The translations under genes were made by a program, and so were the position numbers. DNA of 64,000 nt from an uncultured Bacteroidota bacterium (GTDB taxonomy: Bacteria; Bacteroidota; Bacteroidia; Flavobacteriales; Flavobacteriaceae), in contig CACNQM010000004.1 in the NCBI GenBank assembly GCA_902622595.1, positions 62,001 to 126,000 of the forward strand. Direction: 5' to 3'. The notes beneath the pieces were generated by a model. That model had not been told where the DNA came from, made no database searches, and saw only the letters and a program-made list of their open reading frames with translations. Of this stretch, positions 1 through 64,000 are shown piece by piece. Positions within the stretch are counted from its first letter, which is position 1; each line of letters opens with the position of its first letter.

Positions 1-305
1 CAAGCATGGATACTTTGCAAAATTTTTATAAAAAAATTCAACCTGGTGGTCCTGGATGGAAAAAGATAGTTAAAGAATCAAAGAATAATGGTATAATTAT
101 ATCTGGTAAAAAAGAAAAATGGGATGTTCCTAGTGGAATATTATGCATGGTTTTTGGTAGCTTATCAGTCTATAGTGTTCTCTTTGGAGTGGGTTATATT
201 TTATATTCCAAGACAACACTTGGTCTAGTATTTTTAATTATATCTATTATATCTGTAGTACTTCTAATGAAATTTTGGAAAAGACTTTCTGCTGAAGAAA
301 ATTAA
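1..305 (+). CDS. C-terminal fragment of a sodium:solute symporter (SSS family), truncated by window edge
   Basis: The reading frame is open to the left edge, so the ATG at 6 is probably internal and only the last ~100 residues are visible. The segment NFYKKIQPGGPGWKK resembles the cytoplasmic stretch that precedes the last transmembrane helices in sugar/amino-acid Na+ symporters of Bacteroidota. Two hydrophobic segments follow (about residues 45-70 and 72-90), then a basic end. The stop overlaps the stop of the convergent nucleoside transporter in a shared TTAA. The family call is from recollection of this motif; the substrate cannot be inferred. Confidence 0.6.
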   Translation, partial: SMDTLQNFYKKIQPGGPGWKKIVKESKNNGIIISGKKEKWDVPSGILCMVFGSLSVYSVLFGVGYILYSKTTLGLVFLIISIISVVLLMKFWKRLSAEEN

Positions 306-1621
306 CCAAGAAGCATACCAACAAAAGTTGCAGATAATAATGAAACAAGTGTTCCTGCTATCATAGCCTTAAAACCTAATTCAGTTAATAATTTAGATTT
401 TCCTGGGGCTAGTATTCCAATTCCTCCTATTTGGATTCCAATTGAAGCAAAGTTTGCAAATCCACAAAGCATTATAGTAGCCATAATTACAGACTTTTGA
501 TAACTTAGATACATTGCGCTTGTAATATCTTTCAAACTAGCTAATTCAATATATGCAACAAATTCACTGGCAGCTATTTTGACACCTAGAAGCTGTCCCA
601 TTAGAGTTATATCTTCCTTAGCAACTCCAATTAGCCACATTAATGGTGCAAATAAGTACCCTAATATTAATTCAAGTGAAAAAGAGCTATATATCGTATT
701 CTGCTCAATCCATAAATTTAAGCCAAAAACTTCTGCTAATTGAAATAAAACTCCATTGACAAGAGCAATTAATGCAAGAAATACAAGTAACATTGCACCA
801 ACATTAACAGCCATTTTAATCCCATCTCTTGTACCATTTGTTATTGCTGAAAGTAGATTTGTCCCTGTAACTTCAGTGCTTATTTCAATTACCTTATTAA
901 CCTTTTCAGTTTGTGGAAACATTATTTTTGAAATCACAATTGCACCAGGAGCAGCCATAACAGAAGCAATGATTAGGTTTTTTGCTACTTCTATTCTTTG
1001 AATAGGATCATCTCCTCCTAAAAATCCTATATATGCCGCAAGAACACTTCCTGCAACAGTTGCCATTCCTCCTGTCATTAAAAGAAAATATTCTGACCTA
1101 TTCATTTTATTAAGATATCCTTTAACTAGAAGAGGAGCTTCAGTTTGTCCTAAAAAAATATTTCCAGCTACAGCTAAACTTTCTTGACCAGATATGTTTA
1201 AAAGTTTTGTTAGCATCCATGCCAGTCCAGAAACTATTTTTTGAATTATTCGAAAATAGTATAATACAGATGTAAGAGCTGAAAAGAAAATAATAACAGG
1301 TAGAACCTGAAATATAAATATCTCACCATATTTAGATGAATCTGCTAGTTCACCGAAAAGAATTCTAGAGCCTTGATTAGTATATGTTACAATTGCAAGA
1401 AATCCTTGACCAATTTTTTCAAAAATTATCCTAACAAAATCAACTTTTAATACTGCTATGGCAATAATGAACTGACTTAAAATACCAATTAAGATAGTTT
1501 TCCAATCAATGTTCCTTTTGTTATTGCTAAGTAAATAAGCAATTAGAATAATAGAACTCAAGCCTATTAAACCTCTTAAGACAGACATGATCGAAATTCC
1601 TTGGTGTGGAATTAATTCCAT
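302..1621 (-). CDS. Concentrative nucleoside transporter (CNT/NupC family)
   Basis: A 439-aa polytopic inner-membrane protein that should import nucleosides with H+ or Na+. CNT signatures are visible: GQTEAPLLVKGYL in the middle, GYLFAPLMWLIGV, and GFANFASIGIQIGGIG near the C-terminus, with the usual gate and core helices between them. Length is normal for bacterial CNTs. The longest start is at 1621; a second ATG at 1588 (MSVLRGLIGL) is preceded by AAGGA at a good distance and fits the usual family N-terminus better, so the true start may be 11 residues shorter. It is divergent from the GH16 gene and convergent with the symporter fragment. Confidence 0.9.
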   Translation of the reverse strand: MELIPHQGISIMSVLRGLIGLSSIILIAYLLSNNKRNIDWKTILIGILSQFIIAIAVLKVDFVRIIFEKIGQGFLAIVTYTNQGSRILFGELADSSKYGEIFIFQVLPVIIFFSALTSVLYYFRIIQKIVSGLAWMLTKLLNISGQESLAVAGNIFLGQTEAPLLVKGYLNKMNRSEYFLLMTGGMATVAGSVLAAYIGFLGGDDPIQRIEVAKNLIIASVMAAPGAIVISKIMFPQTEKVNKVIEISTEVTGTNLLSAITNGTRDGIKMAVNVGAMLLVFLALIALVNGVLFQLAEVFGLNLWIEQNTIYSSFSLELILGYLFAPLMWLIGVAKEDITLMGQLLGVKIAASEFVAYIELASLKDITSAMYLSYQKSVIMATIMLCGFANFASIGIQIGGIGILAPGKSKLLTELGFKAMIAGTLVSLLSATFVGMLLG

Positions 1622-1654
1622 TAAAAAAGTTTTACTAAAAATAATAAATATTAT

Positions 1655-1662
1655 TAGCTTTG
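1655..1662 (+). promoter_or_regulatory. Candidate -7 promoter element TAGCTTTG for the GH16 operon
   Basis: The octamer fits the Bacteroidota TAnnTTTG consensus and lies 20 bp before the chosen ATG at 1683. The -33 side is only T-rich (TTTT), so the match is partial. It argues that the longer reading frame beginning at 1587 is not the real gene start. Confidence 0.4.
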
Positions 1663-1682
1663 GGTTAGATTTTACTTTATAT

Positions 1683-2639
1683 ATGAATACCTACTTAAAC
1701 ACATTCTTCATTGCTTTTTTTATATTAATCTCATGTGGTGGATCTAAATCTGATTTAAGTGATTCATATTTGTCAGGTAGTGTTAAGCAGAATGTAAATT
1801 CTAATTTAGGAAACAATCCTTTCAATCAGTCACCTACATATTCTTTTGGAAATGAGTTGATTTGGAGTGATGAATTTGATGAAGATTCATCATCTGGAAC
1901 CCCAGCTGTTTCATCAGACAAATGGAACATTGAAACCGTTGCTCCCAACAACGGCAGTTGGTATAATGGAGAGTTACAATATTATACAGATAAACAAGAC
2001 AACATTAAAATTGAAAATGGTTTTTTGAAAATTACAGCTAAAAGAGAGGAGTTTCAAGGTAAACAATTTACATCAGCAAGAATAAACACACAAGATAAAT
2101 TTGAATTTACATATGGCCGAGTTGAAATTAGAGCAAAACTTCCTAATTGGGAGGGAATGTGGCCAGCATTTTGGATGCTTGGAGCAAATATCGATGAAGT
2201 AAATTGGCCAAATTGTGGAGAGCTAGATATATTAGAACATGGAGATTATGTTAAAGACAGCACTAGTGATGATCCTGGTTTGATTTCGTCTGCCGTTCAC
2301 TATGGTCCTCAAGACTATTCGAGGCAGACAACAAATGTTCCAGGTAAAATCTTTTTTGATACAGGCCAAGAAAGGTTTATTAGAGCTGAAAAAATTATTG
2401 ATAGTCCATTTGAGGAATTTCATACCTACGCAATTCAATGGGCTCCAGATAAAATCCAATTTTTTGTTGACGAAGAAATGTATTTTGAATATCCAATGCA
2501 ATCTCAACACTCACCATTTGACAAACCATTTTTCCTACTTTTAAATCTTGCTGTTGGCGGTCACTGGACTGATGGTTATGTAGCTCCAGGCTTTACTAAT
2601 GCAACTTACGAAATAGACTATGTTAGGGTATATCAATAG
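1683..2639 (+). CDS. Glycoside hydrolase family 16 lipoprotein (laminarinase/beta-glucanase type)
   Basis: A 318-aa endo-beta-glucanase-like enzyme, probably hydrolysing beta-1,3-glucans such as algal laminarin at the cell surface. The N-terminus is a lipoprotein signal with lipobox LISC (Cys18), which decides the ATG at 1683. The GH16 catalytic signature ELDILE is at residues 180-185, giving nucleophile Glu180, Asp182 and acid/base Glu185. Flanking family blocks are present: WSDEFDE near the start, GMWPAFWMLG before the active site, and NLAVGGHW plus IDYVRVYQ at the end. Its 3' end overlaps the next TonB receptor gene by 20 bp, so the two are co-transcribed. Exact glucan specificity is inferred, not shown. 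Confidence 0.93.
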   Translation: MNTYLNTFFIAFFILISCGGSKSDLSDSYLSGSVKQNVNSNLGNNPFNQSPTYSFGNELIWSDEFDEDSSSGTPAVSSDKWNIETVAPNNGSWYNGELQYYTDKQDNIKIENGFLKITAKREEFQGKQFTSARINTQDKFEFTYGRVEIRAKLPNWEGMWPAFWMLGANIDEVNWPNCGELDILEHGDYVKDSTSDDPGLISSAVHYGPQDYSRQTTNVPGKIFFDTGQERFIRAEKIIDSPFEEFHTYAIQWAPDKIQFFVDEEMYFEYPMQSQHSPFDKPFFLLLNLAVGGHWTDGYVAPGFTNATYEIDYVRVYQ

Positions 2640-4623
2640 AATAATAATATTAGTACCATTTGTTGTTTTTGGTAATTTGCAAGATACCATTCAAACTATA
2701 GACCTTGAAAATGTAGTCGTTAAATCAACAAAAATTAATACAATTAAAAAGCAGGCTCCATTGTCAGTAACTTTGAAAAGTTTTATTGAGGATAAAAACT
2801 ACAACTCACAATCGTCATTTTCTGATTTTATTAAAAATACACCAGGTGTGTTTACAACCTCATCAAATAATTTCTCTCAAGATATGAGGATTTCAATAAG
2901 AGGTTTTGGTGCAAGATCCGCATTTGGTATTAGAGGCATAAAGTTAATAGTTGATGGGATTCCAGAAACAACTCCTGACGGTCAAAGCCAATTAGATAAT
3001 CTCCCACTAGGTTTAATTTCAAACATTGAAATATTAAGAGGTCCAAACGCAAATTTATATGGTAACTCTTCTGGTGGGGTAATAAGCATAAACACTTTGT
3101 CTAATCCAGATGAAAAGTACTACAGAACTTCAGGAATTTTTGGAGCTTATCAATATCAATCGATTCAAAGGACAAGAGTTTTAAACTGGAAAACTTCAAA
3201 CCTAATAATTCATTATGATAAAAGAAAATCTAACGGGTATAGAGACCAAAGTAATTACAAATCCACAATACTAAATCTTAAATATATTAATGAGTTGGAC
3301 CAAAAAAATAAGATTATTTGGCAAATAAATTATACTGATAGCCCTTATGCATATGATCCAGGCGGGCTTAAATTAACTGAAGTTGAAGATGATCGTAGAC
3401 AAGCGAGAAAAAATAATATTGATTATGATACTTATGAAAAGGTAAAGCACCTAAAAACAGGAATCTCCTGGAATTATAAAAAAAGCGAAGACTCCTTTTT
3501 TGACAGTTATTTCTTTTATCAAAAAAGAGATTTTCACTCAAAATTACCGTTTAATTTTGGTGGAGTTATTGAAATTGATAGAAATTATTATGGATTTGGA
3601 ACAAAATTTACAAAAAATAAAAATTTTAAAAATAGAAATAACTCTTTTGTTATCGGTATTGATCATTTGAGTCAGTCAGATGATAGAAGGAGATTTAAAA
3701 ACAATTTTGGTTTAAAGGGAGATGTCACTCTCAGTCAAATGGAAAACTTTGACTCAACTGGCCTTTACCTTGTTAATCAAACTATTTTCAACACAGGTTT
3801 TCTTTTTAGATATGGTATTAGATATGATATCAACTCAATTGGAATTGATTCAAACAACGAAATTAATCTAGATAAAATCAACCCTTCTTTAGGATTATCA
3901 TATACAACCAATTCATCAGATAATTTGTTTTTCTCATTTGGAACAAGCTTTGAGACACCAACTTTAAATGAGTTATCAAATAACCCAGATGGAAGTGGAT
4001 TTAATAAAGATTTAAACTCAAATAACGCTGTCAACTACGAGATTGGATGGAGAAAATCATTAAAAAATATTGCCTTCGAGGCTGTAGCTTATATTACAAA
4101 TTCAGACAACGAAATTTTACCTTATGAAATAGAGCAATTTCCTGGTAAAAACTTTTATAGAAATGTGGGCTCAACACTTAGAAAGGGAGTTGAGCTTAGT
4201 TCTACCGTTACATTTAATCGTTGTTTTTTTAGCCTAAATTATACATTGAGTAAAAATAAATTTAAAGACTTTGTTCTTAATGGTACTGACCTTTCAGATA
4301 AGTTAATCCCAGGAATTCCAAGTCAAATGCTAGATTTGGAACTCTTATTCAAATTATCTAGAAAAAGAACATTAATATTAACTAATCGCCTAATTGGAGA
4401 GAGATATGCTGATAATCTTAACGAGACTCTCATTGGTTCATATAATATCTTTAATGTCAAATATTCAAAAGGGATTTTAAAAAACAGTGAATTTTCTATT
4501 GGAGTTAATAATCTCTTCAATCAAGAGTTTTATGATAACATTAGGATTAATGCTTTTGGAAAGAGATACTATGAGCCAGCTCCAAAAAGAAATTTTTATT
4601 TTGGTCTTAATTTTTCATTTTGA
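2620..4623 (+). CDS. TonB-dependent outer-membrane receptor
   Basis: A 667-aa receptor with a short hydrophobic export signal, a TonB-box-like stretch (LENVVVKST), a plug domain (about residues 40-150, including RISIRGFGARSAFGIRG and NIEILRGPNANLYGNSSGG) and a beta-barrel ending in Phe (FYFGLNFSF). It lacks the N-terminal carboxypeptidase-like domain of SusC proteins and no SusD partner follows, so it looks like an iron/cofactor-type receptor rather than a SusC. It overlaps the GH16 gene upstream by 20 bp and the PqqB-like gene downstream by 4 bp. The ligand is unknown; the neighbours suggest either glucan fragments or a small cofactor or metal complex. Confidence 0.9.
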   Translation: MLGYINRIIILVPFVVFGNLQDTIQTIDLENVVVKSTKINTIKKQAPLSVTLKSFIEDKNYNSQSSFSDFIKNTPGVFTTSSNNFSQDMRISIRGFGARSAFGIRGIKLIVDGIPETTPDGQSQLDNLPLGLISNIEILRGPNANLYGNSSGGVISINTLSNPDEKYYRTSGIFGAYQYQSIQRTRVLNWKTSNLIIHYDKRKSNGYRDQSNYKSTILNLKYINELDQKNKIIWQINYTDSPYAYDPGGLKLTEVEDDRRQARKNNIDYDTYEKVKHLKTGISWNYKKSEDSFFDSYFFYQKRDFHSKLPFNFGGVIEIDRNYYGFGTKFTKNKNFKNRNNSFVIGIDHLSQSDDRRRFKNNFGLKGDVTLSQMENFDSTGLYLVNQTIFNTGFLFRYGIRYDINSIGIDSNNEINLDKINPSLGLSYTTNSSDNLFFSFGTSFETPTLNELSNNPDGSGFNKDLNSNNAVNYEIGWRKSLKNIAFEAVAYITNSDNEILPYEIEQFPGKNFYRNVGSTLRKGVELSSTVTFNRCFFSLNYTLSKNKFKDFVLNGTDLSDKLIPGIPSQMLDLELLFKLSRKRTLILTNRLIGERYADNLNETLIGSYNIFNVKYSKGILKNSEFSIGVNNLFNQEFYDNIRINAFGKRYYEPAPKRNFYFGLNFSF

Positions 4624-5534
4624 TTAGATTTTTAGAATTCTTCTTTATTCTATCTGTAACCATTCCTATTTATGCTCAATCAGAGTATATATATATTCTA
4701 GGTAATACACAGGATGCTGGTATGCCACACATTGGATGTAAGCAAAAGTTTTGCCAAGATAATTTTACTAAATACGAGGAGTTCTATGTAACCTCAATTG
4801 CTGTTGTTAATTCAGACCTTAACAAGTATATTTTATTTGAAGCAACACCAGATATCACATATCAGTTAAACCATGTTAAGAATAATATCTTTCAGGAATT
4901 TTTACTCCCTGAGGCTATATATATCACTCATGCCCATATTGGTCATTATACTGGACTGATGTATTTTGGAAGAGAAGCACTAGGCTCAAAAAACCTTTTG
5001 GTTAAAGTTCTTCCAAAAATGAGTAATTTTTTGAAAACAAACGGTCCATGGAGCCAATTAGTTACTTTAAACAACATTCAAATTCAAAATATAAAGTTTG
5101 ATAAAAGCAATTCGGAGCTAAGTAATGTAGACGTAACCCCAGTTCAAGTTCCCCATAGAGATGAGTTTTCTGAGACTGCAGGCTACATCATAGCAGGAAA
5201 AAATAAAAAAGCTTTATTTATACCTGATATTGACAAATGGGAAAAATGGGATAAAAAATTAATTGATTTAGTAAAGGACTTTGATTATTTATTACTAGAT
5301 GCAACTTTTTATGACTCAAAGGAAATAAATAGAGATATAAGTGAAATTCCCCATCCATTAGTATCTGAAACTCTTAATCTTCTAGATAGTTTAAGCGATG
5401 AAGAAAAGAGAAAAGTGTATTTTATTCATATGAACCATAGCAACCCAATGTTAGACCCCGATAGTGATTTATCAAAATCAGTTACCAATAAAGGCTTTAA
5501 TATCGCAAGACTTGGGCAAAAGCTTTATTTATGA
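4620..5534 (+). CDS. Exported PqqB-like metallo-beta-lactamase-fold protein
   Basis: A 304-aa protein with signal peptide (IPIYAQ cleavage region), so periplasmic or exported. It starts with TTG inside the TTGA that contains the receptor's stop codon; no ATG precedes the signal peptide, so the TTG start is firm. The fold is PqqB-like: an early LGNTQDAGMPHIGC block with Cys40 and Cys45, then THAHIGHYTG (His104, His106, His109), His179 in VPHRDE and Asp203 in FIPDID. The canonical HxHxDH motif reads HxHxGH, as in many PqqB relatives, so the metal site and activity may differ from hydrolytic lactamases. No PQQ pathway genes are nearby; the function is unknown and probably tied to the receptor. 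Confidence 0.8.
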   Translation: MIRFLEFFFILSVTIPIYAQSEYIYILGNTQDAGMPHIGCKQKFCQDNFTKYEEFYVTSIAVVNSDLNKYILFEATPDITYQLNHVKNNIFQEFLLPEAIYITHAHIGHYTGLMYFGREALGSKNLLVKVLPKMSNFLKTNGPWSQLVTLNNIQIQNIKFDKSNSELSNVDVTPVQVPHRDEFSETAGYIIAGKNKKALFIPDIDKWEKWDKKLIDLVKDFDYLLLDATFYDSKEINRDISEIPHPLVSETLNLLDSLSDEEKRKVYFIHMNHSNPMLDPDSDLSKSVTNKGFNIARLGQKLYL

Positions 5535-5537
5535 AAC

Positions 5538-6605
5538 TTAAGATTGAAGCTTAGTTGCTATTTCTTGAACTTCATTTAGAACTCTTAGTAAGTTTCCACC
5601 CCATAATTTTGCAATTTCTGATTCACTATAACCTCGCTCTCTTAAAGCAGAAGTAACATTCATGGTCTCCGAAGCGTCTTCCCAACCTACAATTCCTCCA
5701 CCTCCGTCAAAGTCAGAGCTTATTCCAACATGGTCTATTCCAATCTTATCTACCATATAATCTATATGATCTATAAAATCATCCATATTTGCAGGAGGAT
5801 CTTCACGATCAGTTAAAAAGAATCCCAGAGCTGTAGTTTGAATAACTCCTCCATTTTCTTTTATCCAGTTAAGCTGCTCGTCATCAACATTTCTTGGGTG
5901 GTCTCTTAGACCACGAGCGGAAGAATGAGATGCAATTATAGGTGCTTTACTTAATTCTGTCATCTGTCTTATGGCTTCTTTAGATGGATGAGATATATCT
6001 ATCATTATTCCATAGTAATTAAGAAGCTCAATTACCTCTTTTCCTAAATCACTTAAACCATTATGCATTGAAGTTCCATCAAACTCTCCAGTGTTTGAAT
6101 CTGAGAATTGATTATGACCGTTGTGAGTAAGGGATACATATCTTGCTCCTCTTTTCCAAAATTTTTCAACATTTGAAGTGTCAAGCCCCATAGAATATGC
6201 ATTTTCAACACCAATCATAATTACTTTTTTGCCTTTAGCAAGTATTCTGTTCACATCCTCTGTAGAAAGAGCAAGTTCAACCTGATTAGGTGCATATTCG
6301 TTTACTAAACGATCAATTGCATCGAATTTAGAAATAGCATTTTCATAGGCAGCTTTATATCCTTCTTCATTTAACTCACCTTGAGCAGTGTATACAACTA
6401 ACCATGCTACATCAAGATCTCCTTCCATCATATTAGGTAAATTAAATTGAGTATTTGTATTCATAGTGTAATTAAGTGAATCGGTAAAATTCTCAACGTT
6501 TATATCTATATGAGTATCAATTGTGACGATTTCACTATTATTAGAATCTTGACATGAAATCAGACTAATAATTGTAAAACTTAGAATTAAGTAATATTTT
6601 TTCAT
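5538..6605 (-). CDS. Membrane dipeptidase lipoprotein, peptidase family M19
   Basis: A 355-aa zinc dipeptidase of the renal-dipeptidase family with a lipoprotein signal (lipobox LISC, Cys18), so anchored in the envelope and likely cleaving dipeptides outside the cytoplasm. Metal-ligand positions are visible: His32-x-Asp34 in IDTHIDIN, Glu in GVENAYS, His in MIDISHPS, His in IIASHSSARG and Asp in GISSDFDGGGG. Length is normal. It lies 3 bp downstream of the MORN-like lipoprotein gene and is presumably co-transcribed with it. Its end is convergent with the PqqB-like gene. Confidence 0.93.
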   Translation of the reverse strand: MKKYYLILSFTIISLISCQDSNNSEIVTIDTHIDINVENFTDSLNYTMNTNTQFNLPNMMEGDLDVAWLVVYTAQGELNEEGYKAAYENAISKFDAIDRLVNEYAPNQVELALSTEDVNRILAKGKKVIMIGVENAYSMGLDTSNVEKFWKRGARYVSLTHNGHNQFSDSNTGEFDGTSMHNGLSDLGKEVIELLNYYGIMIDISHPSKEAIRQMTELSKAPIIASHSSARGLRDHPRNVDDEQLNWIKENGGVIQTTALGFFLTDREDPPANMDDFIDHIDYMVDKIGIDHVGISSDFDGGGGIVGWEDASETMNVTSALRERGYSESEIAKLWGGNLLRVLNEVQEIATKLQS

Positions 6606-6608
6606 TGT

Positions 6609-7070
6609 TTAGTATTTTATAGCATTTGTTAGGATACCTCTGTAATTATATCTTTTTTCTTCAATTAGGTTGTTATTCTCATCGTAGAAAAACCAATTAT
6701 TGATATAAAGACCTTTTCTAAAGGTTCCTTTTGTTAAAATTGAACCATTATTATGATATTTTATATACTCTCCATGTATCTCACCATTTTTTCTATAACC
6801 AATATATTCTATATTCTCAGTAGGATAGTAATAACCTTTGTAAACTCCATGTGGAATACCTTTTCTAAAACTTTTTAGATTTATTTTTTTGCCCTCTACA
6901 GAAAAAATTAAACATGAGCCACTAAAAACTTTTTCATTTAAAGTAGTTATACCATTTACAGTTTTAAGTTCTGAACACGTAACTGGGTTGTCATACTCCT
7001 TCTTATATGAGTCACAACTAAAGAATATGAGAACCATTAATAATGATAAAACAGAAGATTTTATTTTCAT
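6609..7070 (-). CDS. MORN/YwqK-like repeat lipoprotein
   Basis: A 153-aa lipoprotein (lipobox FFSC, Cys19) whose mature part contains MORN-like repeats: GIPHGVYKGYYYPTENIEYIG, NGEIHGEYIKYHNNGSILTKG and GLYINNWFFYDENNNLIEEK (each given in part). Such repeats occur in YwqK-type proteins and often mediate protein or membrane contacts; no enzymatic function is implied. It is the first gene of a two-gene minus-strand unit with the M19 dipeptidase. Confidence 0.75.
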   Translation of the reverse strand: MKIKSSVLSLLMVLIFFSCDSYKKEYDNPVTCSELKTVNGITTLNEKVFSGSCLIFSVEGKKINLKSFRKGIPHGVYKGYYYPTENIEYIGYRKNGEIHGEYIKYHNNGSILTKGTFRKGLYINNWFFYDENNNLIEEKRYNYRGILTNAIKY

Positions 7071-7133
7071 TTTATAATTTTCTTAACTTTTTAAATAATT
7101 GATTTTCAATTGTTTAGTTGATAAATAATGTTT

Positions 7134-7151
7134 TTGGCATGGTATTTGCTT
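7134..7151 (+). promoter_or_regulatory. Sigma-54 (RpoN) promoter of the large lipoprotein gene
   Basis: The sequence TTGGCATGGTATTTGCTT matches the sigma-54 consensus TGGCAYR-N4-TTGCW. The GG (7136-7137) and GC (7148-7149) dinucleotides are separated by exactly 10 bp, as required for -24/-12 recognition. Transcription should begin near 7160, leaving a leader of roughly 70 nt before the ATG at 7234. No other promoter-like element of this quality was seen in the intergenic region. Dependence on an enhancer-binding protein follows from what is known of sigma-54. Confidence 0.75.
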
Positions 7152-7179
7152 AATTGTGTGTGTACATTAAATATGTAAC

Positions 7180-7191
7180 ATGAACGTTCAT
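7180..7191. repeat. Perfect 12-bp palindrome in the leader of the large lipoprotein gene
   Basis: ATGAACGTTCAT is its own reverse complement and lies in the predicted untranslated leader, 42 bp before the start codon. It could be a protein-binding site or chance. An in-frame ATG here would add 18 residues in front of the signal peptide, which is implausible as a start. Confidence 0.4.
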
Positions 7192-7233
7192 ATGAAAAAT
7201 ACAAACATTAAATATAAATTAAATTTTAAAACA

Positions 7234-10200
7234 ATGAAAAAAGGATTATTAACCCTTTTGGCTGCCTCACTAGTATTTGTAGGTTGTCAAAATTACGATG
7301 ATCAATTCGATGATTTAAATGCACAAATTAGTGCTCTTAAATCTCAAGTTGACGGTTTATCTTCTTTATCAGGTCAAGTAGCTTCCTTATCAGGAACTAT
7401 TAGTGGACTTCAGGCTGGTATTGCAGCTGCTGCAAGTTCATCTGAGTTGACTGCACTTTCTACTTCACTTGCTTCTTTGGCAGCTGATGTAGATGCAGTG
7501 CAAGCATCTATTGCTTCAACAGCTACTGCTTCTGCAGTAACTGCACTCCAAAGTGAGATTGATGCAATTGAGACTGATTTAGCTGATTTACTTTCAACTT
7601 CTAACATTTACTCTTCTGATGTAAGTGTTACGAATGCAACAACATTGAATGCCGCTCTAGCGCTTGGTAACAAGATTAACGTTTTAAACGCGGATTTAAC
7701 TATCACTGGTTATTCAGGTATGGACTATGCTAAAGTTCAAACTTTAATTGATAGAATTAATACAATGACTGGTGCTATTACATATACTGCTGCTGGTTCA
7801 ACAGGAACTGAGGTTGTTTTTAACAATCTTACTTCTGCTGGAGACATTACTATGACTCAGCCTGGTGGATATCACTTCCCTAGTTTGACGAATGCAGGTA
7901 GTATTGATTTAAAAGATGACTATGAAACTACTGTAACAAGAGTAAATTTCCCTGTATTAACAACTGTAACAGCTTTAAAAACTGATGCAACAGCTGATAC
8001 TATTGAATTTACTTATGCTACTGAGGTTGGATTAGGAAGCTTAGTAACTGCTCCTGGTACTAGTTTAACTATTACTACTAAAAAGGATGCTACATTAGAT
8101 CTTGGATCTTGGGTTGCTAAAGATGCATCTGGAAACTACATTTCATTTACATTAACTCTAAACGGTCCTGCATCATTTACTAACGGTACTGCTGCTGGAA
8201 CATTTGCTTCTACTGGATTACCTGCACAGACTGTAGGTATGCATGATGGAACTATTAGTTTAACTAATGTTGCAACTGCTGCTATCCACAACTATAGAGG
8301 TGCTATTACTTTAAGTACTGGTGTAAAAAACTTTACTGGTAATAACGTTGTTACTGTTGATGAATCTGCTGCTGTAGATTTAGAAACTTATAATGTAACG
8401 TATATTAGAGATAATGACCCAGCTAACAGCGCAACAACTGTTGCTAACTTTGAGAAAGAAACTAACACTGCACAAGATGATTCTTTCAGTTCTTCTTTCA
8501 CTAAGTTAACATCTATTACTATAACTGGTAAAGGTGGTGATGTTACTGCAAATGCTGCACCTGCTTTAACAACTGTTGATTTAACAGGTCTTCAAGCATT
8601 TGACGTAAACATGACAGGTAACACAGCTTTAGCTTCATATACAGACGCTACATCAGCAAATGATTTCACATTCACTAATAATGATGTTATGACCTCTCTT
8701 AATGCTTCGCACACAACAGCTCTTTATGGAACTGATAAAGCTGCTTCTGTAACTGTTACAGGAAACGCTGAAATTGCGACATTAACAATTGGTTTTGATG
8801 ATGTTGACGCTTTAAACATTACTAGTAATGCTAAATTAGCTACTATCGCTGGTGGTACTAATCTTAAAGATAATGGTAGTTCAACAACTACGGATGTTGA
8901 TATTCACCAAAATGCTTTAGTTGCTTCACTTGTAAGAGATACTAAAGAAGCTCCAAATGTTACTGTAACAGCTGGAGGATCTTCTGATACAGGTTCTATC
9001 ACAACGGCTTCTGGTATTAAAGATCTTGACGCTTTCTTAGCTGATGCTCTAGCAGCAACAGGTACGATAAGTGTATGGTTTGATACTGTAACTAAATTAG
9101 AAATTCAGTCAACTTATGGTGGTTCATATACTGACACTACTTCAAGTGTGACTGCACCAACGGCTTGGGATGACGCTACTGCAGCTACAAATGCTGTATT
9201 AAGACAGTCAGGTACATATGCTGGTGTTTATGCATACATGTTTAACAGAGATGCTGTTGCTGGTACTACATCTGGTGTAATTTCTAAAGAAAGAGTTTCT
9301 TATGCTTATGATCTTACTAGAGATGCAACTACTATGGTTGAAGCTGCTTTAGCTTCTAACGAAGGTTTTGAAGTTCATCAAAATGATATTCAAATTGCAA
9401 CATTCGATCAAGGTGACGCATATACAGGCGCTGCAAATGGAGCAACTGTTGCAACACTTTCTGATCTTATTGGATTTATGAATGCTGATACTTCTCTTGA
9501 TACAGGATATAACATTGATATTTCTGCTGCTCAAGATGGTTTCAACAAAGCTTTATATACAATTACATATACTAACTCAACAGGTGCTGCTGCAACTGCT
9601 GGTTTAGTTTCTACAAGTGGTCTTCTTGCATTTACATTTGGTACAAACTTATCTGATGGTTCAGTTAAATCATTAGCTGCAAATGTTACTGATGGTAACG
9701 CTGCTGCGGGTATTGCTACAGGTGTTATCGCTGCAATTAACGGTGATGGTACAGGTGACTATACTGCTGCTGCTACAGGTGGTAATGGTAATGCGTTTTA
9801 TGTTACTAAAGCAGTTTCTGCTTCAGGACAGGACACATCACCTCTTATTACTTTAAGCTCATTCCCATCAATTTCATTTGAGGCTGCAGGTTCAACTACA
9901 ACAGCTGTATTGACTCCAGATGGTTATGCTGCTGTATCTGTGAGTAATCTAACTCTAAGAGATGGTACTGCAACTGAGGTTAACTCTCTAGGTTCAAGTA
10001 ATAGCCTTTATAGTTTAACTTCTTCTAGTTCTTTATTAAGTGGTTTAAGACTTACTCTTACTAATAATGGTTCAGTAGCTATGGGAACTGTAGGTATATC
10101 TATGGGTGTATCTAATACAGGTATCATTAACACTGTAACAAACTTAGACTCAAGTATTACTGCTGGTTTAATGGCAGCTGGTACTAACATTGCTACTTTT

Positions 10201-10314
10201 GGTGGAAGTAATGGTGAAGATATGGCTACTTATGTAGCTGCATTCTCAGCAATTTCTTCTGGTACAACTAGTGGTGCAGTGACTGCTGTGACTACAGACA
10301 GAACAGGATGGTAA
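7234..10314 (+). CDS. Large Thr/Ala/Ser-rich surface lipoprotein, putative S-layer-like or adhesin protein
   Basis: A 1026-aa lipoprotein; the ATG at 7234 is chosen because it starts directly at the signal (MKKGLLTLLAASLVFVGC, lipid Cys18). Cys18 is the only cysteine. Residues ~20-125 form a heptad-rich Lpp-like coiled coil (QISALKSQVDGLSSL and similar). The middle (~190-620) shows irregular beta-solenoid/leucine-rich-type repeats of the form TVTGNxxLxTL, and the C-terminal third is low-complexity Ala/Gly/Thr/Ser. Codon use is strongly biased to GCT/GGT/ACT, unlike neighbours, as in highly expressed genes. Similar N-termini are, as I recall, widespread in marine flavobacteria but functionally uncharacterised. 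The gene is monocistronic between a sigma-54 promoter and a terminator. A structural surface role is inference. Confidence 0.85.
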   Translation: MKKGLLTLLAASLVFVGCQNYDDQFDDLNAQISALKSQVDGLSSLSGQVASLSGTISGLQAGIAAAASSSELTALSTSLASLAADVDAVQASIASTATASAVTALQSEIDAIETDLADLLSTSNIYSSDVSVTNATTLNAALALGNKINVLNADLTITGYSGMDYAKVQTLIDRINTMTGAITYTAAGSTGTEVVFNNLTSAGDITMTQPGGYHFPSLTNAGSIDLKDDYETTVTRVNFPVLTTVTALKTDATADTIEFTYATEVGLGSLVTAPGTSLTITTKKDATLDLGSWVAKDASGNYISFTLTLNGPASFTNGTAAGTFASTGLPAQTVGMHDGTISLTNVATAAIHNYRGAITLSTGVKNFTGNNVVTVDESAAVDLETYNVTYIRDNDPANSATTVANFEKETNTAQDDSFSSSFTKLTSITITGKGGDVTANAAPALTTVDLTGLQAFDVNMTGNTALASYTDATSANDFTFTNNDVMTSLNASHTTALYGTDKAASVTVTGNAEIATLTIGFDDVDALNITSNAKLATIAGGTNLKDNGSSTTTDVDIHQNALVASLVRDTKEAPNVTVTAGGSSDTGSITTASGIKDLDAFLADALAATGTISVWFDTVTKLEIQSTYGGSYTDTTSSVTAPTAWDDATAATNAVLRQSGTYAGVYAYMFNRDAVAGTTSGVISKERVSYAYDLTRDATTMVEAALASNEGFEVHQNDIQIATFDQGDAYTGAANGATVATLSDLIGFMNADTSLDTGYNIDISAAQDGFNKALYTITYTNSTGAAATAGLVSTSGLLAFTFGTNLSDGSVKSLAANVTDGNAAAGIATGVIAAINGDGTGDYTAAATGGNGNAFYVTKAVSASGQDTSPLITLSSFPSISFEAAGSTTTAVLTPDGYAAVSVSNLTLRDGTATEVNSLGSSNSLYSLTSSSSLLSGLRLTLTNNGSVAMGTVGISMGVSNTGIINTVTNLDSSITAGLMAAGTNIATFGGSNGEDMATYVAAFSAISSGTTSGAVTAVTTDRTGW

Positions 10315-10342
10315 TAATATAACTTATTACTAAAAACTAATT

Positions 10343-10368
10343 AAGCCTCTCTTTTGAGAGGCTTTTTT
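10343..10368 (+). terminator. Rho-independent terminator after the large lipoprotein gene
   Basis: AAGCCTCTC (10343-10351) and GAGAGGCTT (10356-10364) form a 9-bp stem with a TTTT loop, followed by a T-run. It lies about 30 bp after the stop codon and isolates the lipoprotein gene from the O-antigen ligase. Confidence 0.92.
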
Positions 10369-10388
10369 ATTAAATTGCATAAAGATAT

Positions 10389-11663
10389 ATGGGTCTCTTT
10401 GCAAAAATATATTTTATAGTACTTCCATTTATTTTATATGTACCAAATTGGACAGTTATTGACTTAAGGGCCTCTCAATGGTTGTATATTAGTATTTTAA
10501 ATTCTGTTTTCTTAGTCTACATTTTACTAAAAAAGACAGCAAACTACAGCTATATTAAAAACCCTATATTTCTATCATTCTTATCACTCTTCATTATATC
10601 ATTAATCTCAGTAATTTGGGCGGATAATAAAGTGGAATCTATTGTCAAATTAACTGATCTATTTGCAATCTTATCTAGTTTATTAATTATTTTTTTCTTT
10701 GTTAAGCATAAAGTCTTAAACATTAAATATATTCTATCTATAATCGCTGTAACCTTGGTCATAGATCTAATTGGATCATATTATCAGTATTTTTCTGTAT
10801 TGAGATTTAGTGATTTCAATTTTGAGTATTCAAACTCTTTGAGAGGATTCTATGGAAATAAAAACATGACGTCGATTGTTTTCATGATTAAACTTCCAAT
10901 GATTATTATGCTGGGTGAATTAATTAACAAGAAATTTTTTAAAATTTTAGTTCTTTCAATATCATTTCTAACTTTTTATATGATTTTTCTTCAAAGTTCT
11001 CGTGCGGCATTTTTAGGTATTTTTTTATCTATTATCTTCTTTTTTACTATGATGATTGTAAGAAAGTATTATTATAAAAATAATATTAAAAAAAACCTTT
11101 CTATGTTACTAAAATATTCACTACCACTAATTGTGGCTTTTTTATTTTTTAAGATTACAGTAAGTCAAGTTGGAGAAATTTCTGTTGAAAATCGTGTTTC
11201 GTCTATTATAAACAATTCTGAGGATGCTTCTAGTTCAGAAAGATTTAGGTTTTATGCAGCGGGATTAGAGTATATTGCTTCTAATCCGATATTTGGGTGC
11301 GGGATAGGTAATTGGAGAATTCTATCAATTAAATATGACTCTGAAAAAATGTTTAGTTATGTAGTCCCATATTTTGCACATAATGATTTATTGGAAATAT
11401 TTATTGAGACAGGAATATTTGGGTTCTTGTCATATCTCTTATTTTTTATATTCATTTTTAAGATTAATTTATTAAATACATTTAAGTCACTTACTAATGA
11501 TGAGTTTCCGCCTTATTATCTATTAATCATATCATTTATTTTTCTCTTTTTAGACACAAATTTAAATTTTCCTTTAAATAGGCCTGATGTTCATATCTCT
11601 ATACTTATGTATTTAGCAGTTTTAGAGATGTCAAATCAAAAATTATTAGATGTTAAAAATTAA
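10389..11663 (+). CDS. O-antigen ligase / Wzy-like polysaccharide polymerase or ligase
   Basis: A 424-aa polytopic inner-membrane protein of the O-antigen ligase family (Wzy_C domain). About 10-12 hydrophobic segments are visible. The large periplasmic loop carries family features: LQSSRAAFLGI, then NPIFGCGIGNWR and PYFAHNDLLEIFIETGIFG with the conserved HN pair. Such enzymes transfer lipid-linked glycans to lipid A, protein, or a growing chain. The gene overlaps the following TPR gene by 14 bp. It sits at the head of the surface-glycan locus but on a separate transcript from the main operon. Ligase versus polymerase cannot be decided from sequence. Confidence 0.85.
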   Translation: MGLFAKIYFIVLPFILYVPNWTVIDLRASQWLYISILNSVFLVYILLKKTANYSYIKNPIFLSFLSLFIISLISVIWADNKVESIVKLTDLFAILSSLLIIFFFVKHKVLNIKYILSIIAVTLVIDLIGSYYQYFSVLRFSDFNFEYSNSLRGFYGNKNMTSIVFMIKLPMIIMLGELINKKFFKILVLSISFLTFYMIFLQSSRAAFLGIFLSIIFFFTMMIVRKYYYKNNIKKNLSMLLKYSLPLIVAFLFFKITVSQVGEISVENRVSSIINNSEDASSSERFRFYAAGLEYIASNPIFGCGIGNWRILSIKYDSEKMFSYVVPYFAHNDLLEIFIETGIFGFLSYLLFFIFIFKINLLNTFKSLTNDEFPPYYLLIISFIFLFLDTNLNFPLNRPDVHISILMYLAVLEMSNQKLLDVKN

Positions 11664-12669
11664 AGTTTTACATATAATTTTTCTCATTCTTGCTCTTGCA
11701 ACTATATTTTTTAACTACAAAAGATATAAATCATATGAAGTACAGGCAATAATTAACTTTGATATTAATGAACAAGACTTTACAAAAAGAGACATGTATT
11801 TTATATCGAGGATTGATGATAATTATCCCTCGGTAAATATTTTTGCAATGCCATTAAAAGCATTAAAAGGTCAGTATTTAATGGAAATGGATTCAATCGA
11901 TTTAGGAATCGATTATATTGAGAAATCAATTGGTGATAATCCATACCTTATGTTTAGTGAAGGTTTGTTAGCTAAATATTATTATAATACTGGAGACTTA
12001 TCAAAGTTTAGCTACTTCACTAGAAAAATAATTAAAAATATGCCCAACAATCCAATTCATTTTGTTTATTATGCTCGATTAATGAAAATGGAGAATAAAA
12101 TTGATAGTATTTTTCATCATTTCAATAAAATAAAAAATATTGTAGGAAATAGAGATGAACAGATTTGGACAATAACACTATCTTCTGTTGTTTTGGATTC
12201 AAATCTTATCGAGAAATATGATGCAAAAGATATTGCTAGAGAGGCAGCAGCAATTTTTCCTAATTATCCTAGATTAATTTTAATGACAGATTATATTATC
12301 TATGGTAAAGAAAATATTGATTTAGCAGATAAATTTCATAAAGATGCAGTTGATTATTATCAAGATGGGGAAATTAATAAATCACTTAATTTATTTAGAA
12401 ATGCAATAGAGCTTCATCCTAACAAATTATTATATCATACAAATTATATAAAAGCAAGTTTTTTAGAGAAGAGGTATAATACCATTTCAAATTTATTTGA
12501 TCACATGTCCAAAACATTTGAAAATATTAGTGCTGAAACACTTTACTACATTGGTTATTCAATGTATCAAGAAAATAAAACCGAAGTAGCATGTAACATA
12601 TTAAAATCACTCGACTCACAAAAACTCATAAAATTTAATAAAGCGGATGTTAAAAATTGTTTTAATTAA
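11650..12669 (+). CDS. Membrane-anchored TPR-like protein partnered with the O-antigen ligase
   Basis: A 339-aa protein with one N-terminal membrane helix (residues ~6-22) and then helical repeats resembling TPRs, such as FSEGLLAKYYYNTGDLSKF and LNLFRNAIELHPNKLLYHTN. The bulk is expected to be periplasmic. It overlaps the ligase gene by 14 bp. In other bacteria, O-antigen ligase domains are often fused to C-terminal TPR domains, so this looks like the split form of that architecture. A role in organising or assisting glycan transfer is inferred. Confidence 0.7.
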   Translation: MLKIKVLHIIFLILALATIFFNYKRYKSYEVQAIINFDINEQDFTKRDMYFISRIDDNYPSVNIFAMPLKALKGQYLMEMDSIDLGIDYIEKSIGDNPYLMFSEGLLAKYYYNTGDLSKFSYFTRKIIKNMPNNPIHFVYYARLMKMENKIDSIFHHFNKIKNIVGNRDEQIWTITLSSVVLDSNLIEKYDAKDIAREAAAIFPNYPRLILMTDYIIYGKENIDLADKFHKDAVDYYQDGEINKSLNLFRNAIELHPNKLLYHTNYIKASFLEKRYNTISNLFDHMSKTFENISAETLYYIGYSMYQENKTEVACNILKSLDSQKLIKFNKADVKNCFN

Positions 12670-13610
12670 TATATAAAACAGTTTAAAAGTTGAATGGATA
12701 AAAGTATTAAAATACTGAAAATAGAAAGTAAAATCGTGACTTTCCAATGTATCCTAAATTTTTTTAATAATATATGATGTATGTGGTTTCTATCTGCTAC
12801 AAATGGTGATTTTCTCTTATATAGTCTAATAATAAAAATTCGGACAATATCAAAAATTGGATAAGAAAGTAAGGATATAACAAAAATAATTTTATTAAGG
12901 TCATATTGCACTTTAATAACATATTCTTGAGAAAGTATGTTTAATACATAAATGCTCACTACTGTCCCTAAAAGCAATGAGCCTGAATCTCCAAGAAATA
13001 CTTTATTCTTTTCTTTAAAATTAAATAAGAGTAAAGGTATAAATGAAAAAATTAGAATTACTGATAAGAAATAAAACTCTGAAGTGTTTATTACAAAAAA
13101 TTCATACCCAATAATGAACAATGTAATAATAGATAAAGCAAGTCCATCTATTCCATCAATGAAATTTATTGCATTTATCACTGCAACAATAATAAATATT
13201 GTTATTAATTGAGCAATTATTCTATTTAGTTCGTTTATTCCAAACATACCGTGCATATTGTCAATAATCATTCCATTATCAATTATAATTTTGGCAACAA
13301 TTATTTGAAATAGAAATTTTAATTTGAAATCAACATTATAGATATCATCATATAGACCAACAATTAATAATATCATTAATGGTAAAATTATACTGTAATC
13401 AAATAGCTCTAATCCTTGTACATAATAAAAAATAGATATTATAAAAATTGGAATAAAAATAGAAACACCACCAGATCTAGTTGCTAAAACTTTGTGAGAA
13501 GATCTTTTGTTTATTTTATCAATAATCTTTCTTCTAAAAAATAAGTTTTGGAAAAATATTATACTTATTGTACATATGATAAAACTGCTGAAGGCAATCC
13601 CTATTGTCAT
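12666..13610 (-). CDS. WecA/MraY-type undecaprenyl-phosphate sugar-1-phosphate transferase
   Basis: A 314-aa polytopic glycosyltransferase family 4 (MraY/WecA) protein that should prime glycan assembly by moving a HexNAc-1-phosphate from UDP-sugar to undecaprenyl phosphate. Conserved motifs are RSSHKVLATRSGGVSI, GLYDDIYN, NAINFIDGIDGLA, VFLGDSGSLLLG and ADRNHIHH near the C-terminus. The DD and NxxNxxDGxDGL acidic clusters bind Mg2+ in the family. It is convergent with the TPR gene (4-bp overlap) and divergent from the main glycan operon. It is the only priming transferase in the window. Confidence 0.92.
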   Translation of the reverse strand: MTIGIAFSSFIICTISIIFFQNLFFRRKIIDKINKRSSHKVLATRSGGVSIFIPIFIISIFYYVQGLELFDYSIILPLMILLIVGLYDDIYNVDFKLKFLFQIIVAKIIIDNGMIIDNMHGMFGINELNRIIAQLITIFIIVAVINAINFIDGIDGLALSIITLFIIGYEFFVINTSEFYFLSVILIFSFIPLLLFNFKEKNKVFLGDSGSLLLGTVVSIYVLNILSQEYVIKVQYDLNKIIFVISLLSYPIFDIVRIFIIRLYKRKSPFVADRNHIHHILLKKFRIHWKVTILLSIFSILILLSIQLLNCFIY

Positions 13611-13690
13611 TTCAGGTAAAAATTACAATCATTAAGTTACAGATTTTAATTCTGGAAGTATGTTTAAATAAAAAAAAAATATACAATGAG

Positions 13691-13721
13691 TTGTAAAAAT
13701 ATTTAAAATTAAGTACTTTTG
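13691..13721 (+). promoter_or_regulatory. Promoter of the surface-glycan operon (TTG-N20-TACTTTTG)
   Basis: TTG at 13691-13693 and TACTTTTG at 13714-13721 match the Bacteroidota -33/-7 elements with a 20-bp spacer. The predicted start of transcription lies only about 10 nt before the ATG at 13737, so the leader is nearly absent. The match rules out a TTG start codon at 13719, which sits inside the -7 element. I saw no comparable element in the small gaps of the downstream operon. Confidence 0.7.
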
Positions 13722-13736
13722 TTACTTAATTTAATT

Positions 13737-14249
13737 ATGCTAAATAAATTAATTACATCTAAAACAAGATTAAGACTTTTAATTAAGTTTTTTATATCTC
13801 AGGCTAATAAAGGATATTTAAATGGTTTAGCGAACGAAATGGGTGAATCAACTAACTCAATTAGAAAAGAATTGAATCATTTATATGACGCAGGATATAT
13901 TGAAAAATTAAAGAGAGATAATAAGATTGAATATAAAGTTAATTCTAATCATCCTTTATATAATACCCTAAAAAAAGTTGTATATAAACATTTAGGACTT
14001 GAAGATTTAGTTGACACAGTTATTGATAGAATGGGTAATGTTAAACAAATAATTTTAATTGAGGATTACGCTAGAGGAAATGACTCTGGAAACATTGAAG
14101 TCATTCTTATTGGTGATGGATTAAATTTTGAGTACATAAGTAAACTAGAGGAAAAAATTGAAAATTTAATAAATAGAAAAGTAAGTTTTTATCTGGCATC
14201 CAAGTTTTTGTCCGATAGAGAACACATAATATTATATTCAAAAGACTAA
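13737..14249 (+). CDS. Winged-helix regulator with degenerate nucleotidyltransferase domain
   Basis: A 170-aa protein, probably the transcriptional regulator of the glycan operon. Residues ~1-75 form a winged helix (LANEMGESTNSIRKELNHL then DAGYIEKLKRDNKIEYKVN wing). The C-terminal half resembles a minimal nucleotidyltransferase fold, but the active-site GSxARG...SD pattern reads EDYARGNDSGNIEVILIGD, so catalytic residues are missing. Proteins of this architecture commonly head capsule/LPS clusters in Bacteroidota. The start at 13737 is chosen over an upstream TTG that falls in the promoter. Confidence 0.8.
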   Translation: MLNKLITSKTRLRLLIKFFISQANKGYLNGLANEMGESTNSIRKELNHLYDAGYIEKLKRDNKIEYKVNSNHPLYNTLKKVVYKHLGLEDLVDTVIDRMGNVKQIILIEDYARGNDSGNIEVILIGDGLNFEYISKLEEKIENLINRKVSFYLASKFLSDREHIILYSKD

Positions 14250-14250
14250 A

Positions 14251-14601
14251 ATGAAATATTTAAGTAAAGAAGACAGGCCTTGGGGAATTTTTTATGTAAT
14301 TGAAGATCACCTTGATTACAAAATTAAAAGGATTGAAGTTGAACCTGGCAATAGGTTGTCTTATCAATACCACAAATTTAGATCTGAAGTATGGGTAATA
14401 ATCTCTGGGAGTGGAAAAGTTATCATTGAGGATGAAGAAAAAAGTTTTAAAAAAGGAGATATAATTAAAATTTCAAAGGGGTCAAAACATAGAATTATTA
14501 ATGATGGCACAGAAAAAGTTGTTTTTATTGAAGTACAAACAGGAACTTACTTCGGTGAGGATGATATTGTGAGAATCAGTGATGATTATAATAGGATTTA
14601 A
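14251..14601 (+). CDS. Cupin, mannose-6-phosphate isomerase type II-like
   Basis: A 116-aa single-domain cupin resembling the C-terminal isomerase domain of GMP/PMI enzymes: RPWGIFYVIE start, YQYHKFRSEVWVIISGSGKV with metal-binding His/Glu, and KGDIIKISKGSKHRI with the last ligand His. It probably interconverts phosphosugars or binds a sugar phosphate; no guanylyltransferase domain is attached. It lies 1 bp after the regulator, and its stop overlaps the next start (TAATG), so it is firmly in the operon. Confidence 0.8.
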   Translation: MKYLSKEDRPWGIFYVIEDHLDYKIKRIEVEPGNRLSYQYHKFRSEVWVIISGSGKVIIEDEEKSFKKGDIIKISKGSKHRIINDGTEKVVFIEVQTGTYFGEDDIVRISDDYNRI

Positions 14602-15032
14602 TGAAAAAAAAATTAATTATAGTTTCAGGATATTTCAATCCCCTTCATAAGGGTCACATTGAATATTTCCATTCAGCAAAAAAATATGCAGATAAATTAA
14701 TTGTTATAATTAATAATGATAATCAAAGAGAGAAAAAAGGATCTAAAGAGTTTATGAAAGAGGAGGAAAGATTAATCATAATTAGTGAACTAAGCGTAGT
14801 TGACTATACAGAGTTATCCATTGATGAAGACAGAACAGTGGTTAAAACAATTTTAAAAATTTATAAAAATTATAGCAGCAGATATCAAATATTTTTTGGA
14901 AATGGTGGAGATCAGAGTAATGAAACTGTACCTGAATATAAGATTTGTAAAGAATTAGACATAAAATTGATTGATGGATTAGGAGATAAAATTCAGTCAT
15001 CATCATGGTTACTTAATAAAAATGGAAGTTAA
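14601..15032 (+). CDS. Cytidylyltransferase/adenylyltransferase-family nucleotidyltransferase
   Basis: A 143-aa protein of the HxGH nucleotidyltransferase family: SGYFNPLHKGHIEYF near the N-terminus and the C-terminal KIQSSSWL stretch replacing the usual ISSTxIR-like motif. It resembles HldE-C and glycerol-3-phosphate cytidylyltransferases in size. It should activate a phosphorylated sugar or polyol to an NDP derivative; the substrate is unknown. It overlaps the cupin by 1 bp and Ugd by 11 bp. Confidence 0.75.
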   Translation: MKKKLIIVSGYFNPLHKGHIEYFHSAKKYADKLIVIINNDNQREKKGSKEFMKEEERLIIISELSVVDYTELSIDEDRTVVKTILKIYKNYSSRYQIFFGNGGDQSNETVPEYKICKELDIKLIDGLGDKIQSSSWLLNKNGS

Positions 15033-16431
15033 AAATATTGCATGTATAGGGGCTGGTTTTGTTGGTGGTCCAACAATGGCTGTTATTGCTCTAAAATGTC
15101 CAGAAGTAAGAGTCACAGTGCTTGATAGTAATGAGCACAAGATTAATTTATGGAATAATAGTGTTGATAAGTTACCAGTCTATGAACCTGGATTATCAGA
15201 AATAATAGCGGAAGTTAGAGGAAAGAACTTATTTTTCTCAACAGATATAAAAAATACTATTGATCAGGCTGAGATGATTTTTATGGCTGTTAATACTCCA
15301 ACTAAGATTGAAGGAGAGGGAAAAGGCTACGCTGCGGACTTATCAAATATTGAAAAATGTGCCAGAGAAATTAGTAAGTACTCAAACTCAGATAAAATTG
15401 TTATTGAGAAATCAACCTTACCAGTAAGAACAGCTGAAAAGGTTAAAGAAATTTTGAATCAATCAAATAAAAAAAATCATTTTGAAGTATTATCAAATCC
15501 TGAATTTTTAGCAGAGGGAACTGCTATCAACGATTTATTTAAATCAGACAGGGTAATAATAGGAGGTGACAACACAAAATCAGGAAGGGTAGCAATTGAA
15601 AAACTAAAAAAAATTTATCAAAGATGGATCCCTTCAAATAAGATACTTATAACAAATGTGTGGTCATCAGAGCTGTCAAAACTTGTATCAAATGCTATGC
15701 TAGCTCAGAGAATATCATCAATTAATAGCATATCAAGTATATGCGAAAAAACAGGCGCAAATATTTTAGAAATTTCAAAAGCTGTTGGAATGGATAAAAG
15801 AATTGGCCCAGAATTTCTTAAACCATCATTAGGATTTGGAGGGAGTTGTTTTAAAAAGGATATTTTGAATCTTGTTTACATAGCAAGAACATATGGTTTA
15901 AATGAAGTTGCAGACTATTGGGAAAATGTAATACTAATTAATAAATATCAAACAGATAGAGTTTCTGATAAAATAGAAGATTTTTTAAAAGGAAATTTAA
16001 GTAAAAAAACTATTTCAATTTTAGGTTGGGCATTCAAAAAAAACACAAATGATTCAAGAGAATCTGCATCTATTCAAGTTGCTTTGAATACTTTAATTAA
16101 AGGAGGTTCAATAAAAATTTATGATCCAATGGTTTCTATTGAAAAAATATATATTGATATAAATACTGGACTTCAAAATAAAAACTTTTCTACATTAAAA
16201 ATTAACAAACTTATGAGTAAAGTCAAAGCTCATAAAGGTAAATACAATGCAATAAAGGAATCTAACCTTTTAATAGTTTGCACAGAATGGGATGAGTTTA
16301 AAACAATGGATTGGGATGAAATTTATCAGCTAATGAAAGATCCCAAAACAATTATAGATGGAAGAAATATATTAAATAAAGAAGATTTAATTAAAAGAGG
16401 ATTTAAAATTTACTCAATAGGTCAAGCATGA
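15022..16431 (+). CDS. ugd: UDP-glucose 6-dehydrogenase, eukaryote-like class
   Basis: A 469-aa NAD-dependent enzyme making UDP-glucuronate from UDP-glucose. The Rossmann motif GAGFVGGPT is at the N-terminus, VNTPTK and EKSTLPVRTAE follow, and the catalytic cysteine is in GFGGSCFKKD at residue 276, the same number as in the animal enzyme as I recall. Length and the GGPT form of the glycine loop match the longer animal/plant-like class rather than the ~390-aa bacterial class. It supplies uronic acid for the polysaccharide and overlaps the next dehydrogenase by 4 bp (ATGA). Confidence 0.93.
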   Translation: MEVKNIACIGAGFVGGPTMAVIALKCPEVRVTVLDSNEHKINLWNNSVDKLPVYEPGLSEIIAEVRGKNLFFSTDIKNTIDQAEMIFMAVNTPTKIEGEGKGYAADLSNIEKCAREISKYSNSDKIVIEKSTLPVRTAEKVKEILNQSNKKNHFEVLSNPEFLAEGTAINDLFKSDRVIIGGDNTKSGRVAIEKLKKIYQRWIPSNKILITNVWSSELSKLVSNAMLAQRISSINSISSICEKTGANILEISKAVGMDKRIGPEFLKPSLGFGGSCFKKDILNLVYIARTYGLNEVADYWENVILINKYQTDRVSDKIEDFLKGNLSKKTISILGWAFKKNTNDSRESASIQVALNTLIKGGSIKIYDPMVSIEKIYIDINTGLQNKNFSTLKINKLMSKVKAHKGKYNAIKESNLLIVCTEWDEFKTMDWDEIYQLMKDPKTIIDGRNILNKEDLIKRGFKIYSIGQA

Positions 16432-17696
16432 AAGAAATTAAAATTGCAGTAATTGGATTAGGGTATGTAGGCTTACCTGTAGCTATAGCTTTTGCAAATA
16501 AATATAAAGTTACAGGGTTTGATATTAATAATCAGAGGGTTATAGAGTTAAATAAATATAATGATGTTACCCTAGAGGTATCTGAAAATAGTCTAAAAGA
16601 AAGATTAACAAATAATCTAAAAATTACTGATGAAGTTAGAAATATTAAGGAATCTAACATCTATATAATCACTGTTCCTACACCAATCCAAAAAGATAAA
16701 TCTCCTGATTTAAAACCTTTATTAAGTGCTTCAAAAATGGTTGGAGAAGTTCTTTCAAAGGGAGATATTGTTATATATGAAAGCACTGTTTACCCCGGTT
16801 GCACTGAAGAGGAGTGCGTGCCAGTGCTTGAAAAGTTTAGTGGTCTTAGTTTTAATACAGATTTTTACTGTGGGTATTCTCCAGAGAGAATAAATCCGGG
16901 AGATAAACAACATACAATTGAAAAAATAATTAAAGTAACGTCAGGTTCTACACCTGATATAGCTAACAAGATAGATGATCTATATTCATCTATCATTAAG
17001 GCAGGAACTCACAAAGCACCAACAATAAAAGTTGCAGAAGCAGCTAAAGTAATTGAAAATGCGCAACGAGATATTAATATAGCCTTTGTAAATGAGTTAG
17101 CAAAAATATTTTCAATCATGGATATTGACACAACAGAAGTATTAAATGCAGCATCAACAAAATGGAATTTTTTAAATTTTAGACCAGGTTTAGTTGGAGG
17201 ACATTGCATTGGTGTTGACCCTTATTATCTTGCTGATAAATCTCAAAAAATGGGATATACTCCTAAAATAATTCTAGGAGGTAGAGAAGTTAATGATAGT
17301 ATGGGGCTACATGTAGTTAATGAGATTACAAGATTGTTGGTTTCTGTTTATGGAAACTTGGAAAATAAAAATATACTGATTTTAGGATCAACCTTTAAAG
17401 AAAATTGTCCTGACTTTAGAAATACAAAAGTTGTAGATATAATTAGTAATCTAAAACTCAAAAATCTTAATGTAGATGTTTTTGACCCATGGGTAGATAA
17501 AATTGATTTTGAGAAAGAGTACAATCAAAAGATATTTTCTGAGATACCACAAAAAAAATACAATGCCATAATTTTAGCTGTTGCTCATGATACTTTTAAA
17601 AAAATAGATTTAAATGATTTAATGTTAGACTCTAATACTGTTATTTATGATATCAAGTCTTTTTACTCAAAAAACTTAATTACAAAAAGGTTATGA
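16428..17696 (+). CDS. UDP-HexNAc 6-dehydrogenase (TviB/WbpA type)
   Basis: A 422-aa nucleotide-sugar dehydrogenase, expected to oxidise UDP-GlcNAc (or UDP-GalNAc) to the uronic acid. Motifs: GLGYVGLPVA Rossmann loop, TVPTPI, ESTVYPGCTEE, GYSPERINPGD and the catalytic Cys260 in GGHCIGVDPYYL. The GYSPERINPGD block is typical of the Vi-antigen TviB/WbpA subfamily. It is followed, with 4-bp overlap, by a TviC/WbpP-like epimerase, reproducing the two-step route to UDP-GalNAcA. Confidence 0.92.
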   Translation: MKEIKIAVIGLGYVGLPVAIAFANKYKVTGFDINNQRVIELNKYNDVTLEVSENSLKERLTNNLKITDEVRNIKESNIYIITVPTPIQKDKSPDLKPLLSASKMVGEVLSKGDIVIYESTVYPGCTEEECVPVLEKFSGLSFNTDFYCGYSPERINPGDKQHTIEKIIKVTSGSTPDIANKIDDLYSSIIKAGTHKAPTIKVAEAAKVIENAQRDINIAFVNELAKIFSIMDIDTTEVLNAASTKWNFLNFRPGLVGGHCIGVDPYYLADKSQKMGYTPKIILGGREVNDSMGLHVVNEITRLLVSVYGNLENKNILILGSTFKENCPDFRNTKVVDIISNLKLKNLNVDVFDPWVDKIDFEKEYNQKIFSEIPQKKYNAIILAVAHDTFKKIDLNDLMLDSNTVIYDIKSFYSKNLITKRL

Positions 17697-18685
17697 TTAA
17701 TTTAAAAAAAATAGAAAATAAAAAAATATTAGTTACAGGTGGTGCAGGATTTATTGGGAGTAATCTATGTGATAAATTACTTGAATTAGGTGCTTATGTA
17801 ATATCTCTTGATAATTATATAACAGGAGACATAAAAAATCTATCAAAATCCTCAACTTACAAAAACTTTACTAATATAAAAGGTGATATCAGAGACTATA
17901 AAGTCTGTAGAAATGCAACAAAAGGAGTGGACTATGTACTACATCATGCTGCACTTGGATCTGTTCCAAGGTCAATTGATGACCCAGTCACAACAGATCA
18001 AATTAATATAGGGGGCTTTGTAAACATTTTGAAAGCATCTGTTGATAATAATGTTAAGAGATTTATATATGCTGCTAGTTCATCTACTTATGGAGACTCT
18101 AAAAATCTTCCAAAAATCGAGGATGAGATTGGCAGCCCTCTTTCTCCTTATGCATTAACAAAATATGTTAATGAGCTATATGCTAACTTATTTAATCAAA
18201 CATATGGAATACAGACAGTGGGGCTAAGATATTTTAATGTCTATGGAAAAAGACAAAGTGTAAATGGACCATATGCAGCAGTAATCCCAAAATTTATAGA
18301 TACTTTATTAAACTTAGATAGTCCAACAATAAATGGAGATGGCTCATTTTCAAGAGACTTTACTCATATTGAAAATGTTGTACAGATGAATTTATTAGCG
18401 ATATCAATAGAAAATGAAAAAGCATTAAATCAGGTTTATAATACTGCAGTAGGGGAAAGGACAACAATCCTTGAATTATATAATATTATTAGAGATTTAT
18501 TATCTAATTACAATAATGAAATAAGTAATATTCAAGTAAAGTTTGGTAAAGCTGTTGAGGGGGATGTCCCTCATTCATTAGCATCTATTGAAAAAGCAAA
18601 ATTACTTTTAGATTATAAACCTAGGGTAAAAACTTATGAAGGATTAGAAAAAACAGTTAAATGGTTTTATGAAAACACAAAATAA
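17693..18685 (+). CDS. UDP-HexNAc(A) C4 epimerase (TviC/WbpP-like SDR)
   Basis: A 330-aa extended SDR with GGAGFIGSNL nucleotide loop, HHAALGSVPRS, catalytic Ser in AASSSTYGDS and YxxxK in YALTKY. The HHAALGSVPRS block is typical of the 4-epimerases acting on N-acetylated UDP-sugars (WbpP, TviC). Together with the preceding dehydrogenase it should give UDP-GalNAcA. It ends 2 bp before the ABC exporter gene. Confidence 0.9.
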   Translation: MINLKKIENKKILVTGGAGFIGSNLCDKLLELGAYVISLDNYITGDIKNLSKSSTYKNFTNIKGDIRDYKVCRNATKGVDYVLHHAALGSVPRSIDDPVTTDQINIGGFVNILKASVDNNVKRFIYAASSSTYGDSKNLPKIEDEIGSPLSPYALTKYVNELYANLFNQTYGIQTVGLRYFNVYGKRQSVNGPYAAVIPKFIDTLLNLDSPTINGDGSFSRDFTHIENVVQMNLLAISIENEKALNQVYNTAVGERTTILELYNIIRDLLSNYNNEISNIQVKFGKAVEGDVPHSLASIEKAKLLLDYKPRVKTYEGLEKTVKWFYENTK

Positions 18686-18687
18686 TT

Positions 18688-20490
18688 ATGTTTAAACCCA
18701 TTAGAGATATTTTTAGATATATAAATATTTTTCAGATATATCTTGGTATAAGAATGTATCTGATTTATGCACTTGGAATTATAGCTTCTGTCCTTGAAGG
18801 TTTTGGAATTTTAATGTTGCTTCCTTTACTCCAATCAATTGATGCTGGATCTGAAATTCAAAAAAATGAGAACTTAATTAATCAGATATTATATGGTATT
18901 ATTAATTCATTAGGATTATCAGAATCTTTAGTTTCAATATTAATTATAATTTCAACTGCATTTATTTTAAAAGGAATTATTACGTTTTTATCATTAGGTT
19001 TTACTGCATATCTAATTGGGCAATTATTAAAAGAGATAAAGATGAGGTTGTTCACACTTTATTCATCAATGACTTTTGGATATTTTTCTTCAAAAAATAC
19101 AGGTGACTTAATAAATTTAATAAACGAACAACCAACGAAGGCTCTTGAGGCATTTAAACAGTTATCATTATTGGGGTCACATTTAATAAATACTTTAATA
19201 TTGATGACACTAGCGTTTATGATTACATTTAGCTTCGGTGCAATGGCTCTTGTATTAGGAATTATTTTAATGATCTTATTTCTTAAAATGAATTCATTCG
19301 TTCAAAAGTTATCTAGAATTGCTGCCAAAGAAAATGGGACATTGACTAAGTGGTTAATTCAATCACTTCATGGATTTAAGTATTTAACCTCAACCAACCA
19401 AATAAATTCTCTTAAAAACTATATAAATAAATCAATAAAAATTTTAACTAGTACTCAGATAAAATCTGGTGTTGCAGCGGCATTTACTCAGTCTGTAAGA
19501 GAACCGATTGCTGTTCTCTTTATAATGGTCATAGTCTTTATTCAAATTTTTGTTTTTGAATTAAGACTAGAGCCTATACTTGTTTCAATTGCATTATTTT
19601 ACAGGGCACTTAATTCTACCTTGGCTGTTCAAAGTGCATTTCAGGGTACTTTTCAAACTATTGGGAGTATGGAGTTAGTTCACAATGAATTCATAAACCA
19701 GCAAAATAATAGGCAAGAGGATGGAGTTATAGACTTGAAAAAATTCAAAAAAGAAATATTATTAAAAAATGTAGATTTTACTTATAATAACTCAAAAAAA
19801 ATTGTTCTAGATCAAATTTCATTAAGGATTCCTAGTAGAACTTCAATTGCTATAGTAGGAGGATCAGGTGCTGGAAAAACTTCATTAGTTGACTTAATTA
19901 CACTTATAAATCGTCCAGACAACGGTGAATTAAAAATTGACGGAGTACCTCATTCCCAAATCAAAAAATCTTCCTGGCAAAATCAAATTGGTTACGTATC
20001 ACAAGACACTATAATTTTTGATGATACCATAGCCAATAATATTTCAATGTGGCAATCTAAAAAAAATAAAGATGAGTTGTATCAAAATATTAAAAATGCT
20101 GCTAAACAAGCAAATATCCTTGACTTTATAGAGTCTTTACCAGATGGCTTTGATACTATTGTTGGTGATAGAGGAATTCTTTTATCAGGGGGACAAAAGC
20201 AAAGAATTTTTATTGCGAGGGAATTATTTAGAAAACCAAATTTATTAATATTAGATGAAGCTACAAGCGCTCTAGATTCAGAGTCAGAAAAAAGTATTCA
20301 AGAGAGTGTTGACTTATTGAGGGGTAATATAACGGTAATTATAATAGCCCACAGATTGTCAACAATAAAAAGTGTTGACAATATTTATCTAATGGATAAC
20401 GGTAAAATAATTGAATCTGGATCATACAATGAGTTAAGAGATAATGAAAACTCAAAATTTAGTGAGTTTGCTAAACTACAAGTACTATAA
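18688..20490 (+). CDS. ABC exporter (MsbA/PglK-like flippase)
   Basis: A 600-aa fused permease-ATPase. Residues ~1-330 hold six membrane helices; the ATPase carries Walker A GGSGAGKTS, Q-loop, signature LLSGGQKQR, Walker B LLILDEATSALD and switch His in IAHRLST. Its size and position in a glycan operon without an obvious Wzx suggest that it flips lipid-linked oligosaccharide, as PglK does; a lipid A or other export role is possible. It precedes PseC by 10 bp. Confidence 0.88.
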   Translation: MFKPIRDIFRYINIFQIYLGIRMYLIYALGIIASVLEGFGILMLLPLLQSIDAGSEIQKNENLINQILYGIINSLGLSESLVSILIIISTAFILKGIITFLSLGFTAYLIGQLLKEIKMRLFTLYSSMTFGYFSSKNTGDLINLINEQPTKALEAFKQLSLLGSHLINTLILMTLAFMITFSFGAMALVLGIILMILFLKMNSFVQKLSRIAAKENGTLTKWLIQSLHGFKYLTSTNQINSLKNYINKSIKILTSTQIKSGVAAAFTQSVREPIAVLFIMVIVFIQIFVFELRLEPILVSIALFYRALNSTLAVQSAFQGTFQTIGSMELVHNEFINQQNNRQEDGVIDLKKFKKEILLKNVDFTYNNSKKIVLDQISLRIPSRTSIAIVGGSGAGKTSLVDLITLINRPDNGELKIDGVPHSQIKKSSWQNQIGYVSQDTIIFDDTIANNISMWQSKKNKDELYQNIKNAAKQANILDFIESLPDGFDTIVGDRGILLSGGQKQRIFIARELFRKPNLLILDEATSALDSESEKSIQESVDLLRGNITVIIIAHRLSTIKSVDNIYLMDNGKIIESGSYNELRDNENSKFSEFAKLQVL

Positions 20491-20500
20491 AATATTTATA

Positions 20501-21682
20501 ATGAAAAAAACCATAACATATGGAAAACATTTTATCGATCAAGATGACATTGATGCTGTTGTAGACGTATTAAAGCATAAAAATTTAACTCAGGGTGGTG
20601 AAGTAGAATCTTTTGAAAATGCAGTTGCAGAATTTGTTGGTGCTAAATATGCAGTTGCTATGTCTTCATGGACAGCAGGTCTTCATATGGCAAATTTAGC
20701 ATTAGGAATTAAGAAGGGAGATTCAGTTATAACATCTCCAATAACATTTGTTGCAACTTCAAATAGTGTTATTTATTGTAATGCAAAACCTGTTTTTTCT
20801 GATATTGACAATATCACAATCAATCTATGTCCAAAAAAACTTGAACAAACAATTAATGATAATCCTGATGTGAAGGCTATAATTCCAGTTCACTATGGAG
20901 GAGTCTCATGTGATATGGAATCTATTTCGCAACTAGCAAAAAAATATAACCTTTTTATAATTGAAGATGCAGCTCACGCCTTAGGAGCTAGACATTCTGA
21001 TGGTTCAATGGTTGGGTCGTGTAAATTTTCAGACATGACTGGTTTTTCCTTCCATCCTGTTAAATCAATTGCTGCTGGAGAAGGAGGTATGATAACTACA
21101 AATAATTATGATATTTATAAAACCTTATTAAGATTAAGAAGTCACGGAATTAATAAATTAGATGATGCTTTTATAAATAAAGAGTTAAGTAAAACAAAAG
21201 AAACCTCTAATCCGTGGTACTATGAAATGCAAGAGTTGGGCTTTAACTATAGAATTACAGATATTCAATGTGCATTAGGAAAATCTCAATTAAATAAATT
21301 AGACACTTTTATTAATAAGAGAAAATATCTTGTTGATAGATATGACAAAGCTTTTTCTAACTTAAACTTTATAAATCCCATACAAAAAGAATTTAGGGCT
21401 GTAAGTTCGCATCACATTTATGTGGTAAGAATCAATTTTGAAAAAATAAAAAAGTCTAGAGCAGAAGTAATGAATTTATTAAAAAATGCGGGGATAATAA
21501 CTCAGGTACACTATATACCAGTAACAAGTCAACCATATTATGCTAATCTTAAATATATTACTGAAGAATATAAAAATTCACTGGAATATTACAAAGAGTG
21601 TCTAACCCTTCCTTTGTATTTCAGCTTAACTGATGAAGATCAAGATTATGTAATAAATCAATTAAAAGGTGTTTTAGAATAA
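20501..21682 (+). CDS. pseC: PseC: UDP-4-amino-4,6-dideoxy-N-acetyl-L-altrosamine transaminase
   Basis: A 393-aa PLP aminotransferase of the DegT/DnrJ/EryC1 family. In the Pse pathway it aminates C4 of the PseB product. Characteristic blocks: YGKHFIDQDDIDAVVDVL at the N-terminus, SSWTAGLHMA, SPITFVATSN, EDAAHALGA and the PLP lysine in FHPVKSIAAGEGG. The ATG at 20501 is chosen because the upstream extension overlaps the ABC gene and is not conserved-looking. No PseB gene is adjacent. It overlaps the next gene by 1 bp. Confidence 0.92.
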   Translation: MKKTITYGKHFIDQDDIDAVVDVLKHKNLTQGGEVESFENAVAEFVGAKYAVAMSSWTAGLHMANLALGIKKGDSVITSPITFVATSNSVIYCNAKPVFSDIDNITINLCPKKLEQTINDNPDVKAIIPVHYGGVSCDMESISQLAKKYNLFIIEDAAHALGARHSDGSMVGSCKFSDMTGFSFHPVKSIAAGEGGMITTNNYDIYKTLLRLRSHGINKLDDAFINKELSKTKETSNPWYYEMQELGFNYRITDIQCALGKSQLNKLDTFINKRKYLVDRYDKAFSNLNFINPIQKEFRAVSSHHIYVVRINFEKIKKSRAEVMNLLKNAGIITQVHYIPVTSQPYYANLKYITEEYKNSLEYYKECLTLPLYFSLTDEDQDYVINQLKGVLE

Positions 21683-23067
21683 TGAATAAGACAGTAACAT
21701 TAAGATCTGAAAGATTAACTTATGAACCTCTAAATATGCAGCATTTATCAGAAAAATATGTTAATTGGATGAATGATAAAGATGTTAATATTTACATGAG
21801 TTCAGGCGGTGACTATACACTGGAAAAATTAAGGTTATTTTTATTAGATCAACAGAAAAAAAAGATTTTGTTTTGGGCAATAATAAAAACTAATACCAAG
21901 GAACATATTGGAAATATTAAAATTGACCCTATTGATGAAAAAAGAAAATCTGGTGAGTATGGCATCATGATTGGTAATAAGTTAGAATGGGGAAAAGGGT
22001 ATGCTAAAGAAGCTTCAAAAACTATAATTAAATATTGTTTTGAAGAAATAGGTTTGAATGAGATTACATTAGGAGTTAATAAATCAAACATAAATGCAAT
22101 AAAATTATATGATAGATTAGGCTTTATCAAGTTTAATAGAAAAATATCTCCTGACAAATACTATAATATTAAAGATGAAATTATTAGAATGTCCAAGAAT
22201 AAAAACATTGATAAAATTATTCTAGGGACTGCTCAATTTGGAATGGATTATGGTATTAATAATTTAAATGGTAAAATCAATCAAGAAGAGATATATAAAA
22301 TATTAGAATACTCATATGACAATGGAATAAGAAATATTGATACTGCAGAGATTTATGGTAATTCAATTGAAACTATAGGTGAGTTTCATAGACAATTTCC
22401 TCAGAAAAAATTTAAAGTTTTTTCTAAGGTAAATTATGGAAATAATAACACTTGTTTTTCATCTAATATTATTACTAACTTAAAGAAACTTGGTGTAGAT
22501 AATTATGAAGGATATATGATTCATAATTATCAACTTTTTAAGTCTGATCAAAGACTAGTTACTGCAATGCTAGATGCAAAAAAATCTGGTATAATATTGA
22601 AAAATGGAATCTCTTTATATTCAAATTTTGAGGTATACGATATAATTGATGAAAATACCTTTGACTTTATTCAGCTTCCATTTAATTTATTGGATAACTC
22701 TAAAAAGAGAGAGTCTGTAATTAAATCTGCTAAATCTAAAGATATTGAGACTTATGTTAGATCAATTTTTCTTCAAGGATTATTTTTTAAGTCTCAATCT
22801 TCTATTCCATATAATTTAAAACCTCTTAAAAAATATATAAAAAAACTAATTAAAATTGGGCTGGATATTAATATAGATATTAATGAACTTGCACTTAAAT
22901 ATTCACTTAGTAAAAGTTACATTGATAAAATTATTTTTGGAATTGATAATTTGAGCCAGTTAGAAAAAAATATAGATATAATTAAAAATGAAGTTCAAAT
23001 TCCTTCTGTCAAGATTGATAAAATTAATGTATTAGAAAATGAATTATTAAATCCAACAAATTGGTAA
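21682..23067 (+). CDS. Fusion of GNAT acetyltransferase (PseH-like) and aldo/keto reductase
   Basis: A 461-aa two-domain protein. Residues 1-~170 form a GNAT domain (GYAKEASKTIIKYCFEE acetyl-CoA region, LGVNKSNINAIKLYDRLGF end), likely the N-acetyltransferase step filled by PseH elsewhere. Residues ~176-461 form an aldo/keto reductase starting ILGTAQFGMDYG, with the full catalytic tetrad visible: Asp and Tyr in NIDTAEIYG, Lys in VFSKVN and His in GYMIHNYQ. The reduction substrate is unknown; it is presumably a sugar or nonulosonate intermediate. Both domains look intact, so this is a true fusion and not a frameshift. Confidence 0.85.
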   Translation: MNKTVTLRSERLTYEPLNMQHLSEKYVNWMNDKDVNIYMSSGGDYTLEKLRLFLLDQQKKKILFWAIIKTNTKEHIGNIKIDPIDEKRKSGEYGIMIGNKLEWGKGYAKEASKTIIKYCFEEIGLNEITLGVNKSNINAIKLYDRLGFIKFNRKISPDKYYNIKDEIIRMSKNKNIDKIILGTAQFGMDYGINNLNGKINQEEIYKILEYSYDNGIRNIDTAEIYGNSIETIGEFHRQFPQKKFKVFSKVNYGNNNTCFSSNIITNLKKLGVDNYEGYMIHNYQLFKSDQRLVTAMLDAKKSGIILKNGISLYSNFEVYDIIDENTFDFIQLPFNLLDNSKKRESVIKSAKSKDIETYVRSIFLQGLFFKSQSSIPYNLKPLKKYIKKLIKIGLDINIDINELALKYSLSKSYIDKIIFGIDNLSQLEKNIDIIKNEVQIPSVKIDKINVLENELLNPTNW

Positions 23068-23069
23068 AT

Positions 23070-23828
23070 ATGAAAATTATAGCAATTACACAAGCAAGAA
23101 CTGGATCAAGTCGATTCCCTAAAAAGATTTTAGAAAGAATTAATGGAAAAAGTTTACTTGAAATTCATATTAACAGAATAAAAAAATCAAATTTAATAGA
23201 TGAGATTATTATTGCTACAACAGAAAGTAAAAGAGATGATGTTATTGTGGAACTTGCTAATTCATTAATGGTAAAGTCATTTAGAGGTAGTGAAAATGAT
23301 GTTTTAGATAGGTTTTATAACTCAGTTAAACCTCTAAAACCTGACTTAGTAGTCAGATTGACCTCAGATTGTACTTTAATTGATGCAGATTTGATAGACG
23401 AGATAATTAGTAGTGCTTTAAATAAGGATTTAGATTATTATTCAAATATACTCTACCCTACTTATCCAGATGGCCAAGATATAGAAGTTTTTAAATTTTC
23501 ATCATTAAAAAAAGCATGGGAATCATCAAGGTTGGATTCCGATAGAGAACATGTTACACCATATATAAAAAATAACTCTACATATATGTCAAACAAGTTA
23601 TTTACATCAGAGAATCATGAATATAAGAAAGATTTCAATCGAGTAAGGATGGTTGTAGACTATAAAGAAGATTTTAAAGTAATTGAATTATTGATAAAAA
23701 AATTAGGTGAAAAAGCTACTTGGAAAGAATATGCAAAACTTTATTTATCAGATAATAATATTAATTCAATTAATTTTCAAATAAAAAGAAATGAAGGTTA
23801 TCAAACATTACCATCAAATAACAATTAA
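23070..23828 (+). CDS. SpsF-like cytidylyltransferase (candidate CMP-nonulosonate synthetase, PseF-like)
   Basis: A 252-aa nucleotidyltransferase with the N-terminal ITQARTGSSRFPKK binding loop, IIIATTESKRDD, FRGSENDVLDRFY and LTSDCTLIDADLI. Members of this family (SpsF, and PseF in the Pse pathway) activate nonulosonic acids with CTP. The ATG at 23070 directly follows the previous stop; a TTG at 23061 lies inside the previous gene and is not needed. It ends adjacent to the class III aminotransferase. Confidence 0.82.
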   Translation: MKIIAITQARTGSSRFPKKILERINGKSLLEIHINRIKKSNLIDEIIIATTESKRDDVIVELANSLMVKSFRGSENDVLDRFYNSVKPLKPDLVVRLTSDCTLIDADLIDEIISSALNKDLDYYSNILYPTYPDGQDIEVFKFSSLKKAWESSRLDSDREHVTPYIKNNSTYMSNKLFTSENHEYKKDFNRVRMVVDYKEDFKVIELLIKKLGEKATWKEYAKLYLSDNNINSINFQIKRNEGYQTLPSNNN

Positions 23829-25139
23829 ATGAAAAAAGGACAAGAACTATATAAAAAGGCAAAACGAATCATTCCAGGAGGAACAATGCTTCTTTCTAAA
23901 AGACCAGAACTATTTCTCCCAGAAATTTGGCCTTCTTACTTCTCTAAAGCAAAAGGCTGCAAGGTATGGACACTAGACAGTGAGGAGTTAATAGACATGT
24001 CAATTATGGGAATAGGCACTAATTCTCTTGGTTATGGACATCCTGAAGTTGACGAGAAAGTTCAACAAACAATCATTAAGGGGAACATGAGTACATTTAA
24101 CTGTCCTGAAGAAGTTGAATTAGCTGAAGAATTGATTGAGATGAATCCATGGGCAGATATGGTGAGATTTGCTAGGTCAGGAGGAGAAGCAAATGCAATT
24201 GCAGTTAGAATTGCTAGAGCAGCATCAGGAAAAGATGGAGTTGCTATATGTGGTTATCATGGTTGGCATGACTGGTATTTGTCTGTAAATCATAATTCTA
24301 ATAATGATGAATTATCAGATCATTTACTACCAGGTCTCAAACCAAAAGGTGTACCAAAAAACTTAAAAAATTCTGTTTTTCCTTTTCAGTATAATAATAT
24401 TAAAGAGTTAGAAAATATAATTAAAACTCAAAATATTGGTACAATCAAAATGGAAGTAGTAAGAAATTTTGGACCTGAGAATAATTTTTTACAAGAAGTC
24501 CGACAGCTTGCATCTAAAAATAATATTGTCCTAATATTTGATGAGTGTACATCGGGATTTAGAGAGACTTACGGCGGGATATATAAAAAGTTCAATGTTG
24601 AGCCAGATATTATTATGTATGGAAAAGCACTAGGTAATGGTTATGCAATAACTTCTGTAGTTGGAAGGAGAGAAATAATGGAATACGCTCAAGAAACTTT
24701 TATAAGTAGTACTTTTTGGACTGAAAGAATTGGTCCTAGTGCAGCTCTTAAATCACTTGAGGTTATGAAAAGAATTAAATCTTGGGAAATTATAACATCA
24801 ATTGGAAATAAAATAAAAGATGGATGGGAAAAAATATCAAAAACTCATAGCATTTCAATATCTGCATCTGCGATACCGGCAGTTAGCAGTTTTACTATTA
24901 ATTGTAAAAATTCGCTCCACTATAAAACATTTATAACTCAAGAAATGTTAAAAAAGGGAATTTTAGCTAGTACTAATTTTTATGCTTGTATAGATCATTC
25001 ACAAAAATATGTTGATGACTATTTATTTAACCTGAATCAGATTTTTCATATAATATCAAAATGTGAATCCAAACAATTAAATATTAACGAGTTATTGGAC
25101 AATCAGATTTGTGATTCGGGATTTGGCAGGCTAAATTAG
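23829..25139 (+). CDS. Class III PLP aminotransferase (glutamate-1-semialdehyde aminomutase-like)
   Basis: A 436-aa fold-type I enzyme related to HemL but embedded in the nonulosonate module. Motifs: RIIPGGTMLLSKRP, GIGTNSLGYGHPEVD, RFARSGGEANAIAVRIARA, CGYHGWHDWY, IFDECTSGFRETYGG and the PLP lysine in MYGKALGNGY. HemL proper is not expected inside a glycan operon, so it probably transaminates a sugar or keto-acid intermediate; the reaction is unknown. A 32-bp gap separates it from the next small gene. Confidence 0.85.
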   Translation: MKKGQELYKKAKRIIPGGTMLLSKRPELFLPEIWPSYFSKAKGCKVWTLDSEELIDMSIMGIGTNSLGYGHPEVDEKVQQTIIKGNMSTFNCPEEVELAEELIEMNPWADMVRFARSGGEANAIAVRIARAASGKDGVAICGYHGWHDWYLSVNHNSNNDELSDHLLPGLKPKGVPKNLKNSVFPFQYNNIKELENIIKTQNIGTIKMEVVRNFGPENNFLQEVRQLASKNNIVLIFDECTSGFRETYGGIYKKFNVEPDIIMYGKALGNGYAITSVVGRREIMEYAQETFISSTFWTERIGPSAALKSLEVMKRIKSWEIITSIGNKIKDGWEKISKTHSISISASAIPAVSSFTINCKNSLHYKTFITQEMLKKGILASTNFYACIDHSQKYVDDYLFNLNQIFHIISKCESKQLNINELLDNQICDSGFGRLN

Positions 25140-25171
25140 ATATTGCTCAATAAATTATTAAATACAAAAAA

Positions 25172-25357
25172 ATGACAGACTTAGAAATTATAAATAAAAT
25201 TGAAAAAATTAGATCAGAAAATAACATTAATTGGATGAATGTGCTAAGGCTAGCATTTAAATATGCTCCAGATGAAGCAAGGGAAATAGTCTCAAAGATT
25301 AATGTAGATGATAACCGGATTGGTGAATTATTAAAAAAGCTATCTAAAAATAAATAA
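25172..25357 (+). CDS. Small 61-aa protein of the nonulosonate module
   Basis: A 61-residue charged, helical protein (MTDLEIINKIEKIRSENN, then WMNVLRLAFKYAPDEAREI, then a Lys-rich end) lying between the aminotransferase and the formyltransferase. It is in the operon strand and spacing (32 bp before, 12 bp after), with an A-rich upstream region usual for this genome. I do not recognise a named domain. The conserved position suggests a subunit or accessory to one of the neighbouring enzymes, which is inference. Confidence 0.65.
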   Translation: MTDLEIINKIEKIRSENNINWMNVLRLAFKYAPDEAREIVSKINVDDNRIGELLKKLSKNK

Positions 25358-25369
25358 AAATTTCATTTG

Positions 25370-26014
25370 ATGAGAATAACAATCCTGTGTACTGATATTA
25401 ATCATCCAGTAATAGATTATTTAAATAAATGGATAGAATTAAATAGTCTGGACAATGAAATTGATTTGATATATGACAAATCAGATATATCAAATGGTGA
25501 TATTTTATTTTTAATATCATGCCATGAAATAATACCAAAAACAATTAGAGATTGCTATAAGAAAACATTATTAATTCATGCAAGTGATCTTCCTAAAGGA
25601 AGGGGATGGAGCCCACATGTGTGGGATATAATTAATGGTTCAGATAAAATTACACTTTCATTATTAAAGGCAGAGGATAAAATAGATAGTGGAGAGGTAT
25701 ACAAAAAGACTCATATTAATATTGAAAATCACGAGCTATGGAATGAAATAAATCATAAGTTGTTTAGTGCAGAAATTTTTTTGATGGACTTTGCTGTAAA
25801 ATCATTTCATAATTTATCAGGTATAAGTCAGAGCAAAGATCAAGATGTTTCAATTTATTCAAAGAGAACTCCTAGTGATAGTATTATAGATCCAGATCTA
25901 TCTATTAGAGACCAGTTTAATAAAATAAGAGTAATGGATCCAGTTAGGTATCCTGCATTTTTTGAGCTAAATGGACATAAGTATAAACTAAGAATTAATA
26001 AAATTAATGAATAA
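25370..26014 (+). CDS. Formyltransferase-fold enzyme, candidate sugar N-formyltransferase
   Basis: A 214-aa protein resembling the catalytic domain of Fmt/ArnA-type 10-formyl-THF transferases: LLIHASDLPKGRGWSPHVWD contains the active-site His and the SLLP-like loop, and KIDSGEVYKK contains the conserved Asp. The usual catalytic Asn before the His is not obvious (Thr-Leu-Leu-Ile-His), so chemistry may vary. In a nonulosonate cluster it may add the N-formyl group known from Pse5Ac7Fo-type sugars. The ATG at 25370 is preferred to a TTG three bases earlier. It overlaps PseI by 8 bp. Confidence 0.75.
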   Translation: MRITILCTDINHPVIDYLNKWIELNSLDNEIDLIYDKSDISNGDILFLISCHEIIPKTIRDCYKKTLLIHASDLPKGRGWSPHVWDIINGSDKITLSLLKAEDKIDSGEVYKKTHINIENHELWNEINHKLFSAEIFLMDFAVKSFHNLSGISQSKDQDVSIYSKRTPSDSIIDPDLSIRDQFNKIRVMDPVRYPAFFELNGHKYKLRINKINE

Positions 26015-27056
26015 GTCTATAAAAATTAATGGTACTAGTATAGGTGAAAAATTCCCCCCATATATAGTTGCAGAAATGTCAGCAAATCATAACGGAGATA
26101 TTAATAATGCATTTCAAATTATTAAATCTGCAAAAGAAAATGGAGCGAATTCCATAAAAATTCAAACTTATAGACCGGATACTATTACAATTGACTCAGA
26201 TAAAGATGATTTTAAAATAAAAGATGGTTTATGGAAAGGCCAAACCCTTTATGATTTGTATGAATGGGCTCATACACCATGGGACTGGCATAAAACTCTC
26301 TTTGATTACGCAAAAAAGCTAGATATTACAATTTTTAGCTCACCTTTTGATAAAACCGCAGTTGATTTTCTAGAAGATCTTAATACTCCTGCCTACAAGA
26401 TTGCTTCATTTGAAATTGTAGATTTACCATTAATTAAATATGTTGCTAGTACAAAAAAGCCAATAATTATTTCTACTGGAATGGCAAGCTATGATGAGAT
26501 TCATCAAGCTGTAAATGCATGTCAAGAATCGGGTTGTAATAATCTAGCTCTTCTACATTGTGTAAGTGGATATCCTGCCCCTTCAAAAGATTATAATTTA
26601 AATACAATTACTGATATTAAAAATAAATTTAATCTTGTTACGGGTTTATCAGATCATACACTAAATAACATTACTGCAATTGCTAGCATACCTCTCGGTG
26701 TATCAATAATTGAAAAACATTTTACATTAAATAGAAAAGGAGGAGGACCAGATGACAGCTTTTCATTAGAACCTGAAGATTTAAAAAATTTATGTGAGTC
26801 TACATATATCGCATGGGAGGCTCTTGGTAAGATAGATTATGAAAGAAAATCTAGTGAAATGGATAATATTAAGTTTAGGAGATCTTTATATTTTGTTAAG
26901 GCTTTAAAAAAAGGTGATTTAATAACTATGGATCATATTAAAAGTATCAGACCTGGATTTGGTATTTCTCCAAAATATATAGATGAAGTTATTGGAAAGC
27001 GGGCAATTAATAATACTGAAAAAGGAACTGCAGTAACCAAAGATTATATCAAATAG
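26007..27056 (+). CDS. pseI: PseI-type nonulosonic acid synthase
   Basis: A 349-aa NeuB-family enzyme that condenses a 6-carbon sugar with phosphoenolpyruvate. Motifs: VAEMSANHNGDINNAFQII, SIKIQTYRPDTITID, SSPFDKTAVDFL, KIASFEIVDLPLI, STGMASYDEI, LSDHTLNN and EKHFTLNRKGGGPDDSFSLE. The GGPDxxFSLEP form is typical of pseudaminic acid synthases rather than NeuB. The C-terminal SAF domain (RSLYFVKALKKGDLI onward) is present. The usual PseG hydrolase that prepares its substrate is not in the window. Confidence 0.9.
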   Translation: MNKSIKINGTSIGEKFPPYIVAEMSANHNGDINNAFQIIKSAKENGANSIKIQTYRPDTITIDSDKDDFKIKDGLWKGQTLYDLYEWAHTPWDWHKTLFDYAKKLDITIFSSPFDKTAVDFLEDLNTPAYKIASFEIVDLPLIKYVASTKKPIIISTGMASYDEIHQAVNACQESGCNNLALLHCVSGYPAPSKDYNLNTITDIKNKFNLVTGLSDHTLNNITAIASIPLGVSIIEKHFTLNRKGGGPDDSFSLEPEDLKNLCESTYIAWEALGKIDYERKSSEMDNIKFRRSLYFVKALKKGDLITMDHIKSIRPGFGISPKYIDEVIGKRAINNTEKGTAVTKDYIK

Positions 27057-27057
27057 T

Positions 27058-28563
27058 ATGATAAAGTATTGCTTTTTTATGACAAATCAAGAGCACTGGC
27101 TTAATGTAGCAAAGCAATTATATGAAAATAAAATTGCAGAACCTGTTTTGTGGCTTGGGGATGACAAACATTATAAAGAAGCCAAACAAATATTTGGCAA
27201 CAATGTTCAGAGTATGCTTCAATTTGTTCATAGACCTTTCCTTTTTAAAGATACTGACTATGATGCCCATAATAATGAATTTTTTGAATCAATAAATTAT
27301 CTGAGGGCAAAAGATATATGTTTAAAAATGATGGATAGAATTGATTTAAACTCGTCACTAGGAAGATTAGATAGAGAAGTTTACTTTCATAATATTGTTA
27401 TATGGACATTAAAAAAAATAAAAGAAAGTAAGCCAGATGTATTGTTAACCGTTGAAAACCCACATTCTCATGCTCAATATTTAATTTATGAGATATGCTT
27501 ATTTCATGATATACCTGTATTTAAATTCAACAATTGGATGCCTGTTCCCCTTTTATTCTTAGAAAATATAAAAACAGGAAACAGAATTGAAAACAGATTA
27601 GAAACAGATCACTCTAATGTTGATATTCAAATTGAAAAAGAAATTCAAAAATTCGTATATGATATAATAAATAAAAATAAAAATTTTGAACTATCATACA
27701 TGAAAACACATATAAAAAACAGATTAATAATTAACAGATTTATTAATTACTTAAAGTCTGGTTTTATATATGATTTAAAAGATATTAAGTTCAATTTATC
27801 TAATCAATTAAGTTCAAAATACATACCTACTAACCCATTTAGCATTGGGTTTGTTGGCAGACAATTAATTAGAAAAAAAAGAATTAACATTCTAAGAAAT
27901 CAAATAAAAGTTCACGAAGAAAAAATTTCTTTAAATAATCCGTATGTTTATTTTCCTTTACATTATGAACCAGAAAGAACAACAAATCCAGATGGTAAAA
28001 GGTTCCATGATCAATTTTCAGCATTAATAGAGCTTAGAAAGATTGTCCCAAATGAAATTAATATTATTGTAAAAGAACACCCTTCTCAAATACTTGTTGC
28101 TAGTAAGGGGTCTAGAGGAAGGAGTCCTTTATTTTATAATCTCATCAAGAATCTAGAAGGTGTAAAGCTGGCACCTACATTTTATAACTCTATTCAGTTA
28201 ATGTTAAAATCAAAATTTGTAGCAACAATAACTGGAAGTGTAGCGCTTGAGGCATCAGTATTAGGATTAAAAACATTAACATTCGGACAAACTTGGTATA
28301 ATGGTCTGCCGAATACCTTTAGTTGGAAAAAAAATATTAGTTATGAATTTATAATTAGTCAAGAAATAGAGGATAAAGAAGCCATAATTAATTTTCTAAT
28401 GAGTTTAAATAATAATTTCTCTGTTCCAGCTTTTCAAAATCATAGCCAACGAAATATATTTAAAAGATATGAAACATTAGATTTTGAAAATCTTCAATCA
28501 AGAAGATTATATAATCTATTAGCTAACTTTTTTAAAAATAAATTATATAACAAGATCACTTAA
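27058..28563 (+). CDS. KpsS/capsule-synthesis-type glycosyltransferase
   Basis: A 501-aa protein of the Capsule_synth-like group. The C-terminal half carries YFPLHYEPERTTNPDG, IIVKEHPSQ and TGSVALEASVLG, which resemble the CMP-sugar-using KpsS/KpsC and related GT-B enzymes. The N-terminal half (residues 1-~220) has few recognisable motifs. Its place directly after PseI suggests that it transfers the CMP-activated nonulosonic acid; that is inference from position and family. Start at 27058 lies 1 bp after the PseI stop. Confidence 0.65.
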   Translation: MIKYCFFMTNQEHWLNVAKQLYENKIAEPVLWLGDDKHYKEAKQIFGNNVQSMLQFVHRPFLFKDTDYDAHNNEFFESINYLRAKDICLKMMDRIDLNSSLGRLDREVYFHNIVIWTLKKIKESKPDVLLTVENPHSHAQYLIYEICLFHDIPVFKFNNWMPVPLLFLENIKTGNRIENRLETDHSNVDIQIEKEIQKFVYDIINKNKNFELSYMKTHIKNRLIINRFINYLKSGFIYDLKDIKFNLSNQLSSKYIPTNPFSIGFVGRQLIRKKRINILRNQIKVHEEKISLNNPYVYFPLHYEPERTTNPDGKRFHDQFSALIELRKIVPNEINIIVKEHPSQILVASKGSRGRSPLFYNLIKNLEGVKLAPTFYNSIQLMLKSKFVATITGSVALEASVLGLKTLTFGQTWYNGLPNTFSWKKNISYEFIISQEIEDKEAIINFLMSLNNNFSVPAFQNHSQRNIFKRYETLDFENLQSRRLYNLLANFFKNKLYNKIT

Positions 28564-28564
28564 T

Positions 28565-29119
28565 ATGAAGCAAAATTATCAGTTAAGACAAAATTTACCT
28601 CTAAAAATAGTTAGTAATTTAATTAACTTCTTTTACAGAATTAAAGGTTTAAACGCTGATTCATCAGCTGTGATTTTTTTTAATGCTAAACTATTAAGAT
28701 TTCTAAATAACATCAAAATATCTAAAAATGTTATAATTAAATCAAATGCACAGATTTGTTCTTGCAATAAATCAGCTAAAATTCATATCGGTGCAAATAC
28801 TACTGTAGGATATTATACATTCATTTATTCATCCGAACAAATTTTGATTGGAAGAAACTGTATGATTGCACCATTTGTATACATAGTTGATAGCTCTCAT
28901 GGAACAAAACTTGATTCCACGATGAACACTCAACCAAACAAAACCTCTCCTATAATTATTGAAGATGATGTTTGGATTGGAGCTAACTCAACTATACTTC
29001 CGGGTGTAAAAATTGGTAAAGGCTCAATTATAGCAGCTGGGTCAGTTGTAAATTCTGATGTAACTGAGCACTCAGTATATGGAGGAGTGCCAGCAAAATT
29101 TATCAAAAAAAGATCATGA
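28565..29119 (+). CDS. Left-handed beta-helix O-acetyltransferase (WbbJ/LbH family)
   Basis: A 184-aa hexapeptide-repeat acetyltransferase. Repeats occur from about residue 60, including IHIGANTTVGYYTFI and WIGANSTILPGVKIGKGSI; the catalytic His lies in VDSSHGTKL, and the end GGVPAKFIKKRS is typical of maltose/sugar O-acetyltransferases. It probably O-acetylates a residue of the polysaccharide or a nonulosonic acid. It overlaps the next gene by 4 bp (ATGA). Confidence 0.85.
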   Translation: MKQNYQLRQNLPLKIVSNLINFFYRIKGLNADSSAVIFFNAKLLRFLNNIKISKNVIIKSNAQICSCNKSAKIHIGANTTVGYYTFIYSSEQILIGRNCMIAPFVYIVDSSHGTKLDSTMNTQPNKTSPIIIEDDVWIGANSTILPGVKIGKGSIIAAGSVVNSDVTEHSVYGGVPAKFIKKRS

Positions 29120-30849
29120 AAAAAATTGGTATTATTTTATTAGCTCGTTATAGCTCAAAAAGATTACCTGGTAAATCTTTGATGGAAATTAATGGAAAAA
29201 AATTAATTGAAAATATAAATGACAATATTAAACATAACTTCCCTAATTTAAGTTTAATAGTTGCAACATCAACTGATAAAACAGATGATAAAATTGAAAC
29301 CTTTTGTAATAATAGTTTTATCAGATGTTTTAGAGGAGATTTAAATAATGTCTCAGAAAGGTTTTTGAATTGTGCTACAAAATATAATCTTGATTACGCA
29401 ATTAGATTAAATGGAGATAATCTTTTTTTAGAACCTTTTTTATTAAATGAAATGATAAATAAAATATACTCAGGAAACTTTGATTTTATCTCAAATGTTC
29501 CAGGGAGATCCTATCCTTATGGATTAAGTATTGAAATCTTAAAAATTGAATTTTATAAAGCAATTTTTAGTAAGATTATTTCTCGAAGAGATAAGGAACA
29601 TGTGACTTCTTGGTTATATGATAATGAAAATTTTGGTACCAGATTCTATTTTAAAAATCAACATTTTAAAAATCTAAATAAATTTAAAATTTCAATTGAT
29701 GATTATCAAGATGTTGATTTGGCTAAAAAAATTATCTCATACAATAATGGCAGTACTAGTATTTCACTTTCAAAATTAAGTGAGTTTAAAAAAATAAATT
29801 CTAAATATCCTGACTTAAATTTTCAAACAAATATATGGAGTGGTAAGAATGGGCCAATGTTAATTGCAGAAATAGGAGGGAATCATGAGGGTAATGCTGA
29901 ATATGCAAATAAATTAATCGACTTGGCAATTGAATCTGGAGTTGATTGTATAAAATTCCAGCTTTACAAAGCAGATTCAATTGTAAATAAATCAATAAGC
30001 AAGGAAAGACACTCTCATTTTAAAAAATTTGAATTGTCAAAAAACAAGCATATTGAATTTGCCAAAAAAATAAGGTCAAATGGAATCATATATAATTCTT
30101 CTGTTTGGGATTTAAAAATGTTAGACTGGATAGATAGATATTTGGATTTTTATAAAATTGGATCAGGAGACTTAACAGCTTGGCCGTTATTAAAAGAATT
30201 TGCAAAGAGAGGTAAGCCAATACTACTTTCAACTGGTTTAAGTAATATTTATGAAATTAAGAGTACAATAGATTTTATAACATCTGAAAATTCTATTTAT
30301 AAAGCTCCTAATATGATTTGCATTCTTCAGTGCACATCAATGTATCCAATTCATAATAGTGACGCAAATCTCAATGTAATCAATACCTTTAAAAATACAT
30401 TTAATAGACCTGTTGGTTATTCAGATCACACCTTGGGTAATAAAGCATTAATTTATGCATCGGTTCTAGGTTCATCAGTTCTAGAGTTTCACTTTACTGA
30501 TGATAGAAAAAACAAAAAATTTAGAGATCATCAAGTTTCATTGACAAAAAATGAGGTTATGACTTTAATAAAAGACATATCTGATATAAATGTCCTTCTT
30601 GGTGATGGAGAGAAACGCTTATTACCTATTGAGAGTATAAATAATCATCAAATTAGCTTCAGAAGAGGAGCATATATAAATAAAAAAATTAAGAAAGGAA
30701 GTATAATTGAGTTTGAGGATCTAACTTTTCTTAGACCTTTAGAAGGTACAGATTCAAGAGACTTTACTTCAATAGTTGGTTCAAGGGCAAAAAGAGATTT
30801 AATGCCACTTCAAGAAATTATAGAAAAAGTTGATTATGAAAAAAAATAA
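29116..30849 (+). CDS. Fusion of SpsF-like cytidylyltransferase and NeuB-family nonulosonate synthase
   Basis: A 577-aa three-part protein. Residues 1-~235 are SpsF-like (LLARYSSKRLPGKSL loop, FRGDLNNVSERF, RLNGDNLFLEP). Residues ~246-500 are NeuB-like (LIAEIGGNHEGNAEYANKL, CIKFQLYKADSIV, KIGSGDLTAWPLL, GYSDHTLGNK). Residues ~513-577 are a SAF domain. Two oddities are visible: the usual EKHFT motif reads EFHFTDDR (457-464), and the nucleotide loop has RYSSKR instead of RxGSxR. It is the second NeuB and second SpsF homologue in the operon, so a second nonulosonic acid or a different step is likely. The reading frame is continuous. Confidence 0.87.
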   Translation: MKKIGIILLARYSSKRLPGKSLMEINGKKLIENINDNIKHNFPNLSLIVATSTDKTDDKIETFCNNSFIRCFRGDLNNVSERFLNCATKYNLDYAIRLNGDNLFLEPFLLNEMINKIYSGNFDFISNVPGRSYPYGLSIEILKIEFYKAIFSKIISRRDKEHVTSWLYDNENFGTRFYFKNQHFKNLNKFKISIDDYQDVDLAKKIISYNNGSTSISLSKLSEFKKINSKYPDLNFQTNIWSGKNGPMLIAEIGGNHEGNAEYANKLIDLAIESGVDCIKFQLYKADSIVNKSISKERHSHFKKFELSKNKHIEFAKKIRSNGIIYNSSVWDLKMLDWIDRYLDFYKIGSGDLTAWPLLKEFAKRGKPILLSTGLSNIYEIKSTIDFITSENSIYKAPNMICILQCTSMYPIHNSDANLNVINTFKNTFNRPVGYSDHTLGNKALIYASVLGSSVLEFHFTDDRKNKKFRDHQVSLTKNEVMTLIKDISDINVLLGDGEKRLLPIESINNHQISFRRGAYINKKIKKGSIIEFEDLTFLRPLEGTDSRDFTSIVGSRAKRDLMPLQEIIEKVDYEKK

Positions 30850-32218
30850 TACATCTCCTTTGGTAACCATATACATTCCATCTAGGAATTATTCTAATTA
30901 TTTAGAGAATTCAATAAATAGTGTAATTAATCAAACATATATTAATTGGGAACTAATAATAATTGATGAAGGCTCAGTTGATAAAACTTCTAAAATTGCT
31001 AAAAAATTTGAAAAAGAAAATCCAGATAGAATCACTTTTATAAAGAACATAAAACCACAAGGATTACAGAAAGTTGCAAATAATATTTTAAAAATAGCGA
31101 AAGGTAAATACATGATGAGATTAGATGCAGATGACTGGCTTCATGAGATTGCCCTCGATCAAATGGTTCAAAAACTAGAAAAAGATTCTGAATATGGAAT
31201 TGTTTATGGCAACTATTTTTATACAAACGAAAAAGGGGATGTAATAGGAGTTGAACTTAGACATAATATTGGAAAAGAAAATCAAAATAGCCAATTACCA
31301 CCACATGGGGCATGTACTTTATTTAAAACGGATATTTTAAGAAGCGCTGGCGGATATTCTGAAAATGTAAATGCTCAAGATGGATGGGATCTTTGGTATA
31401 AATTAATTAAAAAATCTGGTGCTATAAATATAGACCTTCCCTTATTCTATTACAGGCAACATAATCAATCATTAAGCAAAGACAATACAAGATTATTAAA
31501 AGCAAGAGCTAAAATATTTAAAGAAATTAGAGAAAAATTAAAAAATAATCATAAGCCAAAAGTTCTAGCAGTTATACCAGTAAAGGAGTCATATCCAAAT
31601 ATGAAAAATGTTCCATATCAAAAGATCAACGGTAAGTCATTGCTTGAAATTTCGATAAATAGTGCACTCAACTCAAATCAAGTCAATGCTTTGGTTGTGT
31701 CATCAGAGAGTAAAACTGTATTAAAATTTTCTGAGCAATTAGAATCTAAGAAAATTGTATCAAGCCACTATAGATATTTGAGGAGTTCAAATGAGAGTAA
31801 TGATATACCAATTAATGACTTTCTAAGATCTGCAGGTTATTTCTATGAAAAAGAATGTGGAGAATATCCTGATATTCTAATTTACCTTAGCCTTCATGCA
31901 ATCAATAGAAATAAAGATCACATCGAGGAAGCAATAAATAATTTAATTATTTCAGAGTCTGAATGTGTTGTTTCTGTTCAAGAAGAGAGAGAGCCAATGT
32001 TCAACATAACTAAATCAGGACTTAATCTTATTAACCCTGGAAGATTTATAGATCTATCATTTGAAAAAGAAAGACTATATAGATTTAATGGAAGTATTAT
32101 TGCATCAACATGGGATAATATTTTAAAAAATAACTTATTCGGATCTAAGACATCATTTATTGAAATGAATCATCATGATAGTATCCAAGTTAAAGACTCT
32201 TCTTTGTTTGATAAATAA
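30836..32218 (+). CDS. Fusion of GT2 glycosyltransferase and degenerate NeuA-like cytidylyltransferase
   Basis: A 460-aa protein. Residues 1-~240 are a family 2 glycosyltransferase (VTIYIPSRNYSNYLENSI, DEGSVDKT, DxD-type LDADDW). Residues ~245-460 resemble CMP-acylneuraminate synthetase (VLAVIPVKESYPNMKNVPYQ, INGKSLLEISI), but the RGGSKG loop is replaced by KESYPN and the LQPTSPLR-like block reads IYLSLHAINRN, so catalytic activity is doubtful. The ATG at 30836 is preferred to a TTG at 30830. It overlaps the SpsF-NeuB gene by 14 bp. A GT carrying its own donor-binding module is one reading. Confidence 0.8.
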   Translation: MKKNNTSPLVTIYIPSRNYSNYLENSINSVINQTYINWELIIIDEGSVDKTSKIAKKFEKENPDRITFIKNIKPQGLQKVANNILKIAKGKYMMRLDADDWLHEIALDQMVQKLEKDSEYGIVYGNYFYTNEKGDVIGVELRHNIGKENQNSQLPPHGACTLFKTDILRSAGGYSENVNAQDGWDLWYKLIKKSGAINIDLPLFYYRQHNQSLSKDNTRLLKARAKIFKEIREKLKNNHKPKVLAVIPVKESYPNMKNVPYQKINGKSLLEISINSALNSNQVNALVVSSESKTVLKFSEQLESKKIVSSHYRYLRSSNESNDIPINDFLRSAGYFYEKECGEYPDILIYLSLHAINRNKDHIEEAINNLIISESECVVSVQEEREPMFNITKSGLNLINPGRFIDLSFEKERLYRFNGSIIASTWDNILKNNLFGSKTSFIEMNHHDSIQVKDSSLFDK

Positions 32219-32220
32219 AT

Positions 32221-32997
32221 ATGCTAGATTCATTATTCCATAGAGCAGAATATATAATAAGACTTGATGATGCCTCCCATTTTTCAAATTTTGAAAAATG
32301 GAACAAAATTGAAAGAATTCTAGATAAATATAATATAAAACCTATTGTTGCAGTTATTCCTGAAAACATGGATAATTCAATCTCTTATTCAAAATATAAT
32401 CCAGATTTTTGGAAAACTGTTTATCAATGGCAAGAGAAAGGTTGGAATATAGCAATGCATGGTTATAGACATATTTTTCATTTTATAGATAGAAATGAAT
32501 TGATTTTTCCTTTTTATAATAGAAGTGAATTTGCCGGTTTAAAACTAAATGAACAACGATTAAAAATAAAGAAATCAAATCAAATTTTTTTAAAAAATAG
32601 AATCAATCCAAAAATATGGATTTCTCCCGGGCATTGTATGGATAATATAACACTAGAAGCCATAAAGTTAGAAACAGAAATCAAAATAATTAGTGACGGT
32701 ATATCATTTTACCCATATTCTTTTAGAGGTCTTCATTTTATTCCTCAACAATTATGGAAACTTAAAAAGAAATTTTTTGGAATATGGACTATTTGCCTTC
32801 ATCCAGACACAATGAGTGAATCAGAAATAAAAGAATTTGATAAGTCTTTATCATTATTTGTGAAAAAAAATGATTTTTTAGATTTAAATAATATAGATTT
32901 TACAGTGAGGACAAAGTCGTTCTTTGATAAACTTTTTAATCTATTTTTTTGGATAAAATATGAGATTAAAGTTTTATTTGGCCATAATATTAAATAA
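32221..32997 (+). CDS. Polysaccharide deacetylase-like protein (DUF2334 type)
   Basis: A 258-aa NodB-like fold protein: YIIRLDDASHFSNF at the start (metal-binding Asp pair), AMHGYRHIFH with the His ligands, ISPGHCMDN, and ICLHPD near the end. The pattern fits predicted deacetylases of the DUF2334 group. It has no signal peptide, so it probably acts on a cytoplasmic lipid-linked or nucleotide-linked intermediate. It is 2 bp after the GT2 fusion and abuts the next gene. Confidence 0.72.
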   Translation: MLDSLFHRAEYIIRLDDASHFSNFEKWNKIERILDKYNIKPIVAVIPENMDNSISYSKYNPDFWKTVYQWQEKGWNIAMHGYRHIFHFIDRNELIFPFYNRSEFAGLKLNEQRLKIKKSNQIFLKNRINPKIWISPGHCMDNITLEAIKLETEIKIISDGISFYPYSFRGLHFIPQQLWKLKKKFFGIWTICLHPDTMSESEIKEFDKSLSLFVKKNDFLDLNNIDFTVRTKSFFDKLFNLFFWIKYEIKVLFGHNIK

Positions 32998-33942
32998 ATG
33001 AAGAATAAATTAAGTCCATTGGTTTTAAATTCTAATAAAGCTAGCTCAACTCATGTTTTTTTTGTAGTTAATCCAATTACAGTTATAATTACAAGAATGA
33101 TAATTGATAAGTTCAAATTGAATAAGAACAAAATATTAGTAATATCAATTAGGAATACAGATTTATCAATTTTAGATTTTAATTCATTGTATATTATTCC
33201 TAATAGGATTAATAATTTATACGATAAACTTTTTTTTTCATCTTCAGTAGGTAAGAAAGTTTTAAAAAAATTAAAAGGAAGCCAATTTATAATTTATGCT
33301 TCGTGGGCAACAAGGGAATTACATTTTTTAATGAACTCAATAAATTATAAAGGACATTATTATATTGAGGAAGGTCAAGGCAGCTATATGAATCATATAC
33401 CATTTTCTTATACTAAAGTTTCATTAAAAGATAAATTAAAAAATAATTTTAAAAATAGAGTAAATGAAGATGATAGTAGTGGATATTTTTACAGAGATGA
33501 TTCACTAGGATTCATTGGAATATCTAATAAAGCTTTTCCAAAAATTAATGAATCAAAAAAAATAATTTTAAATAATTTGAATTCATTAAAAGTTTATTAT
33601 AAGCCAAAATTAATTGGAATAAAGACTATAGGGTTAACTTGTGCTGAGAGAAGACTTGAAGATAATAATTGGAGAAAAATGTTAAAAACTATCGTAGATA
33701 AGCTTCCTGAGAACTCTGCTATTAAAGCCCACCCTTCATTTACTTTTTCTCAAAAAAGATTTAACAAATTAAAAAAAATGCTTGAGGAAATTTCAAATAA
33801 AAACATAAGATTACTTGAGAATGATGTTATTCTAGAACTAGAAATGTTATATGAAAAAAAGAAATTTATTGGCCCTCAAACTTCTGTTTCAATATATGCT
33901 GAATTTTTTGATTCAACTTTTGAAAATTTAAAACTTTATTAA
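32998..33942 (+). CDS. Sialyltransferase-like glycosyltransferase (polysialyltransferase/GT52-like)
   Basis: A 314-aa protein resembling bacterial polysialyl- and GT52 transferases: THVFFVVNPITV at the start, HYYIEEGQGSYMN in the middle, AIKAHPSF and FIGPQTSVSIYAEFF near the end. The glutamate-glycine EEGQGSY block and the HP motif are the main reasons for the call. The domain call is from recollection and is not certain. With the NeuB fusion upstream, a role in transferring a nonulosonic acid is likely. Confidence 0.55.
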   Translation: MKNKLSPLVLNSNKASSTHVFFVVNPITVIITRMIIDKFKLNKNKILVISIRNTDLSILDFNSLYIIPNRINNLYDKLFFSSSVGKKVLKKLKGSQFIIYASWATRELHFLMNSINYKGHYYIEEGQGSYMNHIPFSYTKVSLKDKLKNNFKNRVNEDDSSGYFYRDDSLGFIGISNKAFPKINESKKIILNNLNSLKVYYKPKLIGIKTIGLTCAERRLEDNNWRKMLKTIVDKLPENSAIKAHPSFTFSQKRFNKLKKMLEEISNKNIRLLENDVILELEMLYEKKKFIGPQTSVSIYAEFFDSTFENLKLY

Positions 33943-35040
33943 ATGAAAATTTTAATCGTTATAGACTCTTTAGGTTCGGGTGGAGCTCAAAGAATAGCAG
34001 CATATCTCGCTGAAGGCTTGGTAAAGAAAAAATACACAACAGATATTTTTATTTATGAAAATCAGTATGACTTTTTTACATCAGATTTTAAAAAACTCAA
34101 TATCCAAATTCATAGAGTTACATATAAATCAAAAAATAAAATAATAAAAGGTTTTAAAATTATTTCAAGTTTACGTTCAAACGTCTCAAAATATGATGTT
34201 ATAATTAGTTTTATGCATACACCATCTATTTATTCATGTATTTCAAAAATAGGAATTAGTAATGTAAAGCATATATCATTTGAATTAAGCTCTTCAACAG
34301 CTCCAGTCTCTTCTTTTAAAAGAATTTTATTTTATATTTCTTGTCTTCTGAGCGATAAGGTTGTCACTAATAGTTTAACTGAAACTAAATTGATGAGTCA
34401 AAAACTCTTTTTAAGCAATAAAGCAGTAACTATCTGGAATGGATATCATTTAGACTCCATGAAATTTAATGTGGATTCTCACAGGCAAAATATTAAACAA
34501 TTATTGATAGTTGGAAGAATTGCATATCCAAAAAATGGATTAAATCTATTAAAGGGTCTTAAATCTTTTTATGATAGAAATGGTTGGCTACCAGAAGTTA
34601 TTTGGGCTGGAAGGGAAGACTCAGATGAGAGATCTAAGAAAATGCAATATGAAATGAAATCTTTTTTAAAAATGAATTCTAACGTTAAGGACAAATTTAA
34701 ATTTATAGGCGAAGTAAAAAATATAAATGAAATTTATAAACAAGTAGATGCACTAATTCACCCAAGCATATATGAAGGTCTACCAAATGTAATATGTGAA
34801 GCAATGCTTCTAGGTTGTTGTGTAATTGCCTCATCCGTATGTGACCATCCTGCTATTTTAGATCAAAATAGGGGACTACTATTTGACCCAGTATCACCTG
34901 AATCGATATCAAAATCAATAGAAAGGTTCTATAGTATGTCAGATAATCAAAGAAATAAAATGGCAATTAAAGCAAGAGAATTTGCGGAAGAAAATTTTTC
35001 ATTAAATAAAATGATCGAGTCATTTGAAAAAATTTTTTAA
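33943..35040 (+). CDS. GT4 family glycosyltransferase
   Basis: A 365-aa GT-B enzyme beginning MKILIVIDSLGSGGAQRIAA, with the retaining GT4 motif region HPSIYEGLPNVICEAML and the donor-binding RIAYPKNGLNLL segment. It contributes one sugar of the repeat unit; donor and acceptor are unknown. Start follows the previous stop directly. Confidence 0.9.
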   Translation: MKILIVIDSLGSGGAQRIAAYLAEGLVKKKYTTDIFIYENQYDFFTSDFKKLNIQIHRVTYKSKNKIIKGFKIISSLRSNVSKYDVIISFMHTPSIYSCISKIGISNVKHISFELSSSTAPVSSFKRILFYISCLLSDKVVTNSLTETKLMSQKLFLSNKAVTIWNGYHLDSMKFNVDSHRQNIKQLLIVGRIAYPKNGLNLLKGLKSFYDRNGWLPEVIWAGREDSDERSKKMQYEMKSFLKMNSNVKDKFKFIGEVKNINEIYKQVDALIHPSIYEGLPNVICEAMLLGCCVIASSVCDHPAILDQNRGLLFDPVSPESISKSIERFYSMSDNQRNKMAIKAREFAEENFSLNKMIESFEKIF

Positions 35041-35042
35041 TA

Positions 35043-36158
35043 ATGTTAAAACGTAAATTATTAGTTGTTGGGTCATTCCCAAAAGAAAACAGCAATATAT
35101 ATGGAGGAATTGCACGTTCATGTCAAGTTTTATCTCAATCTCCCGAATTAACAAACTTTGATATAATTGAATTTGATTCATCCCAGATTGCTGACCCACC
35201 TCCAGGAATAGTTACTAGATCATATTTTGCTTCTAAAAGGTTAATACAATTCCCATTTTTATTATTTTTTAAAAAACCTAGTATCTGTCTAATTTTTTGC
35301 TCTGCAGGATTAAGTGCACTCGAAAAAGGGGTTATGGTTTTAATTTCAAAAGTGTTTAATATTCCAGTTTTAATTTTTCCTAGAGCTGGAAAGTTAATAG
35401 CTCAAACTAATAAATCAACCATATTTTTAAAAGTTATAAAGACGCTATTTAAAAATGCTGATTATTTTTTATGTCAGGGTGATAAATGGAAGAGCTTTGC
35501 TATTGAAAAATTAGAATTTAATAATAAAAAAGTTACAATTATCAATAATTGGACTGCTACCGATGATTTAATAAAATTAGGAGGTGTTAGAAACAAATTC
35601 TCATCATTTGATAAGATGAGACTAATCTACATTGGTTGGGTCTCGAGAGAGAAAGGTATTATAGAGCTTTTAGATTCAATTAAAAACCTAAAAAATAAAG
35701 GTTATAATATTAACCTATCAGTTCTTGGAGATGGAAAAATACTTGAATATTCTAAAAAATTTGTGATAGATAATGGTATAACAGACAATGTGTCATTTAA
35801 AGGTTGGGTTAGTAGAGCAGAAATGAAAAAATATCTAAATGATAGCGATATTTTTGTTTTACCTTCATGGGAAGAAGGAATGCCTAATTCTTTAATTGAA
35901 GCACTAGCCTCAGGACTTCCATCTATTGTAACAGATGTAGGAGTTATTTCTAATTATGTAATTAATAACAAGCATGCACTTGTGGTTAAACCAAAAGATA
36001 TAAATGATTTACAAAACTCAATTGAAAAGCTAATCTTAGATTCAAAATTGAGAAAAAAACTTTCAAAAAATGGCTATTTACTTGCTAAAGATGTATTTTT
36101 GACTAATGATTCACTAAAAAAACTTTCCGCTATTTTAAATCAATTAGTTATATCATGA
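35043..36158 (+). CDS. GT4 family glycosyltransferase
   Basis: A 371-aa GT-B glycosyltransferase: VGSFPKENSNIYGGIARS at the start, YIGWVSREKGIIELLDS and PSWEEGMPNSLIEALASGLP at the end, with the EEGMPNSLIE Glu pair expected in GT4. It ends in a 4-bp ATGA overlap with the following SDR. Specificity is not predictable. Confidence 0.9.
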   Translation: MLKRKLLVVGSFPKENSNIYGGIARSCQVLSQSPELTNFDIIEFDSSQIADPPPGIVTRSYFASKRLIQFPFLLFFKKPSICLIFCSAGLSALEKGVMVLISKVFNIPVLIFPRAGKLIAQTNKSTIFLKVIKTLFKNADYFLCQGDKWKSFAIEKLEFNNKKVTIINNWTATDDLIKLGGVRNKFSSFDKMRLIYIGWVSREKGIIELLDSIKNLKNKGYNINLSVLGDGKILEYSKKFVIDNGITDNVSFKGWVSRAEMKKYLNDSDIFVLPSWEEGMPNSLIEALASGLPSIVTDVGVISNYVINNKHALVVKPKDINDLQNSIEKLILDSKLRKKLSKNGYLLAKDVFLTNDSLKKLSAILNQLVIS

Positions 36159-37135
36159 AAAAAAATTATCTTATAACAGGAGGTGCAGGTTTCATTGGCT
36201 CACATTTAACCAAAAAATTATTGGACGAGGGTAATAAAGTTACTATAGTTGATGATCTTTCAACTGGTAATATGAAAAATCTAGAGGGTTATATTGATAA
36301 TGAAGATTTGAATATGATTATAGATACAATTCTAAATGACAAGCTTATGGAAAAGTTAATAGTTGAAAGTGATGAAATTTTTCATTTAGCTTCCTCAGTT
36401 GGTGTTGAATTAATAATGAAACAACCTGTTCATACAATAGAAAATATTTTTCAGGGAACAGCTGTAGTTTTTAAATATGCATCAAAATATAGAAAAAAAG
36501 TTTTGTTAACTAGTACAAGTGAGGTTTATGGCAAAAGTCAGGATGTTCCATTTAAGGAAGATGGAGATAGAGTTGAAGGGCCAACAACAATTAATAGATG
36601 GGCTTATGCAAATGCTAAGGCTCTAGATGAATTTCTTGCACTAGCTTATTATAAAACATCTAAATTACCTGTTGTTGTTGTGAGATTGTTTAATACAGTA
36701 GGTCCAAGACAATCTGGAGAATATGGCATGGTAATTCCAAAAATGATTAGTGCAGGTTTAAATAAAAAAAATATTCAAGTTTATGGTGATGGTATGCAAA
36801 CTAGATGCTTTTGCCATGTAAAAGACGTAATTAATGCTCTTTGTAAGCTCATGAAGACAAAAGAATCTTATGGTGAGGTTATTAATGTGGGATCAAATTC
36901 AGAAATTTCAATGTTAAATTTAGCTGAACTTATAAGCTCTAATCTAGATAATAACTCCAAAATCTCTTTAGTTCCATATGACGAAATTTATCCTAATGGT
37001 GGTTTTGAGGATATGAAAAGGCGCGTTCCAAGCATTGATAAAATTGCTAAACTAATAAATTGGAAGCCTTCAATATCTCTTGAAGAGATTGTAAAAGATG
37101 TAATTGCCTATCAAAAAGTCATTCAAAATAACTAA
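36155..37135 (+). CDS. Extended SDR sugar-nucleotide epimerase/dehydratase (GalE/UXS-like)
   Basis: A 326-aa extended SDR: GGAGFIGSHL loop, HLASSVGVELI, STSEVYGKS and catalytic YxxxK in WAYANAKALDE, then VRLFNTVGPRQSGEYGMV. The STSEVYGK block resembles UDP-glucuronate decarboxylases and dTDP-glucose dehydratases, and GPRQ occurs in GalE/UXS relatives. Ugd upstream could supply UDP-GlcA, so a UXS-like role is possible but unproven. Confidence 0.8.
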   Translation: MKKNYLITGGAGFIGSHLTKKLLDEGNKVTIVDDLSTGNMKNLEGYIDNEDLNMIIDTILNDKLMEKLIVESDEIFHLASSVGVELIMKQPVHTIENIFQGTAVVFKYASKYRKKVLLTSTSEVYGKSQDVPFKEDGDRVEGPTTINRWAYANAKALDEFLALAYYKTSKLPVVVVRLFNTVGPRQSGEYGMVIPKMISAGLNKKNIQVYGDGMQTRCFCHVKDVINALCKLMKTKESYGEVINVGSNSEISMLNLAELISSNLDNNSKISLVPYDEIYPNGGFEDMKRRVPSIDKIAKLINWKPSISLEEIVKDVIAYQKVIQNN

Positions 37136-37143
37136 ATTAAAGC

Positions 37144-38145
37144 ATGTCTAAAGGTAAACTATTAATTACAGGTGGAACTGGTTCTTTTGGAAGTACATAT
37201 TTAAAAAAGGCACTAGAGAATAATCAGTTTGATGAAATTTTTATTTTTAGTAGAGATGAAAAAAAACAGGATGATCTCAGAAAAACATTAAATTCTAATA
37301 AAATTAATTTTTATTTAGGTGACGTTAGAGATATTGAATCTGTTAATACAGTAGTTAGAAAAGTTGATTATATCTTTCATGCAGCTGCACTAAAGCAAGT
37401 CCCCTCATGTGAATTTTTCCCATTAGAAGCAGTAAAAACTAATATTATTGGTACTAGTAATGTTCTTAACGCTGCTGAAAACTTCAACGTTAAAAAAGTT
37501 GTTATTTTAAGCACCGATAAAGCAGCTTATCCTATAAATGCTATGGGTATGTCAAAAGCATTAATGGAAAAAGTTATGATATCAAAGTCAAGGACATTAG
37601 GTAGTAAATCTGTTTTTTGTGGCACAAGATATGGTAATGTAATGGGGTCTAGGGGGTCTGTTATTCCATTGTTTATAAAACAAATAAAATCAAAAAAAGA
37701 CTTAACTATAACCAATCCTATGATGACTAGATTTATGATGTCACTTACTAATGCTGTTGAATTAGTTGATTTTGCTTTTGAAAATGCTAATCAAGGTGAT
37801 ATTTTAATTCAAAAGGCTCCATCAGCTACTATTGAGACATTAGCTAACGCACTAATTGAAATTTTTAACTCAAAATCAAAAATTAAAAACATAGGCATTA
37901 GACATGGTGAAAAAATGCATGAGACTCTTGTTACTAGTGAGGAAATGATTAAGGCAGAAGATCTGAAAAATTATTATAGAATAAAAGCTGATGCACGTGA
38001 CTTGAACTATGAACAATATTTTTCTGACGGTAATAGAGGAAAAGAAATAGATACAGAGTATAACTCAAGTAATACAAAGATTCTAGATAAAAAGGAACTA
38101 ACAAAGATATTATTAGAACTACCCGAGGTACAATCTCAATTATAA
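37144..38145 (+). CDS. capE: CapE/WbjB-type UDP-GlcNAc 4,6-dehydratase, 5-inverting
   Basis: A 333-aa SDR that starts the UDP-L-FucNAc pathway by forming UDP-2-acetamido-2,6-dideoxy-L-arabino-4-hexulose. The active site shows Thr124-Asp125-Lys126 in LSTDKAAYP and Met134-x-x-x-Lys138 in AMGMSK. Met in place of the usual Tyr is a hallmark of the CapE type, as against the Tyr of PseB. GGTGSFGS is the nucleotide loop and NVMGSRGSVIPLF follows. CapF and CapG genes come next in the expected order. Confidence 0.93.
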   Translation: MSKGKLLITGGTGSFGSTYLKKALENNQFDEIFIFSRDEKKQDDLRKTLNSNKINFYLGDVRDIESVNTVVRKVDYIFHAAALKQVPSCEFFPLEAVKTNIIGTSNVLNAAENFNVKKVVILSTDKAAYPINAMGMSKALMEKVMISKSRTLGSKSVFCGTRYGNVMGSRGSVIPLFIKQIKSKKDLTITNPMMTRFMMSLTNAVELVDFAFENANQGDILIQKAPSATIETLANALIEIFNSKSKIKNIGIRHGEKMHETLVTSEEMIKAEDLKNYYRIKADARDLNYEQYFSDGNRGKEIDTEYNSSNTKILDKKELTKILLELPEVQSQL

Positions 38146-38155
38146 TTATCAAAAA

Positions 38156-39268
38156 TTGAAACTTGCAATAACAGGTCAAGAAGGATTTATAGGTTCTCAC
38201 CTCTATAATACAATTAAATACAAAAGAACAGATATTCAGTTAGTAGACTTTAGCAAAGACTTTTTTGATAATGACAAATCAATTGACTCAGTATTAAATA
38301 ACGTAGATATAATAGTCCACTTGGCAGGTGTTAATAGACATAATGATCCTAGTTTTCTCTATAATCAAAATATCAAGCTTTCTGAAAAAATCTTAGATTC
38401 AATTAAAAGAGTTAGATTTACCGGTCATTTAATTTTTGCTTCTTCTACACAAGAGAATGACGATAATCCATACGGTAATGCAAAAAAAACGTCTCGAAAC
38501 TTATTTGATGTAGAGTCAAAAAAAATTGGTTATAATTTTACGGGTTTAATTATTCCAAATGTTTTTGGACCCTTTACAAAGCCAAATTATAACTCATTTA
38601 TTGCTACCTTTTGTTATAACTCGATAAGAGATGTTGAAAATAAAATTATAATAGATACTAAAGTATCTCTAATATATATTGAAACCCTGGTAAATAAAAT
38701 TATTGAGACTTTTACTAATCAACCAAAATCTAAACTAGAAGTATCAAATGAGACAACAATTACTGTTAGTGCTGTAAAAAATCTAATTGAAGACTTTAAA
38801 GACACGTATCTTATAAATGGTGCAATACCTAAATTAAATACTAAATTTAAAAAAGATTTATTTAAAACTTTTATCACCTACATTCCTCTCCAAAGTTTTT
38901 TCCCTAAAAGATATAACTTATTTACAGATGAAAGAGGAACGTTTGCAGAACTGGTTAGAACTGAAGTACCAGGTCAGGTATCATTCTCAATAACAAAAAA
39001 AAATGAGACAAGAGGTAATCATTTTCATACTAGAAAAATTGAGAGATTTTCTGTAATAAATGGAGAATCGCTAATTCAGATTAGAAAAATTAACTCTGAT
39101 GAAATCTTTGAATTTAAGCTTTCTGGAAGTAATCCTTCATATATTGATATGCCGTTATGGCACACTCATAATATTAAAAATATTGGTTCCGAACCCTTAA
39201 TAACAGTATTCTGGATTAATGAGTTTTATGATGATGCTGATCCAGATACTTTCTATGAAAAAGTGTAA
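38156..39268 (+). CDS. capF: CapF/WbjC: bifunctional C3-epimerase/C4-reductase
   Basis: A 370-aa protein with an N-terminal SDR domain (MKLAITGQEGFIGSHL, HLAGVNRH, NPYGNAKK) and a C-terminal cupin (from about residue 255; TRGNHFHTRKIERF and MPLWHTHNI supply metal ligands). In CapF the cupin epimerises C3 and the SDR reduces C4. It starts with TTG at 38156; the N-terminus fits the family exactly and no ATG is available upstream. It is 10 bp from both neighbours. Confidence 0.92.
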   Translation: MKLAITGQEGFIGSHLYNTIKYKRTDIQLVDFSKDFFDNDKSIDSVLNNVDIIVHLAGVNRHNDPSFLYNQNIKLSEKILDSIKRVRFTGHLIFASSTQENDDNPYGNAKKTSRNLFDVESKKIGYNFTGLIIPNVFGPFTKPNYNSFIATFCYNSIRDVENKIIIDTKVSLIYIETLVNKIIETFTNQPKSKLEVSNETTITVSAVKNLIEDFKDTYLINGAIPKLNTKFKKDLFKTFITYIPLQSFFPKRYNLFTDERGTFAELVRTEVPGQVSFSITKKNETRGNHFHTRKIERFSVINGESLIQIRKINSDEIFEFKLSGSNPSYIDMPLWHTHNIKNIGSEPLITVFWINEFYDDADPDTFYEKV

Positions 39269-39277
39269 ATTTAAATA

Positions 39278-40417
39278 ATGAAAAAACTTAAAGTAGTAAC
39301 TGTCGTTGGAACAAGACCTGAGATAATTAGACTATCATCAATAATTAATAGGCTAAATAAGTCAAAATCTATTGACCATTATCTAGTTCATACTGGACAA
39401 AACTATGATAAAAACCTTAAAGATGTTTTCTTTAAAGACCTTGAAATAACCGAACCAGACTACTACCTAGATTCTGCTCAAAATTCTCCAGTTTCTACTA
39501 TTGGTGATATCTTAATAAAGATAGACAAGTTACTAGATGATTTATCTCCTGACGCTTTTTTAGTTTTAGGTGATACAAATAGTTGTATATGTTCAATTGC
39601 TGCTAAAAAGAAAAAAATTCCAATCTTCCATCTTGAAGCAGGAAATAGGTGCTTTGATATGAGGGTTCCTGAAGAAACAAATAGGAGGCTTGTTGATCAT
39701 ATTTCTGATATCAATCTAACATATAGTGATATTGCAAGAGATTATTTAATAAGTGAAGGATTAAATCCTGATCAAATTATAAAAGTTGGCTCTCCAATGT
39801 TTGAGGTTATTTCAAAACATAAAAACAAAATTTTACAATCTAATATTGTAAAGCAACTCAGTCTTAAGCCTAAAAAATATATTTTGGTATCCTGTCATAG
39901 AGAAGAAAATGTAGATAATGAAAATAGCTTTAATATGATTATAGATTCTCTAAATGGTCTGGCTGATCATTTTAAATTTCCAATTATTTTTTCAACACAT
40001 CCAAGAACTAGAAAAATGATTGAAATGAGAAAGCCTAAAATGAACAAATTAATTAGTCTAATAGACCCCTTAGGATTTATTGACTATAATAATCTACAGA
40101 TTAATTCATTTATTGTGTTATCAGACAGCGGTACTATTTCTGAGGAGTCATCTATATTAAATTTTAAAGCACTAAATATTAGAGAAACTCATGAAAGACC
40201 AGAGTCAATGGAAGAATCAGCTGTTATTTTATCAGGCCTTAGTTTTGACAGAATTCTTCAATCTATTGAGACGATTCATGATCAAGAAACAGAAGAAAAC
40301 AGAAATATCCTACTCGTTAAAGATTATAGTTATCCAAATGTTTCCATGAAAATTGAAAGAATTATAATGTCATATGTTGACTATGTTAATAGAGTTGTAT
40401 GGCAAAAAGGATACTAG
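39278..40417 (+). CDS. capG: CapG/WbjD: UDP-N-acetyl-L-fucosamine-forming C2 epimerase
   Basis: A 379-aa member of the UDP-GlcNAc 2-epimerase family. Motifs: VVGTRPEIIRLS, VHTGQNYDKNL, LVLGDTNS, HLEAGNRCFDMRVPEETNR, VSCHREENVDN and LSDSGTISEESS. Its place after CapE and CapF identifies the CapG subfamily, the last step to UDP-L-FucNAc, rather than the general WecB. It overlaps the next gene by 19 bp. Confidence 0.9.
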   Translation: MKKLKVVTVVGTRPEIIRLSSIINRLNKSKSIDHYLVHTGQNYDKNLKDVFFKDLEITEPDYYLDSAQNSPVSTIGDILIKIDKLLDDLSPDAFLVLGDTNSCICSIAAKKKKIPIFHLEAGNRCFDMRVPEETNRRLVDHISDINLTYSDIARDYLISEGLNPDQIIKVGSPMFEVISKHKNKILQSNIVKQLSLKPKKYILVSCHREENVDNENSFNMIIDSLNGLADHFKFPIIFSTHPRTRKMIEMRKPKMNKLISLIDPLGFIDYNNLQINSFIVLSDSGTISEESSILNFKALNIRETHERPESMEESAVILSGLSFDRILQSIETIHDQETEENRNILLVKDYSYPNVSMKIERIIMSYVDYVNRVVWQKGY

Positions 40418-41613
40418 TATATACTAATCATTATTATCCTGAGCAATTTAAAATAAATGATATTGTTGAGTGGCTTAATTCATTTAATTATCAAGTAAGA
40501 GTTATTACTTGTATGCCAAATTATCCTTCAGGAAAATTTTATAAAGGTTACAATTTCTTTAAATCTTTTGTTGAGAGAAATAATAATATTATCGTTAATA
40601 GATTACCCGTAATACCAAGAGGGACTGGTAGCTCTATCATGATAATATTAAATTATTTAAGCTATTTTATATCATGCTCATTATTTACATTATATCTTGG
40701 CCTGTTTATAAAAAAATATGACGTGATTTTAGTTCATCATACAAGCCCATTTTTTATAGCTATTAACCCAATATTATATGGATGGTTTAAAAAATCCAAA
40801 AAAGTTTTATGGGATTTAGATATTTGGCCTGAGACTCTTCAAGCTGTCGGAATAATAAAATCAAAAAGAATAATTAATTCGCTAAAAAAAATAGTCTCAT
40901 ATGTCTACTCTTTTTATGATAAAATTCTTATTTCATCAAATGGGCTAAAGCCAATTGTAAGAGAAAGATTTAAAGGAAGTATTGAATATTTTCCTAATTG
41001 GGCTGATAAAAATATAGAGGATTTAAAATTAGACTCAAATATAAATTTTAATATACCTAATGATAAATTTGTAATAATGTATACGGGGAATATAGGTAAG
41101 TCTCAAAATTTTGAATCTTTGATTGATACAATAAAATACTTTCATAAAGAAAAAAATATTCTTTGGGTATTCATTGGCGGTGGAAGATATAAACGTTCAT
41201 TTATTAATAAGTTGTCATCTGATAACTTGGAAGATAATTGTTTATTCATTGATCAGGTAAATGTCAAACAAATTCCATCATACTCTAATTATGCAGATGC
41301 CATGTTTATATCTCTTAGGGATAGTAAAGTATTTAATAATACATTGCCAGCTAAGCTTCAAACATATATGGCATTAAAAAAACCTTTAATTGCAGTATTG
41401 AAAGGGGAAGGTGAAAAAATTGTTAGAGAATCAAATTCTGGAATAGTTGAAAATAACAATGATTATTTAAGTTTATCTAAAAAAATAGAAGACTTATTAA
41501 AGCTAAATAAAAATGAAATTGAAAGATTAGGGCATAATGGAAGAGAATATTACCAAAAAATATTTAATAGTAAAAAGAGAAAGAATCAGCTCCAAAAAAT
41601 AATTGAATCATGA
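40399..41613 (+). CDS. WbuB-type glycosyltransferase (putative L-FucNAc transferase)
   Basis: A 404-aa GT4 enzyme matching the WbuB pattern: YTNHYYPEQFKINDIVEWL, MPNYPSGKFYKGY, WDLDIWPETLQAVG and MYTGNIGKSQNFE, with LPAKLQTYMALKKPL at the end. WbuB proteins accompany CapEFG/FnlABC and are thought to attach L-FucNAc to the lipid-linked acceptor. It overlaps CapG and the next SDR (ATGA). Confidence 0.85.
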   Translation: MAKRILVYTNHYYPEQFKINDIVEWLNSFNYQVRVITCMPNYPSGKFYKGYNFFKSFVERNNNIIVNRLPVIPRGTGSSIMIILNYLSYFISCSLFTLYLGLFIKKYDVILVHHTSPFFIAINPILYGWFKKSKKVLWDLDIWPETLQAVGIIKSKRIINSLKKIVSYVYSFYDKILISSNGLKPIVRERFKGSIEYFPNWADKNIEDLKLDSNINFNIPNDKFVIMYTGNIGKSQNFESLIDTIKYFHKEKNILWVFIGGGRYKRSFINKLSSDNLEDNCLFIDQVNVKQIPSYSNYADAMFISLRDSKVFNNTLPAKLQTYMALKKPLIAVLKGEGEKIVRESNSGIVENNNDYLSLSKKIEDLLKLNKNEIERLGHNGREYYQKIFNSKKRKNQLQKIIES

Positions 41614-42461
41614 AAGCTCTCGTAACAGGAGGAGCTGGATTTATTGGCTCAAATTTAATTGCTCAACTAAAAAAATTAAAATATGATGTAGTATCATTAG
41701 ATAATTACTCTACTGGGAAAAAGGAAAATGAAATTAACGGTGTATTATACATTAAAAATGACATCGAGTATATAAATTCAATAAAAACTAAATTTGATAT
41801 TTGCTTTCATTTGGCAGCTCAATCTCGAGTTTTGCCTTCATTTAAAAACTCTGAAGAGTCTTTTAGAGTTAATTTCGGCGGTACTCAAATGGTCATGGAA
41901 TGGGCAAGAAGGAATGAAATTAAAGTACTTTATGCTGGCTCATCTAGCAGGCATCAAGACGTTTTGACTTCTCCATATGCTTTATCAAAATTTATGGGTG
42001 AAGAGATATGTTTATTATATAGAAGGCATTTTAAAGTAGATGTTGAAATTGCAAGATTTTATAATGTTTTTGGTCCTAATGAGATTGTAGATGAAAATCA
42101 TGGTAACGTAATTGGAATTTGGCTAGATAGATTATCAAAAGGGTTAGACCTTAATATTATTGGAGATGGAGAACAAAAAAGAGATTTTATTCATGTATCT
42201 GATATTGTAGATGCTTTAATAAAAATTTCTAAATCAGATTTAAAAAATGATAGCGGATGGGAACTAGGATTGGGTAAAAGTATTAGCATAAATCAGCTTT
42301 TTCATATTTTTAACAAAAGATTTAATATCAATTGTAAGTATCTTCCGGATAGACCTGGAAATTATAAATTTGCATATAGAAAAGAAGATAAAATGCTTAA
42401 AAAAATTAATTGGATGCCAAAAGATAAAATTATTGACCATATAAATAATATAGAAATATGA
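41610..42461 (+). CDS. SDR sugar-nucleotide epimerase
   Basis: A 283-aa extended SDR, slightly short for the family: GGAGFIGSNL loop, HLAAQSRVLPSF, GSSSRHQD, SPYALSKF catalytic YxxxK and ARFYNVFGPNE. It is NAD(P)-dependent and acts on a nucleotide sugar, but the reaction is not assigned. It is linked to both neighbours by 4-bp overlaps. Confidence 0.82.
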   Translation: MKALVTGGAGFIGSNLIAQLKKLKYDVVSLDNYSTGKKENEINGVLYIKNDIEYINSIKTKFDICFHLAAQSRVLPSFKNSEESFRVNFGGTQMVMEWARRNEIKVLYAGSSSRHQDVLTSPYALSKFMGEEICLLYRRHFKVDVEIARFYNVFGPNEIVDENHGNVIGIWLDRLSKGLDLNIIGDGEQKRDFIHVSDIVDALIKISKSDLKNDSGWELGLGKSISINQLFHIFNKRFNINCKYLPDRPGNYKFAYRKEDKMLKKINWMPKDKIIDHINNIEI

Positions 42462-43489
42462 AACGAGTTTTAATAACAGGTGGAGCTGGCTTTATTGCAC
42501 ATCATTTAATTTATTTTTTGCTAAATAAAACTGATTGGACTATTATTAGTCTTGATAGACTAGATTATAGTGGAAATCTTAACAGACTTGACAATATTTT
42601 ATCTAAACTAACTGATACTCAGAAATCAAGAATAAAAGTAGTATATCACGATTTAAAGTCTGAGATAAATCCATGGATAAAAAAAGAAATAGGAGATATT
42701 GACATTATCCTTCATTTGGCTGCAGGATCTCATGTAGATAGAAGTATTGATTATCCAATGGAATTTGTCTTAGATAATGTTGTAGGAACAGCAAACATTT
42801 TGGATTATGCAAGATATATTAATGATAAAAAGGGACTTGAGAGGTTTATATATTTTAGTACTGATGAGGTTTTTGGTCCTGCACCTGCAGGAATTGATTA
42901 CAAAGAAAATGATAGATATAACTCAACAAATCCATATAGTGCAACAAAAGCTGGGGGTGAAGAACTAGCAGTTGCTTATGAGAATACTTATGGACTTCCT
43001 GTTTATGTTACCCACACCATGAACGTTTTTGGAGAGAGACAGCATCCAGAAAAATTTATACCAATGTGTATTAAAAAAATAAGAGATGGTGAAACTGTAA
43101 CAATTCACTCAGATAAAACCAGAAAAATTCCAGGTTCTCGGCACTACATTCATGCTGAGGATGTTGCTGAAGCTATATATTTTCTTTTAATTAACAATAT
43201 TGATCATAATCTAGACTTTGGTGGTGCTAAATGCCCAAAGTTTAATATCGTAGGTTCTGAAGAACTTAATAATCTTGAGCTTGCAAAAATAATTGCAACT
43301 TCTCAGGGAAAAGAATTAAAGTATAAAATGGTTGACTTTCACTCTTCCAGACCTGGTCATGATCTGAGGTATTCCCTATCAGGTGAAAAAATGAAAAAAT
43401 TAGGATGGGAGCCATCAATTAAGTTAACTGATAGGATAAAACAAGTCGTTAATTGGTCACTTGAAAATCAAAATTGGATAGAACTATAA
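42458..43489 (+). CDS. dTDP-glucose 4,6-dehydratase-like SDR
   Basis: A 343-aa SDR resembling RmlB: GGAGFIAHHL loop, HLAAGSHVDRSI, FSTDEVFGPA with the dehydratase Asp-Glu pair, PYSATKAGGEE with YxxxK, and NVFGERQHPEKFIP. The other rml genes (A, C, D) are not in the window, so the true substrate may be a different nucleotide sugar. It is the last gene of the glycan operon. Confidence 0.85.
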   Translation: MKRVLITGGAGFIAHHLIYFLLNKTDWTIISLDRLDYSGNLNRLDNILSKLTDTQKSRIKVVYHDLKSEINPWIKKEIGDIDIILHLAAGSHVDRSIDYPMEFVLDNVVGTANILDYARYINDKKGLERFIYFSTDEVFGPAPAGIDYKENDRYNSTNPYSATKAGGEELAVAYENTYGLPVYVTHTMNVFGERQHPEKFIPMCIKKIRDGETVTIHSDKTRKIPGSRHYIHAEDVAEAIYFLLINNIDHNLDFGGAKCPKFNIVGSEELNNLELAKIIATSQGKELKYKMVDFHSSRPGHDLRYSLSGEKMKKLGWEPSIKLTDRIKQVVNWSLENQNWIEL

Positions 43490-43502
43490 ACCTTAATATA
43501 TC

Positions 43503-43532
43503 TTGTATATTTTAAGAAATAGTTTAATTTTG
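43503..43532 (+). promoter_or_regulatory. Promoter of rplU-rpmA (TTG-N19-TAATTTTG)
   Basis: TTG at 43503-43505 and TAATTTTG at 43525-43532 match the Bacteroidota -33/-7 consensus with a 19-bp spacer. The -7 element ends 16 bp before the rplU ATG. Confidence 0.75.
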
Positions 43533-43548
43533 CAATCTAAAATTAACA

Positions 43549-43974
43549 ATGTACGCAGTAGTTGAAATACAAGGTAGTCAATTTAAAGTTGAAAAAGATC
43601 AGAAAATTTTTGTAAACAGAATTGATGCAAAAGAAGGCTCAAAAGTTTCTTTCGATAATGTTTTGCTTGTTGATGATGGTAAAAAAGTTCAGGTAGGTAA
43701 ACCAAATATCTCAGGAACATCTGTTGAAGCTAAAGTTGTTGCTCATAAAAAAGATGATAAGGTGATTGTCTTTAAAAAGAAAAGACGTAAAGGTTACAAA
43801 GTAAAAAATGGTCATAGGCAAGCAATAACTGAAATTATCATTCAAGGTATAAGTGAGAAAAAGGCATCTCCAAAAAAAGAGACAACAGCTGCAAAAAAGA
43901 CAACAGCTGCAAAGAAGACAACAGCTGCAAAGAAGACAACAGCTGCAAAGAAGACAACAGCTGCAAAAAAATAA
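43549..43974 (+). CDS. rplU: 50S ribosomal protein L21 with repetitive Lys/Ala/Thr tail
   Basis: The first ~103 residues are a normal L21 (MYAVVEIQGSQFKVEK, VFKKKRRKGYKVKNGHRQ), binding 23S rRNA in the large subunit. Residues 112-141 are an added tail made of five TTAAKK hexapeptides. L21 is usually about 103 residues, so the tail is an extension; it would be basic and disordered and may contact rRNA. rpmA follows after 6 bp, as is common. Confidence 0.97.
   Translation: MYAVVEIQGSQFKVEKDQKIFVNRIDAKEGSKVSFDNVLLVDDGKKVQVGKPNISGTSVEAKVVAHKKDDKVIVFKKKRRKGYKVKNGHRQAITEIIIQGISEKKASPKKETTAAKKTTAAKKTTAAKKTTAAKKTTAAKK
43882..43971 (+). repeat. Five tandem 18-bp repeats at the 3' end of rplU
   Basis: The unit ACAACAGCTGCAAAGAAG recurs five times without gaps, with only A/G changes at the third position of the Lys codons. 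Each copy encodes TTAAKK. The near-identity at DNA level indicates recent slippage or copy-number change. Confidence 0.95.
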
Positions 43975-43980
43975 TTAGTT

Positions 43981-44241
43981 ATGGCACATAAAAAAGGAGT
44001 TGGTAGTTCAAAAAACGGTAGAGAATCAGAGTCGAAACGACTTGGGGTCAAAATATTCGGTGGACAATTTGCTAAAGCTGGTAATATAATTGTTAGGCAG
44101 AGAGGAACAGTTCACAATCCAGGAGATAATGTCTATCTTGGAAAGGATCACACCCTTCATGCTAAAGTTGATGGTATTGTTTCCTTCAAAAAGAAGTCAA
44201 ACAATAAATCCTTTGTTTCAATAGAGCCAATCAAGGCTTAA
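43981..44241 (+). CDS. rpmA: 50S ribosomal protein L27
   Basis: An 86-aa L27 starting [20 protein letters not shown], with [16 protein letters not shown] and [12 protein letters not shown]. The N-terminus reaches the peptidyl-transferase centre in the ribosome. There is no N-terminal cleavable extension of the Firmicutes type. Its stop overlaps the stop of ahcY on the other strand by 4 bp. Confidence 0.98.
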
Positions 44242-45560
44242 TATCTATAATATTCTGGTTTATAGGGTCCGTTTACTTTAACACCGATATATTTCGCTTG
44301 ATCATCTGATAATTCTTCAAGTTCTACACCAAGTTTGTCTAAATGAAGTTTTGCAACCATTTCATCTAAGTTCTTTGGAAGCATATAAACTTTGTTATCA
44401 TAGTTTTTAGAGTTATTCCATAACTCAATTTGAGCAAGAACTTGGTTTGTAAATGAATTACTCATTACAAAGCTTGGATGACCTGTTGCACATCCTAAAT
44501 TCACCAGTCTTCCCTCTGCTAATATTATTATTTCTTTTTCTTTATTAATTCTGTAAGAATCAACTTGAGGTTTAATTGTTGTTTTCTGACTTCCAAAGTT
44601 AGATTCAAGCCAATCCATATCTATCTCATTATCAAAATGACCTATATTACATACTATAGTTTTATCCTTCATCATCATAAATGAACTTTGATTAACGATA
44701 TCTTTATTTCCAGTAGCTGTAACAACAATATCTGCTTTTGAAACTACATTTTCTAGTTTTTTAACCTCAAACCCGTCCATTGATGCCTGAAGTGCACAAA
44801 TCGGATCAATCTCAGTTACAGTAACAATAGAGCCAGCTCCTCTGAAAGATGCAGCTGTACCTTTACCCACATCTCCATATCCACAAACAACAACTCTTTT
44901 ACCTGCAAGCATAATATCAGTTGCTCTTCTAACAGCATCAACAGCACTTTCTTTACATCCATACTTGTTATCAAATTTAGATTTAGTTACAGAATCATTT
45001 ACATTTATAGCAGGCATAGGAAGTGTACCATTTTTCATCCTATCATATAATCTATGGACACCAGTAGTAGTTTCTTCTGAAAGTCCTTTTATACCGAAAA
45101 CGAGTTCTGGATAATCATCTAAAACCATATTTGTTAAGTCACCACCATCATCTAATATCATGTTTAGTGGTTTTTTTTCTTCTCCAAAGAATAATGTTTG
45201 TTCTATACACCAATTAAACTCTTTTTCATTCATTCCTTTCCATGCATATACTTGAATTCCATTAGATGCAACTGCAGCAGCAGCATGGTCTTGAGTTGAG
45301 AAAATATTACATGAACTCCATGTTACTTCAGCTCCTAAGTCAACAAGTGTTTCAATTAGAACAGCTGTTTGGATTGTCATGTGAAGACACCCTGCGATTC
45401 TTGCATCTTTAAGTGGTTTATCTTTTTTAAATTTTTCTCTCAAAGCCATTAAACCAGGCATTTCAGCTTCAGCAAGCTTAATCTCTTTTCTACCCCATTC
45501 TGCTAGCGAAATATCTTTAACTTTGTAAGCGGTATATTTATTATCAGTCTTGTTTTTCAT
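44238..45560 (-). CDS. ahcY: S-adenosylhomocysteine hydrolase
   Basis: A 440-aa NAD-dependent enzyme that splits SAH into adenosine and homocysteine, pulling methylation reactions forward. Motifs: [61 protein letters not shown] (NAD loop) and the C-terminal [10 protein letters not shown]. Length and the KPxxYRY end are normal. A TTTG-N20-TACTTTTG promoter lies immediately upstream. Confidence 0.98.
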
Positions 45561-45572
45561 GTGTATATTTAT

Positions 45573-45586
45573 GTTACAAAAGTAAC
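45573..45586. promoter_or_regulatory. Inverted repeat overlapping the ahcY -7 element
   Basis: GTTAC-AAAA-GTAAC is a perfect 5-bp inverted repeat with a 4-bp centre. It covers the -7 element of ahcY and lies between two divergent genes, so it could be an operator; this is only a positional inference. Confidence 0.35.
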
Positions 45587-45608
45587 TTTATTAATCAATT
45601 TAATCAAA
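45577..45608 (-). promoter_or_regulatory. Promoter of ahcY (TTTG-N20-TACTTTTG)
   Basis: On the minus strand, TTTG (45608-45605) and TACTTTTG (45584-45577) match the -33/-7 consensus with a 20-bp spacer. The -33 element touches the ATG of the divergent phosphopantetheinyl transferase gene. Confidence 0.75.
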
Positions 45609-46222
45609 TGCCATTTCTTAAAGAATTTATAATAAATCCTAACACAAAAATTAAGTTATGGAAGCTTAATTTAGGTGAACTTGATTATTATGAATTAGAT
45701 GAGTATGATAGTAATCTTATAAAGGCAAAGAAAAATCAACTAGTTAGAGAACAATTTTTAGCCGTTAGAAAAATCTTACATCTTGAGAATCCCTGTTATA
45801 AAATTAGATATGATGAGTCAGGGAAACCCTCTATTAATTCAGATTTAAATATATCTATATCACATTCAAAATTTATGGCAGCAATTGTTTTTTCAGAAAA
45901 TAACAAAGCAGGAATTGATATTGAACATAAAGAAAATAAAATAATTAATATTCAGAATAAGTTTTTAAACGATTCTGAAAAACTTGAAAATGAACATCAA
46001 TCAAATGTTGACTATTTAACAATGATTTGGACTGCAAAAGAATCAATCTATAAAGCAATTGGAATCAAAGGTGTTTCTTTCTCTGATAATATTATAATAA
46101 AAGACATAAATAAAAATAAAGGTTACGGATATTATATCAATGGAAAAGAAAAACATAAATTCGACTTGATATTTTTTTCAATCGAAGATTATATAATTTG
46201 TTATGCTCAATCTAATAATTAA
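45608..46222 (+). CDS. 4'-phosphopantetheinyl transferase, Sfp/AcpT-like
   Basis: A 204-aa enzyme that attaches phosphopantetheine to carrier proteins. The Sfp signature is clear: GKPSINSDLNISISHS, AGIDIEHKEN (Mg2+-binding Asp-Glu) and IWTAKESIYKAIG. The ATG at 45608 is 47 bp from the divergent ahcY start, and the gene leads a run with pnuC and the NadR-like kinase. Confidence 0.88.
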   Translation: MPFLKEFIINPNTKIKLWKLNLGELDYYELDEYDSNLIKAKKNQLVREQFLAVRKILHLENPCYKIRYDESGKPSINSDLNISISHSKFMAAIVFSENNKAGIDIEHKENKIINIQNKFLNDSEKLENEHQSNVDYLTMIWTAKESIYKAIGIKGVSFSDNIIIKDINKNKGYGYYINGKEKHKFDLIFFSIEDYIICYAQSNN

Positions 46223-46224
46223 TC

Positions 46225-46854
46225 ATGAACGAAATAATTGATTTTCTGTTTTCTCAGTATTCAACTTATTCTGACATATTTATTTTTCTTGAAAGTTTTG
46301 CAGTCGGAATGAATATTCTTAGTGTTATTTATGCAAAACAAAATAATATTTTAGTATATCCAACAGGGCTTATTGGAACTGGAATATTCGTCTATATACT
46401 TTTTAATTTCTCTCTTTTAGGAGATATGATAATAAATGGATACTTTTTTTTCATGTCGATTTATGGGTGGTATTATTGGTCAAGAAAAAAAGATGATGTA
46501 TTTGTAAATAATGTTTCTAGACTTGAAAAAAAAGAATATACACAATTAATATTATTGGCTTTAGTAAGTCTAATCTTCATTTATTTTGTGTATGAGCAAT
46601 TTGATAAATGGAACAGTTGGACAGCATATGTCGATAATATAACCACTGCAATATTTTTTGTAGCAATGTGGTTAATGGCTAGAAGGAAAATTGAAAGTTG
46701 GATATTTTGGATTATTGGAGATTTAATTACAGTTCCACTTTATTTCTATAAAGGTTTAACGATTTCTTCACTTCAGTATATTATTTTTACAGTTTTAGCG
46801 ATATTAGGCTACATATCATGGAAAAAGATATTACTCAAAACGAATCAACAATAA
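46225..46854 (+). CDS. PnuC-family vitamin precursor transporter (PnuT candidate)
   Basis: A 209-aa membrane protein with about seven helices and PnuC features: AVGMNILSVIYAKQNN, YPTGLIGTGIFVYIL, DMIINGYFFFMSIYGWYYW and a WIIGDLITVPLYFYKGL end. PnuC proteins import nicotinamide riboside, while related PnuT proteins in Bacteroidota import thiamin. The next gene is a NadR-like kinase and the next transcription unit is a TPP-riboswitch TonB receptor, so thiamin is a serious alternative substrate. Confidence 0.88.
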   Translation: MNEIIDFLFSQYSTYSDIFIFLESFAVGMNILSVIYAKQNNILVYPTGLIGTGIFVYILFNFSLLGDMIINGYFFFMSIYGWYYWSRKKDDVFVNNVSRLEKKEYTQLILLALVSLIFIYFVYEQFDKWNSWTAYVDNITTAIFFVAMWLMARRKIESWIFWIIGDLITVPLYFYKGLTISSLQYIIFTVLAILGYISWKKILLKTNQQ

Positions 46855-47378
46855 AGAAGATTGTTATTTGTGGTCCTGAATCAACAGGCAAATCAACATT
46901 GACAAAAGAACTTGCCTCTTATTTTAAGACTAATTATGTAAGTGAATATGCGAGAGACTATCTTCAAAGTAAATGGGATAATAAAAAAGAAGTGTGTAAT
47001 AAAGATGACCTAATAAAGATTGCAATGGGTCAAGTTGAACGCGAAAATGCGAACATTTTTAATTCTAACAAATTAATATTTTGTGATACGAATATTTTAA
47101 CGACTATTGCCTGGTCAAAAACTCATTATGATGGATTCTGTGATCCATGGCTTCTCAGACAATCAAAATTATTAAAGTATGACTATTATTTAATTTTAAA
47201 TATTGATACGCCTTGGATAAAAGATGACCTTCGAGATAGGCCAGATGAAAGATTAGAAATGTTTAAAGCACATAAATTAGAACTTGATACATTAAATGTT
47301 AGGTTTGATATAATTACTGGCCAAAACTTTAACAAAAGATTTAATACTGCTGTTGATTTAATAAATAAAAATCTTTAA
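46818..47378 (+). CDS. NadR-like P-loop kinase (ribosylnicotinamide or thiamin kinase type)
   Basis: A 186-aa P-loop ATPase with Walker A GPESTGKST, YVSEYARDYL and CDTNILTTIAWSK, matching the C-terminal kinase domain of NadR. It should phosphorylate the vitamin brought in by the PnuC-type transporter and so trap it in the cell. There is no NMN adenylyltransferase domain. The gene overlaps pnuC by 37 bp. Confidence 0.85.
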   Translation: MEKDITQNESTIKKIVICGPESTGKSTLTKELASYFKTNYVSEYARDYLQSKWDNKKEVCNKDDLIKIAMGQVERENANIFNSNKLIFCDTNILTTIAWSKTHYDGFCDPWLLRQSKLLKYDYYLILNIDTPWIKDDLRDRPDERLEMFKAHKLELDTLNVRFDIITGQNFNKRFNTAVDLINKNL

Positions 47379-47385
47379 TTTTGAG

Positions 47386-47460
47386 ATGAATTGGGGTGCT
47401 TAAACTAAGCTGAGAATAAACCCATAGAACTTAGACAGGTAATACTGTGAAAGGAATTTA
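47386..47460 (+). promoter_or_regulatory. TPP riboswitch (THI box)
   Basis: The conserved THI-box segments are present in order: GGGGTGCT, CTGAGA, ACCC, GAACTTAGACAGGTAATACTG, GAAAGGAA. They match the TPP aptamer, with P1 formed by GAATT (47388-47392) and AATTT (47455-47459). The AAGGAA at the 3' end is also the Shine-Dalgarno-like site 8 bp before the ATG at 47463, suggesting that TPP binding hides the ribosome site. No terminator hairpin lies between aptamer and gene. Confidence 0.93.
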
Positions 47461-47462
47461 TT

Positions 47463-49622
47463 ATGAAAAAATACTTACAATTTGTACTACTTGTTAGTGC
47501 ACCCATCTTAGCCCAAGATGTTAATAATTCAAAAAACCTTGACTCTCTAACAAGTATCCAAAACCTAGAAGAAGTTACTGTTAGCGCTATAAAAGCAAAA
47601 AATGATACTCCTGTATCATTTGTAAACTTGTCCAAAGAAAATATTGAAAAAACTAATTTAGCTCAAGATATTCCAATTCTGCTTAAGAATACCCCTTCAG
47701 TAGTTACTCACTCAGATGCTGGTGCAGGGATTGGCTACTCATCTATTAGAATTAGAGGATCCGACCAAACTAGAGTTAATGTTACTATCAATGGAATTCC
47801 ATATAATGACTCTGAATCGATGCAAGTTTATTGGGTTGACTTACCTGACTTTGCCTCGTCTATTGAAAATATTCAAATTCAAAGAGGGGTTGGTACCTCA
47901 ACTAATGGACCAGGCGCATTTGGTGGAAGTATAAATATTCAGACTAATTCAGCATCAGAAAACCCTTTTTTTGAGATAAATAATACATTAGGAAGTTTTG
48001 GAACTGTAAAAAATTCGGTAGGATTCTCAACAGGTTTTATTAATAATTTTGAATTATCTGGGAGAGTTTCTAGAATTAAATCTGATGGTTACATTGATCG
48101 ATCTGGCTCAAACCTACGTTCTTACTTTCTACAAGGAGTTTACAGAGATGAAAACACTTTAATAAAAATCTTGAATTTTGCAGGTCATGAAATTACTGAC
48201 CAGGCCTGGTATGGAGTTGACTCATCAACATTAGAAACAAATAGAAAATATAATATGGCTGGTGAATACTATGATGAGTTTGGCAATACATTATATTACG
48301 AAGACCAAGTAGATAATTACAAACAGAATCATCTTCAAATTCATTGGAATCAGATTTATCAAAATGGATGGAATTCAAACTTTGGTATTCATTTCACAAA
48401 TGGAAAAGGTTTTTTCGAGAACTATAACCTTGGATATGGATCATCAGATTACATTGACAGAAGATGGTTAGACAATGATTTTTATGGCATTTTATACAGT
48501 CTAAATAAAAGAACAGAGGACTTTAATGCAAATATTGGAGGCTCATTAAATAATTATAACGGTCTACACTATGGAGAGTATCTATGGTATGATCAAATAA
48601 ATTCTACAGTTAATCAATATGATTTTAAAGAAAATTTTTATGATGATTTTGGTGATAAAGGAGAGTTTAACATTTATGCAAAAATAGATTATTACATTAC
48701 GGACAAACTAACACTTTATGGAGACTTACAATTTAGAAATATTAAATATGAGGCAGGTATTTCTGCTAATTCAACTTTAACTGGTTACATAGAAGATGGA
48801 TTTGAAAATCTTGATAAGTCTTTTAATTTTTTCAATCCAAAATTTGGACTATTCTATGATTTAAATGATAATAACAATCTTTTTTTCTCATTTGCTAGAG
48901 CTCATAGAGAGCCAACACGAACTGATTATGCTAATGGGAATCCAAATGAAGAAAAATTGGATGATTTCGAATTAGGTTGGAAGTTAAATTCAAATAATTT
49001 GGCTTTATCTCTAAATGCATTTTATATGATTTATGAAGATCAGCTTGTATTAACTGGTCAACGTGATATAAATGGGTATGAAATTAGAAGAAATATTGGT
49101 GAGTCATATAGAGTTGGAATAGAGTTTGATAGTAGTATCAAGCTAAATAACAAATTAAATATTGAAACAAATTTCTCTCTTAGTGAAAATAAGAATAAGA
49201 ATTTTTATTCAACATTTGATGGAAATCTGAAAAATTTTGGGAACACTGATTTAGCTTACTCACCTAATTTAATTGTTAACAACATTTTAAACTTCAATCC
49301 AAATAAAAAAGTGTTAATTTCATTGCGATCAAAATATGTAAGTGAACAATTTTTTGCTCAAACCAACTCACCAATCTCTAAACTAGAATCATTTTTTATA
49401 AATGATATAAATTTTGTTCATGATATAGATTTACCAAATATATCAGATGATATAAAGTTTAAAGTTTTGGTCAATAATTTATTTGATTATAAATACTCTG
49501 CATATGGTGGTTATTATTCATATGATATTCAAGAAGACGATCAAATAAAAACCTATGAAGGAACCTATTATTATCCTCAATCAGGGATAAATATCCTTGT
49601 AGGCTTGGACGTTAAGTTTTAA
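47463..49622 (+). CDS. TonB-dependent receptor under TPP control (probable thiamin receptor)
   Basis: A 719-aa outer-membrane receptor: signal peptide ending ILAQ, TonB-box-like LEEVTVSAIKA, plug domain (TPSVVTHSDAGAGIGYSS, RIRGSDQTRVNVTING, RGVGTSTNGPGAFGGSI) and a barrel ending in Phe (NILVGLDVKF). The TPP riboswitch directly before it shows that it responds to thiamin status, so uptake of thiamin or a thiamin precursor is the best inference. It is followed by a terminator. Confidence 0.9.
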   Translation: MKKYLQFVLLVSAPILAQDVNNSKNLDSLTSIQNLEEVTVSAIKAKNDTPVSFVNLSKENIEKTNLAQDIPILLKNTPSVVTHSDAGAGIGYSSIRIRGSDQTRVNVTINGIPYNDSESMQVYWVDLPDFASSIENIQIQRGVGTSTNGPGAFGGSINIQTNSASENPFFEINNTLGSFGTVKNSVGFSTGFINNFELSGRVSRIKSDGYIDRSGSNLRSYFLQGVYRDENTLIKILNFAGHEITDQAWYGVDSSTLETNRKYNMAGEYYDEFGNTLYYEDQVDNYKQNHLQIHWNQIYQNGWNSNFGIHFTNGKGFFENYNLGYGSSDYIDRRWLDNDFYGILYSLNKRTEDFNANIGGSLNNYNGLHYGEYLWYDQINSTVNQYDFKENFYDDFGDKGEFNIYAKIDYYITDKLTLYGDLQFRNIKYEAGISANSTLTGYIEDGFENLDKSFNFFNPKFGLFYDLNDNNNLFFSFARAHREPTRTDYANGNPNEEKLDDFELGWKLNSNNLALSLNAFYMIYEDQLVLTGQRDINGYEIRRNIGESYRVGIEFDSSIKLNNKLNIETNFSLSENKNKNFYSTFDGNLKNFGNTDLAYSPNLIVNNILNFNPNKKVLISLRSKYVSEQFFAQTNSPISKLESFFINDINFVHDIDLPNISDDIKFKVLVNNLFDYKYSAYGGYYSYDIQEDDQIKTYEGTYYYPQSGINILVGLDVKF

Positions 49623-49649
49623 TTAAATATTTTGTAAATTAGTTATAAT

Positions 49650-49675
49650 AATCCCCTATTAAAGGGGATTTTTTT
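49650..49675 (+). terminator. Rho-independent terminator after the thiamin-type receptor
   Basis: AATCCCCT (49650-49657) pairs with AGGGGATT (49663-49670) around the loop ATTAA, followed by TTTTT. It separates the receptor from greA, whose ATG is only 10 bp after the T-run. Confidence 0.9.
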
Positions 49676-49684
49676 GCATTGAAT

Positions 49685-50158
49685 ATGGGGAATATTTCAT
49701 ATTATACTGAAAAAGGCTTGAAGGAGTTAAGAGATAAATTAGCACAGCTTAAAGATGTGGAGAGACCTAGAGCATCCCAAGCAATTGCTGAGGCAAGAGA
49801 TAAGGGAGATTTAAGTGAAAATGCAGAATATGATGCTGCAAAAGAGGCTCAAGGCATGCTTGAATTAGAGATTTCAAAACTTGAAGAAACTCTCTCAAAT
49901 GCTAGAATTATTGATGAGTCTAAATTAGACTCTTCAAAAGTACTCGTTCATTCAATAGTAAAGATTAAGAACTTAACAAATTCAGCTGTTATGGAATATA
50001 AGCTCGTTGCACAAAGCGAGGCAAACCTTGCTAAAGGAAAAATATCTGTTGATTCTCCAATTGGTAAAGGACTTCTAGGTAAAAAGACAGGTGATTCTGT
50101 AGAGATAGAGATACCTAGTGGGAATGTTAAGTTTGAGATTCTAGAAATTTCAAGATAA
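49685..50158 (+). CDS. greA: Transcription elongation factor GreA
   Basis: A 157-aa factor that rescues backtracked RNA polymerase. The N-terminal coiled coil begins MGNISYYTEKGLKELRDKL, with the acidic-tip region RDKGDLSENAEYDAAKEAQG, and the C-terminal FKBP-like domain ends SPIGKGLLGKKTGDSVEI. The ATG at 49685 is preferred to an in-frame TTG at 49679, which lies against the terminator. It overlaps the HIT gene by 1 bp. Confidence 0.97.
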   Translation: MGNISYYTEKGLKELRDKLAQLKDVERPRASQAIAEARDKGDLSENAEYDAAKEAQGMLELEISKLEETLSNARIIDESKLDSSKVLVHSIVKIKNLTNSAVMEYKLVAQSEANLAKGKISVDSPIGKGLLGKKTGDSVEIEIPSGNVKFEILEISR

Positions 50159-50547
50159 TGGCATCAATTTTTTCAAAAATAATATCGGGTGAGATACCAT
50201 CATTTAAAATCTACGAAGATGAAAACTTTCTTGCGTTTTTGGATATAAATCCAAACACTTTAGGTCATACATTGTGTATACCCAAAAAAGAGGTAGATCA
50301 GATATTTGATTTGGATGATAAAACTTTGTCTGAACTTGTTATTTTTTCCAAAAAAATTGCTAACGCAATAAAAAAAGCTGTAGTTTGCGAAAGAGTTGGA
50401 ATGAGTGTTATTGGACTAGAGGTTCCTCATGTACATGTTCATCTTATCCCAATTAATAATATGAATGATATGTCTTTTGATTCTAAAGTTAACATGACAG
50501 AGAATCAATTTATTGAAACAATGAACAAAATAAAATCTTATATATAA
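50158..50547 (+). CDS. HIT-family purine nucleotide phosphoramidase/hydrolase
   Basis: A 129-aa histidine-triad protein: SIFSKIISGEIPSFKIYED, LAFLDINPNTLGHTL and the catalytic HVHVHLIPI triad. It hydrolyses nucleotide conjugates such as AMP-lysine. It overlaps greA and the DUF3127 gene by 1 bp each, forming a three-gene unit. Confidence 0.95.
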   Translation: MASIFSKIISGEIPSFKIYEDENFLAFLDINPNTLGHTLCIPKKEVDQIFDLDDKTLSELVIFSKKIANAIKKAVVCERVGMSVIGLEVPHVHVHLIPINNMNDMSFDSKVNMTENQFIETMNKIKSYI

Positions 50548-50915
50548 TGGAATTACTAGGAAAAATAAAACTTATTGGAGATATAAAAACATACGGAGAC
50601 AACGGTTTCCGTAAAAGAGAATTAGTCCTGACAACTGAGGATCAATACCCTCAACATATATTGATTGAATTTGTTCAAAATAATTGTGAACTTCTAGATA
50701 ACTTCAATATAGGTCAAACTGTAAGAATAGGAATTAACATTAGAGGGAGAGAATGGGAAAGTCCTGATCAAGGAATAAAATATTTCAATTCCATTCAAGG
50801 ATGGAGAATAGAGTCACTAGATGATCAAGTTATGGATTCAGCCCCTGCTGATCTGCCTATGGAGCCTGATACAGATTCACCAAGTGATTTGACAGAGGAT
50901 GATCTACCTTTTTAA
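50547..50915 (+). CDS. DUF3127 protein with SSB-like acidic tail
   Basis: A 122-aa protein of the DUF3127 type (MELLGKIKLIGDIKTYG, GFRKRELVLTTEDQYPQHI, GIKYFNSIQGWRIE), predicted to be a small OB-fold domain. The C-terminus is an acidic linker ending TEDDLPF, closely resembling the DDIPF tip through which SSB recruits replication and repair proteins. A nucleic-acid or partner-recruiting role is inferred from that tail and fold; the family remains uncharacterised as far as I know. Confidence 0.8.
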   Translation: MELLGKIKLIGDIKTYGDNGFRKRELVLTTEDQYPQHILIEFVQNNCELLDNFNIGQTVRIGINIRGREWESPDQGIKYFNSIQGWRIESLDDQVMDSAPADLPMEPDTDSPSDLTEDDLPF

Positions 50916-52745
50916 TTAATCAAGATTCAATAAACAGTCATTACAAGTTAATAACGCTTTTGGTTCTTGAATTCCTATTAACGTTTCATATAGTTTTGCT
51001 ATACCGTTGAGTGTTGATAACACTTTAGTGTCTCTAATAGACACATCAAAATTTTCAATTAATTCTTCGAGAATTAATGCCTCAGGTGATGGTGATTCAC
51101 TGTAATACTTAATTTTATAATCTTCTAACTCTGATATTTTGGCTGCATACGTAATGGCATCATTAATTCCACCAATCTCATCCACTAAACCAATTTCTTT
51201 AGCACTTTTTGCAATCCAGACTCTACCACCTGCAATCTTTATTATGTCCTCATATGATTGAGATCTTGACTCAGCTACAAAGTTGACAAATCGATCGTAT
51301 ACATCAGCACCCCAGCTTTCAAAAATTTTATCTAAATTATCATCAATGGCTTGAGTAGGATCCCAGCCTGCGTACTTTGAGGTAAACACTCCGTCAAAAT
51401 TTACTCCAATGTAATCCATAGCATTTTCAAATGTTGGAATGGCAATTGCAACTCCAATGGAGCCAGTAACTGTTGTGGGTTCAGCAAAAATATAATCAGC
51501 TGGAGTTGAGATGTATACTCCTCCAGATGCTGCATAGTCCCCCATAGATACAATCACGTTAATTCCTTTTCTTTTAGCAGCGATTAACTCATCTCTCATC
51601 ATTTCACTGGCAATTACAGATCCACCAGGACTATTGACTCTGAAGACAATAGCTTTTGTATTTTCATCTTCATGAGCTGATCTTATTTGATTTACTATAC
51701 CATTAGCTCCAGCAACTCCTTGCATGATTTCTCCTTCCATGATTACTCCTTCAACAGTTATTACAGCTATTTGATTATCACTATTAGAATAATCTTTATT
51801 TATTTGCTTCTTATAGTCATTATAAGAAATAGTTTTATAAGTTTCCGTTTCAGCTTCTTCATCTAAACCAAATTCTTCAATCATATACTTACGAAATTCA
51901 GGAAATGATTTTGTACCATCAATAATATTTTTTTCTAAAGCATAGGCAATATTTCCAATTTCAGCCTCTCCAAAAAATCCGATGTATTCATCTGCAAAAG
52001 ATTGCAAATCATTTATTTCAATACCACGCCCCTGTGCCATAAGGAATTTCATTTCATCCCAAATAGGATTGAGCAGATTTTCTCTTTGCATCTTGTCATT
52101 TTCTGACATGTTAGTTCTTGTATTTGACTCAACTGCAGATTTGAAATCACCTTGAGAATAATTGTGAAAATTGATTTTTAAATTTTCATAAAGCTCCTTT
52201 TGATAAGCACGAACTCCCCCTATACCTCTAATGCTTATACTCCCAACAGGATGTAGCCAGATCTCAGATGCTTGAGAAGCCATGAGATAGGAAGTAGTAG
52301 ACAATCGATCATTGAAAGCAATTACCCTTTTACCTGAATCACGAAGTGACTTCAACTCTTTTGCAATATTTATCGCTGTGGTTGGTCCAGCAAAGCTTGT
52401 GGATGAGAAATCAACAAGCACAGCAGGAATATCTTCATCTTGGCCTGCAGCTCTTATTAATTGAATAAGATCTCTTGTTTGAATTTGTTCAGTTGAGGAT
52501 CCTGTAGCAATTTCAAGCAGAAAATCTGAACTAAACACTTCTTGGTCAACTACAGTTCCCACAGGATCAATGAATAGTACTCTGCCACTTGGATCTTTAA
52601 CTTCTGATTCTGTAGATGTTATTGGCCCAAAAATTAATATTATAAAAAAAATCAAAACGATGGCTGTAGCTATATTAAGCATTATGATTCTGGCTTTTTC
52701 CAGAAAACTATTAAGCCAAGAGAAAATAGATTTAATTTGATTCAT
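50916..52745 (-). CDS. sppA: Signal peptide peptidase SppA (67K type)
   Basis: A 609-aa membrane protease with one N-terminal helix (residues ~20-42) and two tandem ClpP-like domains. The second domain carries the nucleophile in GDYAASGGVYIS and the NSPGGSVIASEMM block; the Lys of the dyad lies in the first domain around RVIAFNDRLS. It degrades signal peptides left in the membrane. The stop lies directly against the DUF3127 stop. Confidence 0.95.
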   Translation of the reverse strand: MNQIKSIFSWLNSFLEKARIIMLNIATAIVLIFFIILIFGPITSTESEVKDPSGRVLFIDPVGTVVDQEVFSSDFLLEIATGSSTEQIQTRDLIQLIRAAGQDEDIPAVLVDFSSTSFAGPTTAINIAKELKSLRDSGKRVIAFNDRLSTTSYLMASQASEIWLHPVGSISIRGIGGVRAYQKELYENLKINFHNYSQGDFKSAVESNTRTNMSENDKMQRENLLNPIWDEMKFLMAQGRGIEINDLQSFADEYIGFFGEAEIGNIAYALEKNIIDGTKSFPEFRKYMIEEFGLDEEAETETYKTISYNDYKKQINKDYSNSDNQIAVITVEGVIMEGEIMQGVAGANGIVNQIRSAHEDENTKAIVFRVNSPGGSVIASEMMRDELIAAKRKGINVIVSMGDYAASGGVYISTPADYIFAEPTTVTGSIGVAIAIPTFENAMDYIGVNFDGVFTSKYAGWDPTQAIDDNLDKIFESWGADVYDRFVNFVAESRSQSYEDIIKIAGGRVWIAKSAKEIGLVDEIGGINDAITYAAKISELEDYKIKYYSESPSPEALILEELIENFDVSIRDTKVLSTLNGIAKLYETLIGIQEPKALLTCNDCLLNLD

Positions 52746-52804
52746 TATTTTTCAATAAAATTAGGATAGTAGTATCTTAAATGCAAGCTTCTATTAACAA
52801 ACAA

Positions 52805-53623
52805 TTATATTCCCACTCTAGAAAAATCAGTTACTTCAACTGATTCAGAGAAACCTTTAATATATTGTAAAATACTTATTTTGCTGTCCTTTATGAATTG
52901 CTGATTAATAAGAGTGTTTTCTTTGAAAAACTTTTTAAGCTTGCCCTTAGCAATATTATCTAACATTTCCTCCGGCTTACCCTCTTGTCTAAGCTGATCT
53001 TTAGCAATTTCAATTTCTTTAGCGATGACTTCCTGGCTAACTCCATTCTCATCTATAGCAACTGGATTCATAGCAGCTATTTGCATAGATAAATCTTTAC
53101 CAACATCACTAGCATTATCAAAGTTTTCTGAAAAACCAACAATTGATGCAATTTTGTTCCCGGCATGGATGTATGATCCTACAAAGCTTGCAGATATATG
53201 CTCAAAAGAACCTATTTCAATTTTTTCACCAATAATACCTGTTTGTTCTAACAGTTTTTCTGAAACCTTCATACCTTCAAAATCAGAGTCTAAGAAAGAT
53301 TCTTTATCAGTGAAGCCTAGGGCATGATCAGATAATCTTTGAGCCAATTGAACATAATCATCATTTTTTGCAACAAAATCAGTTTCACAATTAAGAGAAA
53401 TTATAATCCCAGATGTATTATCTGAATTAACTTTAGCTAACACAACACCTTCAGATGATTCTCTATCTGCCCTGTTCGCAGCAACTTTTTGCCCTTTCTT
53501 TCGAAGTATTTCTATTGCTTTGTCAAAGTCTCCACCGGATTCTTCAAGAGCTTTTTTACAATCCATCATACCAGCTCCTGTAGCTTGTCTTAACTTATTT
53601 ACATCAGATGCAGTTATTTTCAA
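52805..53623 (-). CDS. tsf: Elongation factor Ts
   Basis: A 272-aa nucleotide-exchange factor for EF-Tu. It has the UBA-like start KLRQATGAGMMDCKKALEE, IVSLNCETDFVAKND (given as IISLNCETDFVAKND) and the dimerisation core. Order rplM-rpsI-rpsB-tsf on the minus strand is typical of Bacteroidota. An 18-bp gap separates it from rpsB. Confidence 0.98.
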   Translation of the reverse strand: MKITASDVNKLRQATGAGMMDCKKALEESGGDFDKAIEILRKKGQKVAANRADRESSEGVVLAKVNSDNTSGIIISLNCETDFVAKNDDYVQLAQRLSDHALGFTDKESFLDSDFEGMKVSEKLLEQTGIIGEKIEIGSFEHISASFVGSYIHAGNKIASIVGFSENFDNASDVGKDLSMQIAAMNPVAIDENGVSQEVIAKEIEIAKDQLRQEGKPEEMLDNIAKGKLKKFFKENTLINQQFIKDSKISILQYIKGFSESVEVTDFSRVGI

Positions 53624-53641
53624 TTTGGTAAAATTTAGAGG

Positions 53642-54418
53642 TTATTCTTCTTTAGAAGCGTCAGTATCATCGGCATTAGATATAGCTTCAGCTTCTTCAA
53701 GTTTCTTTTGTTCATCAATTTCTTTTTCCTTCTTTCTTTCTTCCAATGACTCTTTAATTGCACTACATACTATGTTTAAGATTTTCTCTATGGATTTTGA
53801 TGCGTCATCATTTGAAGGAATAATAAAGTCAACTTCATTAGGATCAGAATTTGTATCAACCATAGCAAAAATTGGAATATTTAATTTCTGTGCTTCTTGA
53901 ACAGATATTTTTTCATTTAATGTGTCTACAACAAATATAGCACCTGGTAATCTTGTCATATCAGAGATTGAGCCAAGATTTTTCTCAAGCTTAGCTCTTT
54001 GTCTGTCAACTTGAAGTTTCTCTTTTTTTGATAAGGTCTCAAAAGTACCATCAGCTTTCATTCTGTCAATTGCATTCATTTTTTTGACAGCTTTCCTTAT
54101 AGTAACAAAATTAGTAAGCATTCCTCCAGGCCATCTTTCTGTTATGTATGGCATATTTACTGAATCAGCTTTTTCAGCTACTATATCTTTAGCTTGTTTT
54201 TTTGTAGCAACAAAAAGAATTTTTCTACCAGAAAGGACTATTTTTTTTATTGCGTTTACAGATTCTTCGAGTTTTGCAGCAGTTTTGTATAAATTGATTA
54301 TATGAATACCATTTCTCTCCATATAAATATAAGGTGCCATATTTGGGTTCCACTTTCTTGTTAAGTGACCAAAATGTACACCTGCGTCCAATAATTCTTT
54401 AACGTCTGTCTTAGCCAT
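53642..54418 (-). CDS. rpsB: 30S ribosomal protein S2
   Basis: A 258-aa S2: ELLDAGVHFGHLTRKWNP, ATKKQAKDIVAEKA, ERWPGGMLTNFVTIRK and PIFAMVDTNSDPNEVDF. A charged C-terminal tail rich in Glu/Lys (from about residue 230) extends past the core domain. It lies 3 bp after rpsI. Confidence 0.98.
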   Translation of the reverse strand: MAKTDVKELLDAGVHFGHLTRKWNPNMAPYIYMERNGIHIINLYKTAAKLEESVNAIKKIVLSGRKILFVATKKQAKDIVAEKADSVNMPYITERWPGGMLTNFVTIRKAVKKMNAIDRMKADGTFETLSKKEKLQVDRQRAKLEKNLGSISDMTRLPGAIFVVDTLNEKISVQEAQKLNIPIFAMVDTNSDPNEVDFIIPSNDDASKSIEKILNIVCSAIKESLEERKKEKEIDEQKKLEEAEAISNADDTDASKEE

Positions 54419-54421
54419 AAT

Positions 54422-54808
54422 TTATCTTTTTGAGAATTGGAATTTCTTTCTTGCTTTCTTTTGACCAAATTTCTTTCTCTCAACCATTCTAGGATCTCTA
54501 GTCATTAGGCCTTCTGATTTTAATATAGATTTAAATTCTTCATTGAATTCAACTAATGCTCTAGATATAGCAAGTCTTATTGCTTCAGCTTGTCCATTTA
54601 CACCACCACCCTTTACACTAACTGATAAATCAAATTTATCTTTAGTTTCCGTTAAATTGAATGGCTGAAGAATTTTATATTGTAATGCAGCTGTACTAAA
54701 AAAATCTGAGTAGTCTTTTTTGTTAACAGTAATATTACCCTTACCTTCTGACATATATATTCTAGCTACAGAGGTTTTTCTTCTTCCGATTTTGTGAATT
54801 ACTTCCAT
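54422..54808 (-). CDS. rpsI: 30S ribosomal protein S9
   Basis: A 128-aa S9 with IGRRKTSVARIYM, VKGGGVNGQAEAIRLAISRAL and the basic end KARKKFQFSKR that reaches the P site. It overlaps rplM by 1 bp, showing translational coupling. Confidence 0.98.
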   Translation of the reverse strand: MEVIHKIGRRKTSVARIYMSEGKGNITVNKKDYSDFFSTAALQYKILQPFNLTETKDKFDLSVSVKGGGVNGQAEAIRLAISRALVEFNEEFKSILKSEGLMTRDPRMVERKKFGQKKARKKFQFSKR

Positions 54809-55263
54809 TATATTTTACTATTAACGTCAATTAATTTTGGTTTCTGTGCTTCATGACTATGTTCTGCACCTGGAAAAACTTTAAGGTTTCTGTATAAATC
54901 AGCACCAAGCTTATTTTTGGGCAACATACCTTTAACAGCCTTCTCAACAAGCTTAATATTATTTTTTTTATGAAGTTTATCAGCAGTAATAATTCTTTGC
55001 CCGCCAGGATACCCAGTATGACTAATATACTGTTTTTGACTCCACTTATCACCAGATAACTCAACCTTCTCAGCATTTATAACAATTACATTATCACCGC
55101 AATCAACATGAGGTGTAAAGTTAGTCTTATGCTTTCCTCTTAAAAGAGTAGCAACTATTGAAGCAGTCCTACCCAATGGTAATTTAGCAGCATCAACAAG
55201 TACCCATTCTTTGTTCACTGTTTTACTATTAGCAGATATAGTTTTATAACTTGTTTTAGTCAT
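54808..55263 (-). CDS. rplM: 50S ribosomal protein L13
   Basis: A 151-aa L13: EWVLVDAAKLPLGRTASIVA, NVIVINAEKVELSGDKW, YISHTGYPGGQR and VKGMLPKNKLG. It is the first gene of the rplM-rpsI-rpsB-tsf operon, just downstream of a TACATTTG promoter element. Confidence 0.98.
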   Translation of the reverse strand: MTKTSYKTISANSKTVNKEWVLVDAAKLPLGRTASIVATLLRGKHKTNFTPHVDCGDNVIVINAEKVELSGDKWSQKQYISHTGYPGGQRIITADKLHKKNNIKLVEKAVKGMLPKNKLGADLYRNLKVFPGAEHSHEAQKPKLIDVNSKI

Positions 55264-55284
55264 AATAGATTAAATCTAGGCGTG

Positions 55285-55292
55285 CAAATGTA
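55285..55292 (-). promoter_or_regulatory. -7 promoter element TACATTTG of the rplM operon
   Basis: On the minus strand, TACATTTG fits the TAnnTTTG consensus and lies about 21 bp before the rplM ATG. The -33 position is a T-run rather than a clear TTG. Confidence 0.55.
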
Positions 55293-55327
55293 CAATTATA
55301 AAAAATTTTAAAAAAACTTTTTTTTAA

Positions 55328-58099
55328 TTAATGTGCCTCTAACCAGTTTTTTCCAAATTCTAAGTCAATTTTAAGGGGAACATCAAGTTGTACAGCAGAT
55401 TCCATAGTATCTTGGACTATTTTCTTAACCATATCTTTTTCTGATTTATGTACATCAAAAACAAGCTCATCATGAACCTGAAGTAACATTTTTGATTTTA
55501 AGGACTGCTCTTTGAACTTTTCATGAATTCTTATCATTGCAATTTTGATAATATCAGCAGCGCTTCCTTGAATGGGTGCATTGATAGCATTTCTTTCAGC
55601 ACCACTCCTCAACATATTGTTTTGTGAGTTAATATTCTGTAAATATCGTCTTCTTCCCATTATAGTCTCTACATAACCTTTATTTCTTGCAAAATCAATC
55701 TGACTGGACATGTAATCTTTTAGTCCAGGATAATTTTCAAAATAATTATCAATCATAATCTTTGATTCAGATCTTGATAAGTTTGTCTGTTGGCTTAGTC
55801 CAAATGCAGAAACACCATATATTATTCCAAAATTTACGGTTTTAGCGTTGCCTCTTTGTTCTCTTGTGATATTTTCTGGATCTGCATTATAAATTTTTGA
55901 GGCAGTTATGGTATGAATATCTTGATTTTTAACGAATGCATCAATCATACTCTTATCCTTACTTATTGATGCTATTACTCTTAATTCAATCTGAGAATAA
56001 TCAGCAGCTAGAAGCTCAAAATCTTGATTTTTTGGAATAAATGCTTCTCTAATTTTTTGCCCATTTTCTGTCCTGATCGGTATATTCTGTAGATTAGGAT
56101 TATTACTACTTAAACGACCAGTAGTTGTAACAGTCTGATTAAATTTTGTATGAATCCTACCTGTTCTAGAACTTACTTCATTTGGCAAAGATCTAACATA
56201 AGTATTTTGAAGTTTATCTAATGATCTCCATTCTAATATGCTCCTTATAATTTCATGTTCATTAGCTAGACTAGATAAAACCTCTTCTGAAGTAGAGTAT
56301 TGTCCAGTTTTAGTTTTTTTTGGTTTTGATACTAATTTCAACTTATCAAATAAAATATCCCCAAGTTGCTTTGGAGAATTAAGATTAAACTCTTCACCAG
56401 ATTTTTCAAAAATTCCACTTTTTAATTTATCAAGCTCAGATTCAAATACTTTGTCTAAATTATTTAAGTATCTACTATCTATGCTTATTCCCTCTTTTTC
56501 CATATCTGCAAGAACACGGATCATTGGAACCTCAATATCCCAAAATATTTCCTCAACCTTGTTTGTTTTCATCTCTTCATCAAAAATTTGCTTTAATTGA
56601 AGAGTAAGATCAGCATCTTCAGCTGCATAATCAGTTAGTTTTTCAATAGAAACATCTCTCATAGACCCTTGGTTTTTCCCCCTTTTGCCGATAAGGCTCT
56701 CAATTGATATTGGAGAGTAGTTTAAGTAAGATTCAGATAAGGTATCAAGATTATGTCTCATGTCGGGGTTGATTAGGTAATGAGCTACCATAGTATCATA
56801 TAGTGGTCCTGAGACTTCAATATTATATTTAAATAATACCTTAATGTCAAACTTAAGATTATGGCCAACTTTAGTTATCTCTTTATTTTCAAAAAAAGGC
56901 CTCATAATTTCAAAATATTCTTTTTGAAGAGACTTACTGTTTTCAATTGGAACATAGAACCCCTTTTTTTCTATCCATGAAAATGAAATTCCGACAATTT
57001 CAGTATCTAGTGAGTCTAACCCTTCTGTTTCAGTATCAAATGCAACAATTTTTTGCATTAATAGTTTATTAACCAAATACTCTAACTCTTGACTTGAATC
57101 AATTCTTTGATAGTAAGAATCACTCTTGCTGAAGTTTGATTTATCATGAGTTTGATTATTTTCACCAAATAAATTCCCCTGAACTAATTCTTGAACATCA
57201 CCATTGGAATCTTCAAATCCAAAAATTTTATAAAAAGTCTCTTTCATTCTTCTAAATTCAAGCTCATCAAAAATTTTCATGACACTTTTATTATCAGGAT
57301 CAGATAATTCAAAGTCATTTAACTCATATTTTACAGGGACATCAAGAATTATTTTTGCAAGTTTTTTTGATAAAATTCCAAGCTCCTTATTATCTGCAAT
57401 TTTTTCCCCAAGTTTACCTGTGATTTCATGTGAATTTTCAAGAAGTGTTTCTAAATTGCCATATTCTTTTATAAATTTTTTTGCAGTTTTATCCCCAACC
57501 CCTGGTAGTCCAGGAATATTATCAACCGAATCTCCCATCATTCCTAAATAATCAATTACTTGCTCTGGTGAGTCTACTTCAAACCTTTCCTTAACCTCGT
57601 CAACACCCCATATTTCCATACTATTACCCATTCTGGCTGGCTTACAGAGGAAAATGTTATCTGATACAAGTTGGGCAAAGTCTTTATCTGGTGTTACCAT
57701 ATATACTTTAAAATTATTTTTCTCTGCATCTTTAGCAACAGTTCCAATTATATCATCTGCCTCATATCCTTCTTTTTCAAGAATAGATATATTCATAGAT
57801 TTTAGTATCTCTTTAATATATGGTATAGCAACCAATATAGGTTCTGGAGTTTTATCTCTATTACTTTTATATTCAGTAAACATTTCAGACCTTGTAATTG
57901 ACCCACCTTTATCAAAAGCTACAGCAATGTAATCTGGATTTTGAGTTCTAATTATTTCCAAAAGAGAGTTCATAAATCCTAATATTGCAGAAGTATCAGT
58001 CCCTTTTGAATTGATCCTAGGATTTTTAATAAATGCATAATAACCCCTGTATATTAGTGCATAAGCATCAAGTAAAAAAAGCTTTTTTGAACTTTCCAT
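55328..58099 (-). CDS. polA: DNA polymerase I
   Basis: A 923-aa three-domain polymerase. The 5'-3' exonuclease occupies ~1-300 (LLDAYALIYRGYYAF, DDIIGTVAK, MMGDSVDNIPGLPGVG). The 3'-5' exonuclease begins near residue 350 with AFDTETEGLDS, and the DxE motif is intact, so proofreading is probably active. The polymerase has motif A DYSQIELRV, motif B RGNAKTVNFGIIYG and motif C VHDELVFDV. It removes primers and fills repair gaps. Confidence 0.98.
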   Translation of the reverse strand: MESSKKLFLLDAYALIYRGYYAFIKNPRINSKGTDTSAILGFMNSLLEIIRTQNPDYIAVAFDKGGSITRSEMFTEYKSNRDKTPEPILVAIPYIKEILKSMNISILEKEGYEADDIIGTVAKDAEKNNFKVYMVTPDKDFAQLVSDNIFLCKPARMGNSMEIWGVDEVKERFEVDSPEQVIDYLGMMGDSVDNIPGLPGVGDKTAKKFIKEYGNLETLLENSHEITGKLGEKIADNKELGILSKKLAKIILDVPVKYELNDFELSDPDNKSVMKIFDELEFRRMKETFYKIFGFEDSNGDVQELVQGNLFGENNQTHDKSNFSKSDSYYQRIDSSQELEYLVNKLLMQKIVAFDTETEGLDSLDTEIVGISFSWIEKKGFYVPIENSKSLQKEYFEIMRPFFENKEITKVGHNLKFDIKVLFKYNIEVSGPLYDTMVAHYLINPDMRHNLDTLSESYLNYSPISIESLIGKRGKNQGSMRDVSIEKLTDYAAEDADLTLQLKQIFDEEMKTNKVEEIFWDIEVPMIRVLADMEKEGISIDSRYLNNLDKVFESELDKLKSGIFEKSGEEFNLNSPKQLGDILFDKLKLVSKPKKTKTGQYSTSEEVLSSLANEHEIIRSILEWRSLDKLQNTYVRSLPNEVSSRTGRIHTKFNQTVTTTGRLSSNNPNLQNIPIRTENGQKIREAFIPKNQDFELLAADYSQIELRVIASISKDKSMIDAFVKNQDIHTITASKIYNADPENITREQRGNAKTVNFGIIYGVSAFGLSQQTNLSRSESKIMIDNYFENYPGLKDYMSSQIDFARNKGYVETIMGRRRYLQNINSQNNMLRSGAERNAINAPIQGSAADIIKIAMIRIHEKFKEQSLKSKMLLQVHDELVFDVHKSEKDMVKKIVQDTMESAVQLDVPLKIDLEFGKNWLEAH

Positions 58100-58130
58100 T
58101 AAAACTGTGAAAAAAATTTATGTCAATATA

Positions 58131-58138
58131 CAAAGATA
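58131..58138 (-). promoter_or_regulatory. Candidate -7 element TATCTTTG of polA
   Basis: The minus-strand octamer TATCTTTG fits TAnnTTTG and lies 31 bp upstream of the polA ATG. No good -33 TTG occurs at the right distance, so support is partial. Confidence 0.35.
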
Positions 58139-58180
58139 TATATTCGAAAAATCAATACACCTATTTTGTAAATTAGCAAT

Positions 58181-58618
58181 ATGAAAAAAGATCATAATTA
58201 TTTTATGAAAAAAGCATTTGAAGAAGCAAACTACGCCTTTTATAAAGATGAGGTTCCGGTTGGTTGTGTTATTGTATATGAGAATGAAATCATTTCTAAA
58301 TCATCAAATATGGTTGAGCTGCTTAATGATTCAACTGCACATGCTGAACTTATTGCAATTACATCTGCACAAAACTTTTTAAACACTAAGAATTTAAATA
58401 AATGTATTCTTTATTGCACCCTAGAGCCATGCTTAATGTGTTATGGTGCAATATATTGGTCTAAAATTGACACTATAGTTTATGCAGCTTCAGATAAAAA
58501 AAGGGGTTTTTCAAGCTATAATTTAGAAATAGACAGGGAAATTAAAACTATTTCTGGTATTATGGAAAGTGAATCTAAAGATTTACTAGATAAGTTTTTC
58601 AAAAAGATTAGAGATTAA
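58181..58618 (+). CDS. tadA: tRNA-specific adenosine deaminase (TadA-like cytidine/deoxycytidylate deaminase family)
   Basis: A 145-aa zinc deaminase: FMKKAFEEANYAFYKDEVPVG, the HAE motif in STAHAELIAI with catalytic Glu, and PCLMCYGAI with both zinc cysteines. It makes the wobble inosine of tRNA-Arg. It is divergent from polA and overlaps the small membrane protein gene by 4 bp at its end. Confidence 0.93.
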   Translation: MKKDHNYFMKKAFEEANYAFYKDEVPVGCVIVYENEIISKSSNMVELLNDSTAHAELIAITSAQNFLNTKNLNKCILYCTLEPCLMCYGAIYWSKIDTIVYAASDKKRGFSSYNLEIDREIKTISGIMESESKDLLDKFFKKIRD

Positions 58619-58857
58619 AATTCATCAGCTTTTTCTCTCATTTTTCTAATATTTTCCTCACTTAGTGTATAATCTTTTAATTTTTTCCCCTTCCATCTTA
58701 AGGCAAGAAATAAGGGCATAAATATAAAGGTTCCAGTAAGGACTGAAACACCAATTATAATATCTCCGATTTGTTCTCCTAAAATTTCTTTAGAGAATAT
58801 TCCAATAAATACTCCAATAAAGACTATATATGATAATATTTTAACTAAAAATTTCAA
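58615..58857 (-). CDS. Small membrane protein, unknown function
   Basis: An 80-aa protein with two hydrophobic segments (residues ~5-22 and ~32-53) and a charged end (SEENIRKMREKADEF). No named domain is recognised. It sits 5 bp downstream of aspS on the same strand and overlaps the tadA stop from the other side. Confidence 0.7.
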   Translation of the reverse strand: MKFLVKILSYIVFIGVFIGIFSKEILGEQIGDIIIGVSVLTGTFIFMPLFLALRWKGKKLKDYTLSEENIRKMREKADEF

Positions 58858-58862
58858 GTGGT

Positions 58863-60599
58863 TTAATTTGATAAATCTTTTAATTGTTCTTTAGTTAACC
58901 TTGATGGAGCATCAATCATAAGGTCTTTACCAGAATTATTTTTTGGGAAGGCTATAAAATCTCTGATTACATCTTTTCCTTTAAGAACTGCTGCAAGTCT
59001 ATCAAGCCCAAATGCAATACCTCCGTGAGGTGGTGCTCCATATTTTAATGCATCAATTAAAAACCCAAATTGACTTGTATATTCTTCTTTGCTCATACCT
59101 AATAGTTCAAATATTTTTATTTGGGTATCAAAATCATGAATTCTTATTGATCCACCGCCTATTTCATTTCCATTTAGAACTAAATCATATGCATTTGCAA
59201 TAACTTTTTCAGGCTCTGTGTCTAACAATTTTATATGTTCAGGTTTAGCTGATGTAAAAGGATGATGCATGGAAAAAAATCTTTTTTCATCCTCATCCCA
59301 TTCAAAAAGTGGAAAATCGGTAACCCAAATTGGGCAAATTTTTTCATAATTAATCAATTCAAATCTTTTTGCAAGTTCTATCCTTAATGAGCCAATTTGA
59401 GTCAAAGATTCCGTCTTGTTACCAGATAAAATAAATATTATATCTCCAGGCTTAGAAGATACTTTTTCTATAACTATTTTTAAATTTTCTTCTGAAAAAA
59501 ACTTATCAAATGAGGATTTTACTGAAGAATCTACATTATGTTTAATCCACAATAGTCCAGTAGCTCCAATTTGTGGTCTTTTAATCCATTCAGTTAAGCT
59601 ATCAATCTCTTTTCTCGTAAGTTCAGATTTATTTTCAACTTTAATACAACATGAAAATTCATTGGTATCTAGAACTTGGAAACCTTTACCTTTTACTTCA
59701 TTTGTTATATCAGTGATTTTCATATCATATCGAAGGTCAGGTTTGTCAATCCCATAATTTTCTATGGCATCTTTATAGGTCATTCTTTCAAACTTAACAT
59801 TATCTTGTTTTAAAAATTTAGAAAATAATCTGGACATTAATCCTTCAAATTGCTTAAAAATATCTTCTTGATTTACAAAAGACATTTCACAGTCAATTTG
59901 AGTAAACTCGGGTTGTCTATCAGCTCTTAAATCCTCATCTCTAAAACATTTTACAATTTGATAATATTTATCAAGTCCACCTATCATCAACAACTGTTTG
60001 AAAATTTGAGGTGATTGAGGTAATGCATAATAATGTTCAGGGTTAAGTCTACTTGGAACAATAAAGTCTCTTGCACCTTCTGGGGTAGACTTAATCAAAC
60101 ATGGAGTCTCAATATCAATGAATCCATTATCCGAAAGATAATTTCTCACTTCAAGTGATAACTCGTGCCTAAAAATTAAATTTTCCTTTACTGGTTCTCT
60201 TCTGATGTCAAGATACCTGTATTTCATTCTTAATTCTTCACCGCCATCTGATTCATCTTCAAGAGTAAATGGTGGAACTAGAGATTTGTTTAGAACTTTA
60301 AGATTTGATACAAGAATTTCTATTTCTCCTGTACTTATTTTTTCATTAATATTTTTTCTTTCTATAACAGTTCCTTCAATTTCAATTACAAACTCTCTAC
60401 CAATTTTACTGGCTGCATCAAATAGCTCTTCACTTGATCTCTCTTTATCAAATACTAATTGTGTAACGCCATACCTATCTCTTAAGTCGATCCAAATAAT
60501 AAAGCCTTTTTCTCTAACCTTATTTACCCAACCAGAAAGTTTTACATTTTGATTAATGTTAGCTTTAGATAGTTCCCCACAATTGTTAGTTCGATTCAT
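58863..60599 (-). CDS. aspS: Aspartyl-tRNA synthetase
   Basis: A 578-aa class II synthetase of the bacterial type. The N-terminal OB fold includes LSGWVNKVREKGFIIWIDLRDRYG; class II motif 2 is CFRDEDLRADRQPEFTQID, a GAD insertion follows, and motif 3 is GIAFGLDRLAAVL. The end FPKNNSGKDLMIDAPS is typical. It lies 21 bp downstream of the RND pump gene, probably in one transcript. Confidence 0.98.
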   Translation of the reverse strand: MNRTNNCGELSKANINQNVKLSGWVNKVREKGFIIWIDLRDRYGVTQLVFDKERSSEELFDAASKIGREFVIEIEGTVIERKNINEKISTGEIEILVSNLKVLNKSLVPPFTLEDESDGGEELRMKYRYLDIRREPVKENLIFRHELSLEVRNYLSDNGFIDIETPCLIKSTPEGARDFIVPSRLNPEHYYALPQSPQIFKQLLMIGGLDKYYQIVKCFRDEDLRADRQPEFTQIDCEMSFVNQEDIFKQFEGLMSRLFSKFLKQDNVKFERMTYKDAIENYGIDKPDLRYDMKITDITNEVKGKGFQVLDTNEFSCCIKVENKSELTRKEIDSLTEWIKRPQIGATGLLWIKHNVDSSVKSSFDKFFSEENLKIVIEKVSSKPGDIIFILSGNKTESLTQIGSLRIELAKRFELINYEKICPIWVTDFPLFEWDEDEKRFFSMHHPFTSAKPEHIKLLDTEPEKVIANAYDLVLNGNEIGGGSIRIHDFDTQIKIFELLGMSKEEYTSQFGFLIDALKYGAPPHGGIAFGLDRLAAVLKGKDVIRDFIAFPKNNSGKDLMIDAPSRLTKEQLKDLSN

Positions 60600-60620
60600 A
60601 AAAATTATATGTAAATATAA

Positions 60621-63600
60621 CTAGATATTTTTTAGTTTGATTCGACCAAGATGTATTAAGAAGTACATTGTTGGAACAATAACTAAGGTTAGAAAAGTTG
60701 CAAAAGTGATTCCAAAAATAACAGTCCAAGCAAGAGGTCCCCAAAAAATTACGTTATCACCTCCAAAATAGATATTTGGATTAAAATCTGATAGTAAAGT
60801 GAAGAAATCAATATTAAGACCAACAGCAAGAGGAACTAAACCAAAAATTGTTGTAATGGCAGTTAATAAAACTGGTTTGAGCCTGGCCTTTCCCGCTATT
60901 TTAACTAGTTCAAGAGCTGAATCTTTGTCAATTAATTCCTTTTTTGATAGATTCAAATCAATTTTTTTTCTTTTGAATAATAGGTCTGTGTAGTCTATTA
61001 ATACAACAGCGTTATTTACTACTATTCCAGCTAATGATATGATACCAAGCATTGTCATCAAAATACTAAACGTTAAATTAAAAATAACTATCCCAAGAAA
61101 AACACCTGTAAAACTTAATATGATTGAAATTAGAACAATCAATGGTTTCGAAACAGAATTAAATTGAAAGACTAACAATAAAATTATAAGAGAAATAGCA
61201 GTCAAAAGAGCTGAAGATAAAAATTCTTGATTTTCTTCTTGTTCCTTAATTTCTCCAGTGAACTTGAAACTTACATTTTCAGGTGTCTCAAATCCACTTA
61301 AAGCTATTTCTGCTGTGTTAACAATTTGATTTGCATTAGAACCTGCTAAAATTGAAGAGTATAGGGTAACAACTCTTTGTAAATCTATATGTTTAATTGC
61401 ATTAAATGCTGCAGTATTTTTTTCTTGAACAACAGATGCTACTGGAACTTCTTTAATAACTCCTGAAGATTGGTCTCTAAATATTATATTTTGATTTAGT
61501 ATTGAACTTAAATCATTTTTAAACTCATTTTCAAATCTAACATTAATCTCATAATCCTCGCCATCGAGTTTAAAGACTCCAGCTTTGGTACCAATTATTG
61601 AATTTCTAATAGTTTGACCTACAAGGCCAGCAGGAATACCTAATTCTCCAGCCTTCTTTTTATCAACCAAGAATTCTAAGCCAGGTTTACTCTTGGTTAC
61701 ATCTATTTTTAATTGTTCAATACCTTCTATATTTTCCTGATTTAAGAAATTTTTCATCGAAATAGCAGTCTCAATAAGCTGCTCATAGTCGTCACCGTAT
61801 ATCTCAATATTAACAGGATAACTAGAGGGAGGACCTTGAGAGTCTTTCTCAACTAAAATTGCAATTCCAGGAAATTTTTCAATCAAATTTAGTTGTATCT
61901 CTTTTCTAAGATCTTCACTTGATAAACCTCTTCTATATTTGAATTCCCTCATTGTCATGGTTATTAGAGATTTATGAGGAGTTCCCCCTGATCCCAAGGA
62001 GGAATCTGATGCTCCATCTCCAACATTTGTAATTGATGATTCAACTAAAAAATTATAGTTCGTATCTAAATACTTTGGGTTATTGATAACGCTGTATATT
62101 TCGTTTTCAACAAGTCTTGATGTCTCATTTGTTTTTAATATGTCCGTTCCTTCTGGGTATTCAACAGAAACTAAAATTTGTTGGGGCTCATTATCTGGAA
62201 AAAACTCGATTTTAGGAGGGAAAATACCCATTAAAAAAATAGAGAAGATAAATATTCCGAAAGTACCTGAAATAAATAGATATGGCTTAATACCAGATAA
62301 TGCATATGCTAAAAATTTTGAATAGTTATTTTCTAATACTGGTAAAATTTTATCCTTGAATTTATCAATCTGTTTTTTTAATAATATTTTATAAAGCCAA
62401 AGAAAAATAGTTATCAATAGAAATAGTGAGCCAAAGATCCTAGTTGAACTAAAAATCAGAAAAATAATTCCAATACTTCCTAAAAAATATGTGGCCCTGT
62501 AAAGGTTTTTATTATTTAACTCATTTTCTTCAACCGTCATGAAATTTGACACAAGCATTGAATTGAAAAAGATTGCTACAATTAGAGATGAACCAAGAAT
62601 TGCAGAAAGTGTAATTGGAAAATAAATCATAAACTCTCCTATAATTCCTGGCCATGTTCCAAGTGGTATAAAAGCAGCAATTGTTGTTGCTGTAGAAACA
62701 ATTATAGGAAGCGCTACTTCACCAATTCCAAGTTTTGCAGCTTGAATTCTTGAAAGCCCCTCTTCTTTCATGAGTCTGTAAATATTATCCACTACAACTA
62801 TTCCATTATCAACTAAAAGTCCTAGCCCCATTACCAATCCAAATAGTACCATTCTGTTGAGGGTAAATCCAAATAAGGACAGAAAAAATAATGATAGGAA
62901 CATTGACATTGGTATTGCAAAACCAACAAATAGAGCATTTCTAATTCCCAAAAAGAATGTGATAACAGAAACGACTAAGATTATCCCAAATATTAGGTTA
63001 TTCATTAAGTCATTAACTGAATTTATGGTATAGTCAGATTGATCGTTAATCACATTAACTTCTAGATTTGAAGGAAGAAAATTTACTTTAGCCTTATCAA
63101 TTATTTCTCTAATTGAATTAGATGCAAAAATTGCATTTTCTCCACCTCTTTTAATAACTTCTAGACCTACAGTTTTTTTCTCAAAGTACCTTACATATGA
63201 TGTTGCCTCTTTCTCCTTAAATGAAACAGAAGCAACGTCTTTTAGGTAAACTGGACCTTTGTTTGTATTAACAATAATATTTTCTAACTCATCAGGAGAC
63301 GAAATTTCTCCAACAATCTTAACATTTCTTCTTTGACCGTCTGAAACAATGTTTCCAGCTGAAATTGTAACATTTTCTTGAGATATTGATGATATTATAT
63401 CTGTAAAACTTGTTTTGGTGGAATTCATCATAAAAGGATCCACAGCAATCTCTACCTCAAAATCTTGAAGCCCTCTAATTTCTACAGATTTGATTTCAGG
63501 TAACCTCTCAATTCTGAGTTCAAGATATTCAGCATATTTTTTTAACTCTTCAACAGTATAATCTCCTAATAAAGTTATATTGAGTACTGGGTATCTCTCA

Positions 63601-64000
63601 GCAAAGTCGAACTCTGTAACACTTGGATCAATTTTTGAATTGTTAAAAGTAGGCCAGTCATCCCTTACAGTTACATTGTCAACTAAATCCTTTACTCGCT
63701 GCCTCGCCACTTCAATTAATACCTCATCATCAAACTCAACATTTATTACTGATATACCTTCATATGAGCTCGATTCAAGTTCAACAAGACCTCTAACTCC
63801 CTTTATTTCCTCTTCTAATGGGTTAGTGACTAGTTTCTCAATCTCTTCAGCACTGTTTCCTGGAAAAACTGTTGCGACAAAAACATTTGTAGTATTTATT
63901 TCAGGAAATGGTTCTCTTGGCATTGTATTGTATGCAGTAATTCCTGAGATAAGAAAAATAACCATTAAAATATATATAATGGTTTTATTCTCTATTGCCC
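60621..64000 (-). CDS. RND-family efflux transporter, AcrB/HAE1-like, 5' end outside the window
   Basis: At least 1125 aa are visible. The frame stays open beyond the first ATG at 63965: the codons reaching the right edge read AIENKTIIYIL, which is the expected N-terminal helix of such pumps, so the start lies past 64000. Family features: MPREPFPEI, VFPGNSAEEIEKLV, GLGLLVDNGIVVVDNIYRLM, and SLAGIVVNNAVVLIDYTDL, with two copies of the six-helix membrane block. It should export drugs, lipids or metals with a fusion protein and an outer-membrane channel that are not visible here. Confidence 0.93.
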   Translation of the reverse strand, partial: AIENKTIIYILMVIFLISGITAYNTMPREPFPEINTTNVFVATVFPGNSAEEIEKLVTNPLEEEIKGVRGLVELESSSYEGISVINVEFDDEVLIEVARQRVKDLVDNVTVRDDWPTFNNSKIDPSVTEFDFAERYPVLNITLLGDYTVEELKKYAEYLELRIERLPEIKSVEIRGLQDFEVEIAVDPFMMNSTKTSFTDIISSISQENVTISAGNIVSDGQRRNVKIVGEISSPDELENIIVNTNKGPVYLKDVASVSFKEKEATSYVRYFEKKTVGLEVIKRGGENAIFASNSIREIIDKAKVNFLPSNLEVNVINDQSDYTINSVNDLMNNLIFGIILVVSVITFFLGIRNALFVGFAIPMSMFLSLFFLSLFGFTLNRMVLFGLVMGLGLLVDNGIVVVDNIYRLMKEEGLSRIQAAKLGIGEVALPIIVSTATTIAAFIPLGTWPGIIGEFMIYFPITLSAILGSSLIVAIFFNSMLVSNFMTVEENELNNKNLYRATYFLGSIGIIFLIFSSTRIFGSLFLLITIFLWLYKILLKKQIDKFKDKILPVLENNYSKFLAYALSGIKPYLFISGTFGIFIFSIFLMGIFPPKIEFFPDNEPQQILVSVEYPEGTDILKTNETSRLVENEIYSVINNPKYLDTNYNFLVESSITNVGDGASDSSLGSGGTPHKSLITMTMREFKYRRGLSSEDLRKEIQLNLIEKFPGIAILVEKDSQGPPSSYPVNIEIYGDDYEQLIETAISMKNFLNQENIEGIEQLKIDVTKSKPGLEFLVDKKKAGELGIPAGLVGQTIRNSIIGTKAGVFKLDGEDYEINVRFENEFKNDLSSILNQNIIFRDQSSGVIKEVPVASVVQEKNTAAFNAIKHIDLQRVVTLYSSILAGSNANQIVNTAEIALSGFETPENVSFKFTGEIKEQEENQEFLSSALLTAISLIILLLVFQFNSVSKPLIVLISIILSFTGVFLGIVIFNLTFSILMTMLGIISLAGIVVNNAVVLIDYTDLLFKRKKIDLNLSKKELIDKDSALELVKIAGKARLKPVLLTAITTIFGLVPLAVGLNIDFFTLLSDFNPNIYFGGDNVIFWGPLAWTVIFGITFATFLTLVIVPTMYFLIHLGRIKLKNI

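Follow-up and report, generated by a model that had tools for sequence, protein, structure and literature searches.

Genes at the locus

The window, a stretch of 64,000 nucleotides (nt) of DNA from an uncultured member of the Flavobacteriaceae, has seven open reading frames (ORFs) between positions 20501 and 27056 that are contiguous and all on one strand. These genes, and three others that lie farther along, are as follows.

20501..21682, + strand: PseC, UDP-4-keto-6-deoxy-L-AltNAc C4 aminotransferase (TIGR03588, 486.8 bits; cutoff, 423.5)
21682..23067, + strand: fusion of a PseH-like GNAT (about aa 1-172) and an aldo/keto reductase (AKR; about aa 173-461) (PF13302 and PF00248)
23061..23828, + strand: SpsF-like cytidylyltransferase (PF02348, 117.6 bits)
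23829..25139, + strand: HemL-like class III PLP aminotransferase (PF00202)
25172..25357, + strand: 61-aa conserved protein (homologues in other genomes)
25367..26014, + strand: formyltransferase-like protein without the catalytic Asn (PF00551; alignment)
26007..27056, + strand: PseI, nonulosonate synthase (TIGR03586, 496.4 bits; cutoff, 340.25)
37144..38145, + strand: FnlA/CapE-type UDP-GlcNAc 5-inverting 4,6-dehydratase (FnlA and PseB profiles)
38156..39268, + strand: CapF/FnlB-like protein, proposed L-FucNAc branch (translation read by eye)
39278..40417, + strand: WecB/FnlC-like UDP-HexNAc 2-epimerase, proposed L-FucNAc branch (translation read by eye)

PseC and PseI both scored above their NCBIfam equivalog cutoffs, and the GNAT, Aldo_ket_red, CTP_transf_3, Aminotran_3, and Formyl_trans_N domains were all above their Pfam cutoffs. 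These profiles bore out the sequence-only reading, which had listed the same seven genes from PseC to PseI. It had also placed the PseC start correctly, at the ATG at 20501 (the mechanical ORF opens at 20444); the PseC score above was computed on 20495-21682, which is two codons longer. Equivalog cutoffs were not reached by the GNAT domain with the PseH profile (42 bits; cutoff, 93.1), by the cytidylyltransferase with the PseF profile (28.3 bits; cutoff, 205.7), or by the HemL-like protein with the HemL profile TIGR00713 (185.6 bits; cutoff, 527.3). The same GNAT-AKR fusion is present in locus L017.

Sugar N-formyltransferases of the ArnA type have an Asn-His-Asp catalytic triad. When aligned, the window's formyltransferase-like protein has Leu at the position of the catalytic Asn and keeps the His and the Asp. 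Because the Asn is missing, N-formylation is uncertain, and the earlier suggestion of an N-formylated product is weak. The protein resembles a domain that is fused to PseG in loci L041, L053, and L098. It also weakly matched (E = 5e-4) PseJ, a formyltransferase whose fold is named for the Pse pathway (PDB 6ci2 and 6ci4). The 61-aa protein had no NCBIfam or Pfam match at E ≤ 0.001; it occurred in 3 of the 14 genomes searched, its own included, and the homologues were 73% identical in the genome of L032 and 50% identical in a Pelagibacteraceae genome.

The AKR-SpsF-HemL module in other genomes

A comparison of the cluster across genomes, which the sequence-only reading had proposed for Flavobacteriia, comprised 95 HemL neighborhoods (rows), 55 of them biosynthetic. 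AKR, SpsF, and HemL proved to be a conserved module in several phyla: Bacteroidota, Pseudomonadota (including SAR11, SAR86, and SAR116 single cells), Cyanobacteriota (Prochlorococcus), and others. Among the biosynthetic rows, AKR was nearby in 52/55 and SpsF in 53/55; SpsF and HemL were fused in 53 of all 95 rows, and in L067, L072, and L093 an SpsF-AKR fusion like EpaA (see below) lies directly upstream of the SpsF-HemL fusion. Lys266 of the HemL-like protein, which we take to be the PLP lysine, was kept in all 93 aligned rows. In the AKR alignment of 73 rows, D, Y, K, and H, presumably the catalytic tetrad, are conserved in 72, and the remaining row is gapped there.

PseB was found in 43 and PseG in 28 of the 55 biosynthetic rows. 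Because of this co-occurrence the module is no substitute for either enzyme, and AKR and HemL were rejected as a replacement for PseG.

HemL is also found beside N-acetylneuraminate lyase (NanA) in some loci, which occupy separate places in the HemL tree; L069 adds NanE and a NanK-like kinase. None of six NanA loci had AKR or SpsF near HemL, and thus HemL can act without them. Elsewhere the synthase beside HemL had a low PseI score of 140 to 230 bits (L035, L040, L045, L049, L063, L068, and L088, among others); to judge from sequence, these synthases are perhaps of the Leg or Neu type. Because the synthases vary, and some score low, the products differ among HemL loci. Searches of phage records gave no close relative with the AKR (2 records, 25.8%), with HemL (34 records, all <60%), or with the EpaA-like fusion (3 records, each less than half covered). 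PDB sequence searches with HemL, SpsF, and GNATx1, a GNAT-like protein considered below, gave generic relatives only.

The O-polysaccharide of Tenacibaculum maritimum contains 8-amino-3,5,7,8,9-pentadeoxynonulosonic acid (PMC3210612). In the accessible part of this review the two acyl groups are given in both orders, the strain is unnamed, and the C8 configuration is not given. This one chemical structure is all that backs C8 chemically. We had predicted beforehand that T. maritimum would carry the module, and it was then found in genome G814 (locus L205), in the order PseB-PseC-AKR-SpsF-HemL-GNAT-GNAT-PseI. G814, a single contig of 3,435,971 bp, was the 1 of 166 Tenacibaculum genomes with the T. 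maritimum 16S signature; the first 16S search, with a 17-mer in 397 genomes of the family, had given no exact match and 71 genomes at one mismatch. There were HemL matches in 12 of the 166 genomes, one of them only 34% identical, which leaves 11 carriers of the subfamily, one of these broken by stops. AKR, SpsF, and the HemL subfamily adjoin PseC and PseI in the window as they do in T. maritimum.

The PseB and PseG steps

The claim that PseB is missing from the window was half right: a PseB-family inverting dehydratase lies at 37144-38145, but no PseB above the cutoff was found in the window's own genome. This dehydratase scored 449.9 bits with the FnlA profile and about 323.3 bits with the PseB profile, both below the equivalog cutoffs (407.75 bits for PseB). 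It is the best match in the genome and the sole PseB-family match at E ≤ 1e-40, and it has the Met of the CapE type where PseB has Tyr. CapF-like and WecB-like genes directly follow it, in an unbroken same-strand run (gaps of −20 to +32 nt) that is shared with the genes at 20501-27056. Elsewhere, FnlA has a CapF/FnlB-like homologue as a neighbor in L213 and WecB/FnlC-like homologues in L211 and L213. We inspected 3 of the 12 biosynthetic rows without PseB (the window, L032, and L028), and in each an FnlA type was on the same contig. CapE, WbjB, and PseB are reported to have one common product (PMC7439481, PMC3699295).

The companion claim, that the window has no PseG, stood, and none was found in the rest of its genome at E ≤ 1e-3 or at E ≤ 1. 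Thus pseB and pseG, which if found elsewhere in the genome would have made this an ordinary Pse pathway, did not turn up in this incomplete assembly. Because the assembly is 85.7% complete, the absence of PseB and PseG alone is weak evidence. PseG was also not found in three single-contig genomes that carry the module, T. maritimum G814, G124, and G163. Since the T. maritimum genome is a single contig without PseG, a nonulosonate route without PseG probably exists.

GNATx1 was considered as the missing UDP-sugar hydrolase. It occurred together with PseG in 0/55 biosynthetic rows (two of which are repeat copies, and related rows are not independent), and the two exchange positions when L205 is compared with L207, its close relative. 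We did not adopt this assignment and retain it as a lead only, because the related rows are not independent, because GNAT folds are not known to be hydrolases, and because the window has no GNATx1.

Predicted product and known systems

In prophages of Acinetobacter baumannii, EpaA (CTP_transf_3 plus Aldo_ket_red) and EpaB (an SDR) are reported to convert Pse to 8-epi-Pse in vivo (PMC12053666). Both domains of the EpaA type are present in the window, as neighboring genes; the adh_short domain to be expected of an EpaB-type SDR was not found with Pfam in the seven proteins of 20501-27056. The likely product of the cluster is an 8-amino-8-deoxy acid of the pseudaminic type (5,7,8-triamino-3,5,7,8,9-pentadeoxy-non-2-ulosonate), activated with CMP. 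Several lines of evidence favor the extra-aminated nonulosonate that had been proposed, with the position now specified as C8: the T. maritimum locus, the EpaA precedent, the co-occurrence of AKR and SpsF with HemL, the HemL copies beside NanA, the conserved residues, and the FnlA types in rows without PseB.

The genes, their families, their catalytic residues, and their conserved co-occurrence are read from sequence. What each protein of the window does, in which order the steps at C8 take place, and which acyl groups are attached we infer as follows. The FnlA/CapE-type enzyme at 37144 would make UDP-4-keto-6-deoxy-L-AltNAc, common to the L-FucNAc branch and PseC. PseC would add the C4 amine (later N7), which the GNAT domain would acylate. 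After UDP had been removed by some enzyme other than PseG, PseI would condense the free sugar with PEP. The AKR would then oxidize the hydroxyl at C8, the HemL-like enzyme would transaminate the resulting ketone, and SpsF would activate the C8-aminated product with CMP; the formyltransferase-like protein may acylate one amine. A counterpoint to the C8 reading is that the proposed AKR step runs as an oxidation, although AKRs usually reduce. The varied synthases beside HemL, the NanA loci in which HemL has no AKR or SpsF near it, and the failure to find a UDP-removing enzyme also speak against it. Also, an O-antigen cluster of Legionella pneumophila sg6 is reported to have, next to PseG, a gene (Lp6_764) with a glutamate-1-semialdehyde aminomutase annotation (PMC3694923), and the non-1 polymer named in the references of that paper has no 8-amine; this may count against C8 if the gene falls in the HemL subfamily seen here.

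It is possible, though doubtful, that this is a widespread 8-amino nonulosonate pathway with a PseG-independent Bacteroidota branch, in which the PseG slot is taken by a GNAT-like protein (T. maritimum and relatives) or by the pair of the 61-aa and Asn-less formyltransferase-like proteins (the window), one of which would release UDP or make its release unneeded.

The sequence-only reading had offered, as another option, that the reductase, aminotransferase, and formyltransferase reach the PseI substrate by another path. Such a path, in place of PseB and PseG, we regard as very improbable: PseG was indeed not found in the window's genome or in several module carriers, including single-contig ones, but AKR and HemL also occur beside PseB and PseG in the counts given above, an FnlA-type enzyme can do the work of PseB, and the EpaA precedent is of action on Pse itself. 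An ordinary Pse5Ac7Ac or 8-epi-Pse pathway, whose PseG and PseB fell outside the assembled sequence and whose extra genes modify little or nothing, would fit both the incomplete assembly and the 8-epi-Pse made by EpaA-type modules (PMC12053666). It is unlikely, given the three single-contig genomes that carry the module without PseG and the want of an EpaB-type SDR among the genes at 20501-27056, while HemL is conserved with its Lys; two congeners in which PseG was not found either add little weight (PseG search alone). HemL could instead aminate another position or precursor, such as a Leg-type sugar or the nonulosonate at C4; the product would then carry an extra amine, but not at C8. That HemL accompanies varied synthases, and NanA without AKR, speaks for this, but EpaA and EpaB act at C8 (PMC12053666) and the T. 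maritimum amine beyond N5 and N7 is at C8 (PMC3210612), and we think other-position amination improbable.

If the product is the 8-amino acid, this would be the first time that genes are assigned to a C8-aminated nonulosonate, judging by our searches of open-access literature; we found no earlier assignment there, the T. maritimum O-antigen cluster paper (PMC9796276) being outside that scope. The assignment would explain a widespread uncharacterized gene set, allow annotators to predict 8-amino sugars from genomes, and pose the question of what stands in for PseG in single-contig genomes without it. Nonulosonates decorate bacterial surfaces and serve as antigens. Here a bacterial relative of sialic acid probably bears a third amino group, in a sugar known chemically from one fish bacterium.

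With the classical PseB-C-H-G-I-F pathway the window shares the PseC and PseI equivalogs and a PseH-like GNAT; it differs in having an FnlA/CapE type for PseB, an SpsF-like enzyme for PseF, and no PseG found, and it has in addition the AKR, HemL, and the formyltransferase-like protein. A similar logic is known from Kdo8N synthesis by KdnA and KdnB of Shewanella, in which the ulosonate is oxidized and then transaminated at C8, although the dehydrogenase and aminotransferase belong to other families than the window's enzymes and the sugar has eight carbons. The sps legionaminic pathway of Bacillus subtilis likewise has a CapE/WbjB-like first enzyme (SpsM) and an SpsF-type cytidylyltransferase but includes SpsG, and the accessible part of the source mentions neither AKR nor HemL (PMC7439481). 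The Pse cluster of Vibrio B9-25K2 has an SpsF-AKR fusion gene after PseC; unlike the window it has a dehydrogenase next and both PseB and PseG, and HemL is not mentioned in the part of the paper available (PMC7371886). EpaA-EpaB, like the proposed module, combines a cytidylyltransferase-like domain and an AKR at C8 of Pse; EpaB, an SDR whose action yields the C8 epimer (PMC12053666), is replaced in the window by a class III aminotransferase. EpaA is one SpsF-AKR protein, whereas the window has separate genes and its AKR is fused to a GNAT; their kinship rests on domain architecture, the EpaA-like AKRs in our set being 26 to 29% identical to the window's AKR. T. maritimum L205 shares with the window PseC-AKR-SpsF-HemL and, farther on, PseI, in a genome where PseG was likewise not found. 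It differs in having PseB inside the cluster and two GNATs between HemL and PseI, where the window has the 61-aa and formyltransferase-like proteins.

The gene set and its relatives

The seven genes named in the sequence-only reading are present, on one strand and almost without gaps, within a run of 27 same-strand genes at 14601-43489 (gaps of -20 to +32 nt). The dehydratase of the same window is listed with them.

Genes of the set and the dehydratase
20501-21682, same strand as the rest: PseC, over the NCBIfam cut-off
21682-23067, same strand: GNAT-aldo/keto reductase (AKR) fusion
23061-23828, same strand: SpsF-like CTP transferase
23829-25139, same strand: HemL-like class III aminotransferase (HemL)
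25172-25357, same strand: 61-aa protein
25367-26014, same strand: formyltransferase-like (FMT-like) protein
26007-27056, same strand: PseI, over the NCBIfam cut-off
37144-38145: PseB-family dehydratase, FnlA/CapE type (FnlA, 449.9 bits; PseB, 323.3 bits; both under the equivalog cut-offs)

The PseC reference used in comparisons began at 20495, two codons 5' of the ATG. The same gene run holds, at 29116-30849, a fusion of an SpsF-like domain with a NeuB-type synthase (NeuB, 255.6 bits, below the cut-off of 399.65) and, at 30830-32218, a GT2 domain whose C-terminal half, by our reading, resembles CMP-sialate synthetase. These appear to form a second nonulosonate set, and the organism may produce two different nonulosonates.

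HemL was found at E≤1e-60 in 7 of 296 genomes of the order, the own genome included; five of the other six are 64-68% identical and one 32%. A contig scan gave at least 577 stretches encoding a relative (tblastn, E≤1e-3), of which we examined the best 80 (57-72% identical). The HemL loci (L numbers) make 95 rows, L209, L212, and L213 being second copies of L020, L032, and L028. Sixty-five have ≥5 kb on both sides, and 55 of these, including the copies L209 and L212, have PseC- or PseI-like genes ("biosynthetic" rows); six of the remainder are of N-acetylneuraminate lyase (NanA) type and four are other. By our own thresholds, the biosynthetic rows contain SpsF (53/55), AKR (52/55), PseC (48/55), PseB (43/55), PseG (28/55), FMT (17/55), GNATx1 (a GNAT-like protein, 13/55), and PseI-like genes (54/55, by a profile that also picks up Neu/Leg-type synthases). 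Judged by sequence, the gene set is real and conserved; searches of an open-access collection turned up no paper assigning it. On a Pseudosulfitobacter plasmid the annotated order is pseB-pseC-AKR-GNAT-hypothetical-class III aminotransferase-pseG-pseI.

HemL modules also occur on contigs binned as Methanobrevibacter (L035) and Bifidobacterium breve (L089), a binning that is probably wrong. In the genome of L032, SpsF is only 24% identical to that of the window, and an extra diverged NeuB-like gene lies inside the module between AKR and SpsF (L212, 7874-8884); L024 has a similar pair. Homologues of the 61-aa protein adjoin HemL in L212 (5070-5294; G676, a Bacteroidetes single-cell genome) and L082 (6898-7095; a Pelagibacteraceae genome).

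L060, L069, and like loci, from several Alphaproteobacteria, combine HemL with N-acetylneuraminate lyase and an ABC transporter of the peptide type; L069 has NanE and a NanK-like kinase as well. Genes that we read as lyase-like are close to HemL in Devosia (L097) and Chitinophagaceae (L054). These NanA-associated proteins take three separate positions in the HemL tree, where starred branches force at least three changes (gains or losses) of the NanA label, with bootstrap not settled. These neighborhoods link HemL with nonulosonates independently of biosynthesis; they do not indicate the carbon acted on. The lyase-like neighbors of close HemL relatives in L060, L069, L074, L076, L084, L097, and L054 point to breakdown of amino nonulosonates.

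The first step

The claim that PseB is missing from the whole window has to be amended in view of the dehydratase at 37144-38145, which is adjoined by genes read as CapF-like and WecB-like. The own genome (G000) nevertheless has nothing at the PseB equivalog cut-off. PseB was over the cut-off in 8 of 13 genomes examined; PseB-family matches were only below it in G000, congener G464, G676 (L032), and G674 (L028), and congener G629 had no PseB-family match at 1e-40. By our threshold PseB is missing in 12 of 55 biosynthetic rows, among them L207, in which it is split over two reading frames. FnlA, looked for in the window, L032, and L028, shares a contig with PseC in the L032 genome and in L028.

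CapE/WbjB and PseB/FlaA1 are reported to catalyze the same C4/C6 dehydration and C5 epimerization (PMC7439481; PMC3699295), and CapE to have Met at the position of the PseB catalytic Tyr (PMC3699295). The window enzyme has this CapE-like Met. Since the reactions are the same, a single FnlA/CapE-type dehydratase can, we infer, supply both PseC and the L-FucNAc branch.

PseG and the genes in its place

The own genome (85.7% complete) gave no PseG match at E≤1e-3, nor even at E≤1. PseG was likewise not found in two congeners (95% and 92% complete), which may not carry the module. It was over the cut-off in 6 of 24 genomes searched and in 3 of 11 in a second set, where G851 fell below it (123.5 bits); G013 has a PseG-like gene, also below (86 bits). 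Only weak matches were found in the single-contig genomes G124 and G163 (100% and 99% complete), in G082, and in the genomes of L020, L026, L028, and L029. The weak matches mostly cover model positions of about 150 to 270, and we take these to be MurG-like proteins.

The genes between HemL and PseI vary. The order is HemL-[PseG-GNAT]-PseI in G818 (L207), HemL-GNATx1-GNAT-PseI in its close relative Tenacibaculum maritimum (L205; sisters in the HemL tree, 100/91), and HemL-[GNATx1-GNAT]-PseI in G846 (L210); in the window, the 61-aa and FMT-like proteins occupy the PseG slot. PseG and GNATx1 never share a row (0/55), and 14 of 55 rows have neither. GNATx1 sits in the PseG slot in L205 (13113-13691), L013 (7017-7571), L210 (12275-13297), and like loci. 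The usual acyl-CoA motif of GNATs is RxxGxG, which GNATx1 seems to lack in an alignment read by eye.

The window FMT-like protein aligns best with PseG-fused or PseG-adjacent proteins (L041, L053, L098; L048, L056, L085), and all have V/I/L-x-H where canonical formyltransferases have N-x-H. The Asn is present in the FMT of L021, L022, L030 (second copy at 12.3 kb), and L032. Thus, L032, in which the 61-aa protein is also present, has a different, canonical-looking formyltransferase.

Probable C8 amination and known systems

The O-polysaccharide of Flexibacter maritimus (now T. maritimum) is reported to contain an 8-amino-3,5,7,8,9-pentadeoxynonulosonic acid (PMC3210612). We predicted in writing, before examining its genome, that T. 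maritimum would carry the AKR-SpsF-HemL module. A search based on 16S pointed to a genus with 166 genomes, including one deposited as Polaribacter (L020); G814 was the only one of the 166 with an exact match to the 16S oligos published for T. maritimum. HemL matches occurred in 12 of the 166, with that of G857 only 34% identical and that of G914 broken by stops, so carriage in the genus is about 7%. The G814 HemL is 63% identical to that of the window, in the order PseB-PseC-AKR-SpsF-HemL-GNATx1-GNAT-PseI (L205), and a genome search found no PseG (best, 17.8 bits). Thus, T. maritimum, for which an 8-amino nonulosonate is reported, carries the module and has no recognizable PseG. Homology gave no candidate for its UDP-sugar hydrolase. 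This leaves AKR, SpsF, and HemL as the candidates for aminating C8 and for activation with CMP.

The window set is probably a variant pseudaminic-type pathway that starts with an FnlA/CapE-type enzyme, has no recognizable UDP-sugar hydrolase, and includes a C8-amination module. One published structure, linked to a genome at the species level, speaks for C8. The reported Legionella sg6 cluster, with PseG and a gene annotated as HemL (PMC3694923), may be a counterexample.

Acinetobacter EpaA (CTP_transf_3 plus Aldo_ket_red) and EpaB (an SDR) are reported, from capsule NMR, to convert Pse5Ac7Ac to 8-epi-Pse5Ac7Ac (PMC12053666). Epimerization at C8 would be expected to pass through an 8-ketone, and an aminotransferase in place of the SDR would yield an 8-amine instead of the C8 epimer. 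SpsF and HemL are fused in 53 of 95 rows; in L067, L072, and L093 an SpsF-AKR fusion, which has the architecture of EpaA, lies directly 5' of the SpsF-HemL fusion.
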